Assembly: GCA_024653775.1 (NCBI GenBank)
Contig: JANLHZ010000325.1
Span: 1 to 41,508, forward strand
Length of the DNA stretch: 41,508 nucleotides
Direction of reading: 5' to 3'
Source of the DNA: Planctomycetota bacterium
Lineage (GTDB): Bacteria > Planctomycetota > UBA8742 > JACQVU01 > JANLHZ01
A program made the position numbers and the translations under genes. Positions 1-41,508 of the stretch are shown here, piece after piece (within the stretch, counting starts at the first letter, position 1; each line of letters begins with the position of its first letter). Under the pieces are notes generated by a model. That model was not told where the DNA came from. It saw nothing but the letters and a program-made list of their open reading frames with translations, and ran no database searches.

Positions 1-20
1 TGACGCGCGTCCTGACTTTA

Positions 21-74
21 GGCTCTACCCCGATTTTGTCGACGGAACCGAATGGACAAAATCGGGGTAGAGCC
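21..74. repeat. Perfect 20-bp inverted repeat (hairpin)
   Basis: Arms at 21-40 and 55-74 are exact reverse complements around a 14-nt loop (41-54). No T-run follows either arm, so a classical intrinsic terminator is not clear on either strand. It could be a bidirectional transcription end for a gene outside the window, or one copy of a palindromic dispersed repeat. The arms are certain; the role is unknown. Confidence 0.8.
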
Positions 75-104
75 GCGAATTTTATTGGTCAAACCGAAAG
101 CTCT

Positions 105-135
105 GGGGTATCGTTTACAGGTATGTAAACGCCCC
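105..135 (+). promoter_or_regulatory. Leader hairpin / operator-like dyad upstream of the 168 gene
   Basis: A 7-bp perfect dyad (CGTTTAC at 112-118, GTAAACG at 125-131, 6-nt spacer) is extended by GGGG (105-108) pairing with CCCC (132-135), with a 3-nt bulge on the 5' side. It ends 32 nt before the start codon at 168, so it could be an mRNA leader hairpin or a repressor operator. The structure is seen in the sequence; the role is inferred. Confidence 0.45.
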
Positions 136-167
136 GGTAATCGCGACAATTTGAGATTTACTGATCT

Positions 168-1268
168 ATGAACAAACAAGACGCGACTTTTTACCTAATC
201 TCGGCGGCACTTCTCATATTCGGAATCTGGTATCTCTTCGGAAGAGGCGGGGGCGAACAATCCCTCGAAACGATCCCCGAAGCGGCGTCGCCCACAATTC
301 CGGGAATCGACGCGACTCCTCGGACGAGCGATGAAATCGTCGGCGCGACCGCAGAGAACAATTTCGTCGATCCGAAAGCGCTCGTCTCGGAAGTGCTCCC
401 CGAGCTTTACTCCACGAGACCAAAGGAAGAGATCGCGGAAATCGTCGCGAATTTAGGCGATGAGAAATTCGAGAAGTTTCGCGCGGAGAGCCACGAAATC
501 CTCGTTCGCACCACGTTCCGGCATCCGAACCAGCCCTTCGAGGACTGGCAGTGGCAGGACACGATCAACCGTTACCGATGGATGGGCGAACGCGGTGTTC
601 AGGATCTCACTAACACGCTGAACGCCCCGTATTCGAGGAACGGCGGCCGCGATCAGGTCACGGAGACGGAGCGCGAACACGCCGCGTTCGTGCTGCGGGA
701 GTTGATCGACCCGCGCTCCATCGACGGCACCCTGAAGTTCCTCGAGAACAGTTACGACACGGGCGCATTCCCCCGGCAGAGGCGCAAGACCACCGAGGCG
801 ATCGCGATGATCCCGGAGTGGAAGATCGACGCGGTCCAGAAGGTCCGGATGTCGGACATGTTCAGGCGTCAGCTTACGGAAGAAACGGATCGCGACACGA
901 AAGTCCGCGCCGCGAGGGGACTCGCTAACCTCGGCTTCGAGGAAGGCTTCGTGTGGCTCGAACGGGACTTCTGGGACAACAAAAACCAGATCTGGTCCGT
1001 GTACACGCTCGAGTTCATCGCGACACTCAACAACCCGCGGTCACGGGACTTTTTCCGGCAGGTGCTTCTGGACGACGTCACACAGTATCCGCCGAATCTC
1101 GAGGAGGAGTACGACAAGGTCTGCCTGCAGTACATCCGCAATCAGGACGAACCGGAGTTCTGGCTGAACATCGTTTATGAAGTAAAGACTAACCCGCGTT
1201 TCGCCCTTGGCACGCGCGACTTGGCGCAGACGGTGTACGACAGGCTCGAGGCCGGCAGGAGAGACTGA
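168..1268 (+). CDS. Membrane-anchored HEAT-like helical-repeat protein, function unknown
   Basis: The 366-residue product starts at an ATG with only a weak ribosome-binding site. Residues about 8-25 form one hydrophobic segment, which predicts an N-terminal anchor with the rest outside the membrane. A polar, Pro/Glu-rich linker runs to about residue 70. From about residue 160 the sequence is mostly amphipathic helices (for example around EREHAAFVLREL and KVRAARGLANLG), resembling degenerate HEAT/PBS-lyase-type repeats that usually mediate protein contacts. No catalytic motif is visible. It is a single gene; the gene downstream runs convergently and a structured repeat lies between them. A scaffolding role is only a guess. 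Confidence 0.75.
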   Translation: MNKQDATFYLISAALLIFGIWYLFGRGGGEQSLETIPEAASPTIPGIDATPRTSDEIVGATAENNFVDPKALVSEVLPELYSTRPKEEIAEIVANLGDEKFEKFRAESHEILVRTTFRHPNQPFEDWQWQDTINRYRWMGERGVQDLTNTLNAPYSRNGGRDQVTETEREHAAFVLRELIDPRSIDGTLKFLENSYDTGAFPRQRRKTTEAIAMIPEWKIDAVQKVRMSDMFRRQLTEETDRDTKVRAARGLANLGFEEGFVWLERDFWDNKNQIWSVYTLEFIATLNNPRSRDFFRQVLLDDVTQYPPNLEEEYDKVCLQYIRNQDEPEFWLNIVYEVKTNPRFALGTRDLAQTVYDRLEAGRRD

Positions 1269-1276
1269 ACCAGGCC

Positions 1277-1390
1277 TTAGAAACTATCTCAAGCAAGCGA
1301 CATCGATAATTCGGAGCCGTCAAACGAGACGTTTGACGGCTTTTGCGGACATAGACGACCGCGGTCCCAGGTGCCTACGATAGTTTCTTA
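1277..1390. repeat. Structured dispersed repeat, copy A
   Basis: This 114-bp element begins TTAGAAAC and ends GTTTCTTA, giving imperfect terminal inverted repeats. Inside is a perfect 11-bp hairpin (1316-1326 / 1330-1340, loop AGA) and a second, imperfect stem (1345-1350 / 1357-1362), followed by GGTCCCAGG. A second copy lies at 34132-34244, where the first stem differs in sequence but still pairs. It fills the gap between two convergent genes, and its last three bases are the TAA stop of the minus-strand gene. A small non-autonomous mobile element, a structured terminator or an RNA are all possible. Confidence 0.7.
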
Positions 1391-2614
1391 CTGAAGCGAA
1401 AGCCACGCGCGCTGGTGCGCAGCAGCCTGGATTTGCAAGGCCACGGACGACGGAACCTCGGTATCCGACGCAATCGATTCCAGCGTTTCGACCTTCGCGG
1501 AAGTGAGCGGAGAATCGAGCACCAGCGCAGCGAGATCGCGAAGAAGCTGCGAACGCCTCGGGCGCTGGACCTGATCGATATACGAAGGAATCGTTTTGAA
1601 GTAACGGTCCTTTATCTGCTCCGGCTCGGACTTCAGAAACACGTCGACTCCCTTCTCGACGCTCGCCGCGCCTAGCGCGCGCGCAACCGTTACGATGCCT
1701 TCCCGCGACATCGTTCCCGAGGCGGAAAGAAAATACACCGCGGCCCAAAGCTGGAAATTGCGGATCGTCTTCGACTGCTCGTCGAGCCTTACGAGGTAGC
1801 GCACGTCGAAGATGCTCGACAGACGCTGGGTGTGCGCCTCCGACTGCGCGTTCGTGAACCGCGCGCGACTGACGTCTAAAAGCGACGACGCGACTTCGCC
1901 TTCCGCGAAAAATTTCAGCGCGCGAAGCCTTACCGGGTGGAAAGGGTGCAGCGTGTCCCAGTCTTCGCCGGTCTCGGGGAATTCCGCGGGAAGCTGCGGC
2001 GCGTCGCGGAGGTCCGTGAAATACGCTCCGAGGTCGTCCTTGTACTTGCCGGAAAGTCCCGTCGAGGCCTGTAGCATCGCCTTCACCGCCAGACTGTAAT
2101 CCTGGCAGAAAAGAAGCCCCGCGCGATCGGCGCTCAGAACCGCGAGCTTGCTCCAGCCGTCCGAGGAAAGTCCCGCGCGGCTTCTGTCCGGCGCGCAGCC
2201 GTGGAAGTACGCGGACGGTCCGGTGGCGAGGAGTTCCGAAAACGCGAGCGCGAATCCGACTACGAACATAAGTTCGCGGTCGCCCAAGGAGTTCAGGAGT
2301 TCGCCCGAGATCGAGACCTCCGCGTTCTTTGCTGAGCTTTCGAATGAAAGTCCTCGCGTAGGTCCGGAGGCGATGACAATCCGCGGCTTCGTCGTCAGCG
2401 CGAACACTTTCGAAAACCTCGTTCGGAGGTCTTCGATCCTTGGCGTCAGCTTCCATGAACTCTCGACCCCTGCCGAAACGCCAGGGCGGGCGGTCTCCCT
2501 CCGCGACAGAGCGGTCTCAGGCGCAAGTTCCTCCGCGAGCTTCTTTTCCTCGGGCAGGCGCACCTTGTCGAGACTCATCGAAGACGACGGCGTGTTGATT
2601 TCAGGAAATGCCAT
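1388..2614 (-). CDS. Degenerate M48 peptidase-like protein with TerB-like C-terminus
   Basis: The product has 408 residues. The ATG at 2614 is preferred over an in-frame TTG six bases upstream, because GGAG lies 9 nt before it. Residues about 101-135 follow the layout of M48 metallopeptidases, but the zinc motif HELGH is replaced by FALAF (121-125). The later E-x-x-ADR-x-G block survives only as SADRAGL (161-167), without its glutamate, and a HPFHPVRLRAL stretch (223-232) resembles the M48 THP-x-x-x-R-I-x-L motif. It should therefore be proteolytically dead. A helical segment at about 285-345 resembles TerB-like domains. No signal peptide is seen, so it is probably cytosolic. A binding or scaffolding role is inference. 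Confidence 0.65.
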   Translation of the reverse strand: MAFPEINTPSSSMSLDKVRLPEEKKLAEELAPETALSRRETARPGVSAGVESSWKLTPRIEDLRTRFSKVFALTTKPRIVIASGPTRGLSFESSAKNAEVSISGELLNSLGDRELMFVVGFALAFSELLATGPSAYFHGCAPDRSRAGLSSDGWSKLAVLSADRAGLLFCQDYSLAVKAMLQASTGLSGKYKDDLGAYFTDLRDAPQLPAEFPETGEDWDTLHPFHPVRLRALKFFAEGEVASSLLDVSRARFTNAQSEAHTQRLSSIFDVRYLVRLDEQSKTIRNFQLWAAVYFLSASGTMSREGIVTVARALGAASVEKGVDVFLKSEPEQIKDRYFKTIPSYIDQVQRPRRSQLLRDLAALVLDSPLTSAKVETLESIASDTEVPSSVALQIQAAAHQRAWLSLQ

Positions 2615-3191
2615 TCTCAACTTCTCCGTGATGACTTTGCTCCCTTGCTTGTTCTGCTGAAAGAGAGAGCATACTAAACTCAGCTCAGGATTCTAATCGA
2701 GATTATTTTCGTTTGAGCGCGATCTTGTCATGGGAATGTAATTTCCACAGCAGGAGGAATTAAGAGTTAAGAGTTAAGAATTAAGAATTTAATTTCTGAC
2801 TACTGACTACTATTCCGCAATACTTTTCGCCCCCACCCGGAAAGAAAAGGAGATATTCTCCGTGAACCTCTGCGCTACTAACACGTGACTTCTTCGCAGG
2901 AGACAAAGAAATCTTATTCTCGCAAAGGCGGCAAAGGAAATAGACAGGATTAACGAGATTGACAAGATTTTGAACTTCTCGATTTCCGGAGCGACGAATC
3001 TCGACTGTGCTTCAAAGTCGATCTTTAAAAATCTGTGTGAATCGGTGTTAATCTGTGGACAAAATATAAATCTGCGAAATCGGCGTAATCTGCGGATAGT
3101 TTTTGGTTCAGGCTGCGATCTCCGCGACTCCGCGCTAGAGAATCTTGTCTCCGGCTCGTCCGCGTCAAGAGTTAGGAGGTAGGAATCGCGG
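2615..3191. repeat. 577-bp intergenic region of decayed short repeats
   Basis: No credible gene is seen. The stretch is a mosaic of degenerate minisatellite-like units: GAATTAAGAGTTAAG-type units at about 2757-2790, CTGACTACTGACTACTA at 2798-2812, CTCGCAAAGGCGGCAAAGG-type sequence near 2920-2940, AGGATTAACGAGATTGACAAGATTTT near 2945-2972, and AATCTGYGNAATC-type units from about 3025 to 3105. The first two families recur in inverted orientation on the far side of the crotonase gene (3996-4142). Confidence 0.65.
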
Positions 3192-3995
3192 TCAGCAATT
3201 CTTGAAGTTCGGCTTTTCCTTGCTGAACTTCGCGCGCATCGCTTCGAGGAAATCTTTGGTGTCGAAAAGAATCGACTGCGCGAAACTCTCAAGTTCCCGC
3301 TGCACGGAAGGAGACGATTCAAGACCGACGTTGACGACGCGTTTCACGAGTCCAACCGCGATCGGCGAGCAAAGTTCTATCTCGCTGACGTACTCGCGCA
3401 GCGCCTCGCCAAGCTCGACCATGTTTTTCCGTCGCTTCGTTATGAGACCCCACACGCTCGCTTCGCCTATGTCGATTGTCCGTCCGGAGAAGAGCATATC
3501 CTTCGTGCGGTGCGGACCGAGGATTCGCGTCGCGCGAGAAGTGCCGCCTATGTCGGCGAGAATGCCGAGGCGGGTTTCCGGAAACGCGAACGTTGCGCTA
3601 TCCGTCGCGAAAATGAGATCGCACGCAAGCGCGAGTTCGAGGCCGAGGCCGAGGCAGAAGCCGTTCACGAGGACGATCACCGGGATTTCCGCCTGCTCGA
3701 TCTGATCGAGGGCTTCGCGCTTCTGAGAAATCCACTGGCGCATCCCGCGTTTCCATTTTTCCGGCTCCGCGAAATCCATCTGGAACTGCGCGAAGATGCC
3801 GAGGTCGACGCCCGCGGAAAAATACTCGGACGAAGACTCGATCGCAACCGCCCGTGCGGACGGATTATTCGCGGCCTCCGCGATCTTCGCGCTGATGTCG
3901 TCGAGCATTTCGAAAGTGAGCGCGTTGCGTTTATCCGGACGATCGATTGTGACGAAAACGATCGAACCTTCCTGGCGAGACCTGATGTAGCTCAT
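3192..3995 (-). CDS. Enoyl-CoA hydratase/isomerase family protein (crotonase fold)
   Basis: The 267-residue product has the usual single-domain crotonase length. An early oxyanion-hole block reads YFSAGVDLG. A second reads GLGLELALACDL, carrying the first catalytic glutamate, and is followed by FPETRLGILADIGGTSR with the second acidic position. The aspartate in LADIGG sits where dienoyl-CoA isomerases carry a catalytic Asp, so an isomerase is possible as well as a hydratase; the substrate cannot be told. It is cytosolic. The start ATG has no convincing ribosome-binding site because the upstream DNA is minisatellite repeat. No fatty-acid oxidation partners lie nearby, so this is an isolated gene. 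Confidence 0.88.
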   Translation of the reverse strand: MSYIRSRQEGSIVFVTIDRPDKRNALTFEMLDDISAKIAEAANNPSARAVAIESSSEYFSAGVDLGIFAQFQMDFAEPEKWKRGMRQWISQKREALDQIEQAEIPVIVLVNGFCLGLGLELALACDLIFATDSATFAFPETRLGILADIGGTSRATRILGPHRTKDMLFSGRTIDIGEASVWGLITKRRKNMVELGEALREYVSEIELCSPIAVGLVKRVVNVGLESSPSVQRELESFAQSILFDTKDFLEAMRAKFSKEKPNFKNC

Positions 3996-4142
3996 AGTCG
4001 GTAGTCGGTAGTCAGAAAAATGCGGAGTGCAGATTAGTAGCCGGTAGTCAGTATAATGCAGAGTTCAGAGGCCGCGTGCAGAATTCCAAATTCCTAACTC
4101 TTAACTCTTAATTCCTAACTCTTAACTCTTAACTCTTAATTC
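3996..4142. repeat. Short tandem repeats, inverted relative to those at 2757-2812
   Basis: Units of the type TAGTCGGTAGTC (3996-4045) are followed by TAACTCTTAACTCTTAATTCC units (about 4085-4142). Read on the minus strand these match the GGAATTAAGAGTTAAGAG and CTGACTACTGACTAC units on the other side of the crotonase gene, so that gene is bracketed by inverted copies. The spacing is too short and irregular for CRISPR. Confidence 0.75.
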
Positions 4143-4238
4143 CAATGGTCCTTGACCTTTCCGGCTGCGGAAACCATCCTTTTAGCAATTGATTCCCCGT
4201 CGGTTGGATCCCGTTTTCGGGACGCCTGGATACAGTAA

Positions 4239-5078
4239 ATGCCAAACGTCATAACATTGCACGTCGATGCATCGAAGTACACGCTGAACGCTGCGAGCGT
4301 CGCCTGCTCCATTGCAAGGAAGTACGGCTCCGTCCTACACGGAATCGCGTTCGTCGACGTGGACGCCATCTCTGCGGGCGAGCGCGGCGCCGGAATCGGC
4401 GCGATCGGATTTCTCGACCGCGTGGTCGACGCGAACATCGAAAAGGCGAAAGACCGCGCCGACGGAGGCCTCCGGAAGTTCCGTGAATCGTGCCAGCGCA
4501 GGATGGTGAACCACCGCGCGAGCATTATGTTCGAAGTTGCAAACGAAGGGCTTGCGAGGGAAGGCCAGACCTCCGACCTTATAATCACTGGATTCAGATC
4601 CGCGCCCTTCGTCGGAACGGTCGACGACGACACGGAGGTTCTGAGTCAGCTTCTTCGCGCGCAGACCTGCCCGATACTCGCGATTCCGAAAAACTGTACC
4701 GACGTCGAAAACGTGATCTTCTCCTACGACGGAAGCGTCAAGGCCGCGAAGGCGCTCCGAAGTTTCGCCCACAATTTCCTGCACGGTCCGAACGTCGACA
4801 TCAAAGTCAGCGTCATCACGATGAACAAGGACTCCGCTACCGCGAAACAGATTTCCGGCGCCGCGGCGAGATTCCTCGAAAGCTACGGAATCGTGCCCGA
4901 AATCCTGATTCTCGAAGGAAACGTCGCAAGCGCGCTCATCGCCCTTGCGAAGTCGAAGGCGCACCCGATGATCGTCCTCGGCACACACTCGAGAAGCGCG
5001 ATCACGGAATTCCTCTTTGGCAGCACCGCGTCGAAACTCGTCGAATCCGAAGTGTGTCCTCTTTTCTTTTACGGATGA
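4239..5078 (+). CDS. Tandem-domain universal stress protein
   Basis: The 279-residue product is about twice a single UspA domain. The N-terminal half (1-about 150) starts with the strand ITLHVDASKYTLNAA and ends with CPILAIPK. The C-terminal half starts with VIFSYDGSVKAAKAL and ends with the nucleotide-binding-like block GTHSRSAITEFLFGSTASKL, then SEVCPLFFYG. This last block keeps the G-x-x-S...G-S-[TS] spirit of the UspA ATP site. It is a cytosolic stress or signalling protein. Its TGA is 4 nt before the next gene's start, so the two are probably co-transcribed. The ATG at 4239 is the first in frame; its ribosome-binding site is weak. Confidence 0.85.
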   Translation: MPNVITLHVDASKYTLNAASVACSIARKYGSVLHGIAFVDVDAISAGERGAGIGAIGFLDRVVDANIEKAKDRADGGLRKFRESCQRRMVNHRASIMFEVANEGLAREGQTSDLIITGFRSAPFVGTVDDDTEVLSQLLRAQTCPILAIPKNCTDVENVIFSYDGSVKAAKALRSFAHNFLHGPNVDIKVSVITMNKDSATAKQISGAAARFLESYGIVPEILILEGNVASALIALAKSKAHPMIVLGTHSRSAITEFLFGSTASKLVESEVCPLFFYG

Positions 5079-5082
5079 AAAA

Positions 5083-7062
5083 ATGCACATCCACACCCCC
5101 TTTCTTCCTCGGAGCCGCGATCTTGCTATAGCGGCTTTAATTTTTGTTCTTGCGTTCTCTCTCTCTGCGCCTGCGTTTGCGGAAGACGCGTCGCCGTTCG
5201 CGGAAATGCTGGGTAGCGCGGGTCTCACCGAGGATTCCGCCCAGCTTCCGGCGAATCGCTGGCGCGGCGGCGGACCGCATTCGCTTCCGCTTTTCGACAG
5301 ACTCTGGGATGACTGGCGCCTTCTCGACCCCGAAACCGAACGCACGAGAAATGTCCTCTCCGCGGCTGGCGGGAGCTTCGGAAAACTTCTCGCGGCGGGA
5401 TCCGAAAAACTGGACGTCGCGATCGACGACGCTCGAATGGAGGAGCTTCGCGCGGAAGTCAGTCCCGCGCTACTTCCCGAGGCGATAGCAAGGATTCACG
5501 AGCGAGCGGGAACTCCTCTCTCTGGCGACGAATTCGCCGCGTTGAAAACGAGCGCTCGAAACGTTCCACTAAGCGTAAACATTATAGCGTCGGTCGTTCT
5601 GACCCGCATAAACGTCGCGCTTGATCGACTCGACGCCGCTCTCGGGGACGTCGCAAGCGACCCCGCGCGCCGACGGGCATGGTTCTACAGCGCGCTAAGA
5701 CTTGCGCTTTTCCAGGGTTTCGACGATGAAACGCTACATCTCCTGTCCGATTTCGACCTCCGACAAATGATCGAAGGCGCGGCTCTACTCGCGGATGCTA
5801 TGGACGAAGCCGCCCAGCTTATCTCGAAAGACCTCGGCGGGATGGACTTCGAGTTCGCACACGAAACCCCTTACGGCTGGATCGTCCTGAATGGCGATAA
5901 TGACGACGTTTACGACATCGAACACTATCTGCTCATCGTCGATACGGGCGGAAACGACAACTACGGGTCCGGAGCAACCACCGAGCATTTCGACTGCCCC
6001 GTTTCGCTTCTTATCGACAAAGCCGGGAACGACGTGTACAGCGTCGAGAAGGGCGGCGCATTCGGCGTCGGGTTCCTCGGATACGGAATGCTCGCGGACC
6101 TCGCGGGCGACGATTCCTACTACTGCGAAGAGAACGGAATCTCCGCCGCCGGCGCGGGAGTAGGGATGCTCGTCGATTACGAAGGCCAAGACAGCTACAA
6201 AAGCCGAAGACTGACGCAGGGAGCGGCTGCTCTTGGCGTCAGCGTTCTCTACGACGGCGCGGGCGACGACAACTACTGGACCGTCTGCCAAGGGCAAGGC
6301 TACGGCGCCGTCAAAGGCTGCGGCGTTCTTGTGGACACTGGCGGAAACGACACCTATATTGCGGACGACGAAACCGTCATTTATCCATCGGCTCAAACCG
6401 CGGAACACAATGCGAGCATGTCTCAGGGAGCTGGATTCGGAAGGCGCGGAAACGCGGAAAACAGCCTTGCCGGCGGCTGCGGAATCCTCATTGACACAGC
6501 CGGCGACGACACTTACTCCTCTGGACTTTTCGCCCAAGGCGTGGCATACTGGTACGCCATAGGAATGCTGATCGACCTTGAAGGAAACGACACGCACAAG
6601 GGAGTCTGGTACGTTTGCGGATCGACCGCGCACTACGCTATCGCTTCCCTCCGCGACGAATCCGGCGACGACAGCTACACTTCGACGATGAACCAGTCGA
6701 TCGGCGCGGCCCACGATTACTCGCTGACGCTTTTCCGCGATCTCGCGGGGAACGACCGGTACAACGGTACGGGAAATGCGATCGGTCTCGCGCTATGGAA
6801 CAGCGTCGCAATCTTCCGCGACGACGAAGGCGACGACAAGTACGAAACTCGTAGCGGTCTCGGACTTTCCGGAGCTCATCGTCCCGAACACCTCAACCTC
6901 GGAATCTTCTATGATGGAGCCGGGACGGACGTCTACCCCGCGCGCTATTCAGACGCGAAACCGGGCGAAATCTGGGTCCGACCTCTAGCGGAAAATCACC
7001 CGCAAGGCATCGGAGTAGGTCGCGACGTCGGGAATCCGGAAGAAACAAGTGAAGGCGAATAA
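5083..7062 (+). CDS. Secreted repeat protein with 12 D-x-x-G-[ND]-D-x-Y units, probable beta-solenoid
   Basis: The start chosen is the ATG at 5083, which gives a good signal peptide (charged N-terminus, hydrophobic core, SAPAFA/ED cleavage near residue 34) in a 659-residue protein. Residues 35-280 are mainly helical with no recognised motif. From about 286 to 618 there are twelve units built on hydrophobic-D-x-x-G-[NDQT]-D-x-[YH] (near 286, 311, 338, 364, 390, 417, 470, 497, 524, 552, 579 and 610), separated by Gly-rich stretches such as GVGFLGYGML. The motif resembles RTX nonapeptides (GGxGxDx-hydrophobic) but has longer spacing, suggesting a beta-solenoid that may bind Ca2+. Export to periplasm or outside is likely. 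Function is unknown. Confidence 0.8.
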   Translation: MHIHTPFLPRSRDLAIAALIFVLAFSLSAPAFAEDASPFAEMLGSAGLTEDSAQLPANRWRGGGPHSLPLFDRLWDDWRLLDPETERTRNVLSAAGGSFGKLLAAGSEKLDVAIDDARMEELRAEVSPALLPEAIARIHERAGTPLSGDEFAALKTSARNVPLSVNIIASVVLTRINVALDRLDAALGDVASDPARRRAWFYSALRLALFQGFDDETLHLLSDFDLRQMIEGAALLADAMDEAAQLISKDLGGMDFEFAHETPYGWIVLNGDNDDVYDIEHYLLIVDTGGNDNYGSGATTEHFDCPVSLLIDKAGNDVYSVEKGGAFGVGFLGYGMLADLAGDDSYYCEENGISAAGAGVGMLVDYEGQDSYKSRRLTQGAAALGVSVLYDGAGDDNYWTVCQGQGYGAVKGCGVLVDTGGNDTYIADDETVIYPSAQTAEHNASMSQGAGFGRRGNAENSLAGGCGILIDTAGDDTYSSGLFAQGVAYWYAIGMLIDLEGNDTHKGVWYVCGSTAHYAIASLRDESGDDSYTSTMNQSIGAAHDYSLTLFRDLAGNDRYNGTGNAIGLALWNSVAIFRDDEGDDKYETRSGLGLSGAHRPEHLNLGIFYDGAGTDVYPARYSDAKPGEIWVRPLAENHPQGIGVGRDVGNPEETSEGE

Positions 7063-7064
7063 AG

Positions 7065-7097
7065 ACGTGCCGGTCACTTTCGAAGTGCCCGGCACGT
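7065..7097. terminator. Strong hairpin between convergent genes
   Basis: ACGTGCCGG (7065-7073) pairs perfectly with CCGGCACGT (7089-7097). CACTT/AAGTG pair inside it with one T-C mismatch and a TCG loop, giving a stem of about 14 bp three bases after the TAA at 7062. No U-run follows, so a terminator role rests on position and stem strength. Confidence 0.5.
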
Positions 7098-7138
7098 GGA
7101 GATCGCGCGCGAGTGAAGGTGAATGCAGCCGGGCGCTC

Positions 7139-7188
7139 GTAGTGTGCCCGTAAGGGCATACAAAGATAACGCCTGACGGCGTCACTAC
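7139..7188. repeat. Three-way-junction palindromic element
   Basis: An outer stem GTAGTG (7139-7144) / CACTAC (7183-7188) encloses two perfect hairpins: GCCC-gtaa-GGGC (7146-7157) and ACGCC-tgac-GGCGT (7169-7182). The 50-bp unit lies between two convergent genes. The fold is regular enough to suggest a REP-like element or structured RNA. It has no anticodon-type arm or CCA-stem geometry, so it is not a tRNA. Confidence 0.55.
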
Positions 7189-7216
7189 AAACTCGCCGCG
7201 TTCGAGGATGTCCGTT

Positions 7217-7945
7217 TTACTTTCCCGACGAAGCCACTTCCGCCGCGAGTTTGATTCCGTCGACCATCGCGGCGTAGATTTCCGCGCCCTTCGCTGGATC
7301 CTCGTCCTTCTTGTGGAGGTAGTAACTTGGATGGAAGATCGGGACCACCTTCGCGTTGCCCCAGCGCCAGCCGGTGGTGTGATAAACCTTGCCCTGCGCG
7401 CGGGTTATCCCAAGTTCCGGATCGCCGAGAAGGAACGCCGCGGAAGGTTTGCCAGCCGCAACGATCACCTTCGGCGCGATAGTCTCGATCTGTTTAACAA
7501 GAAACTGCGTACACGTTTCGATTTCGTCCATCTGCGGCGTGCGATTCCCCGGAGGACGACACTTGACAACGTTCGCGATGTACACTTCGTCCCGCGAAAG
7601 CCCCGCTTCCGTAATGACAGCGGTCAGCACCTGACCCGCCGCGCCGACGAACGGAATGCCCTGCTCGTCCTCGTCCTTCCCCGGACCCTCGCCGACGAAG
7701 AGAATGTCCGCCTCCGGATTCCCGACGCCGAAAACGACCTGCGTGCGCTTCTCCGATAACCGACAGAGCGTGCAGCCCTCGATGGCGACCGCCTGCTCGC
7801 GAAGCAGATGAGCTTTTTCGCCCGCAAGCGCGCTCCGCGTGTACAGCACACTTGAAACGCCCGCGCCCGCGAGATATTCCGTCCACCGAACCGCGCTCGT
7901 CACCGCGTCCTGAAGTTCCCTGTAGAAGTCCGGAAGTTCGTTCAT
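7217..7945 (-). CDS. Family-4 (Fe-S) uracil-DNA glycosylase
   Basis: The 242-residue product excises uracil from DNA, starting base-excision repair of deaminated cytosine. Four cysteines fit the family-4 iron-sulfur cluster pattern: C58 and C61 (CTLC), C129 (VVKCRPP) and C145. Motif 1 is GEGPGKDEDEQGIPFVG (from 85) and motif 2 is HPSYYL (205-210). Its ATG overlaps the stop of the DUF4926 gene by 4 bp, so it is the last gene of the compact minus-strand cluster coming from the helicase. The first ~50 residues are a poorly conserved leader typical of this family. Housekeeping repair is the default role; a tie to the defence genes is speculative. Confidence 0.92.
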   Translation of the reverse strand: MNELPDFYRELQDAVTSAVRWTEYLAGAGVSSVLYTRSALAGEKAHLLREQAVAIEGCTLCRLSEKRTQVVFGVGNPEADILFVGEGPGKDEDEQGIPFVGAAGQVLTAVITEAGLSRDEVYIANVVKCRPPGNRTPQMDEIETCTQFLVKQIETIAPKVIVAAGKPSAAFLLGDPELGITRAQGKVYHTTGWRWGNAKVVPIFHPSYYLHKKDEDPAKGAEIYAAMVDGIKLAAEVASSGK

Positions 7946-8172
7946 TCGATAATCAACTCGCGCGCATGTGCGATTTCTCGCGATCCAATCGGCCTGACCT
8001 GATCCCGCTCCAGAGTTACAACCGTGGCGGTATTGCCATCGAGCGTGATGAATTCCACCTCGAACGCAAGCGAATCCGCGTAGATATGCACGACAGTCCC
8101 GATGTCCCCCGGTTCGAGACCTTCCTCGGGTATGGCTTTGGTGAGCACCACTCGTTCGTGTTCTTTGATCAT
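7942..8172 (-). CDS. DUF4926 domain protein
   Basis: A 76-residue protein with the DUF4926 pattern: a leading D/E-x-V-hydrophobic-L strand, GLEPGDIGTVV, then FEVEFITLDGNTATVVTL, which looks like a small SH3-like beta barrel. Such genes commonly sit next to DUF6883 genes, exactly as here, and are suspected of belonging to small toxin-antitoxin-like or immunity-like pairs; that link is from memory and unproven. The start overlaps the end of the broken DUF6883 gene (ATGA), and the stop overlaps the start of the glycosylase gene (ATGA). Confidence 0.8.
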   Translation of the reverse strand: MIKEHERVVLTKAIPEEGLEPGDIGTVVHIYADSLAFEVEFITLDGNTATVVTLERDQVRPIGSREIAHARELIIE

Positions 8173-8519
8173 GAATTCCTTACTTCCTCGCGTGGATAAG
8201 CAGTCACCAGTCTCGGCGAGTCCTTTCCGGCATCGACAATCCAGACAGTTCTAACCGCATACGATTTTCCATATAGCGACTCCAAGTATCCATCTAAAAC
8301 ATACTTCACTCCATGAGTGTTTTCCATTTTTGGGGAGACCTCGCCAGTTTTCGCTAACTATTGAAGCGCTTTCGCAAGCGTTTCCCAATCTTCTTGCTCA
8401 AAACCGAGCCTCAGGAAAAACGCTGCCTTGCCACCGTTATCCGGGTGCGAGGCGTTAAGCAGATAGTCCTCGATTTTCTCCCGCTCTATAAAGGCGTTTT
8501 CCAGGTCCGGCAGCTTCAT
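8169..8519 (-). pseudogene. DUF6883-like gene interrupted by an in-frame amber codon
   Basis: Read from ATG 8519 the frame gives MKLPDLENAFIEREKIEDYL and runs for 53 codons to a TAG at 8358-8360. The same frame then continues without further stops (HGVKYVLDGYLESLYG, then AVRTVWIVDAG and PRLVTAYP) to TGA at 8169-8171, 116 codons in all. The whole matches the DUF6883 layout of an N-terminal helical start and a C-terminal [Y/V]-G-x-[KR]-Y-hydrophobic ... VWI ... TAYP strand set. One point mutation or sequencing error would explain it. TAG ends the DUF2283 gene just upstream, so amber recoding is unlikely. The start overlaps the stop of the methylase-tail remnant. Confidence 0.75.
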
Positions 8520-8605
8520 ACGTTTTTACCCTCGACGATTTCGATCTCACCCGGCGTCAGATCGTAGAGTCCGTACACGATTTCGTCTATCTCTCGCGGC
8601 AGGGC
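8516..8605 (-). pseudogene. Remnant: second copy of the adenine-methylase 3' tail
   Basis: The minus strand encodes ALPREIDEIVYGLYDL then TPGEIEIVEGKNV and a stop, nearly the same as the last ~30 residues of the intact methylase ending at 9055. Over 72 nt (8525-8596 versus 9070-9141) I count 67 identical positions in direct orientation. It has no start codon or upstream methylase body, so it cannot be expressed alone. Its TGA overlaps the ATG of the DUF6883 gene, just as the intact methylase overlaps the DUF4258 gene. It marks a recombination or cassette insertion. Confidence 0.85.
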
Positions 8606-8610
8606 GCAGG

Positions 8611-8808
8611 CTATGAAGTGACCTGGTAATCCACGGCTCGCGGGTTCTCGACTCGCTTCGACGCATTCAGAACTTCCATCCCCACAATGTTGCCATCCTT
8701 GTCGTAGTCTAGAATGACTCCGGGCTTGTCTTCATCGCTTTCCTCTACCTGGGTGTCGCGAAACAGAATCCGCAGTACGTCCACATCCGGGTCGTAGATT
8801 ACTTTCAT
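8611..8808 (-). CDS. DUF2283 domain protein
   Basis: A 65-residue protein with the DUF2283 signature: MKVIYDPDVDVLRILF at the start, a central acidic stretch, PGVILDYDKDGNIVGMEVLNAS, and a short variable tail. DUF2283 proteins are usually found paired with a small DUF4258 gene, as here, and the pair is often suspected of toxin-antitoxin activity with DUF2283 as the antitoxin-like partner; this is family context, not proof. Its ATG overlaps the upstream DUF4258 stop (ATGA), implying translational coupling. The stop codon is TAG. Confidence 0.85.
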   Translation of the reverse strand: MKVIYDPDVDVLRILFRDTQVEESDEDKPGVILDYDKDGNIVGMEVLNASKRVENPRAVDYQVTS

Positions 8809-9065
8809 ATGGTTTCCTTCCAGTATTTTCCGATGTTACTTGTCCGATAAACCGTCACGATTCGCCTTGGCATTGCGGTTTCGTTCACCATCACGCGCAC
8901 GAGATACGACTTCCGGTTGATTTCGACCTTCGATTGATAGCATACCACATCTTCGTGGCCAGGCAATACTTGCCCGGGAGCATCCAGTACCAGTTCCACG
9001 ACGATAAGTGGAATCCCACGTCGCTTCATTTCCGTCCGCGCATGTTCCGAAAGCTCATAACTCAT
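8805..9065 (-). CDS. DUF4258 domain protein
   Basis: An 86-residue basic protein with the DUF4258 pattern: LSEHARTEMKRRGIP near the start, ending with the IVTVYRTSNIGKYW strand. DUF4258 belongs to the group of small RelE/HigB-like or BrnT-like folds, so it is the toxin-like half of the pair with DUF2283. No catalytic residue assignment can be made from sequence alone. The start codon lies inside the last 11 bp of the methylase gene in another frame. Confidence 0.82.
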   Translation of the reverse strand: MSYELSEHARTEMKRRGIPLIVVELVLDAPGQVLPGHEDVVCYQSKVEINRKSYLVRVMVNETAMPRRIVTVYRTSNIGKYWKETI

Positions 9066-12000
9066 TGGATTTGCCTTCGACGATTTCGATCTCCACCGGC
9101 GTCAGATCGTAGAGTCCGTACACGATCTCGTCTATCTCTCGCTCCAGCGCGCTCACGTCCGCGTCCGCATCGCTCTTCTTGGCTTTCAGGATTTGGTCCA
9201 CCAATCGCTCGATCCGCTTTTGCTGCTCCAGAGTCGAGGAGGGAGTGGGAATTTGCTTGATATAATCAGAGAACGCACGCAGATAGCCACCTCTAACTTT
9301 GTTCGATATATTGGAATAAAACCATTCCACCGCGCGTGAATTCAATAACGCTGTCAGCCACTTTTCAGTGCTTGGAATGAAGTAGCACGTGTTGGCTACG
9401 TAAATAGTTTCCTCATTCCAAGTAAAACTTTGGTGCTCGTAAATGTCGGGATAAACAATCTTCGTCTGTTCGAATTCTTGCCAGTAGGCGCATGACCGAA
9501 GTTCCCAAAAGTATCTTCCCTGGTCGTCTCTGCGTTGGAGCTGTTCCAGTTTATTTCTGCATCCACGAGCATCGGGTTTCTCTAGTTTGATGTCTCGCAG
9601 CGATTGAAAGCGCTCGTGAATCGCGGGATACACTTTGCCGAAAATCTTTTCCGCTTCCTTTTCGGATTTTCCAGACCAGGGATGATCTTTGTTTTCAGAC
9701 GACTCGATTTTGATTAGATACTGCCCTGAGAATTCCACCCTCCACCTTTTGACGTCGCGTCCACGGAGGAAGGGTTTCAGGACTTCCGCGGAAGATGGAT
9801 GTTCGCTGATGAGTTTGTCCCTCGTCGCGCGGTCAACGACGAAGGCTTCGTTCAGCCCGGTCTTGATGCCGTAGTAAAATCTTCCGCCGACGTATTCGCC
9901 GAGTGGAGTTCCCGCGTTACGGAGCTTTTCGAGGAGCCTTAGAACCGCGGGTGATTCCAGTCGCCAGCCGTCGGGTTTTAATTCTTCCTGACGGATTCGC
10001 AGTCCGCGCTCGGTGACGATTTGCGCGATTTGCGCGATGCGCTCGATGGGAAGTTCCCGCTCCCAAGTGTACGCGAGCGCGCTATCGTCGGATCCGGGAG
10101 CCTTGCGCATTCCAATAAAGATGGATGCGTAAGCGATTGCGTCGAATACTGGAGCATCGCCGAAGTCGATAAGGCGCTTTATCGAGAGTTCCCGCGCGAG
10201 GAAGTCGCGCAGTTTTTCGCCGTAACCCGCGCGATAGAATTTGTTCGATGTGATGAGCGCGATGACGCCGTTTTTGCGGAGCAGCTTCACGCCTCGTTCG
10301 TAAAAGTATACAAGTAAATCCGCGGTTCCGGTGTAGCACTCGTAGCCTGATTCCTTGAGCGCGGATTTTAGTTCCTTGATGGATTCCTGGCGGACATAAG
10401 GTGGATTGCCGATGACGACATCGAATCCGCCGTGTACACCAAACATCCAGGCGGGATCGAAGTAATCCGCGGAAGCGTTCTGGTCGTAAGGATCCCAGGA
10501 CGCAAGCTTTCTCGCGGAATCCGTGCCCCAACCCGTCGTTTCGAGTTCCGCCGCGATTCCTTCCCGCAGTTTCTGATCGAGGTCGCGATATTTCCTTTTT
10601 GTCGCAGGGGTCTTCGCGCTGAAGAGGTTATGCCGTACCTGCTTGAGTTCCTTTTCGAGGAGTTTTACTTCCTTCTTGTCGAAAATATCCCCAAGGGAGT
10701 CAGGCTTTTCAATTGGGATCAGCGTATTCGCAGTCGCGAATTTGGTTTCTAGATTTGGAAGTGGACGAACGCCGAAGTTTTCTTTTTTAGCGTCTACCTT
10801 CTGGTCCACGATGAGGGAAATGAAAAACCTGAGTTTGCTTATCTGAGTGGCGATGGACTGGATATCGACGCCGTAAATGCAGTTTTCGATGAGGTAGAGT
10901 TTTCGACCGTATCCGAGTTCATTTTGCGCGAACGCCTCGAGAATGTCTTTTCTTTTGGCGGACAGATCTTCGTCCAGTTGATCCCTAAGTTCTGAATCGT
11001 CGATTTCCATGGCCGAATCTTTACCAGCACTGATTGCGTCTTCTACTTTTTTGATCTGACGATCACGCCAGAGCGCATTGTCCTTATCAAGCTTGCCCAG
11101 AATAAATTCGAGCTTGTGCAGAGCGCCCATCGGAAACGCGCCCGATCCGCAAGCCGGGTCAAGAATCTTGCAGTTATCTATCGCGCTGATAATCGCCTTT
11201 ACCTCGCTGTCTGAAAACTTGTGATCTTCATCGGTGTAAGCGAAAAGTTGCCTGAGTCGGTCGTCGATTTCATTTTTTTGCTCGTGGCTCGCCTCTTTCG
11301 GTATAAGCGCATCTTTCAGGTATTCGATAAGAGATTCACCTACCATGTAATCCACGATTTCACGCGGAGTGTAGAAAGAGCCGCTCTGCTTGCGAGCGGT
11401 CGTCTGGGTTTCAGGATTATACGACGCAAGCAGATTTTCGAAGACTTTTCCGAGGAGCTCCGGATCGAGCGCGATTTCCTGTTCGATCGGGGTGTTCTCG
11501 ACAATCGTAAATTTATAGTTGCCGAGAATGTGGATGATTCCGCGCACCTTTTCCTTTTTGCGTTTCTTGTCGCCGTAGATGTCGCTTAGGTCCACGGTTT
11601 GTTCGCTACCGAAGAATAGATAGTTTGGAACGTCTAATTTGTTATCCTCCCGATCTGAAAATCCATCCTCGTAGCGGATAACTTCGCCTCCCTGACGCCC
11701 CTTGAGTTTTGGGTCTGGAGCGTCAAGACACTCAAAAAGACCGCCGTTCATGAAAGGGACTTTCGTTTCAACGAGCTCAAGGAACGACTTTGGATCGTTG
11801 AAGAGGTTTTCATATCGCACCAGGCTAGTAACATTGCGGTGTTGACGCCCTTGATTTCGAAATGCTCGCTTGCCAACTGTTTGGTTGAGAGTCGCAAAGA
11901 AGAGGTTCTGCAGAATGGCTTTGTAGTAAACGGTGTTGCTGGAATTCTCATCGAAGTTCTTGAGAATCGCGTTCAGTTTCCCCGGTTTAAAAAGATCCTC

Positions 12001-12888
12001 TGGAACAAGGTCCTTTTCTTTTACGAACCACACAAAAAGAAGCCGCGTCAGAAGTCTGATAAGGTTTTTAGCGTCGTGCTCCCTGTGCGGGTTACTTTGT
12101 TTAAGAAGGTTATCTTTTCCAAGCTTCATATCGTCGAATGGGAAATGGACGTGCTGCATTGCCCAGAAATACCAGTTAGACAATTCACGGTAGAATTTTT
12201 TATTCAGAAGTTCGATGTTGAATATCTTCTCCCAGGCTTCGTGAAGATCGTCGAAGCTGGAAACGCCTTGGATGCCAGACGGATCGCAAAGCGAAAAACT
12301 TGCCAGGATATCGAGATGGCCGCGATGAGGGGAGGCTATATTTATGTCGCGAATTATGGTTACTTTACCAAGAACGTCCTTGCCGAAGTCACGTTTATTG
12401 CGACGACGGTTTATAACCGCGATAGAGAGCTTCCCGCCGTATTCGAAAATCACCATCACCGGCATAACAGAGAGGCGATTGATTTGTCGTGTGATACCTG
12501 CAATTCTCCCACGCGGGTAATCGTTTTTTTTCAGGCGAACCGCGAAGAAAAGGTATGACTCCATCAGACTTTTGCGAACTTCATTATCTACAAAAAGCGT
12601 GCCCTGCCTTCCAAGTTCATCGTCTGAGAGTTGAAACAGTAGATGTATTTCTTTCCAGTCGTCAAAAAGAGCCTTAGACTTATTGAATCCCTGCGCGAAT
12701 TCGACGCGAAAATTTTCAAAAAAAGCTTCCTTTGAGCCGCCGAGGTCCAATGTCCGCTTACTTTTATAACCTAGCGCGCCAAGCAGATCGATAGCTGCTG
12801 TTTTGAGGTCTAACGAACTGAAATCCTGCACGGATGATTTTATATTTTGTCGGGTATCTTTTGAAGTTCGACCAGTATTTCGAGCCAT
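9055..12888 (-). CDS. Eco57I-type DNA adenine methyltransferase, large restriction-modification subunit
   Basis: The 1277-residue product carries the amino-methylase motifs: SAM-binding DPACGSGAF (577-585), a following IYGVDIQSIATQISKLRF block, and catalytic NPPY (828-831), predicting N6-adenine methylation. Residues about 1000-1230 should form target recognition, ending in a helical EREIDEIVYGLYDL tail shared with related enzymes. The N-terminal ~330 residues are conserved-looking and unassigned; a degenerate nuclease fold is possible. A GGTGAT site precedes the ATG by 5 nt. The helicase gene ends 21 bp upstream, and together they resemble two-gene helicase-methylase defence systems. Base composition is AT-richer than the ribosomal genes, suggesting transfer. 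It could be a stand-alone type IIG enzyme, but the partner helicase argues against that. Confidence 0.88.
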   Translation of the reverse strand: MARNTGRTSKDTRQNIKSSVQDFSSLDLKTAAIDLLGALGYKSKRTLDLGGSKEAFFENFRVEFAQGFNKSKALFDDWKEIHLLFQLSDDELGRQGTLFVDNEVRKSLMESYLFFAVRLKKNDYPRGRIAGITRQINRLSVMPVMVIFEYGGKLSIAVINRRRNKRDFGKDVLGKVTIIRDINIASPHRGHLDILASFSLCDPSGIQGVSSFDDLHEAWEKIFNIELLNKKFYRELSNWYFWAMQHVHFPFDDMKLGKDNLLKQSNPHREHDAKNLIRLLTRLLFVWFVKEKDLVPEDLFKPGKLNAILKNFDENSSNTVYYKAILQNLFFATLNQTVGKRAFRNQGRQHRNVTSLVRYENLFNDPKSFLELVETKVPFMNGGLFECLDAPDPKLKGRQGGEVIRYEDGFSDREDNKLDVPNYLFFGSEQTVDLSDIYGDKKRKKEKVRGIIHILGNYKFTIVENTPIEQEIALDPELLGKVFENLLASYNPETQTTARKQSGSFYTPREIVDYMVGESLIEYLKDALIPKEASHEQKNEIDDRLRQLFAYTDEDHKFSDSEVKAIISAIDNCKILDPACGSGAFPMGALHKLEFILGKLDKDNALWRDRQIKKVEDAISAGKDSAMEIDDSELRDQLDEDLSAKRKDILEAFAQNELGYGRKLYLIENCIYGVDIQSIATQISKLRFFISLIVDQKVDAKKENFGVRPLPNLETKFATANTLIPIEKPDSLGDIFDKKEVKLLEKELKQVRHNLFSAKTPATKRKYRDLDQKLREGIAAELETTGWGTDSARKLASWDPYDQNASADYFDPAWMFGVHGGFDVVIGNPPYVRQESIKELKSALKESGYECYTGTADLLVYFYERGVKLLRKNGVIALITSNKFYRAGYGEKLRDFLARELSIKRLIDFGDAPVFDAIAYASIFIGMRKAPGSDDSALAYTWERELPIERIAQIAQIVTERGLRIRQEELKPDGWRLESPAVLRLLEKLRNAGTPLGEYVGGRFYYGIKTGLNEAFVVDRATRDKLISEHPSSAEVLKPFLRGRDVKRWRVEFSGQYLIKIESSENKDHPWSGKSEKEAEKIFGKVYPAIHERFQSLRDIKLEKPDARGCRNKLEQLQRRDDQGRYFWELRSCAYWQEFEQTKIVYPDIYEHQSFTWNEETIYVANTCYFIPSTEKWLTALLNSRAVEWFYSNISNKVRGGYLRAFSDYIKQIPTPSSTLEQQKRIERLVDQILKAKKSDADADVSALEREIDEIVYGLYDLTPVEIEIVEGKSNEL

Positions 12889-12909
12889 TGGACATCACCA
12901 TTTGTTGTG

Positions 12910-15900
12910 TTATTTTCGAGGTTTTTCAGATTTGATTACAAGCCATGTGACGAGTTCGAAGTCACTTGTATCATTTGGTTGATTTTCCGCTTCAGGGATT
13001 ACGAATGAACGCTTGTCCTGTAGTCCGCCAACGATACGATTTTTGAACTTTGACGAAATGGCAACTACGCAGCGTTGAAGCAGATTATCGTAGTGACTCA
13101 TGTTAGCGCCGTTATTGGTTTCCTGGTCGAAAGCGTCACAAAGTTTCTCGTACACCGAGGATTTGCCCGAGCATAGCTGTCTGAAAATAGTGAGTATCTG
13201 CTTTGGGTAGACAAAATTCAGTCGTACGTTACCGTCGTCGCGAACGTAAACAAGATAATAAGGTTGCAGAGGATTGATATGATCATTCTGCGGCGCTTTC
13301 GTGCTGTCGGCTTTTTGCCTGAGGCAGTAAATAACGCCGGGTGTGATGGTAGTGAATAGATCCTTGTAAGTCGGCACAACGGTGTAAAGACCAAGAGGTG
13401 AGTCTTCCAGCGCTACGCGATTGGATTCCAGGAACTTGAGCAGGTCGACGCGGAAATCGTCGAGCGAGAACTCCGTCAGCGAGATAGTTTCGTCCAGGTC
13501 TTCAATGTCGAGAACCTCATCGCGTAGTTTTTTAAGCTGCCTGTCCCGATAATGCAAATCGTCGGTTATAAGGTCTTCCAAATCCTCTTGGCGAAGCAGG
13601 TTATCATCGAGCGTCGCCGCGACATCGACAAGCGCCATTCTAGCTTCAACGCGATGCTTCAGATTGATATAATTATCGAGATTAGCGGTAGGCCAGAAGT
13701 TGACGAGCTGAACCGAGTCATTGAGGCTTCCGATTCGATCAATGCGGCCAAATCTCTGGATAATCCGGACGGGGTTCCAGTGGATATCGTAATTAATGAG
13801 AAAATCGCAGTCTTGGAGGTTTTGACCCTCCGAGATACAGTCCGTAGCAATGAGAAGGTCTATCTCGCCATTTTGGGGCATGGATGGGATCTGTGAACGC
13901 ATCTTCGAGCCGGGCGAAAAATTGGTAAGAATGTGATTGTATTCTTTAGAATGTTTATAGCCAGCGGGCTTAAAATTCGTATCGTTTTTTCCGGTTCCCG
14001 TAACAACGGCGGAGCAAACCGATAGCTCATCCATAGCCCACTTATGAAGATGGTCATACAAGTATTCTGCGGTATCCGCGAAAGCGGTGAAGAGAAGAAT
14101 TTTGCGATTGGGAACACTGTTGCGGTTGGTTTTCGGAAGTTTGATTTTCTTGGCTATGAGTTTTTTTAACTCTAACAGTTTCTCGTCTCGGTCTGGTGTG
14201 ACGTCTTTCGCCTGAATATATAGTCCGTTGATTTGCCTCTCGTCATGTTTGAGGGCTTTTAGCCACTTGTCAACATCGAGGTGATCTAACTTGTAGGTGA
14301 GCTTTTTACCCACTTCCCATGCTTCGCGGATTTCGTCATCGTCCTCGGTGGTCGAAGTCGGATCTATCTCTGAAAACTCGAAATCATCGTTTTTGCCTCG
14401 GGACTTTTTAAAGTCTTTCAAGTGCGTCTCAAGTTTCTCGATTTTCTCTATAGTACGTCCCATCGTAAGTTTGAATGAATTCACTGAACTTTCTAATCGC
14501 TTCAGGAAGTTCACTTTCATCATACCGATCAGGAAATCCTCGCGTTGAGACTGCGTGAAGTTGCCAACCCGACGCTCATATTCATTACGTATACTTTTCG
14601 GAAGATCCTCTCTTAAAAATCTCGATGGATTGAATAATGAGAGTTTGTAGTCGTCAATCTCTTTACTTAGCTTATCGTAGGACATGAATTTGTCCTCACG
14701 ATCAATATCCGGATGAAGAGTGATCGGCTTTAAACGCTTCGGGAACTGACCTATGCGTTCCATTTCGTGTGCGTAGTATTTTAGAATGTGTTTCCGCGCG
14801 CGCGCAATAGTGAGTTGATCGAGGAGCTTAAAAAAGTCAGACCCCAGCCTCGATAGCAGGTCGGCTGTTCGACGCTTAGCGGTTTCTTGTTTCGACCACG
14901 TGGTAAAGTGCCCCTGCGCCTTGCGCAGACATTCTTTCACATCAGGAATGCCTAATGATTCTGCAAAGTACGCTTCCTCTCCCGCGGAAATGAAGTAAAT
15001 TTGATTTCGGAGGTCTTTTAGGTCGTTATTAACGGGAGTCGCGGATAGGAGAAGTACTTTCGTTCGAATCCCGCTTTTGACGATGTCATCGAGAAGACGC
15101 CGATACCGGCTTTTTCGTATGACATTCCCGTCCTCGTCTTTCTTTCCAGGAGTGTTATTTCGGAAATTATGGGACTCGTCGATGACTACGAGGTCGTAGT
15201 TTCCCCAGTTCAAGGTGTCAAGTTTTATGCCCCCGCTTTCACCCTTTTCGCGGCTGAGATCGGTGTGCGAAAGCACATCGAATCGAAATCGGTCTTTCAG
15301 AAATGGATTGAGAAGGTCATTGCTGCGGAAGACGGTCCAGTTGCCACGAAGTTTCTTCGGGCAAAGCACCAGCACGCGTTCGTTTTTCAACTCGAAGAAT
15401 TTAATAACCGCTAGCGCCGAATACGTCTTTCCGAGACCCACCGAATCGGCAAGTATACAGCCGTTGTAGGCCAGAATCTTGTTTATTATCCCTTTTACGC
15501 TATCCTTTTGGAACTCGTACAAGGCATTCCAAATATGAGATTCGAACAGAGTTGTTCGAGCCAGTCGATCTCCGCTGCGATCCACATCATCCAGGTATCG
15601 CTCAAACAGATGGAATAGCGTTTTGAAATAGATAAATTCCGGCGAGTGATTTTGATATACCTGTGCGAGGTATTTCAGCACCTCCTCTTTGACATCAATA
15701 GAAAAGTGGTCATTCGACCAAAGATTATCGAACCACTGCTTAAGGTCCGTTCGATCTCGATCGGAATCAACTATCAGGTTAAGCTCGATATTTCCACCTC
15801 CGGAAACCAATCCAAGTCCCGGTGGAGTGAAATTTGAACTGCCAAGTATTGCTTTTTCGACCCCCTGATGAATTATGTGGTACATTTTACCATGCAGGAG

Positions 15901-16263
15901 GTTGCTCTGTTTTATTGAGCGGATGTCCACCTTTGATTTGATCCATTCCGCGCATTCACGTGCTACCCGCTTTTGCTGAAGCACGTTCGACAACCGAAGG
16001 CCGGAGGAATCGATCATGAATGCTCTCTTCTCTGATCTGGCAGGGTCGAGCGCTCGGACGAATCGAGGCTCACCGAAAAGAAAGTTCATTTTCTCAATAT
16101 TATCGAGGGATGCCTTAAGAACCTCATAAGTGTAAACAGTGAAGTATGCGGATACCGCGGAAACGTGGGACCCCGGCTTGATTGCCTTCTGAATAAACGC
16201 ACCCACAGTGCCGCGTGTATGATTGTCGCGGATACCCGAGTTCATATTCACTTTTTCATTCAT
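12910..16263 (-). CDS. PLD-nuclease / SNF2-family helicase, probable restriction or anti-phage subunit
   Basis: The 1117-residue product starts with a phospholipase-D-like domain (about 20-190) carrying HGK (124-126) and GSSN (141-144); the usual aspartate between them is not evident. A SNF2/superfamily-2 motor follows: Walker A DSVGLGKT (273-280), DESH Walker B (362-365), a LLLSATP motif, and motif VI QRFGRIDRIG (from 836). Such PLD-helicases are found beside Eco57I-type methylases and are annotated as anti-phage proteins; the expected role is ATP-driven movement and cleavage of unmodified DNA. It is the first gene of the minus-strand cluster. A dyad-overlapped promoter lies just upstream. 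Codon use is AT-richer than the flanking ribosomal genes. Confidence 0.85.
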   Translation of the reverse strand: MNEKVNMNSGIRDNHTRGTVGAFIQKAIKPGSHVSAVSAYFTVYTYEVLKASLDNIEKMNFLFGEPRFVRALDPARSEKRAFMIDSSGLRLSNVLQQKRVARECAEWIKSKVDIRSIKQSNLLHGKMYHIIHQGVEKAILGSSNFTPPGLGLVSGGGNIELNLIVDSDRDRTDLKQWFDNLWSNDHFSIDVKEEVLKYLAQVYQNHSPEFIYFKTLFHLFERYLDDVDRSGDRLARTTLFESHIWNALYEFQKDSVKGIINKILAYNGCILADSVGLGKTYSALAVIKFFELKNERVLVLCPKKLRGNWTVFRSNDLLNPFLKDRFRFDVLSHTDLSREKGESGGIKLDTLNWGNYDLVVIDESHNFRNNTPGKKDEDGNVIRKSRYRRLLDDIVKSGIRTKVLLLSATPVNNDLKDLRNQIYFISAGEEAYFAESLGIPDVKECLRKAQGHFTTWSKQETAKRRTADLLSRLGSDFFKLLDQLTIARARKHILKYYAHEMERIGQFPKRLKPITLHPDIDREDKFMSYDKLSKEIDDYKLSLFNPSRFLREDLPKSIRNEYERRVGNFTQSQREDFLIGMMKVNFLKRLESSVNSFKLTMGRTIEKIEKLETHLKDFKKSRGKNDDFEFSEIDPTSTTEDDDEIREAWEVGKKLTYKLDHLDVDKWLKALKHDERQINGLYIQAKDVTPDRDEKLLELKKLIAKKIKLPKTNRNSVPNRKILLFTAFADTAEYLYDHLHKWAMDELSVCSAVVTGTGKNDTNFKPAGYKHSKEYNHILTNFSPGSKMRSQIPSMPQNGEIDLLIATDCISEGQNLQDCDFLINYDIHWNPVRIIQRFGRIDRIGSLNDSVQLVNFWPTANLDNYINLKHRVEARMALVDVAATLDDNLLRQEDLEDLITDDLHYRDRQLKKLRDEVLDIEDLDETISLTEFSLDDFRVDLLKFLESNRVALEDSPLGLYTVVPTYKDLFTTITPGVIYCLRQKADSTKAPQNDHINPLQPYYLVYVRDDGNVRLNFVYPKQILTIFRQLCSGKSSVYEKLCDAFDQETNNGANMSHYDNLLQRCVVAISSKFKNRIVGGLQDKRSFVIPEAENQPNDTSDFELVTWLVIKSEKPRK

Positions 16264-16279
16264 AAGAAAATCCCGAGAA

Positions 16280-16307
16280 TGGTCTATGTTCAGACCAAAC
16301 TAGTATA
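16280..16307 (-). promoter_or_regulatory. Probable promoter and operator of the helicase-methylase operon
   Basis: On the minus strand TATACT (16302-16307) is a 5/6 match to the -10 box; no good -35 lies 16-18 bp upstream. Where transcription should start there is a perfect dyad TGGTCT-N6-AGACCA (16280-16297). A dyad over the start site of a restriction operon suggests repressor or controller-protein binding. No controller gene is seen nearby. Inference from position. Confidence 0.4.
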
Positions 16308-16471
16308 CAGGAATCCCGGACACATTTTAGTCTACTTGTGACTCAATACTGTTCGGCACGACTAATGCTTGGCATAATAAGCATGCCAGATTGCCAGAAA
16401 TGGCGCAAGTTCGGAGTACACTCCGGCGGCGCGCTCCATCTGTACGTTCCTCGGCGGGATGTAAAACCGAA
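16308..16471. other. Intergenic region between the ribosomal operon end and the defence operon
   Basis: No gene is seen. Read in the direction of the ribosomal operon, a short CGGAG-TGTA-CTCCG hairpin follows the rplQ stop by about 50 nt without a U-run. Overlapping palindromes around 16370-16386 (ATGCTT...AAGCAT and GGCAT...ATGCC) are visible. No convincing intrinsic terminator. Confidence 0.4.
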
Positions 16472-17140
16472 TTACCCGGGCTTTTTCTCGTCGGAGTCAC
16501 CCTCGGCGGGCTTATCTTCCGCGTTTTCCGCGGGGGTTTCCACGAGCGCGTCTTTGGTGGATTCCGCGGGAGTTTCCTCGGAGGTCGCTTCTTCCGCGGG
16601 AGCTTCCTCGGCTTTGGTAGCTTCAGCCACCGGAGTTTCCTCTGGAGCATCCTGAGCGGGTTCTTCCTTCGTGGCTGGTTCCTTTGTCTTCGGCGCTGGT
16701 TTCGATGAAGGCGCGCCCTTCTTGAACAGCAGCGGTTCGTCCGCGGGGATCAGCGCGAAAAGCACCTGCTCCGCCGCGTCGCCAAGCCGACGTTTGTCCA
16801 TCCGAAGGATGCGCGTGTAGCCGCCTGGACGGTTCTCGTATCTCTGCGCGAGTTCCCCGAAGATCTTCTTCGCGGCTTTCTCGTTCTGAAGCAGAGAGAC
16901 CGCCTGGCGGAATCCGCTTAGCTGCTTCGCCTTCTCCCGCGGCGTGTCGTCCTTGGCGCGGTTACGCTTTCCGAGGGTGATCAACTTCTCAACGAATCTT
17001 CGCAGGTGCTTCGCCTTCTGAGGCGTCGTGATTACCTTCTCGTTTTCATCGAGGATCAGACTCGCGGCCATGTTTCTACGGAGCGCCACGCGATGCTGCG
17101 TGTCTCTGCCGAGTCTTTTTGTGGATTTCAGATGTCGCAT
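16472..17140 (-). CDS. rplQ: Ribosomal protein L17 with long acidic tail
   Basis: A large-subunit protein near the peptide-exit region. Residues 1-138 are a standard L17, starting MRHLKSTKRLGRDTQHRVAL and including RPGGYTRILRMDKRRLGDAA. Residues about 140-222 are an added low-complexity tail rich in Ala, Pro, Glu and Thr, ending SDEKKPG; normal L17 is 115-130 residues. It is the last gene of the superoperon, directly after rpoA. The tail is in frame with normal codon use, so it is real rather than a fused gene. Confidence 0.97.
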   Translation of the reverse strand: MRHLKSTKRLGRDTQHRVALRRNMAASLILDENEKVITTPQKAKHLRRFVEKLITLGKRNRAKDDTPREKAKQLSGFRQAVSLLQNEKAAKKIFGELAQRYENRPGGYTRILRMDKRRLGDAAEQVLFALIPADEPLLFKKGAPSSKPAPKTKEPATKEEPAQDAPEETPVAEATKAEEAPAEEATSEETPAESTKDALVETPAENAEDKPAEGDSDEKKPG

Positions 17141-17185
17141 TGTTTACTCCGCATTCAAATTTGATCGACCTGGACTCGGTCTTCC

Positions 17186-18232
17186 TTAGTTGATGATGCC
17201 GGGACTCGTCTCAGGCGACTTTCTCTTCGACCTGAGATTTTCGACGTCCATTCCAAACGCGAGTCCGAGCGTCTGGACGCGCTTCTTGACTTCCTTCAGC
17301 GTCGTGCGACCGAAGTTTCTGATCTTGAGTAGCTCCGACTCCGGGCGCGCGACAAGTTCGCCGACGTTCGAAATCTTCTCGCCTTCGAGACAGTGGCAGG
17401 CGCGAACGCTGAGTTCGAGGTCCGAAATCGGAACGTCGAACTTCGCGATGAGATCGTCCAGCTCTTTGTTCTCGTCGCTCTTCGTCTCTTCCACCGGAGG
17501 GAGGTCCGCCTGTATTTCGGTTCCGAGCGAAAAGTAATTCACGAAGGGATTGATGTGCTTCCTGAGAATCTTCGCGGACTCGACGAGTGCATTTTCCGGA
17601 TCGACGGTTCCGTCGGTCCAGACGTCGAGAACGAGCCTGTCGTAGTTGACGAGCTTCCCGACGCGGGTGCTTTCGATCTTGTAGCGAACGCGCTGCACCG
17701 GAGAGTAAAGGCTGTCGATCGCAATGCGTCCTATCTCCTGCTCCGCGAGTTCGTTTTCCTCGCTGACCACGTACCCGCGGCCTTTTCGGACTTCGCAGGT
17801 CACTTCGAAAACGACGTCGTCCGTCATCGTGCAGATGACGTGGTCCGGGTTTCCGACGTTCACTCCGGCTGGACACTCGAAGTCCGAAGCCTTGACGACG
17901 CCCTTCTTGTTTTTCGAGATGGAAATCGTCGCGCTGGTTTCGCTTTCCGACATAACTATCAGAACCTTTTTGAGGTTCAGGATGACGTCCGTGACGTCCT
18001 CGACCACGCCTGTCACGCTCGACGCCTCGTGCGCGACGCCGCGGATCTTGACGGAGACGATGCTCGCGCCCTCGATGCTCGAAAGCAGAATCCTCCGCAG
18101 ACTGTTTCCGACGGTATGTCCGAAACCGCGCTCGAAAGGCTCGATATTGAAAGTCTGGTGATTTTTATCCTGCGGATCGTCGACCTTGTCGATTCGATTC
18201 GGAAGCTCCAGATTACGCCAGCGAATGCGCAT
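17186..18232 (-). CDS. rpoA: RNA polymerase alpha subunit
   Basis: The 348-residue product dimerises to start polymerase assembly. The N-terminal domain has PFERGFGHTVGNSLRRILLSS, the invariant assembly block. The C-terminal domain (about 275-335) has LELSVRACHCL and LLKIRNFGRTTLKEVKKRV, the helix-hairpin-helix region that binds UP-element DNA; the arginine of the R-x-x-N DNA-contact set is kept, and the asparagine position reads His. The start MRIRWRNLELPNR is of the kind seen in PVC-type bacteria. GGAG lies 6 nt before the ATG. A ~105-nt gap to rpsD contains only GC-rich stems. Confidence 0.97.
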   Translation of the reverse strand: MRIRWRNLELPNRIDKVDDPQDKNHQTFNIEPFERGFGHTVGNSLRRILLSSIEGASIVSVKIRGVAHEASSVTGVVEDVTDVILNLKKVLIVMSESETSATISISKNKKGVVKASDFECPAGVNVGNPDHVICTMTDDVVFEVTCEVRKGRGYVVSEENELAEQEIGRIAIDSLYSPVQRVRYKIESTRVGKLVNYDRLVLDVWTDGTVDPENALVESAKILRKHINPFVNYFSLGTEIQADLPPVEETKSDENKELDDLIAKFDVPISDLELSVRACHCLEGEKISNVGELVARPESELLKIRNFGRTTLKEVKKRVQTLGLAFGMDVENLRSKRKSPETSPGIIN

Positions 18233-18337
18233 TTTTTGACTCCATATCTTTGACCGCCGCGACGACCGCTGATTTTTGCCCTCGTGCTTTTTTCTCCCGG
18301 CGTCGCGGCGCCAGTCCGGAAAAAAGCGGGCGGATAA

Positions 18338-18979
18338 CTACTTCGAATAATACTCGATAACGAGGTTCGTCTTGAACGCGTGGGACGCTTCGTCAAGAGA
18401 CGGAAGCTGAAGCACGTTCGCCTTCACGAGCGGCTTTTCCTGCACGCTCACCCACGACGGAGCCGTGATTCCCTGCTTCTTGCGGGTCTCGAGGTTCTCC
18501 GTCAGAAGGTTGTTGATTCGCTCCACGGGCTTCGCGCTGACCTCGTCGCCTTCGCTAAGCTGATAGCTGGGCTTCGTGACCTTGCGACCGTTGACGCGAA
18601 TCTGTCCGTGAGTGATGATCTGCCTCGCGTGGCGCCTCGAAAGCGCCAGGCCCGCGCGGTAGACGATGTTGTCGAGCCGGCGCTCCAGCAGGATCACGAG
18701 GTTTTCGCTCGAGTTCCCCGTCATCCTTCCCGCCTCCTTCACGTAGCGACGGAACTGCTTGTCGAGGATGCCGTAGAGACGCTTCATCTTCTGCGATTCG
18801 CGAAGGTGGAGGCCGTAATCCGTCGGCTTCTTCCTCCAGGTGTGCTGCCCGGGAGGATTGGTGCGGGTCTTCTCGCCCTCGAAGGGGCACTTGATGGTGT
18901 CGCAACGGACACCCTTCAGGAAGAGCTTTTCGCCTTCTCTTCTGCAAAGTCTGCAGGCTGGACCGTGATAAACCGCCAT
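18338..18979 (-). CDS. rpsD: Ribosomal protein S4, zinc-binding form
   Basis: The 213-residue product is a primary 16S rRNA binder of the small subunit. Four cysteines (C9, C12, C26, C31) form the C-plus zinc site. The S4 RNA-binding domain follows from about residue 100 ([21 protein letters not shown] ... [10 protein letters not shown]). In enterobacteria S4 represses the alpha operon; no pseudoknot leader can be recognised here. The gene order S11-S4-RpoA-L17 is canonical. Confidence 0.97.
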
Positions 18980-18988
18980 TGTTTCTCC

Positions 18989-19381
18989 TTATACCCTTCT
19001 TCTCTTGCGAGGCCTGCAACCGTTGTGCGGGAGACGCGTCACGTCCTCGATGGAACGAACCTCCACGCCGATGTTCTGGAGCGCGCGAACCGCGCTCTCC
19101 CGGCCCTGACCCGGACCCTTGACCTTCACGTCGACTTCACGCAGTCCCATCCTCTTCAGGTTGTCCGCCATCGTCTCGACCGCTCTCTGCGCGGCGAACG
19201 GCGTCGACTTCCTCGAACCCTTGTGACCAGCGGTTCCGGCGGAACCCCAGGCGACGACGTCACCCTTAGAGTCGGTCACAGTGATGATGGTGTTGTTGAA
19301 CGTGCTCTTGACGTGCACTATACCGCGGGGAAGGTTCCGTTTGACCTTCCTCTTTCCGCCTTTTTTCTTTTCTTTACCCAT
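18989..19381 (-). CDS. rpsK: Ribosomal protein S11
   Basis: The 130-residue product is a platform protein of the small subunit, near the mRNA exit. A lysine-rich N-terminus ([15 protein letters not shown]) leads into the standard [30 protein letters not shown] block, and the end [12 protein letters not shown] is the conserved S11 C-terminus. Length is normal. It ends 9 bp before rpsD. Confidence 0.97.
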
Positions 19382-19406
19382 TAATTACCTCGTGTGGTTT
19401 TGAATT

Positions 19407-19787
19407 CTATTTCTTGCCCGCGATCTTCTTACCGGCGATCGTTTTGCGTGGACCTTTCCTCGTGCGCGCGTTCGACTGAGTCTGCTGTCCACGCACCGGA
19501 AGTCCGATTTGGTGGCGGATACCGCGATAGCAGCGGATCGTGCGAAGGCGGGTGATGTTCTGCGCTACGGCTCTTCTGAGCGCGCCCTCCACGGTGTACT
19601 GATCCTCGATCAGCTTGCTGAGCTTCATCACCTCGTCGTCGGAAAGCGTGTGCGCGCGCTTGTCCGGATCGATCGCGGTCTTTGCGCAGATCTGCTTCGC
19701 GGTGGTCTGACCGATCCCGTAAATGTACGTCAGAGCGATGTAAGTCTTTTTCTTCGCCGGTACGTCAACACCAACTATACGTGGCAT
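19407..19787 (-). CDS. rpsM: Ribosomal protein S13
   Basis: The 126-residue product is a head protein of the small subunit that contacts L5 across the subunit bridge. It starts [26 protein letters not shown], has the [27 protein letters not shown] signature, and ends in a basic tail containing the duplicated unit [10 protein letters not shown]. Length is normal. Confidence 0.97.
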
Positions 19788-19802
19788 ATTTACTCCCTCA
19801 GG

Positions 19803-19916
19803 TTATCCCTGCTTCTGCTTGTGCCTTTTGTTCGAGCAGATCACGCGGACGATTCCCTGTCTGCGAATGATCTTGCAGTTTTCACAAATACGTTTAACGC
19901 TTGCCTTGACCTTCAT
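19803..19916 (-). CDS. rpmJ: Ribosomal protein L36, zinc-ribbon form
   Basis: A 37-residue protein read on the minus strand: [20 protein letters not shown], then a second pair containing [13 protein letters not shown]. The residues C-x-x-C (11 and 14), C27 and H32 form the C-plus zinc site. Its ATG overlaps the infA stop (ATGA) and it ends 15 bp before rpsM. It sits in the normal place between infA and rpsM. Confidence 0.96.
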
Positions 19917-20284
19917 TTCTTTACTCCTCCCCCACTTCCGCCTTTCACGCCGCTGCCGCCGCCGCCACGCTTATCTGGCTTCTTGCTGGTGTCGGCGACC
20001 GCGCTTTCGGCGTCGGGTCCATCTTCATCGGGCTTGTCTTTCGGCATCCCGCTCCTCTGCAAACTCTGGCGATACACAATCCTGCCCTTCGTGAGATCGT
20101 ATGGCGACATCTCGACAACCACGCGGTCTCCGGGAAGAATCTTGATCCTGTTCATTCTCATTTTGCCCGAGAGATGGCAAAGGATGGTTTGCTTCGCGAA
20201 TTCGTCCAGCTCCACCCGGAACTTAGTCCGCGGAAGCAGTTCGCGCACCACGCCTTCGACTTTAATGTTATCTTCCCGTGACAT
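19913..20284 (-). CDS. infA: Translation initiation factor IF-1 with C-terminal extension
   Basis: Residues 1-about 76 are a complete OB-fold IF-1 ([52 protein letters not shown]), which occupies the ribosomal A site during initiation. Residues about 77-123 are an added polar then Gly/Ser/Lys-rich tail; normal IF-1 is about 72 residues. In many bacteria the map gene lies between adk and infA; here it is missing. Confidence 0.95.
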
Positions 20285-20332
20285 ATTCTTTTCTAAAAAA
20301 GGACTCTTCTATACCAGTTCCATAACGCGCAT

Positions 20333-20992
20333 TCAAGCGCTGAGTTTTATTGCAAGATCAGCAAGGTCCGCCTCGATTTCCGAAATATCCCGGTTCGCGT
20401 CGATATTCTGGAACACTCCGGACTCCTTGTAATACGGTATCAGCGCCGCGGTGTTTTCTTCGTATTCCTTCAGCCTTACGCGCACCTTTTCTTCGGTGTC
20501 GTCTTCCCGCTGATACAGGTCGAGTTGCTTTCCGTTCTCGTCCCGTCCGCTCGCGGGCGGAGGATTGAACCGCACGTGGTACACGTTTCCCGTGTTCCGG
20601 CACGTTCTCCTGCCGCAGATGCGCTCGACGATGACGTCGTCCGGCACGTCGAAGAAAACCACCACCGACAGCGGCATGTGGTGAATCTTCAGATACCTGT
20701 CGAGCGACTTTGCCTGCGCGATAGTGCGCGGAAAACCGTCGAAAAGGAATCCCTTCTTTGCGTCGTCCTCCTCGAGCCTTTCCGCCACGATCTTCAGAAC
20801 GATCTCGTCCGGAACTAGCTTTCCCTCGTCGGCGTACTTCTGCACTTCCATTCCGAGCGGAGTCCCGGCCTTCTTCTCGGCGCGGATGAGATCTCCGGTG
20901 CTGATATGCGGAATCCCGAGCGTGGAAGCGAACTTCACGGCCTGGGTTCCCTTGCCCGCTCCGGGTGGTCCTATGAAAACGACGCGGGTCAT
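20333..20992 (-). CDS. adk: Adenylate kinase
   Basis: The 219-residue product interconverts ATP+AMP and 2 ADP. The P-loop GPPGAGKGT is at 8-16, the AMP-binding block is HISTGDLIRAEKKAGTPLG, and GFLFDGFPRT follows. The long form of the LID is present (CGRRTCRNTGNVYH ... QREDD) but lacks a full set of four zinc cysteines. The start overlaps the secY stop by 4 bp (ATGA), the classic spc arrangement. Confidence 0.97.
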   Translation of the reverse strand: MTRVVFIGPPGAGKGTQAVKFASTLGIPHISTGDLIRAEKKAGTPLGMEVQKYADEGKLVPDEIVLKIVAERLEEDDAKKGFLFDGFPRTIAQAKSLDRYLKIHHMPLSVVVFFDVPDDVIVERICGRRTCRNTGNVYHVRFNPPPASGRDENGKQLDLYQREDDTEEKVRVRLKEYEENTAALIPYYKESGVFQNIDANRDISEIEADLADLAIKLSA

Positions 20993-22446
20993 CTTCTCGA
21001 CCTCCTCTGCCTGCCGCCGCCGCGGGCGCCCGGCGCGAGACCTTCGTATTCGCGAACCACGAGGTGGCTTTCCACCTTCTGGACGATGTCGAGCACCACG
21101 CTGACCATAATCAGAAGACTCGTGCCGCCAAGGAACGCGGCGAGGGAGTACTCGATGCTCAGCCAGCTACTGACGACCTGCGGGAATAGCGCAATGAAGC
21201 ACAGGAACACCGCGCCGACGAACGTGATGCGCACGAGTATGTCCTGCAGGAATTTCGCGGTCTCTCTTCCCGGACGCACCCCCGGTATGAACGCTCCGGC
21301 TTCCTTCCACTGCTTCGAAAGGTCCGTCGGGTTGAACATCAACTGGTTCCAGAAGAAGCTGAAGAAGAACACCGCCGCGATGTAAAGAACGACGTACCAG
21401 AAATTTCCAAAGCCGAGAGTACTCGCGATCCACGCGAAGAAGCTCGAAATGCTCTGCTGCCAGCCCGGATCCTTCGACTGGAGGTTCTGCGCGATGTACC
21501 CGAAAATCATCGACGGGAAGATGATAAGGCTGCTCGCAAAGATGACAGGCATCACTCCCGCCTGATTGACGCGCAGCGGGATCGTCGCGCGGTTGCCGCC
21601 ATAGATTTTCTGCCCGCGGGCGATTTTGGGATTCTGTATCGAAATCCTTCTCTGGCCCTGGGTCATCAACACGACGAGCGCGATTACCGCGATCAGCATC
21701 AGTACGAACACGCAAAGCCTGAGCAGCATCTCGCCCTCGTGGGTCTTGATGTCTCCGCCTGCGCTGCCAAGCCCGCCGACGTAGCTCCGAAGGCTCGAAG
21801 GAAGCCGCGCGATGATTCCGCACATGATCACGACGGACGCGCCGTTTCCGATGCCGTATTCTGAAATCTGTTCGCTAAGCCAGACGAGGAACATTCCTCC
21901 GGTGGTCAGCACGAACACGGTCGAAATGAAAAAGAGTCCCCTGTCCTCCGGATCTATGAGATAGATGCGATCCGTCGTCTGGACGTTCTGGATAAGGTTG
22001 ATCATCATGAAACTCTGGACGATGCAAAGCAGCACCGCCAGATATTTTGTGTACTGTCCGAGCTTTTTCCTGCCTCGCTCTCCCTCCTTGCTCAGTTCAT
22101 CCAGGGCCGGAACGATTTTCGTAAGCAGGCTGAATATGATGCTCGCTGAAATGTACGGCATGATGCCGATCGAAAACAGCGTACAGTCGGCGAGGCCGCC
22201 ACCGGAGACGAGGTCGACGAAGCTGACGAATCCGCCGTCGCCGCCGAGAGTCGTCGCGAGTTCGTGCCTGAGCGCGTCCAGCGCGGCGGTGTTCACGAGC
22301 GGAATCGGGATATGAAACCCGATCCGATAAATGAACAAAAAGAACATCGTCCAGAGCATCTTGGTCTTTAATTCCGGGATGCTCCAGATGTTCGTTATCG
22401 CCCGAACGAAGGCGTTGTTCCTGAACCAGATTGCGAGTGCATTCAT
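20989..22446 (-). CDS. secY: Preprotein translocase subunit SecY
   Basis: The 485-residue inner-membrane channel of the Sec pathway. About ten hydrophobic segments are visible. Diagnostic stretches include IPIPLVNTAAL in the plug region, GIMPYISASIIFSLL, GIGNGASVVIMCGI, and a cytoplasmic loop GQRRISIQNPK. The C-terminus is extended and Arg/Gly-rich. It precedes adk in the canonical order. Confidence 0.97.
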   Translation of the reverse strand: MNALAIWFRNNAFVRAITNIWSIPELKTKMLWTMFFLFIYRIGFHIPIPLVNTAALDALRHELATTLGGDGGFVSFVDLVSGGGLADCTLFSIGIMPYISASIIFSLLTKIVPALDELSKEGERGRKKLGQYTKYLAVLLCIVQSFMMINLIQNVQTTDRIYLIDPEDRGLFFISTVFVLTTGGMFLVWLSEQISEYGIGNGASVVIMCGIIARLPSSLRSYVGGLGSAGGDIKTHEGEMLLRLCVFVLMLIAVIALVVLMTQGQRRISIQNPKIARGQKIYGGNRATIPLRVNQAGVMPVIFASSLIIFPSMIFGYIAQNLQSKDPGWQQSISSFFAWIASTLGFGNFWYVVLYIAAVFFFSFFWNQLMFNPTDLSKQWKEAGAFIPGVRPGRETAKFLQDILVRITFVGAVFLCFIALFPQVVSSWLSIEYSLAAFLGGTSLLIMVSVVLDIVQKVESHLVVREYEGLAPGARGGGRQRRSRR

Positions 22447-22466
22447 ATCTAAACTGAGCTTCTCCG

Positions 22467-23150
22467 TTATTCGCCGACAGATGGAGTGTCGGTCTTATCC
22501 GACTTCTCCTTGCCCTTTGATTTCTTCGGTTTCTTCTGGCCTTCGGAAGCCTTGGCCTCCGAAGCGCGCTTTTTGTCTTCCTCCTTGCGCCAGGCGGAAA
22601 TCTTCTTCTCGCGGACCGCCGCCGCATCGCGCTTCTGACGATCCTTGCCGGTGCCCTTCGTGCGCTCCTTGAAGGTTTTGTTGCGTTCCTTCACGATTGA
22701 AGGACTGTCGGGAAGCAGCTCGCACGTCCCGCCCGCCGCTTCGATCTTCTGCCTTGCGGACAGACTGAAATGATGGGCGAACACGTTCAGCGCGCGATCG
22801 ATCTCGCCGTTTCCGAGGATCTTGAGGCCATCGCCCAGGTTCTTGACTATCCCGGCGCCGCGGAGCACTTCCGGATCGACTCTAGAACCTGCGTCGAAAT
22901 TCGAAAGCATGGATACGTTGACGACGACGTATTCGGTGCGCCACTTGTTGTTGAAGCCGCGCTTCGGGAGTCTTCGATACAGCGGCATTTGTCCGCCCTC
23001 GTACCTTCTTCGTCCGCTCCATCCGGCCCTTGCGCCCGCGCCCTTCTGTCCGCGCCCGGCGGTCTTGCCCTGTCCGCTTCCCGGACCGCGACCTAGCCGC
23101 TTGGTGGCGGGTTTCTTCGTCGCGAGTGATTTAAGTTCTGCCAGATTCAT
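22467..23150 (-). CDS. rplO: Ribosomal protein L15 with basic tail
   Basis: The ATG at 23150 is preferred over an in-frame TTG at 23168, because GGAAG lies about 7 nt before it and L15 proteins start M-x-L. Residues 1-about 147 are a normal L15 (KRLGRGPGSGQGKTAGRGQKG, PLYRRLPKRGFNN). Residues about 150-227 add a Lys/Glu-rich low-complexity tail. S5 ends 20 bp upstream with no L30 gene between, so rpmD is missing from its usual place. Confidence 0.95.
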   Translation of the reverse strand: MNLAELKSLATKKPATKRLGRGPGSGQGKTAGRGQKGAGARAGWSGRRRYEGGQMPLYRRLPKRGFNNKWRTEYVVVNVSMLSNFDAGSRVDPEVLRGAGIVKNLGDGLKILGNGEIDRALNVFAHHFSLSARQKIEAAGGTCELLPDSPSIVKERNKTFKERTKGTGKDRQKRDAAAVREKKISAWRKEEDKKRASEAKASEGQKKPKKSKGKEKSDKTDTPSVGE

Positions 23151-23170
23151 AGCATGTCTTCCGTTCAATA

Positions 23171-23728
23171 TTAGTTATGCACTTCGTGAAGCTCGACTCC
23201 CCGAAGCCTTTCGATTTCCTTCTTGCTGCGCGTCGCCTTTAGCGCGCCGAGGGTCGCCTTGACTACGTTCAGCGGATTCGTGGAGCCGTAGCACTTGGTG
23301 AGCACGTCCTTGACTCCCGCGAGTTCGAGTACCGCGCGGACCGCGGCGCCCGCGATAAGTCCTGTACCAGCGGACGCCGGGAGAAGCCTTACCTTCGCCG
23401 CGCCGAACTTCTCTTCGACCACGTGGTGGATGGTTCGATGATCTTTAAGATCGACGAATTCGAGGCTCTTCTTTGCGCCCGAAACCGCCTTCTCGATCGC
23501 GCTTGGGACGTCGTTGGATTTGCCGAAGCCGAAGCCGACGGTTCCCTTGCGGTTTCCGTAGACGACGAGGGCGCTGAAGCTGAACCTGCGTCCGCCCTTC
23601 ATAACCTTGGTGCTGCGGTTGATCTTGACGACGCGCTCCTCGAAGTCGCTTCTGACTTCTTGTTCGTCGTCTCCGCCTCTCCTCCTTCGCGGGGAGTCGC
23701 CTTCTTCTCTTGGTCCTTTTTTGCTCAC
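23171..23728 (-). CDS. rpsE: Ribosomal protein S5
   Basis: The 185-residue product shapes the small-subunit mRNA entry and decoding region. The double-stranded-RNA-binding N-domain contains [24 protein letters not shown], followed by [20 protein letters not shown]. The C-domain has the [24 protein letters not shown] block. A ~25-residue Arg/Glu-rich N-terminal leader is longer than usual. Confidence 0.96.
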
Positions 23729-23739
23729 ACCTTCTCCTT

Positions 23740-24108
23740 TTAGAATTCGAGGCCCGCTTCACGGGCGCCGTCCGCGAGGGCTTTCACCCTGCCGTGGTAT
23801 TTGTAGCTTCTCCTGTCGAATCTGACAGCTTTGATTCCCTTAGCGATAGCCTTTTCGGCAACGTTCTTGCCGATCAGCTTCGCCGCGTCCAGATTCTTCC
23901 GGCTTCCGTCCTTGACGAAATCCTTGTCGAGAGTCGAACTCGAAACGATGGTCGAGCCGGACTCGTCGTCGATCACCTGCGCGTACATGTGCTTCAAGCT
24001 GCGGAACACCGTAAGACGGGGACGCTCCTTAGCCCCGCGAACGCGCTTCGAAAGACTTTCGGCCTTGACTCTCTTTTTTCTATGTTTGATTCTGATTGCG
24101 TCTGCCAT
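23740..24108 (-). CDS. rplR: Ribosomal protein L18
   Basis: The 122-residue product binds 5S rRNA in the central protuberance. Typical blocks are [20 protein letters not shown], the [17 protein letters not shown] helix, and the C-terminal [28 protein letters not shown]. Length is normal. It lies 11 bp upstream of rpsE. Confidence 0.97.
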
Positions 24109-24131
24109 AACGCGCCTCTCTCTTTACTGGA

Positions 24132-24689
24132 TCAGCCGCCGCTGACTGTTGCCTTGCTTTCCTTCTGCTTGATCACTTCGCCTTCGTATTTGATTCCCTT
24201 AAGGTTGTACGGCTCCGGAGGTCTCACCCTTCGAATGTTCGCCGCGACCTGTCCGACGAGCTGCTTGTCTATCCCGCTGACTTCGATCTTCTGAGCGCTC
24301 GGAACCTTCACTTCCACTCCCGTCGGAATCTCCACCCAGGCGGGTTTGTTCTTGTTGTAACCGACCGTAAGAATCAGCTTCTTGCCCTGGATTTCCGCCT
24401 TGTAGCCGGTTCCGCTGATTTCAAGGTTCCGCGAGAATCCGTCGCTGGCGCCCTTGATCATATTCGCGATGAGCGCCCTTGTGGTTCCGTGCATCGCGCG
24501 GTGCTCCCTCGATTCTCCGGTGCGATCGACGACAAGTTCGCTGCCTTCGACGGAAACCTTCACGTACTGCGTGAAGGAATAGTCGAGCTGACCCCTCGGT
24601 CCCTTGACGGAGATCCTGTTCGATCCTTCATCGACGTTTATGTTAACCGCTTCTGGAATCGCGATTGGTTTTTTCCCGATGCGCGACAT
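24132..24689 (-). CDS. rplF: Ribosomal protein L6
   Basis: The 185-residue product binds near the sarcin-ricin loop. It starts MSRIGKKPIAIPEAVNI and ends its second domain with IRRVRPPEPYNLKGIKY, the diagnostic P-E-P-Y-K/N-x-K-G-I block, followed by a short tail. Two repeated alpha/beta domains are evident. Length is normal. Confidence 0.97.
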   Translation of the reverse strand: MSRIGKKPIAIPEAVNINVDEGSNRISVKGPRGQLDYSFTQYVKVSVEGSELVVDRTGESREHRAMHGTTRALIANMIKGASDGFSRNLEISGTGYKAEIQGKKLILTVGYNKNKPAWVEIPTGVEVKVPSAQKIEVSGIDKQLVGQVAANIRRVRPPEPYNLKGIKYEGEVIKQKESKATVSGG

Positions 24690-24720
24690 AAATTTCTCCT
24701 ACGCTAATTACCGATACTCC

Positions 24721-25119
24721 CTAGAACACTTCCGCCAGCACTTCGCCGCCTGTCTTCTTCTTTTTCGCCTCGCGGTCGCTCATCACGCCCTGGGACGTAG
24801 ACAGCACCAGAATTCCCATACCGCCGATCACGGGCTTAAGTTCGCGGAAACCCTTGTAGACCCTTCTTCCTGGCGTCGAGACGCTTTTGATCTTCAGTAT
24901 TACGTCCTCGCCGTCCGGGCCGTACTTAAGATTCAGCTTGAGCTTCGCCTTCGTCGTTCCCGGCTCGACCACTTCATAACCGTCGATGTACCCTTCGCGC
25001 TGCAGAGTCTGCGCGATGCCTTCCTTAAGATTCGAAAACGGCACGTCGACCCCGTCCCGGTACGTGCGGATCGCGTTGCGAATTCTCGTCAGCATGTCTG
25101 CAATTGGATCTGTATTCAT
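24721..25119 (-). CDS. rpsH: Ribosomal protein S8
   Basis: The 132-residue product binds 16S rRNA helix 21. It starts MNTDPIADMLTRIRNA, and the C-terminus has GGMGILVLSTSQGVMSDREAKKKKTGGEVLAEVF, the invariant STS-G-x-x-[TS]-D block. In E. coli S8 represses the spc operon at the L5 mRNA; that site cannot be recognised here. Confidence 0.97.
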   Translation of the reverse strand: MNTDPIADMLTRIRNAIRTYRDGVDVPFSNLKEGIAQTLQREGYIDGYEVVEPGTTKAKLKLNLKYGPDGEDVILKIKSVSTPGRRVYKGFRELKPVIGGMGILVLSTSQGVMSDREAKKKKTGGEVLAEVF

Positions 25120-25126
25120 ATCTCTT

Positions 25127-25312
25127 CTACCAGCTCGCCTTTCTGACTCCCGGAATCAGCCCCTGATCTGCCAGTTTCCGGAAACACAGCCTGCATATCT
25201 TGAACCTGCGATAGTACGCCCTTGGTCTTCCGCAAAGTTCGCAGCGATTGTACTCACGGACTTTGTACTTCTGCTTCCTTTTCGACTTGATTATGAGTGA
25301 TTTCTTAGCCAT
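25127..25312 (-). CDS. rpsN: Ribosomal protein S14, zinc (type Z) form
   Basis: A 61-residue protein of the small-subunit head. It has the compact zinc form with CELC and CRLC motifs flanking [11 protein letters not shown], ending [10 protein letters not shown]. The short type is the ancestral zinc-dependent one rather than the ~100-residue zinc-free paralogue. Its ATG lies 15 bp after the rplE stop. Confidence 0.97.
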
Positions 25313-25327
25313 ACGATGAATCGTCCT

Positions 25328-26086
25328 CTATTCTCCCGCCCTCTGCAGGGGCATTCCCATGAATCTGAGTAATTCGCGGCTGTCGTCGTCGTTTCCTCCG
25401 CTTATGACGAAGGTAATGTTCATTCCCTGCTGGAATTCGACCTTGTCGGGATGGATTTCCGGGAACACGAGCTGCTCGGAAAGTCCCATGCTGTAGTTGC
25501 CGTTTCCGTCGAAAGCCTTCATCGAAAGGCCGCGGAAGTCCTTGATGCGGGGGATCGCGATGGTGATCAGACGATCGAGGAACTCCCACATGCGATTACC
25601 GCGAAGGGTTACTTTGCAGCCGATCGGGTCGCCGGTGCGGATTTTGAACCCCGCCTCCGACCCGCGGGCCTTCGTTATCACGGGTTTCTGCCCGGTGATC
25701 TGCCCAAGCTCCTTCGATACGGACTCGAGAATCCGCTTGTTGTCCCGCGCGCGGCCGACGCCCATATTGCAGACGATCTTCTGCAGGCGGGGAATCGCCA
25801 TCCGATTTGGGGTGCCGAGAGCTTCCTTTAGCTGTCCGACGACGACCTGCTGATACTTCGTTTTAAGCCGCGGCACCGGGAACACCTGCTTTTCCTCAGG
25901 TTCGGCCTTCTTATCTTTCTTGCCGCCCTTATCGCCTTTATCGACTTTATCGCCCTTGCCACCCTTGCCGCCCTTTTCTCCCTTGGCGGACTTCTCCCCC
26001 TTGGGCTGCTTTTCGGCTTTCGAAGGCTGCTCGGCCTGCCCGGTCGCTTCCGGCGTTTCGCTTGTTTCTTTTACTTCTTCCGACAT
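25328..26086 (-). CDS. rplE: Ribosomal protein L5 with long N-terminal extension
   Basis: ATG 26086 is chosen over an in-frame GTG at 26095 because AGGGTGA lies 5 nt upstream of the ATG. Residues 1-about 70 are a Glu/Lys/Gly low-complexity extension with repeated KGDKGGK-type units; normal L5 is about 180 residues, here 252. The core has RMAIPRLQKIVCNMGVGRA, GFKIRTGDPIGCKVTLRGNRMWEFLDRL and FRGLSMKAFDGNGNYSMG, so it should bind 5S rRNA normally. Confidence 0.95.
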   Translation of the reverse strand: MSEEVKETSETPEATGQAEQPSKAEKQPKGEKSAKGEKGGKGGKGDKVDKGDKGGKKDKKAEPEEKQVFPVPRLKTKYQQVVVGQLKEALGTPNRMAIPRLQKIVCNMGVGRARDNKRILESVSKELGQITGQKPVITKARGSEAGFKIRTGDPIGCKVTLRGNRMWEFLDRLITIAIPRIKDFRGLSMKAFDGNGNYSMGLSEQLVFPEIHPDKVEFQQGMNITFVISGGNDDDSRELLRFMGMPLQRAGE

Positions 26087-26129
26087 CTTTCTCACCCTGA
26101 TTGGTTAGGTTGTTTTTACTTACGTCCGC

Positions 26130-26516
26130 TTATTCCGGTTTCTCGTCGAAGCCGTGGCCGCACTTCTTGCAGACGCGCTTTTTGAAAAATTGCGGTCCGT
26201 TCGGACGGTTCGGATTCTCCGGAAGTTCGGTCCGCTCGATTTTCACTTTCACGGGGCCGCACTTCGGGCAGCAGAGCTGCACGTTGGAAACGTGAATCCA
26301 ATTCTCCTGGTTGATGATCTGGCCGCGGTCGAACCTCTCGCCGCGATACGTCATTCCCTTGCGGATGTGCCGTTTGACGAGGTTCGAACCCTGAACGATC
26401 AGTCGGTCCTTCTTGTGATCGACGCGCTTGACGATCTTGCCGCGGGCGCGCTCCTCGCCTTCCGCGCGATCGCTTCCCGCAATGATCACTACTCTGTCGC
26501 CTCTTTTGATCTTCAT
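26130..26516 (-). CDS. rplX: Ribosomal protein L24 with C-terminal zinc-ribbon-like motif
   Basis: The 128-residue assembly-initiator protein. A KOW motif is at the start (IKRGDRVVIIAGSD ... GKIVKRVDHKKDRLIVQGSNLVKRHIRK). The C-terminal part has CCPKCG and CKKCG about 30 residues apart, a likely zinc ribbon, whereas most bacterial L24 proteins have only a KCGKP-like remnant or nothing. Slightly longer than usual. Confidence 0.95.
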   Translation of the reverse strand: MKIKRGDRVVIIAGSDRAEGEERARGKIVKRVDHKKDRLIVQGSNLVKRHIRKGMTYRGERFDRGQIINQENWIHVSNVQLCCPKCGPVKVKIERTELPENPNRPNGPQFFKKRVCKKCGHGFDEKPE

Positions 26517-26586
26517 TTTTCAGACACTCCGATATTTCGTCGCTTCGATTTTCCCTGTCCCTTCGACATCCACTGCCGCGAAGCAC

Positions 26587-26955
26587 CTACACAACCTCGT
26601 CCGCGCTCGATAGAATTTTCATGAACTGCTTCGAGCGAAGTTCCCTCGCCACGGGTCCGAACACGCGCGTTCCGACCATCGCACCCTGAGCGTCGAGCAC
26701 GACGAGCGCGTTGTCGTCGAAACCGATGTAGCTCCCGTCCTTCCGGCGGACCTTCGACTTCGTTCGAACGATAACGCCTTTCAGGACCTTTCCCTTCTTG
26801 ACGTCGCCTTTCGACTCCGCCTTTATGACGCTCGCGACGATGATGTCGCCCAAGGTCGCGTATCTGCGCTTGCTTCCGCCAAGCACCTTGATACAGCGAA
26901 CTTGCTTCGCGCCCGTGTTGTCGGCGACGTTCAGAACCGTTTGCATCTGGATCAT
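26587..26955 (-). CDS. rplN: Ribosomal protein L14
   Basis: The 122-residue, highly conserved intersubunit-bridge protein. It starts [24 protein letters not shown], and includes [28 protein letters not shown] and [13 protein letters not shown]. Length is exactly typical. It is adjacent to rpsQ (1-bp gap). Confidence 0.98.
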
Positions 26956-26956
26956 T

Positions 26957-27304
26957 CTATGCTCCCCTCTCCTGCGCCTTCCGAGTGATGGCGACGAGCC
27001 GCCACCTCTTGGTTTTCGACAGCGGCTTCGTTTCCTCGATCACCACGAGATCCCCCTCCACGGCTTCGTTCTTCTCGTCATGCGCGTAGTATTTCGTCGA
27101 CCTGTTCACGATCTTCCCGTAAAGCGGGTGGATCCTGCGGTCGGTAAAGAGGACGGTGATCGTCTTGTCCGCCTTCGAACTCTTCACGACTCCTTCGACG
27201 CGCTTGCGCAGCTTCGCCGGGGCATTCGCCTTCTGCTGGTTGTCGCTCGCCTTCGATTCGCCCCGCGCGTCTTCGTGCGCGACTATGTTTTCTGCTTCGC
27301 TCAT
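26957..27304 (-). CDS. rpsQ: Ribosomal protein S17 with N-terminal extension
   Basis: The 115-residue product binds 16S rRNA 5' domain. Residues 1-about 32 are an added polar leader; the OB-fold core follows ([43 protein letters not shown], then [21 protein letters not shown]). Usual length is about 85. No alternative in-frame ATG lies nearer the core. Confidence 0.95.
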
Positions 27305-27363
27305 AAATTTCGCTTTTTCCCGTAAACCAGACCCTATTGTAAACCGGATTCCTAATTCGCGGT

Positions 27364-27591
27364 CTAACCCTGTTGGGCCCTCTCGTGCTCCCTGATTATC
27401 GTTTGAATCCGCGCTATGTTGCGCTTGATATTCCGAAACGCGCTGACGTTCTCGACGTTCTCGGTCTTGCGCTTCGAACGAAGGTTGAACAGCTTCGCTT
27501 TGCCTTCCGCGATGAAAACCTTGAGTTCGTCGATGTTCTCGTGCCGGAGGTCTGACGCGAGGATTCTTTTTTCGAGATCTGACGCTTTCAT
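27364..27591 (-). CDS. rpmC: Ribosomal protein L29
   Basis: The ATG at 27591 overlaps the L16 stop (ATGA) and begins [11 protein letters not shown], so it is preferred over an upstream in-frame start at 27621 lying inside rplP. The 75-residue product is the usual two-helix hairpin near the exit tunnel, with [35 protein letters not shown], the L-x-x-L-R ... R-x-x-K-[RK]-x-I-A-R-I-x-T block. Confidence 0.95.
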
Positions 27592-28007
27592 AGTTCGATC
27601 CTCCTTGCGACCATCCTGCAATTCACGGGCATCTTGTGGCTTGCCCTCGCGAGCGCGGCTTTCGCAGTCTCCTCGTTGATTCCGCCGACTTCGAAGAGCA
27701 CCGTTCCCGGTTTAACGACGGCGGCCCAGAACTCGATTTCGCCCTTGCCCTTGCCCATGCGCGTCTCGATCGGGCGCGCGGACACGGGCTTATGCGGGAA
27801 AATGCGGATGTATAGTTTGCCCGCTCCTGCAAGCGCTCTCGAAATCGCCACGCGTCCCGCCTCGATCTGCTGGGATGTGACCCAGCCCGGCTCGAGGGAC
27901 TGAATGCCGAAGTCGCCATAGCTCACGTAGTTGCCCTTCGTGGCTTTACGCTTTACGCGGCCGCGCTGCTGCTTTCTGAATTTCACCCTTTTTGGGCTGA
28001 GTTGCAT
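27588..28007 (-). CDS. rplP: Ribosomal protein L16
   Basis: The 139-residue product helps organise the A-site tRNA elbow region. It starts [22 protein letters not shown], has [26 protein letters not shown], and ends with the helical [22 protein letters not shown] block. Length is normal. Its stop overlaps the L29 start. Confidence 0.97.
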
Positions 28008-28030
28008 TGTCTACTCCTGCGTTTTTGCGA

Positions 28031-28726
28031 TTACGCGTTTACCTCTTGCTTCGCCTTTTTCTGAATCTCCCCGCGGTAGATCCAAACCTTGATTCCAAGC
28101 ACGCCGTACGTGGTGGTCGCTTCCGCGAAGCCGAAATCGACGTCCGCCCACAGAGTCGACAGCGGGAGCTTGCCCTTCTGCATCTTTTCGCTCCGTGCGA
28201 TTTCAGCGCCGCCGAGCCTTCCGCTGATGATGATGCGCACGCCTTCCGCGCGTCCGTTCTTCATCACCGCGTCGATCGTGCGCTTCAGAACCCTTCTGAA
28301 GCTCTGCCGTTTCAAAAGCTGCTCCGCGATGTCCTCGGCCTGCACCTGCGCTTCGAGTTCCGCTTCCTTGACCTCGATGACGTCGATGTCGACTTCCTTG
28401 CCCGTAAGGACCTTCAGAAGACCAGTAAGCTCCTGCACGCGATCTCCGCGCTTTCCGATCAGCATCACGGGACGGGCACAGAAGATCAGAACCTTCACCG
28501 CGTCACCCTGGCGCTCGATCTCTATCTTCGAAATCTGCGCGAACTTCCCGATCGGAGTCGCTGCCTTGGACCTGTCGAGGATGGTGTACTCCTTCTTGAT
28601 GAAGTTGCGGATCTTGTGATCCTCGACGATGTAGTCCCCCATCTTGCCGCCTCTTGCGAACCAGCGAGACCGATGCGCTTTGGAGACGCCTGTGCGAAAC
28701 CCGGTTGGATGAACCTTCTGACCCAT
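28031..28726 (-). CDS. rpsC: Ribosomal protein S3
   Basis: The 231-residue product forms part of the mRNA entry tunnel and its helicase activity. It starts MGQKVHPTGFRTGV, has a KH-type block MLIGKRGDRVQEL, then a C-domain with GRLGGAEIARSEKMQKGKLPLSTL and YGVLGIKVWIYRGEI. The first base overlaps the last base of the rplV stop. Confidence 0.97.
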   Translation of the reverse strand: MGQKVHPTGFRTGVSKAHRSRWFARGGKMGDYIVEDHKIRNFIKKEYTILDRSKAATPIGKFAQISKIEIERQGDAVKVLIFCARPVMLIGKRGDRVQELTGLLKVLTGKEVDIDVIEVKEAELEAQVQAEDIAEQLLKRQSFRRVLKRTIDAVMKNGRAEGVRIIISGRLGGAEIARSEKMQKGKLPLSTLWADVDFGFAEATTTYGVLGIKVWIYRGEIQKKAKQEVNA

Positions 28727-29202
28727 TATTTATTACCTCCGCCAGTAGCCGCGACCGCCGCGCTTTTACCGTATTTGCGCATGCGGGGTGCTCCGGATTT
28801 CTTCGTGTAGTTCGCCTGTTTTGCCTTGTATTCGCTGTACGCCTCGTAGTCCGCGAGCATCCTGACTTTTATGTGGCAGGTCTTCTTCGAATACTTGTTC
28901 ACGAGGCCCCTGCTTCGCGCGCGCCACCTCTTCAGCTTCGGGCCCTCGTCTACCGTGACTTCGAATATCCAGAAGTCCGCGACGTCGTAATCTTCTCCGT
29001 GGGTCACGCCGAAGTCCTCGAGATTCGCCGCGGCGCTATTCACGACGCCCAGCATGATCGTCGAAGCCCGGTTCGGGAGCGCGCTCAGGATCGCCTTCGC
29101 TTCGCTGAGACTCTTGCCGCGAATCGAATCCGCGACGAGGCGCATCTTCCGAGGACTCGAAAGACACATTGTCAGCTTTGCGGTGTGTTCGTTTGATGCC
29201 AT
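28726..29202 (-). CDS. rplV: Ribosomal protein L22 with C-terminal extension
   Basis: The 158-residue product lines the exit tunnel. The core runs from LTMCLSSPRKMRLVADSIRGKSLSEA through GPKLKRWRARSRGLVNKYSKKTCHIKVRM, where the beta-hairpin reaches into the tunnel. About 40 extra basic residues (KAKQANYTKKSGAPRM ... GGGNK) follow; normal L22 is about 110. Confidence 0.96.
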   Translation of the reverse strand: MASNEHTAKLTMCLSSPRKMRLVADSIRGKSLSEAKAILSALPNRASTIMLGVVNSAAANLEDFGVTHGEDYDVADFWIFEVTVDEGPKLKRWRARSRGLVNKYSKKTCHIKVRMLADYEAYSEYKAKQANYTKKSGAPRMRKYGKSAAVAATGGGNK

Positions 29203-29225
29203 TTTATTTCCCCGGCGCCTTGCCT

Positions 29226-29498
29226 TTACTTCACCTTCTTGTCCTTGCCGTGCCCGCGATACGTGCGCGTCGGCGCGAATTCGCCCAGCTTATGACCTAC
29301 AAGGTCCTCCGTCACGTACACTTTAATGTGATAGCGTCCGTTGTGGACGAGGAACGTGCGTCCCACGAACTCCGGAATGATCGTCGACGAACGCGACCAC
29401 GTCTTGATCGGTTCGTTGCTTCCTTCCTCTTCCTGCCGGCTGAGCTTTTTCATCAGCTTCGCATCGACGAAAGGTCCTTTTTTGCTTGATCGACTCAT
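29226..29498 (-). CDS. rpsS: Ribosomal protein S19
   Basis: The 90-residue head protein, starting [19 protein letters not shown], with [25 protein letters not shown] and [22 protein letters not shown]. Length is normal. The 55-bp gap towards rplB carries a short ATTCGTA tandem repeat (about 29526-29550). Confidence 0.97.
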
Positions 29499-29526
29499 AC
29501 CTGAATTCCAATTGTCAGTTACTTTT

Positions 29527-29550
29527 CATTCGTAATTCGTAATTCGTAGA
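29527..29550. repeat. Short ATTCGTA tandem repeat inside the ribosomal operon
   Basis: Three ATTCGTA-type units follow one another between rpsS and rplB. Such simple repeats also lie elsewhere in this window (2757-2812, 3996-4142), so slippage-prone units occur even within the superoperon. No function is evident. Confidence 0.55.
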
Positions 29551-29553
29551 TTG

Positions 29554-30390
29554 TTATCTCTTACCTCTCTTGCGTCCGCGAATGATCAGCTTGCTGGACG
29601 ACTTCGCTTTCTGCCTCGTCTTCTTGCCCTTCGAGAGCAGACCCGTGGGCGAGCACGGATGACGACCGCCGCCGGTGCGACCTTCGCCGCCGCCCATCGG
29701 ATGGTCGACGGGGTTCATCGACGTTCCGCGATTGTGTGGCCTTCTGCCCATATGCCTCGAACGACCCGCTTTACCGATTACCACGAGCTGGTGATTGATG
29801 TTTCCGACGCGGCCGATGGTCGCGCGGCATTCGAGCCTGACTTTGCGCATCTCCCCCGAAGGAAGCGTGATCACCGCGTATCCGCCCTCTTTGTTCGCGA
29901 CGGTTGCGAATGTTCCGGCGCTACGGCATATCTGTCCGCCCTTGCCGGGCTGAAGCTCGATATTGTGAACCATTTCGCCCGACGGAATCGCGCGGAGCGG
30001 CATCGAGTTCCCGACCTTGAATTCCGCGTTATCGCCGCTGACGACCTTCTGGCCTACCTTCAGCCCAAGCGGCGCGAGAATGTAGGTTTTCTTTCCGTCC
30101 GGATACTGCAAAAGCGCGATGTGGCAGCTTCGGTTCGGATCGTACTCGAGCGCGATCACATCCGCGGGGGAATCGTCCGTGCGGCGTTTGAAGTCGATCT
30201 TGCGGTAGATCTTCTTTGCGCCGCCCCCTCTGAAGCGAGTGGTAATCTTGCCCTGGTTGTTGCGACCGCCGGTCTTCTTGATACGCTCGGTCAGGGACTT
30301 CTCCGGACGCTTTTTCGTAAGCTCGGAAAAGTCGATCACGGAGCCGTGCCTGCGTCCCGCTGAAGTTGGATTGTATTTCTTGAGTTTCAT
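29554..30390 (-). CDS. rplB: Ribosomal protein L2
   Basis: The 278-residue product supports the peptidyl-transferase centre. It has [29 protein letters not shown] near the start, [21 protein letters not shown] in the middle, and the invariant [21 protein letters not shown] loop, whose histidine is functionally important in E. coli. Length is normal. Confidence 0.98.
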
Positions 30391-30421
30391 TTCTGGTCAG
30401 CCTTCATAAAGCGAACCCGGC

Positions 30422-30721
30422 TCAGATAAGCTCGAGGTTGCTTCCTTCCTTCAGAATCACGATCGCCTTTTTCCACCTGGGCTTCTGATACAGGGAATAG
30501 CGGAACCTCTTCTGTTTCGTCCTCATCCACACCGTGCGGACCTTCTCGACCTTCACGTTCCAGATCTTCTCGACCGCGGCCCTGATCTGAATCTTGTTGG
30601 CCTTCGAATCGACGCGAAACACGTACTGATTGAGGGAGTTCTTCTTCATCGCCTTTTCGGTGAAGATCGGCTCCTTGATAATGTCGTATTCCGACAGGAT
30701 TCTGTCTCTGACGCTACTCAT
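30422..30721 (-). CDS. rplW: Ribosomal protein L23
   Basis: The 99-residue product sits at the exit tunnel and docks trigger factor and SRP. It has IIKEPIFTEKAMK, NQYVFRVDSKANKIQIRAAVEKIWNVKVEKVRTVWM and RWKKAIVILKEGSNLELI. Length is normal. Its start overlaps the end of the L4 gene by 8 bp, indicating coupling. Confidence 0.97.
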   Translation of the reverse strand: MSSVRDRILSEYDIIKEPIFTEKAMKKNSLNQYVFRVDSKANKIQIRAAVEKIWNVKVEKVRTVWMRTKQKRFRYSLYQKPRWKKAIVILKEGSNLELI

Positions 30722-31991
30722 CGGTTCCCTCCGCGCCGCTTTCGACCGCGGCTCTTCTTCTGATCTTGCTGACTTGCGCCCTCGCGCGATCCCGCGCGGC
30801 CTCGAAGGCGTCCTTCACGAAGTAGACGTATCTGCTCTTAAGAACGTCGTAAGCGTTCAGATCGCCGACTTCGCAGATAGACACGCCATCGATGTTCGAA
30901 ACGGATTTGAGAAGCGCAGAGTCCTCCGCCGAGCGAATACGCTTTTCAGAGCGGGTCGGGCCCGGATTCTCGCCGTACCTGGCTTTGTGCCTCTGACGGA
31001 CCCTTTTGCTCGCGTGGGAACTCGGCCTCGGGACCGCGGTTTCAGTGATTTCCAGCTTGTCGCTATTCTTATAGACGAGGAGTACGGTGCCGTCGCGCCC
31101 GAGGGCCTTCTTTATCTGCCTTGCAAGCTCCTGCCAGGCGAAGGTCCACACTTCCGCGGGCTTCACGTAGACGCGGTGCGTTTTTTCGTGGGTTCCAGTA
31201 TCGTCCGTCTGCGCGTAGGTGACGTCTACCATCGTCCCCTTGCCTTCGATAAGCGACTCTGCGACGTGTTTCGCGTGCCAGTTGAACGCGTTTTTCAGGT
31301 CGACGTCGCGCATCGATTTCGAAACGGCATCGCGGAAGTTCTTCTCGATGTAGTTTTCGAGCAGTGCAAGGACGTCGACGTGCTCGTAGAACACTCTCGC
31401 GAGGAGTCTCTGCATCGCGAACGCGCCGGAGTTTTCGAGGTTCTGGAACATTCCCTCCATCGCTTCGAAAATGGTCTTTTCTCCAGTAGCGACCGCGGAA
31501 TCCGTGCTCGCCTTCTCGAACGCCTCACGCAGCGGAGTCCGGCGGTCGTTGTCAACGGTCCTGACGAGATTCGCGATAACGCTCGTCTTCGGAGCGTCGA
31601 GCTTCAGCGAGTCGATAACCGCCAGCTCGCCGTCGATGACCTTCGAGAACAGCGCGCTTCTGAGCGCCGCGTGGCGAATCTTCTTGGGATACTTGTACGA
31701 GTAGTCCCGCGGCTTCGGCCCGAAGGACTTGCCGCCCCCGACGAACTGCGCCGACTTGTACGAACCCTGCCTTGCGCGACCCGTGCCCTTCTGCCTCCAC
31801 GGCTTTATGTTCGGCCCGGCAATCTCGCTCTTGCCTTTTATCTTGTGGGTGCCGACGCGCTTGTTAGCCTCGTACATCACCACCGCTGAGTGAAGCGTCT
31901 CGTAGTGCACCATTCCGCCGAAAATGTCGTCCTCGGCGGAAATTGCCTCGAGCCTGGCGCCCTCTTGATTGTAAACCGGAATCGTATGCAT
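30714..31991 (-). CDS. rplD: Ribosomal protein L4 with large internal insertion
   Basis: The 425-residue product is about twice normal L4 (~205). Residues 1-147 are ordinary, including the tunnel-loop block IKPWRQKGTGRARQGSYKS and APKTSVIANLV. The last part is also ordinary (ALLKSVSNIDGVSICEVGDLNAYDVLKSRYVYFVKDA, 359-395). Between them, residues about 148-295 form an inserted mostly helical domain that I cannot match to any family. VLLVYKN (303-309) probably corresponds to the conserved VLIIT strand, followed by a second, basic insertion (about 312-356). No stop or frameshift interrupts it, and gene spacing is normal, so it is a real fused insertion. L4 binds 23S rRNA and in E. coli represses its own operon. 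Confidence 0.93.
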   Translation of the reverse strand: MHTIPVYNQEGARLEAISAEDDIFGGMVHYETLHSAVVMYEANKRVGTHKIKGKSEIAGPNIKPWRQKGTGRARQGSYKSAQFVGGGKSFGPKPRDYSYKYPKKIRHAALRSALFSKVIDGELAVIDSLKLDAPKTSVIANLVRTVDNDRRTPLREAFEKASTDSAVATGEKTIFEAMEGMFQNLENSGAFAMQRLLARVFYEHVDVLALLENYIEKNFRDAVSKSMRDVDLKNAFNWHAKHVAESLIEGKGTMVDVTYAQTDDTGTHEKTHRVYVKPAEVWTFAWQELARQIKKALGRDGTVLLVYKNSDKLEITETAVPRPSSHASKRVRQRHKARYGENPGPTRSEKRIRSAEDSALLKSVSNIDGVSICEVGDLNAYDVLKSRYVYFVKDAFEAARDRARAQVSKIRRRAAVESGAEGTDE

Positions 31992-31999
31992 CGTTCTAC

Positions 32000-32641
32000 C
32001 TATTTCACCTTCGCTGTCTTCGCCTTCTGAACGACGACAAGACCGCCGTTCGGCCCGGGAACGCTACCCGAAACAAGGAGCATGTCGTGCTCTTCGTTCA
32101 CTTCTACTACTTTTAGGTTCTTCGCAGTGATCCGCGCGGCGCCGAAGTGACCTCCCATGCGCTTACCCTTCCAGACGCGTCCTGGCCAGGTGTGCATTCC
32201 GATCGACCCCGGACGACGGCCTTTCATACTGCCGTGACCTTTGCCGCCGATCGAGAATCCGTAGCGCTTGACGGTTCCCGCGAATCCGCGTCCCTTGCTC
32301 GTACCGATGACGTCCACGAACTTGACGTCCCCGAAAATGCCGACCGTTACCTTATCGCCTACGCCGCGAGCGTCGTTTACTTCCGTCCGGAACTCACGCA
32401 GAACCTTCTTCGGCGCAACGCCCGCCTTCTGGAAATGCCCCGTCAGCGGCTTCGTTACGTTCTTCGGCTTCGCCTTTTCGTACCCGAGCTGCACGGCGCT
32501 ATAGCCATCCGGACCGTCCGCCTTCTTGACCTGCACGACTTCGCAGGGGCCGACGGAAAGGACCGTCACCGGAATACAGGTTCCGTCTTCCCTGAAGATC
32601 TGGGTCATTCCCACTTTTCTGCCTAATAAAGCCGTCGACAT
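32000..32641 (-). CDS. rplC: Ribosomal protein L3
   Basis: The 213-residue product reaches towards the peptidyl-transferase centre. It starts MSTALLGRKVGMTQIF; has VDVIGTSKGRGFAGTVKRYGF, GKGHGSMKGRRPGSIGMHTWPGRVWKGKRMGGHFG, the invariant core loop; and a typical C-terminus. Length is normal. It ends 8 bp before rplD. Confidence 0.98.
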   Translation of the reverse strand: MSTALLGRKVGMTQIFREDGTCIPVTVLSVGPCEVVQVKKADGPDGYSAVQLGYEKAKPKNVTKPLTGHFQKAGVAPKKVLREFRTEVNDARGVGDKVTVGIFGDVKFVDVIGTSKGRGFAGTVKRYGFSIGGKGHGSMKGRRPGSIGMHTWPGRVWKGKRMGGHFGAARITAKNLKVVEVNEEHDMLLVSGSVPGPNGGLVVVQKAKTAKVK

Positions 32642-32678
32642 TGCTCTTACCCTGTTTCATGAAAAAAATCGAAACGAT

Positions 32679-33005
32679 CTACACCCGCTTCGATTTGTCG
32701 ATAAATCTGATTTCAACGCCCGCCGGAAGGGAAATGCGACCCAGATTCTCCATCGTCTTCGCGTTGGATTCCTCAATATACATGAGGCGCTTGTGGGTTC
32801 TTATCTCGTACTGGTCCCGGCTTTTCTTGTCCACGTGAGGGCTGCGGTTCACGGTGATCGTCTCTCGCTTGGTCGGAAGAGGGATGGGACCGCAAATCGT
32901 CGCACCCGTCTCGATACAGGCGGAAGCGATCTTCTTCGCGGCATCGTCGAGGATGTCGTGATCGTAGGCCTCCATCTTGATTTGTATTCGACCGTGAATA
33001 GCCAC
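32679..33005 (-). CDS. rpsJ: Ribosomal protein S10 (GTG start)
   Basis: The first gene of the S10 operon; it also acts in NusB-dependent antitermination. The frame stays open upstream, but the GTG at 33005 is chosen because GGAG lies 5 nt before it and the protein then starts just before RIQIKMEAYDHDILDDAAKKI, as S10 should; this gives 108 residues. Later blocks are ATICGPIPLPTKRETITVNRSPHVDKKSRDQYEIRTHKR. No EF-Tu, EF-G, S12 or S7 gene lies upstream, so the str block is elsewhere. Confidence 0.93.
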   Translation of the reverse strand: MAIHGRIQIKMEAYDHDILDDAAKKIASACIETGATICGPIPLPTKRETITVNRSPHVDKKSRDQYEIRTHKRLMYIEESNAKTMENLGRISLPAGVEIRFIDKSKRV

Positions 33006-33421
33006 CTTAGCTCCAGAAAAAAGTCGTCCTGATAATGAACAAGGCTCCTGCTTGATCTCCAAACAAAGGCGCCTTGCCTCCCGGTTTCCCGGGCAATCCG
33101 CATAACGCATCGAGTTGACTCGTTACACGCCTGAATTGGATAGATCGCTGATGCCAGCCTTACATGAAGGTCAGACTAACCGTCATCAGAATGACACCAA
33201 GATCAAAGGGAGAAGAAACTTACTGCTGCAAAATGAAGTTGTCAAACTTACCTGAATATTTTTTCAATTTTTTTTTCGGTTTTCTTCAAGACGACTTCCG
33301 GACTCGAAGGCGCCTGCGATCTGGCACTTCTGACGCGGCTGAAACAGATACACCGCCTGCGAACGCACAAATTTGACATCTCAACCTCCCGGAGTAAGCT
33401 AAAACATGCAGCCAGTGCGAT
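33006..33421. other. 416-bp divergent intergenic region with leader and promoter of the ribosomal operon
   Basis: No gene is seen. It holds the S10-operon promoter (listed separately), a ~200-nt untranslated leader (about 33006-33210) in which autoregulatory RNA structure could sit, and on the plus strand a possible weak promoter, TTGACA (about 33373) with TAAGCT 16 bp later, for the gene at 33422. A plus-strand GGAG-N11-ATG with a 13-codon frame (MQPVRYASHNGRS) overlaps that gene's start, but is too weak to call. Confidence 0.6.
33217..33275 (-). promoter_or_regulatory. S10 superoperon promoter with A-rich UP element
   Basis: Minus strand: a perfect -35 TTGACA (33240-33245), exactly 17 bp spacing, then TAAGTT (33217-33222, 3/6 to consensus). 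Directly upstream of the -35 is a run of A-rich sequence (about 33250-33278, including nine A in a row), the classic position for RNA polymerase alpha C-terminal-domain contact. It lies ~210 bp before rpsJ. A strong growth-rate-dependent promoter is the natural reading. Confidence 0.7.
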
Positions 33422-34123
33422 ATGCGAGCCATAATGGACGTTCCTGAACCAGATCCCCAGCCTCTCGAAACCGGCATTCCCGCGCCGATGCGGGCGATCA
33501 TGCCCCCAAAGACGTATTACGACCTTACGCCGGACGAGAAGTGCATAAACATCCGTCTCGGGCAGGTAATCATATTACTTGTCCTCGGTTTCACCGCCTT
33601 CGTTTTGTTTTTTCCGGCTGGCACGAAACACACGACCGTGTCCAGCCAGCGCGCTTGTTCCGCGAACCTTAATAGCTGCGGCAAGTCCGCAATAATGTAC
33701 CAGACCCGCATGCGCTACTTCCCTCGGGCAACCGGAGCGTGGTTCTTCAAAACACTTTACGTCGACGAGCAGCGTTACATCGGAACTCCGAACGTACTCG
33801 TCTGTCCCGCCTGCGAAGACTCGGAAGCGGAAGTTCTCGGCGCATGGACCGTTAGCGACAACAGCAAAGCTCCGACTCCTACGGAATGTTCCTACGCAGG
33901 CCCGTCGACCGCGGACGGCAGTATTGCCATTGGCTCAGCCATGGGTTCCGACGACCACGAGCCGGACTTAGGATCCGAGGATGAAAACCAGAACCACCCT
34001 TTTCAAGGCGTCAACATAATGTGGCCGGACGCCGCGACCGAGTGGATTGAAAATCCATGGGGCGAAGTCTGCCGGGTCGGGTTTCCGGAAGGTAACAAAG
34101 CGCTTATGACTTTACAGAACTGA
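33422..34123 (+). CDS. Membrane-anchored pilin-fold-like (H-x-DG-like) protein
   Basis: The 233-residue product has a ~45-residue polar lead, one hydrophobic segment (about 47-66, VIILLVLGFTAFVLFF), then an extracytoplasmic domain. RACSANLNSCGKSAIMYQTRMRYFP resembles the NLKQ-x-G-L-A-x-x-x-Y-x-x-x-x-x-x-F-P block of type II-secretion-pilin-like proteins. CPACEDSEAE, SYAG, and near the end HPFQGVNIMWPDAATEWI resemble the CPS, YAG and NVLFADGHVEW blocks. No prepilin-peptidase site precedes the segment. MRAIM occurs at residues 1 and 23, so the start is uncertain (an ATG at 33488 is possible). Surface role likely. Confidence 0.6.
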   Translation: MRAIMDVPEPDPQPLETGIPAPMRAIMPPKTYYDLTPDEKCINIRLGQVIILLVLGFTAFVLFFPAGTKHTTVSSQRACSANLNSCGKSAIMYQTRMRYFPRATGAWFFKTLYVDEQRYIGTPNVLVCPACEDSEAEVLGAWTVSDNSKAPTPTECSYAGPSTADGSIAIGSAMGSDDHEPDLGSEDENQNHPFQGVNIMWPDAATEWIENPWGEVCRVGFPEGNKALMTLQN

Positions 34124-34131
34124 GATGCTGT

Positions 34132-34244
34132 TTAGAAACCAGCTCAAGCAGTCGTTTTTCGAGATTCGTATCCTTCAGACGAGACGTCTGAAAGCTTGTG
34201 CGGACGAGGACGTCCGCGGTCCCAGGCACCCAGACTATTTCTTA
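34132..34244. repeat. Structured dispersed repeat, copy B
   Basis: 113 bp, matching 1277-1390 along its length. It has the same TTAGAAAC start, CTCAAGCA block, ACGAGACGT core, GCGGAC stem, CCGCGGTCCCAGG block and TTTCTTA end. The first stem is TTCAGACG-AGA-CGTCTGAA (34174-34192); relative to copy A the stem bases change on both sides and still pair. The second stem is perfect here (34200-34206 / 34211-34217). It lies between convergent genes and its last three bases are the TAA stop of the minus-strand gene. Confidence 0.7.
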
Positions 34245-35210
34245 GTCCCGCGACTTGACGCTGATGTCGCCATGGGTCGTGACGAGGTCGATTTTGCCGC
34301 CTCCATCGCCGATAGTTAGAGTGCCGCGATCCTCTTCGCCCCGGAACTCCGCGTCGCCAGGGAAATCATCCGTCACTTCGCCGAAGGAGGTCGTCATCGA
34401 GATAGTCGCGTCCGAGTCCCGCGCGATAAAGAGCGCGACGTCGCCGTGCGTGGTCGTGACTTTCGACCTTCCGACGTCTATGGCTACGAGTTTCATTTCG
34501 ACGTTCGAGTGCGATCCCGTGACGGTGAATGTGCCGCGTATGTCGTCCAGTTTCACGTCGCCGTGGGAGGTCGTGAAAGTGTGCTCTTCGCCAGTTATAT
34601 CCCGCGCTTCGATGTTTGCGTGGGAAGTCGTGAACGTTGCGTTTCCGCTGATCTTCGACGCCTTGATAACCGCGTGGCTGGTGGTGGCTTTCGCGTCGCC
34701 TTCTATGGACGTAAGCGAGATCGCGCCGTGGCTCGTCGCTGCTTCGACGAACCCGCTTATGTCGCGGACGTCTACGTCGGCGTGAGTCGTGCTCAAGTCG
34801 AGGCTCACCGCGCTCGGGAGCGAAACCGTGCAGCTTACGTGCAGACTGTAATCGTCCTCGCTGAACTTGTTCGACTTCGGCTCGACCTTTAGTTCCCACC
34901 TTCCGCCGCGCTTATCGATGACGAGTTCGAGGTCCTGCGCTATTTCGTCCGCGAGTTCCTGAGAATCCGCCTGTACAACCGCGGTCGCGTTAACGGAGAT
35001 TTCGTCTCCTTCCACTCCTGCAACGCGTATCTCGCCGTGGATGAAGTGCGCTTCGAAGACGTCGAATTCCTCTTCTACCGCGACATCGCCTGTGAGTTCC
35101 GCCTCCGCGTCGTATCCGAAGCTCGTTCCGCTGAATTCCAGGTAGCACCCGGAAGCGAATCCGAGTATCGCGGTGATGATAAGCAGGTGAAATATTTTGC
35201 ATTCGTTCAT
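34242..35210 (-). CDS. DUF4097-type beta-solenoid lipoprotein
   Basis: The ATG at 35210 is chosen because it follows a good GAGGT site and gives a lipoprotein signal, MNECKIFHLLIITAILGFASGC, with the lipid-modified cysteine at 22; the frame stays open further upstream without support. The 322-residue protein has an N-terminal part (about 30-160), then a repetitive part where T-[ST]-H-x-x-[VI]-x-[VLAI] units recur eight times or so (TTHADVDV, TSHGAISL, TSHAVIKA, TSHANIEA, TSHGDVKL, TTHGDVAL, TTHGDISV), typical of DUF4097/putative adhesin right-handed beta structures. It should be anchored in a membrane facing the periplasm or surface. Function unknown. No operon partner. Confidence 0.8.
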   Translation of the reverse strand: MNECKIFHLLIITAILGFASGCYLEFSGTSFGYDAEAELTGDVAVEEEFDVFEAHFIHGEIRVAGVEGDEISVNATAVVQADSQELADEIAQDLELVIDKRGGRWELKVEPKSNKFSEDDYSLHVSCTVSLPSAVSLDLSTTHADVDVRDISGFVEAATSHGAISLTSIEGDAKATTSHAVIKASKISGNATFTTSHANIEARDITGEEHTFTTSHGDVKLDDIRGTFTVTGSHSNVEMKLVAIDVGRSKVTTTHGDVALFIARDSDATISMTTSFGEVTDDFPGDAEFRGEEDRGTLTIGDGGGKIDLVTTHGDISVKSRD

Positions 35211-35251
35211 TGTTACCTCGATTAATTGATCGGACCCGTGGTCTTTCGCGG

Positions 35252-35260
35252 ATGATAACA
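35252..35260 (-). promoter_or_regulatory. Possible extended -10 promoter of the DUF4097 lipoprotein gene
   Basis: The minus strand reads TGTTATCAT, that is TG-n directly before TATCAT (5/6 to the -10 consensus), about 42 nt before the start codon. No -35 of quality is seen, as is usual for extended -10 promoters. Confidence 0.35.
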
Positions 35261-35433
35261 GCAAAGGCCATGCCCGACCAGCGAACTTTCGCCTATCCTT
35301 CGAACCGCATACTTGCACCGCCGCTAAAGCCGACATTCGCTTCGCGAGCCGTTTCAGCGTCTTCCGTCGGGATTCAAAATTTCTTTCAACCCGGCTGAAA
35401 CAATCTTTGTATTTTCGCAATGGCGATCCGGAA

Positions 35434-37404
35434 TCAAATATCCCTGCCTTCGATGAATCTTTCGTACCACATTTCGAGGGTTATGAGCGACCACATGATT
35501 TCAGGGGAAACTTTGTTTTCCTTGTAACTCTCGTAATATCGTTCGATGGTCTTTGCCCGCACGAAAGGCCTTTGCATAAGGGCAGTCATCTTTTCCCGCA
35601 CGAGGTCTTTCAGTTCGTTCCTGATCCAACGGTGCAGCGGAAGACTGAATCCCTTTTTCTTCATCGCAAGACATTCCGGCGCGACGTATTTCGACGCGAC
35701 CTTCCGAAGAACGTATTTCTGCGTTTTGCCCTTCAGCTTGAACTTGCTCGGAATCCTGAACGCGGCCTCGACCAGTTCGTGATCGAGCATCGGAAATCTG
35801 CACTCGATCGAATGGAACATCGTCTGAAGGTCGGCGCGGTGGACGTGGTGATTTCCGATATAGTTGATCATGTCCATGTAGTTCATCGCGTCGACGTCGT
35901 CCGCGTACGTCCTGTTCTTGCAGTACAGATCATGCACGCGCTCGACTACGCTGAAGGTGACTCCCGCGTCCTCGCTGAAAATCGAATCGAGATCGCCATC
36001 GGAAAACCTCGAATACAGAAACGTGTGCGCGTCGGCGGGGTCCGTGATCCTCGAAAACGCGGCGAGTTTATCGTACTTCGGTCTTTTCAGGTGGAAATAG
36101 AGCGACGTCAGCGGTCTGAACATCCTTGCGTACCGCCTTGGTCTTATCCAGTTGTACCATCCGTATCCGGCGAACAGCTCGTCGCCGCCGAGACCGCTCA
36201 GGACGACTTTCACGTCGTTTTCCATAACGAGTTTCGAAATTATCAGGTTCGGGGACAGCCCGTAGTAAGGTTCCTCGTAGCTGTCTATCCAGTCCTGCAT
36301 CCTGGACAGACTCTTTTCCGGATCGACCTGCCAGATGACGTGATCTATGTTGCACATTCGCGCGGTGGCTATGGCTTCCGGCAGTTCGTCGAACTCCGGC
36401 GCGAGTCCCGTAAACGCCAGCGTGAACGCCTTTATCCGAGGATGCAGCTTCGCCGCGACTGCGGAAACCGTTGTCGAATCGACCCCGCCGCTCATGAACG
36501 TCCCCACGGGAACGTCCGCGACGAGCCTTCGCTTTACGGATTCGATCAGCTTTTCTTCGAGAAGCTCCACGCAGTCCTTTTCGCTCAGCGAGTGATCCTG
36601 CACATTCGTCGGAATGGACCAGTATCTCGAAGGCGCTTTCACCCCATCCGGCGTAGCGAACATGTAGTGAGCCTGTTCGAGCGATCTGATGCCCCGAAAC
36701 GACGTTCCGGGACGCGCGGAATGGCCGAACGCGAGCGAAAGGCGCAAACCATCGAAATCCGGCTCCGGCTTATATAGTCCAGACGCGATGATCGACTTGA
36801 TTTCCGACGCAAATACGAATCGGCTTCCGTCGTCAAGGTAGTAGAACGGTTTTATCCCGACCCTGTCTCTCGCGCAGAAAAGCGTCCTTTCGACGTTGTC
36901 CCAGATAGCGAACGCGAACATTCCGTTGAACCTGAGAACGCATTGCTCCTTCCATTTCGCGTACGCGTTAAGCAGAACTTCGGTATCGCTGGTGCCGTGG
37001 AATTCTGCGCCTGACTTCGAAAGCTCCAGGGCGATCTCCCTGAAATTGTATATCTCGCCGTTGTAGACGACGAAGTAGCGCTTGTCCTGCGAGCACATCG
37101 GCTGGTGCCCCGTCGGCGAAAGATCGACGATGCTTAGCCTTCTGTGTCCGAACGCGAGCATCGAGCCGAAATCGCCGCCCGACGAAATATCGGAGGTCGG
37201 AACGACGGTTATTCCCGTATCGAGCGAATCCGGATCGATGGTGTCCTTTCCGCGGAACGATCTGTACCCGCCGCGGCTGTCGAAAAGCAGATAGCCCTCG
37301 TCGTCGGGGCCGCGGTGTCTGATGCGGAGCGTCATTCGCGCTATAGCGAGCGCGTCGTTCTCTTCGCGACGTCCGAAGTTGAAAATTCCGGCTATTCCGC
37401 ACAT
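35434..37404 (-). CDS. asnB: Asparagine synthase (glutamine-hydrolysing)
   Basis: The 656-residue product amidates aspartate, or a related carboxylate, using glutamine and ATP. MCGIAGIF gives the nucleophilic Cys2 of the class-II glutaminase domain, with RHRGPDDEG and NGEIYNF. The synthase domain has the PP-loop SGGVDSTT and later LSGLGGDELFAGY. About 40 residues after RHRGPDDEG are extra compared with short forms. It lies with a sulfotransferase-like gene and a large membrane protein, all minus strand, so it may act in glycan or surface-polymer modification rather than amino-acid supply, as AsnB-like enzymes in such clusters often do. Confidence 0.93.
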   Translation of the reverse strand: MCGIAGIFNFGRREENDALAIARMTLRIRHRGPDDEGYLLFDSRGGYRSFRGKDTIDPDSLDTGITVVPTSDISSGGDFGSMLAFGHRRLSIVDLSPTGHQPMCSQDKRYFVVYNGEIYNFREIALELSKSGAEFHGTSDTEVLLNAYAKWKEQCVLRFNGMFAFAIWDNVERTLFCARDRVGIKPFYYLDDGSRFVFASEIKSIIASGLYKPEPDFDGLRLSLAFGHSARPGTSFRGIRSLEQAHYMFATPDGVKAPSRYWSIPTNVQDHSLSEKDCVELLEEKLIESVKRRLVADVPVGTFMSGGVDSTTVSAVAAKLHPRIKAFTLAFTGLAPEFDELPEAIATARMCNIDHVIWQVDPEKSLSRMQDWIDSYEEPYYGLSPNLIISKLVMENDVKVVLSGLGGDELFAGYGWYNWIRPRRYARMFRPLTSLYFHLKRPKYDKLAAFSRITDPADAHTFLYSRFSDGDLDSIFSEDAGVTFSVVERVHDLYCKNRTYADDVDAMNYMDMINYIGNHHVHRADLQTMFHSIECRFPMLDHELVEAAFRIPSKFKLKGKTQKYVLRKVASKYVAPECLAMKKKGFSLPLHRWIRNELKDLVREKMTALMQRPFVRAKTIERYYESYKENKVSPEIMWSLITLEMWYERFIEGRDI

Positions 37405-37431
37405 TCTTGCGCTCTCGTGTCGAACGGATAA

Positions 37432-38217
37432 TCAGGTCCGCAGTCTATCAAGCTCCGATTCGTATCCGAATCTGATCGTAGTCTCGCCCGCTACGTCCAG
37501 GAAGAATTTTTTCATGTCGTTGGACCACGCTGCCGCGGGTGCGAATTCGCCTGATTTCTGCGCGTTTAGTTTTTTGCCCAGCACTTTCTCGATTTCTTCG
37601 ACCTTCGGCATCTTCGCGCCGGCGAAACGATAGATTTCCCCGATCGCTGCTTCGTTTCCGTCGAACACGTCCTCTGCCCTGATCGTCATCTGCTTCTTTG
37701 GTCGGTCATTCTCCAGAAAGTCCAGAATCCACTTGTTCGTTTCCGTCCAGAGCCAGACGTTCTTCTGGAACGGCGTCATCGCGGACCACCTTTCGCTGAA
37801 CTCGCAGCCACGCCTCGGAACGATCCGCTGGAAATCGAGATGATGAGAGTCGTACCAGCGTCGTCGCATCCCCGAAGTCACCACCGACAGCGGGCAGCGG
37901 ACGACGTGCATGAACCCCGCGTTTTTCAGCGTCGATTTTATCGATCTCGCGAGAAACGTAACGTGCGGACTCGTTTCGGCGTACACTTTTCCCGCGCCGT
38001 GGGCTTCGCGCAGCAGTTCGATCCGGGAGGTCAGGAACGCCTCGTCGAAAATATCGCCGTTTGCGCGCAGGTCGAATTTTTCGTAGCTGAGTTTCGAAAG
38101 GCGAAACAGCCGCGGCGACGGCTCGTGCCTCGAATCCACTTCCGGAGACAGTTGAAGCAGCGCGGACAACGTCTCCGTTCCGACGCGGCCCGTCGAAAGC
38201 GCAAACACGCAGTTCAT
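37432..38217 (-). CDS. Sulfotransferase-like protein
   Basis: The ATG at 38217 (AGGAAG 8 nt upstream) is preferred over an in-frame GTG at 38247; it gives 261 residues. The N-terminus FALSTGRVGTETLSALL has the shape of the 5'-phosphosulfate-binding loop of PAPS-dependent sulfotransferases (S-G-x-G-S/T-T-x-L), though it is not a perfect match. VVRCPLSVVTSGMRRRW fits the second, 3'-phosphate-binding R-x-P-x-x-x-x-x-S block. No membrane segment is seen. It probably sulfates a carbohydrate or lipid made by the neighbouring genes; the substrate is unknown. It is 27 bp upstream of asnB, likely in the same operon. Confidence 0.7.
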   Translation of the reverse strand: MNCVFALSTGRVGTETLSALLQLSPEVDSRHEPSPRLFRLSKLSYEKFDLRANGDIFDEAFLTSRIELLREAHGAGKVYAETSPHVTFLARSIKSTLKNAGFMHVVRCPLSVVTSGMRRRWYDSHHLDFQRIVPRRGCEFSERWSAMTPFQKNVWLWTETNKWILDFLENDRPKKQMTIRAEDVFDGNEAAIGEIYRFAGAKMPKVEEIEKVLGKKLNAQKSGEFAPAAAWSNDMKKFFLDVAGETTIRFGYESELDRLRT

Positions 38218-38295
38218 ACAGGCTACTTCCTGGTCGGGTTTTTCCACGTTGCACCATTGCCTTCATTCAGAGGATAATCCGGAAGCAGTCGCCAT

Positions 38296-40131
38296 TTACA
38301 AGTTGCCGAACCTGAGCGTGACGGTTTCGCCGGGCGCGCCTTCGACCCTGATCCAGAAGAACGAACCGTCCAGTTTCGAAACCTTCACGCTCGGCCCACC
38401 GGACCAATCCTGATGATACAGGTATTTTATTGTCGCGTCTCCGTTCTCGGAAAGCCGGACTTCCATTTTGTTCCGCGAGATGGAAACCAGTTCGCCCGGG
38501 CCGACAATCGAGGACGGATGCGATTTGTTTTCGAGCAGAAGAAAGTAGGGCTTGCCCGGATCGACGAACAGATTCGAGATGCGGCCGATCTTGCTCAGAT
38601 GATGGTAATCCAGAACCGACACGGCTTCGAATCCCTCTCGCTTCCAGTCATCCCCGACGTCGCTTGTTCTCGTTGCGATCAGAATGTACTTCGCTCCGAT
38701 GTCGTTCATCGCCTTCACTCGTCCTGCGGGCGAATAGTCCTCATAGAACATCTTCAGCGGGAACATTCCAACGAGCACGTCGAACATGAGATAGCAGTCC
38801 GGAAGAAGGGACGCGGATCTCATCAGGAGCAGAAAATTCAGGTACTCGCGGATGTACGACGCCTTCCCGAAATTCACGAACTCGTCGGGATTGAACTTAA
38901 GATCGAAAAAGATGCGGTCGTATTCCTTCACAGGCTCGATGAATTTCGTCGAAAGTTCCCGAACCGGAGCGATGTTGTACGGTTTCCTTCGCGGCACCGT
39001 CAGCAGAAGGGATTTTTCGCCCCACTCCGACGCGAAGTTCAGAAGTTTCGGAATGGGCGAAATCGCGATCCAGACGAACGGGAGAAAACGCAGATCTCCG
39101 GATCGAATGGTGATGAACAGGATCGCGCAGAACGAAAGCGCGTAGAACGTCTGCTCGTCGCCGAAACGCCTGACAGCCTTGTTTATGAAGTAAAGGAAAC
39201 AGACGAGGAACAGAACGAAGAGATTGTATTTCGTCTCGCGGGATTCGATTCCTTCGCCAAGCAAAATCAGCGGAATGCAGAATTGCCCCCAGATTCCGAG
39301 AAAGTACAGTCCGCCCGAATCGAGCTTCAGTTTATACCTCTTCGCGGCGGAGGACGTGAACCCGACGGCGCTCGCAATGTTCTCGACGTTCTTCGCGCCG
39401 CCCCTGTTCAGCATGAACGTGAAATGCGTAAGGATTTTCAGCGCCCCCGGAACGAAAGCTGCAAGGGATATCGGGTCGTGGAACACCGCGCAGACGGAAA
39501 ACCAGACGAATCCCTGCACGACCGTCACCGAGAACGACGTCATCGTCACAATAAAAAAACAAGCGCCGAGGAGATAATAGTTGTCGGTGTAGATCGCGTA
39601 ATATCCAAACGGAACCGCCGCCCACCCGAGCGCGTCGTACTTGATCGATTCGAATGCGAGAGAGTAGAACGTCGAACTGATGAATCCGAGGGCTGCGACG
39701 GCGATTATGAAGTTCTGGTCCACATCTTCCCGGAGCCAGACAAGATAGCCGAAGACCATCGACAGCATTCCGAGTAACGGGACGAGGATTTCGTATTTCG
39801 CGTACAGATACATGGAAAGGGTCGTGATCTGAAAAATGGTCGAGACCTTCTTTCCTAGGCTGACGTCGAACGCGTATCCGTTTCGTCCGTTTTTCTGGAC
39901 GTAGTAGTAATAGGACCTGTGGAAGGACGAGTTCAGGCTCCGTACCGCGTCATACCGACAATAGTCGGAAAGCTTCGCCCCGAGCAGTACCCGAAGCGAC
40001 CAGAGAGCCTGAAGCAGCCGAAAAGGCGTGGTGAACAGCACCGTTATCGGATACAGAAAGCCGAGGCTTATGTAACGCCAACCGTACCTTTTTACCAGAG
40101 TTTCCCCGTCGCTCATTTTCCCGTCGCTCAT
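38296..40131 (-). CDS. Polytopic membrane protein, possible glycan-biosynthesis role
   Basis: The 611-residue product has about nine to eleven hydrophobic segments between residues about 20 and 400, then a soluble C-terminal part of ~200 residues ending in beta-rich sequence (GSFFWIRVEGAPGETVTLRF). This architecture resembles GT-C-type glycosyltransferases or YfhO-like proteins, but no lipid-sugar motif such as an early D-x-D loop is clear, so the family is not assigned. Two ATGs (40131 and 40116) lie in a perfect 15-bp tandem duplication, so the start is ambiguous by five residues (MSDGK repeated). It sits upstream of the sulfotransferase gene in the same direction and downstream of a WYL regulator. 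Confidence 0.72.
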   Translation of the reverse strand: MSDGKMSDGETLVKRYGWRYISLGFLYPITVLFTTPFRLLQALWSLRVLLGAKLSDYCRYDAVRSLNSSFHRSYYYYVQKNGRNGYAFDVSLGKKVSTIFQITTLSMYLYAKYEILVPLLGMLSMVFGYLVWLREDVDQNFIIAVAALGFISSTFYSLAFESIKYDALGWAAVPFGYYAIYTDNYYLLGACFFIVTMTSFSVTVVQGFVWFSVCAVFHDPISLAAFVPGALKILTHFTFMLNRGGAKNVENIASAVGFTSSAAKRYKLKLDSGGLYFLGIWGQFCIPLILLGEGIESRETKYNLFVLFLVCFLYFINKAVRRFGDEQTFYALSFCAILFITIRSGDLRFLPFVWIAISPIPKLLNFASEWGEKSLLLTVPRRKPYNIAPVRELSTKFIEPVKEYDRIFFDLKFNPDEFVNFGKASYIREYLNFLLLMRSASLLPDCYLMFDVLVGMFPLKMFYEDYSPAGRVKAMNDIGAKYILIATRTSDVGDDWKREGFEAVSVLDYHHLSKIGRISNLFVDPGKPYFLLLENKSHPSSIVGPGELVSISRNKMEVRLSENGDATIKYLYHQDWSGGPSVKVSKLDGSFFWIRVEGAPGETVTLRFGNL

Positions 40132-40146
40132 TTTCCCTGTTCACGG

Positions 40147-41169
40147 CTATAGTAGGCGGTGTAGATCCAGCATCTTCCGAAGATAGTTCGCCGCGCCTTC
40201 GCGGACGTCCTTCGGCGCGATTATCGTCGCGTCGCCTTCATAAGGGAGTAGGAAGCTGTAAAGGAATTCCGGGTTCCGCGTGTGGATCGTCGCAACCGCG
40301 CCGCCCGCGTCAGTCGACTCGAAACTGGCGAACGGCCAGATTCTCCGGAATCGCTCCGCGGCGCCCGGTTCAATCGCTATCCGCACTTCCGTGCCGTCTT
40401 TCGCGGACGCGAGGCTCGTCAGAGGTCTGTACTTCCGAATATCGAGGTTTTTCGGGAACTCGAAAACCTCGTCCGTCAGTCTGTATTCCGCGATTCGGTC
40501 CACGCGGAACGATCTCGGAGCGTTTCGCAGACGGCAACCCGCGATCAGGAAAGTCTCGCTGCTTTCGCGCACGATAGCAAGCGGCTCGACTTCGCGCTTC
40601 GTCAGTTCATCCCTGGACGCCGTGAAGTAAACGATCTCTATAACCCTGCGCCCGTCGATCGCGCTCTGGAGGAACGAAAGCAGCTCCGCTAGCCCCGAAC
40701 GATCGTGAAGGCTCTGCATAAGATGAGTTTCCTCCGGCTGCGAATCGCTTCCATCGTTGTCGTCGTCGTCCCGCGGGAGTTCTTTTACGGGAACTATGCC
40801 GAGGAGTTTCTTTCGGAGGTTTTCGATCAGATCCTTGCTACCGCGCTGGACCTCCTTCGGAAGCTGAGTCAGCGCAAAGTCCACCGCGCACGCCTCCTGA
40901 CGCGCGAAACTCACCGGCCGGCTGAAAACGCCATCGAGAAGCAGTTCGAGGGTGTCGTCGTCCTCGATGATTATCGTGACGTAATCGTGTGGGCTGTAAG
41001 GCGGAAGACCGCAGAGATTTATCTGGTCGACGTCCTTGATAAGCTGCAACTTCGTCGTGCCGAGGTCTTTGCAGATGTCGTCGATGGTCGCGATCCTGCG
41101 CTTCTGGAGATAACTCACGAGGGCGCTGAGCCTTAGAATCTGACGCTGGACTGGTTTCGCTTTGGGCAC
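40147..41169 (-). CDS. WYL-domain transcriptional regulator
   Basis: The GTG at 41169 is the nearest in-frame start to the conserved region and gives 340 residues; no clear ribosome-binding site supports it, so the start is uncertain. An N-terminal winged-helix-like part reads ILRLSALVSYLQKRRIATIDDICKDLGTTKLQLIKDVDQI. The WYL domain follows (AIDGRRVIEIVYFTASRDELTKREVEPLAIV ... ETFLIAGCRLRNAPRSFRVDRI), which senses a ligand or nucleic acid in PafC-like and BrxR-like regulators. The C-terminal WCX-like block ends the protein. An Asp-rich linker lies in the middle. It ends 15 bp before the membrane-protein gene, so it may regulate that cluster. Confidence 0.82.
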   Translation of the reverse strand: MPKAKPVQRQILRLSALVSYLQKRRIATIDDICKDLGTTKLQLIKDVDQINLCGLPPYSPHDYVTIIIEDDDTLELLLDGVFSRPVSFARQEACAVDFALTQLPKEVQRGSKDLIENLRKKLLGIVPVKELPRDDDDNDGSDSQPEETHLMQSLHDRSGLAELLSFLQSAIDGRRVIEIVYFTASRDELTKREVEPLAIVRESSETFLIAGCRLRNAPRSFRVDRIAEYRLTDEVFEFPKNLDIRKYRPLTSLASAKDGTEVRIAIEPGAAERFRRIWPFASFESTDAGGAVATIHTRNPEFLYSFLLPYEGDATIIAPKDVREGAANYLRKMLDLHRLL

Positions 41170-41508
41170 GATGAAAAGGGACAGAGGTCGGGGAATATAA
41201 AGTGGAATTGGAAATCGAAGTCCGGATCGATTATGCGGAAGAACCCGCAATCCGGCAAGGGAGAAATGTTCACGACATGAACGAGCGGTACGTCTCCGCC
41301 GCGTGCTCGGGCGTAACCGGGTCAACCTTCCTCGATAAGAGATATGGTTTTCAAGGCCTGTTCCCTAAGCGCATCGTTTTTCATTTCGGAGATTCCGGCA
41401 AGTTTTTCATTTAACCCGCGTTATTCACGATAGGCGGAAATAAAAATACCCAAGGCGCGAACTTTGCAACGGAGGAGGTATCTACGCCCCTTTCCGGAAT
41501 TGCAAGGA
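41170..41508. other. 339-bp stretch at the window end without a confident gene
   Basis: The only hint of coding is on the minus strand: a short frame NEKLAGISEMKNDALREQAL continuing KTISLIEEG, ending at TGA 41322-41324, with its only ATG at 41384 (20 codons). It reads protein-like but has no good ribosome-binding site. Near the end a plus-strand GGAGGAGGT (about 41470-41480) is a strong Shine-Dalgarno-like match with no start codon close behind it. Confidence 0.35.

Follow-up and report, generated by a model that had tools for sequence, protein, structure and literature searches.

Ribosomal protein L4 with two internal insertions in a Planctomycetota genome

Ribosomal protein uL4 is highly conserved and helps line the exit tunnel. 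Bacterial forms, as described by the family profiles PF00573 and TIGR03953, are ordinarily about 200–215 amino acids long, carry the tunnel-loop motif within a complete core, and are encoded by a single gene between rplC and rplW. The globular domain of uL4 lies on the surface of the 50S subunit while a loop reaches the tunnel, and the bacterial protein contacts the helicase SrmB and RNase E (PMC10931766). uL4 is also among the ribosomal proteins which have repeatedly gained extensions (PMC7804294).

Several forms of L4 with extra sequence are available for comparison. Yeast uL4, the sequence of which was confirmed against PDB chains, has a short (~28 aa), strongly basic insertion ahead of GPLVVYAEDNG, in the segment that joins helix a3 to strand b3. 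Among bacterial proteins, NCBIfam lists a 50S L4 "sunset domain variant" (NF051449), and L4 of Cutibacterium acnes (8crx chain e) has 301 aa; the latter matches the L4 profile from residue 4 to residue 229 with no large gap, which puts its additional residues at the C-terminus and not inside the core. No publication describing a large internal domain in bacterial L4 was found in the literature searched.

The rplD gene and its two insertions

The window, that is, the whole analysed stretch of 41,508 nucleotides from a Planctomycetota bacterium, contains an rplD gene whose product has 425 aa, twice the ordinary length. The features of the gene and its two neighbours, in the direction of transcription, are as follows.

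32000..32641, minus strand: rplC (L3), 8 bases upstream of rplD, in a normal operon context
30714..31991, minus strand: rplD (ribosomal protein L4), whole coding sequence with stop codon, 425 aa, from the open reading frame and family profiles
31548..31991, minus strand: N-terminal part of the L4 core, residues 1–148, ending in helix a3 (PF00573 profile positions 3–132; alignments)
31692..31859, minus strand: tunnel loop, residues ~45–100 (57-sequence alignment)
31089..31547, minus strand: insert 1, residues ~149–301, at site 1; predicted helices, beta-hairpin and helix; net charge −3; no homologue found
31056..31088, minus strand: core strand b3 (TVLLVY) and following residues, 302–312, between the inserts (alignment; AlphaFold strand 303–307, pLDDT ~91)
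30924..31055, minus strand: insert 2, residues ~313–356, at site 2; basic arm, net charge +6 (alignment; charge count)
30714..30923, minus strand: C-terminal part of the L4 core, residues 357–425 and stop codon (PF00573 profile positions 142–187 at 30795–30932)
30422..30721, minus strand: rplW (L23), overlapping rplD by 8 bases, in a normal operon context

The product matches PF00573 (Ribosomal_L4; 4.5e-51, 173.6 bits against a cut-off of 25.8) and TIGR03953 (178.3 bits against a cut-off of 130.1). The PF00573 match is split, as its best stretch covers residues 19–148 only (profile 3–132) and a second piece, profile 142–187, is matched separately at 30795–30932. Nine residues of the tunnel loop and C-terminal core (K63, Q67, K68, G71, A73, R74, G86, N366 and N379) are invariant in an alignment of 57 sequences, the order L3–L4–L23 of the S10 operon is undisturbed, and a profile search of the source genome (5.4 Mb, 331 contigs, 96% complete) found one copy of L4. 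Judged by its sequence and gene context, the rplD product is thus a bacterial uL4 with a canonical core and, as the sole L4 of this genome, presumably essential. It was also scored as a candidate NF051449 variant, but with 155.3 bits it stayed below the cut-off (385), its best-matching stretch lay in the N-terminal core of L4, and this assignment was rejected. The first-pass annotation of this DNA had described canonical L4 ends, an intact reading frame, and ordinary spacing to L3 with a retained overlap with L23, all of which agrees with the profile matches on both sides of the inserts, the 8-base gap to rplC and the 8-base overlap with rplW.

In alignments to relatives from the same class and phylum, ~153 residues are added where helix a3 (APKTSVIANLVRTV) would lead into strand b3 (TVLLVY), which is site 1, and ~44 where b3 would lead into the following helix (SALLKSVSNI), which is site 2, so that the two inserts flank a conserved hydrophobic strand. 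One MAFFT alignment instead gives a single insertion of ~200 residues (~149–345), with KRIRSA as b3. The reading with two insertions is preferred because TVLLVY makes the better core strand, is predicted with a pLDDT of ~91, and has an equivalent (AALVAF) at the ordinary spacing from helix a3 in the L4 of a genome from the same order (G199). The insert boundaries had earlier been placed at ~148–295 and ~312–356, right to within a few residues. The earlier description of the second insertion as a basic stretch is matched by its net charge of +6, and both inserts lie, as had been proposed, away from the tunnel loop in the sequence.

With TVLLVY taken as strand b3, on which the equivalence depends, site 1 corresponds to the place expanded in yeast uL4 and is a known expansion point. 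The two site-1 insertions are nevertheless unlike, since insert 1 has ~153 residues, a net charge of −3 and a predicted structure, and its sequence is dissimilar to the short, strongly basic yeast segment.

Both inserts have the coding character of the host genome. Codon usage departs from random synonymous codons with z values of 8.4 for insert 1 and 4.1 for insert 2 and resembles that of the core and the neighbouring genes, as does the GC content by codon position. With both inserts in frame, native in codon usage and within an intact operon, they are, barring an assembly error, genuine coding sequence. Foreign or misassembled DNA within rplD might be suspected, as the genome is known from a single fragmented assembly (331 contigs) and insert 1 was seen in no second genome; an artefact of assembly or binning would, however, have to account for two distinct insertions which both keep the frame, fall in structural loops and have native codon usage, with no stop or frameshift and intact neighbours, and the L4 of the same-order genome is expanded too, which makes this explanation very unlikely. 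No repeats of note hinting at a mobile element were seen around the insertion, and no signal was obtained to suggest that the inserts are duplicated parts of L4 or of other proteins encoded in the window.

The in-frame, internal position in a highly conserved host protein also recalls inteins, and a cleaved element of this kind, removed by self-splicing or by a protease, would leave an ordinary L4. Neither an intein nor any other family was matched by the insert in searches of Pfam, NCBIfam and other family collections, insert 1 contains no cysteine, and there are two insertions rather than one, both in loops, whereas inteins usually occupy conserved motifs. Post-translational removal is accordingly considered even less probable than an assembly artefact.

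Occurrence of the insertions among relatives

The comparison covered 392 genomes of the phylum, including the source genome (G000), of which one (G199) belongs to the same order, 18 further genomes to the same class, and no other to the same family. L4 was detectable in 375 of the 392, and only in the source genome and G199 does a large internal insertion split the L4 match; this count is based on the number of profile matches per genome and may miss expansions too small to split the profile. Other genomes with two L4 matches were set aside, as those in G102 and G257 are second copies or contig-edge pieces, the second match in G110 is weak and contains stops, and the two matches in G357 are overlapping pieces with a stop or frameshift. 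The L4 of G175 (L087, G175:C249) carries an insertion of ~27 residues just before helix a3, a place different from both site 1 and site 2.

L4 of G199 has 279 aa and thus shares a large insertion at site 2 (64 extra residues after b3), but has none at site 1. Its site-2 sequence is not significantly similar to insert 2 (shuffle p about 0.4), and homology of the two is not supported at the level of sequence. Both sampled genomes of the order therefore have an expanded site 2, although two genomes are too few to speak of an order-wide trait. The possibility that the insertion is common to a whole phylum, raised in the first-pass annotation, does not agree with these results, as none of the other phylum genomes sampled has it, apart from the different site-2 insertion of G199.

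Insert 1 was seen in one genome only. It has no significant match in Pfam, NCBIfam, PHROGs, PDB sequences, phages, plasmids or viral contigs, and none was obtained from the 391 other genomes of the phylum or from the rest of the source genome; one weak own-genome match, on contig C211 (E 0.32), runs antisense to a long open reading frame of von Willebrand-type appearance and was discarded. A single peptide-pattern scan of genome contigs, which sees close relatives only, found no relative of the whole protein. The best relatives of the L2 protein in genome contigs have 65–66% identity and come mostly from planctomycete MAGs (e.g. JAHBXZ010000011, JABTUE010000003 and JADLBZ010000070).

The main rival to a specific role is neutral expansion, in which the inserts are tolerated on the surface and form part of a trend of this lineage to longer ribosomal proteins. 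Long tails on L5, L15, L17, S17 and IF-1 in the same gene cluster are consistent with such a trend, and the different site-2 insertion of G199 suggests that this loop tolerates varied sequence. The tails are, however, terminal and of low complexity, and insert 1 is neither; its three tryptophans, mixed hydrophobic residues and predicted regular elements would be needless in a neutral loop of 153 residues in an abundant and presumably essential protein. Neutral expansion is thus regarded as a real possibility, though not the favoured one.

Predicted structure and possible role of the inserts

The AlphaFold2 model of the whole protein, based on the 57-sequence alignment, has a mean pLDDT of 75.7 and a pTM of 0.68. 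The globular core is mostly above 90 and the tunnel loop is low, as expected for this loop off the ribosome. Insert 1 is modelled as four or five helices followed by a hairpin (253–263/266–276) and a further helix (278–297), with pLDDT values of about 50–86, mostly 50–65 and reaching 86 near the hairpin. When insert 1 was modelled by itself with no alignment, a roughly comparable succession of elements resulted, with a mean pLDDT of 60. Insert 1 had been anticipated to form a helical domain, and the model is indeed largely helical but adds a beta-hairpin, at low to moderate confidence. A Foldseek search with the full model matched L4 chains over ~400 query columns, and the structure prediction and fold search which had been suggested for this region thus returned a preserved L4 core and no significant PDB match for insert 1.

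The top Foldseek PDB matches for insert 1 alone are nucleotide-binding domains of Hsp70, and its helix–helix–hairpin–helix order of predicted elements fits Hsp70 subdomain IIB. The second half of insert 1 might accordingly derive from or imitate this subdomain and give the ribosome a docking point for a chaperone cofactor, for example a GrpE-like exchange factor. The likeness in sequence is marginal, with a Smith–Waterman score of insert 1 against IIB of same-class DnaK proteins that beats ~99% of shuffles and natural segments, but neither the Foldseek E-value (0.26, on a model with a pLDDT of 60) nor the profile methods reach significance. A broader Hsp70-IIB profile gives 1.3 bits (p 0.02–0.04) with its best stretch in another register, hhalign of insert 1 against Hsp70-IIB is not significant, and no Hsp70 is among the 50 best matches listed from the viral library; moreover, the IIB test was picked after the fold match had been seen. 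An Hsp70-IIB origin of insert 1 is therefore an unproven lead, and the docking of a chaperone cofactor by such a derivative is considered improbable.

The reading favoured here, held with about even confidence, is that this genuine and sole L4 carries a lineage-specific protein-interaction module on its solvent side (insert 1) and an rRNA-binding arm (insert 2), the orientation and function of both being deduced from fold topology and composition. On this reading, core strand b3 would have gained a domain of ~153 residues at its N-terminal end and a basic arm of ~44 residues at the other. In an alternating alpha/beta fold such as this one, the tunnel loop is expected at the C-terminal ends of the strands, so that insert 2, on the same side, should face the rRNA, where it may act as a binding arm, and insert 1 would emerge on the other side, towards the solvent face of the 50S subunit. 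There it could serve protein docking, with an assembly factor or an adjacent protein of the ribosome as possible partners; protein contacts of this kind are already known for bacterial uL4 in SrmB and RNase E. The charges of the inserts (+6 and −3) agree with this orientation: rRNA contact is plausible for the basic insert 2, and for the slightly acidic insert 1 a protein- or solvent-facing module fits better, and is the more likely, than the fixing of rRNA.

An internal predicted domain of ~150 residues in bacterial uL4 would mean that the bacterial ribosome accepts a large lineage-specific module at a loop which eukaryotes have also expanded, and, if insert 1 binds something, it would form a permanent recruitment site on the 50S subunit. 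A bolder version, in which a new protein domain (possibly Hsp70-IIB-like) has been built into the ribosome via L4 and every 50S subunit of this lineage always exposes on its surface a site where a chaperone or an assembly factor can dock, is speculative and only slightly less doubtful than cofactor docking by an Hsp70-like second half. Marker-gene pipelines may trim or discard L4 genes of this kind.

Other observations in the window and genome

A 16S rRNA gene was not found in the assembly of the source genome. Several other genes of the ribosomal cluster, all on the minus strand, encode proteins with long, charged, low-complexity tails, which are C-terminal in L17 (16472–17140), IF-1 (19913–20284) and L15 (22467–23168) and N-terminal in L5 (25328–26095) and S17 (26957–27304). 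Long tails are also present in related genomes, on S17 in G199 and on L22 in G200. With its two motifs of the CxxC type, CPKC and CKKC, L24 (26130–26516, minus strand) may be a zinc-binding form; same-class relatives vary in this respect.

Downstream of rplQ, where the ribosomal cluster ends, the minus strand encodes a helicase of HKD and Snf2 type (12910–16263; PADLOC C3a139, 2.4e-129), and adjoining it a type IIG restriction enzyme-methyltransferase (9055–12888; 2.2e-109). Together they are likely to be a phage-defence pair (9055–16263). Beside these genes lie two small overlapping open reading frames of 65 and 86 aa (8611–9065, minus strand) which have no PADLOC match and which we take to resemble a pair of the DUF2283/DUF4258 type, possibly a toxin–antitoxin system.
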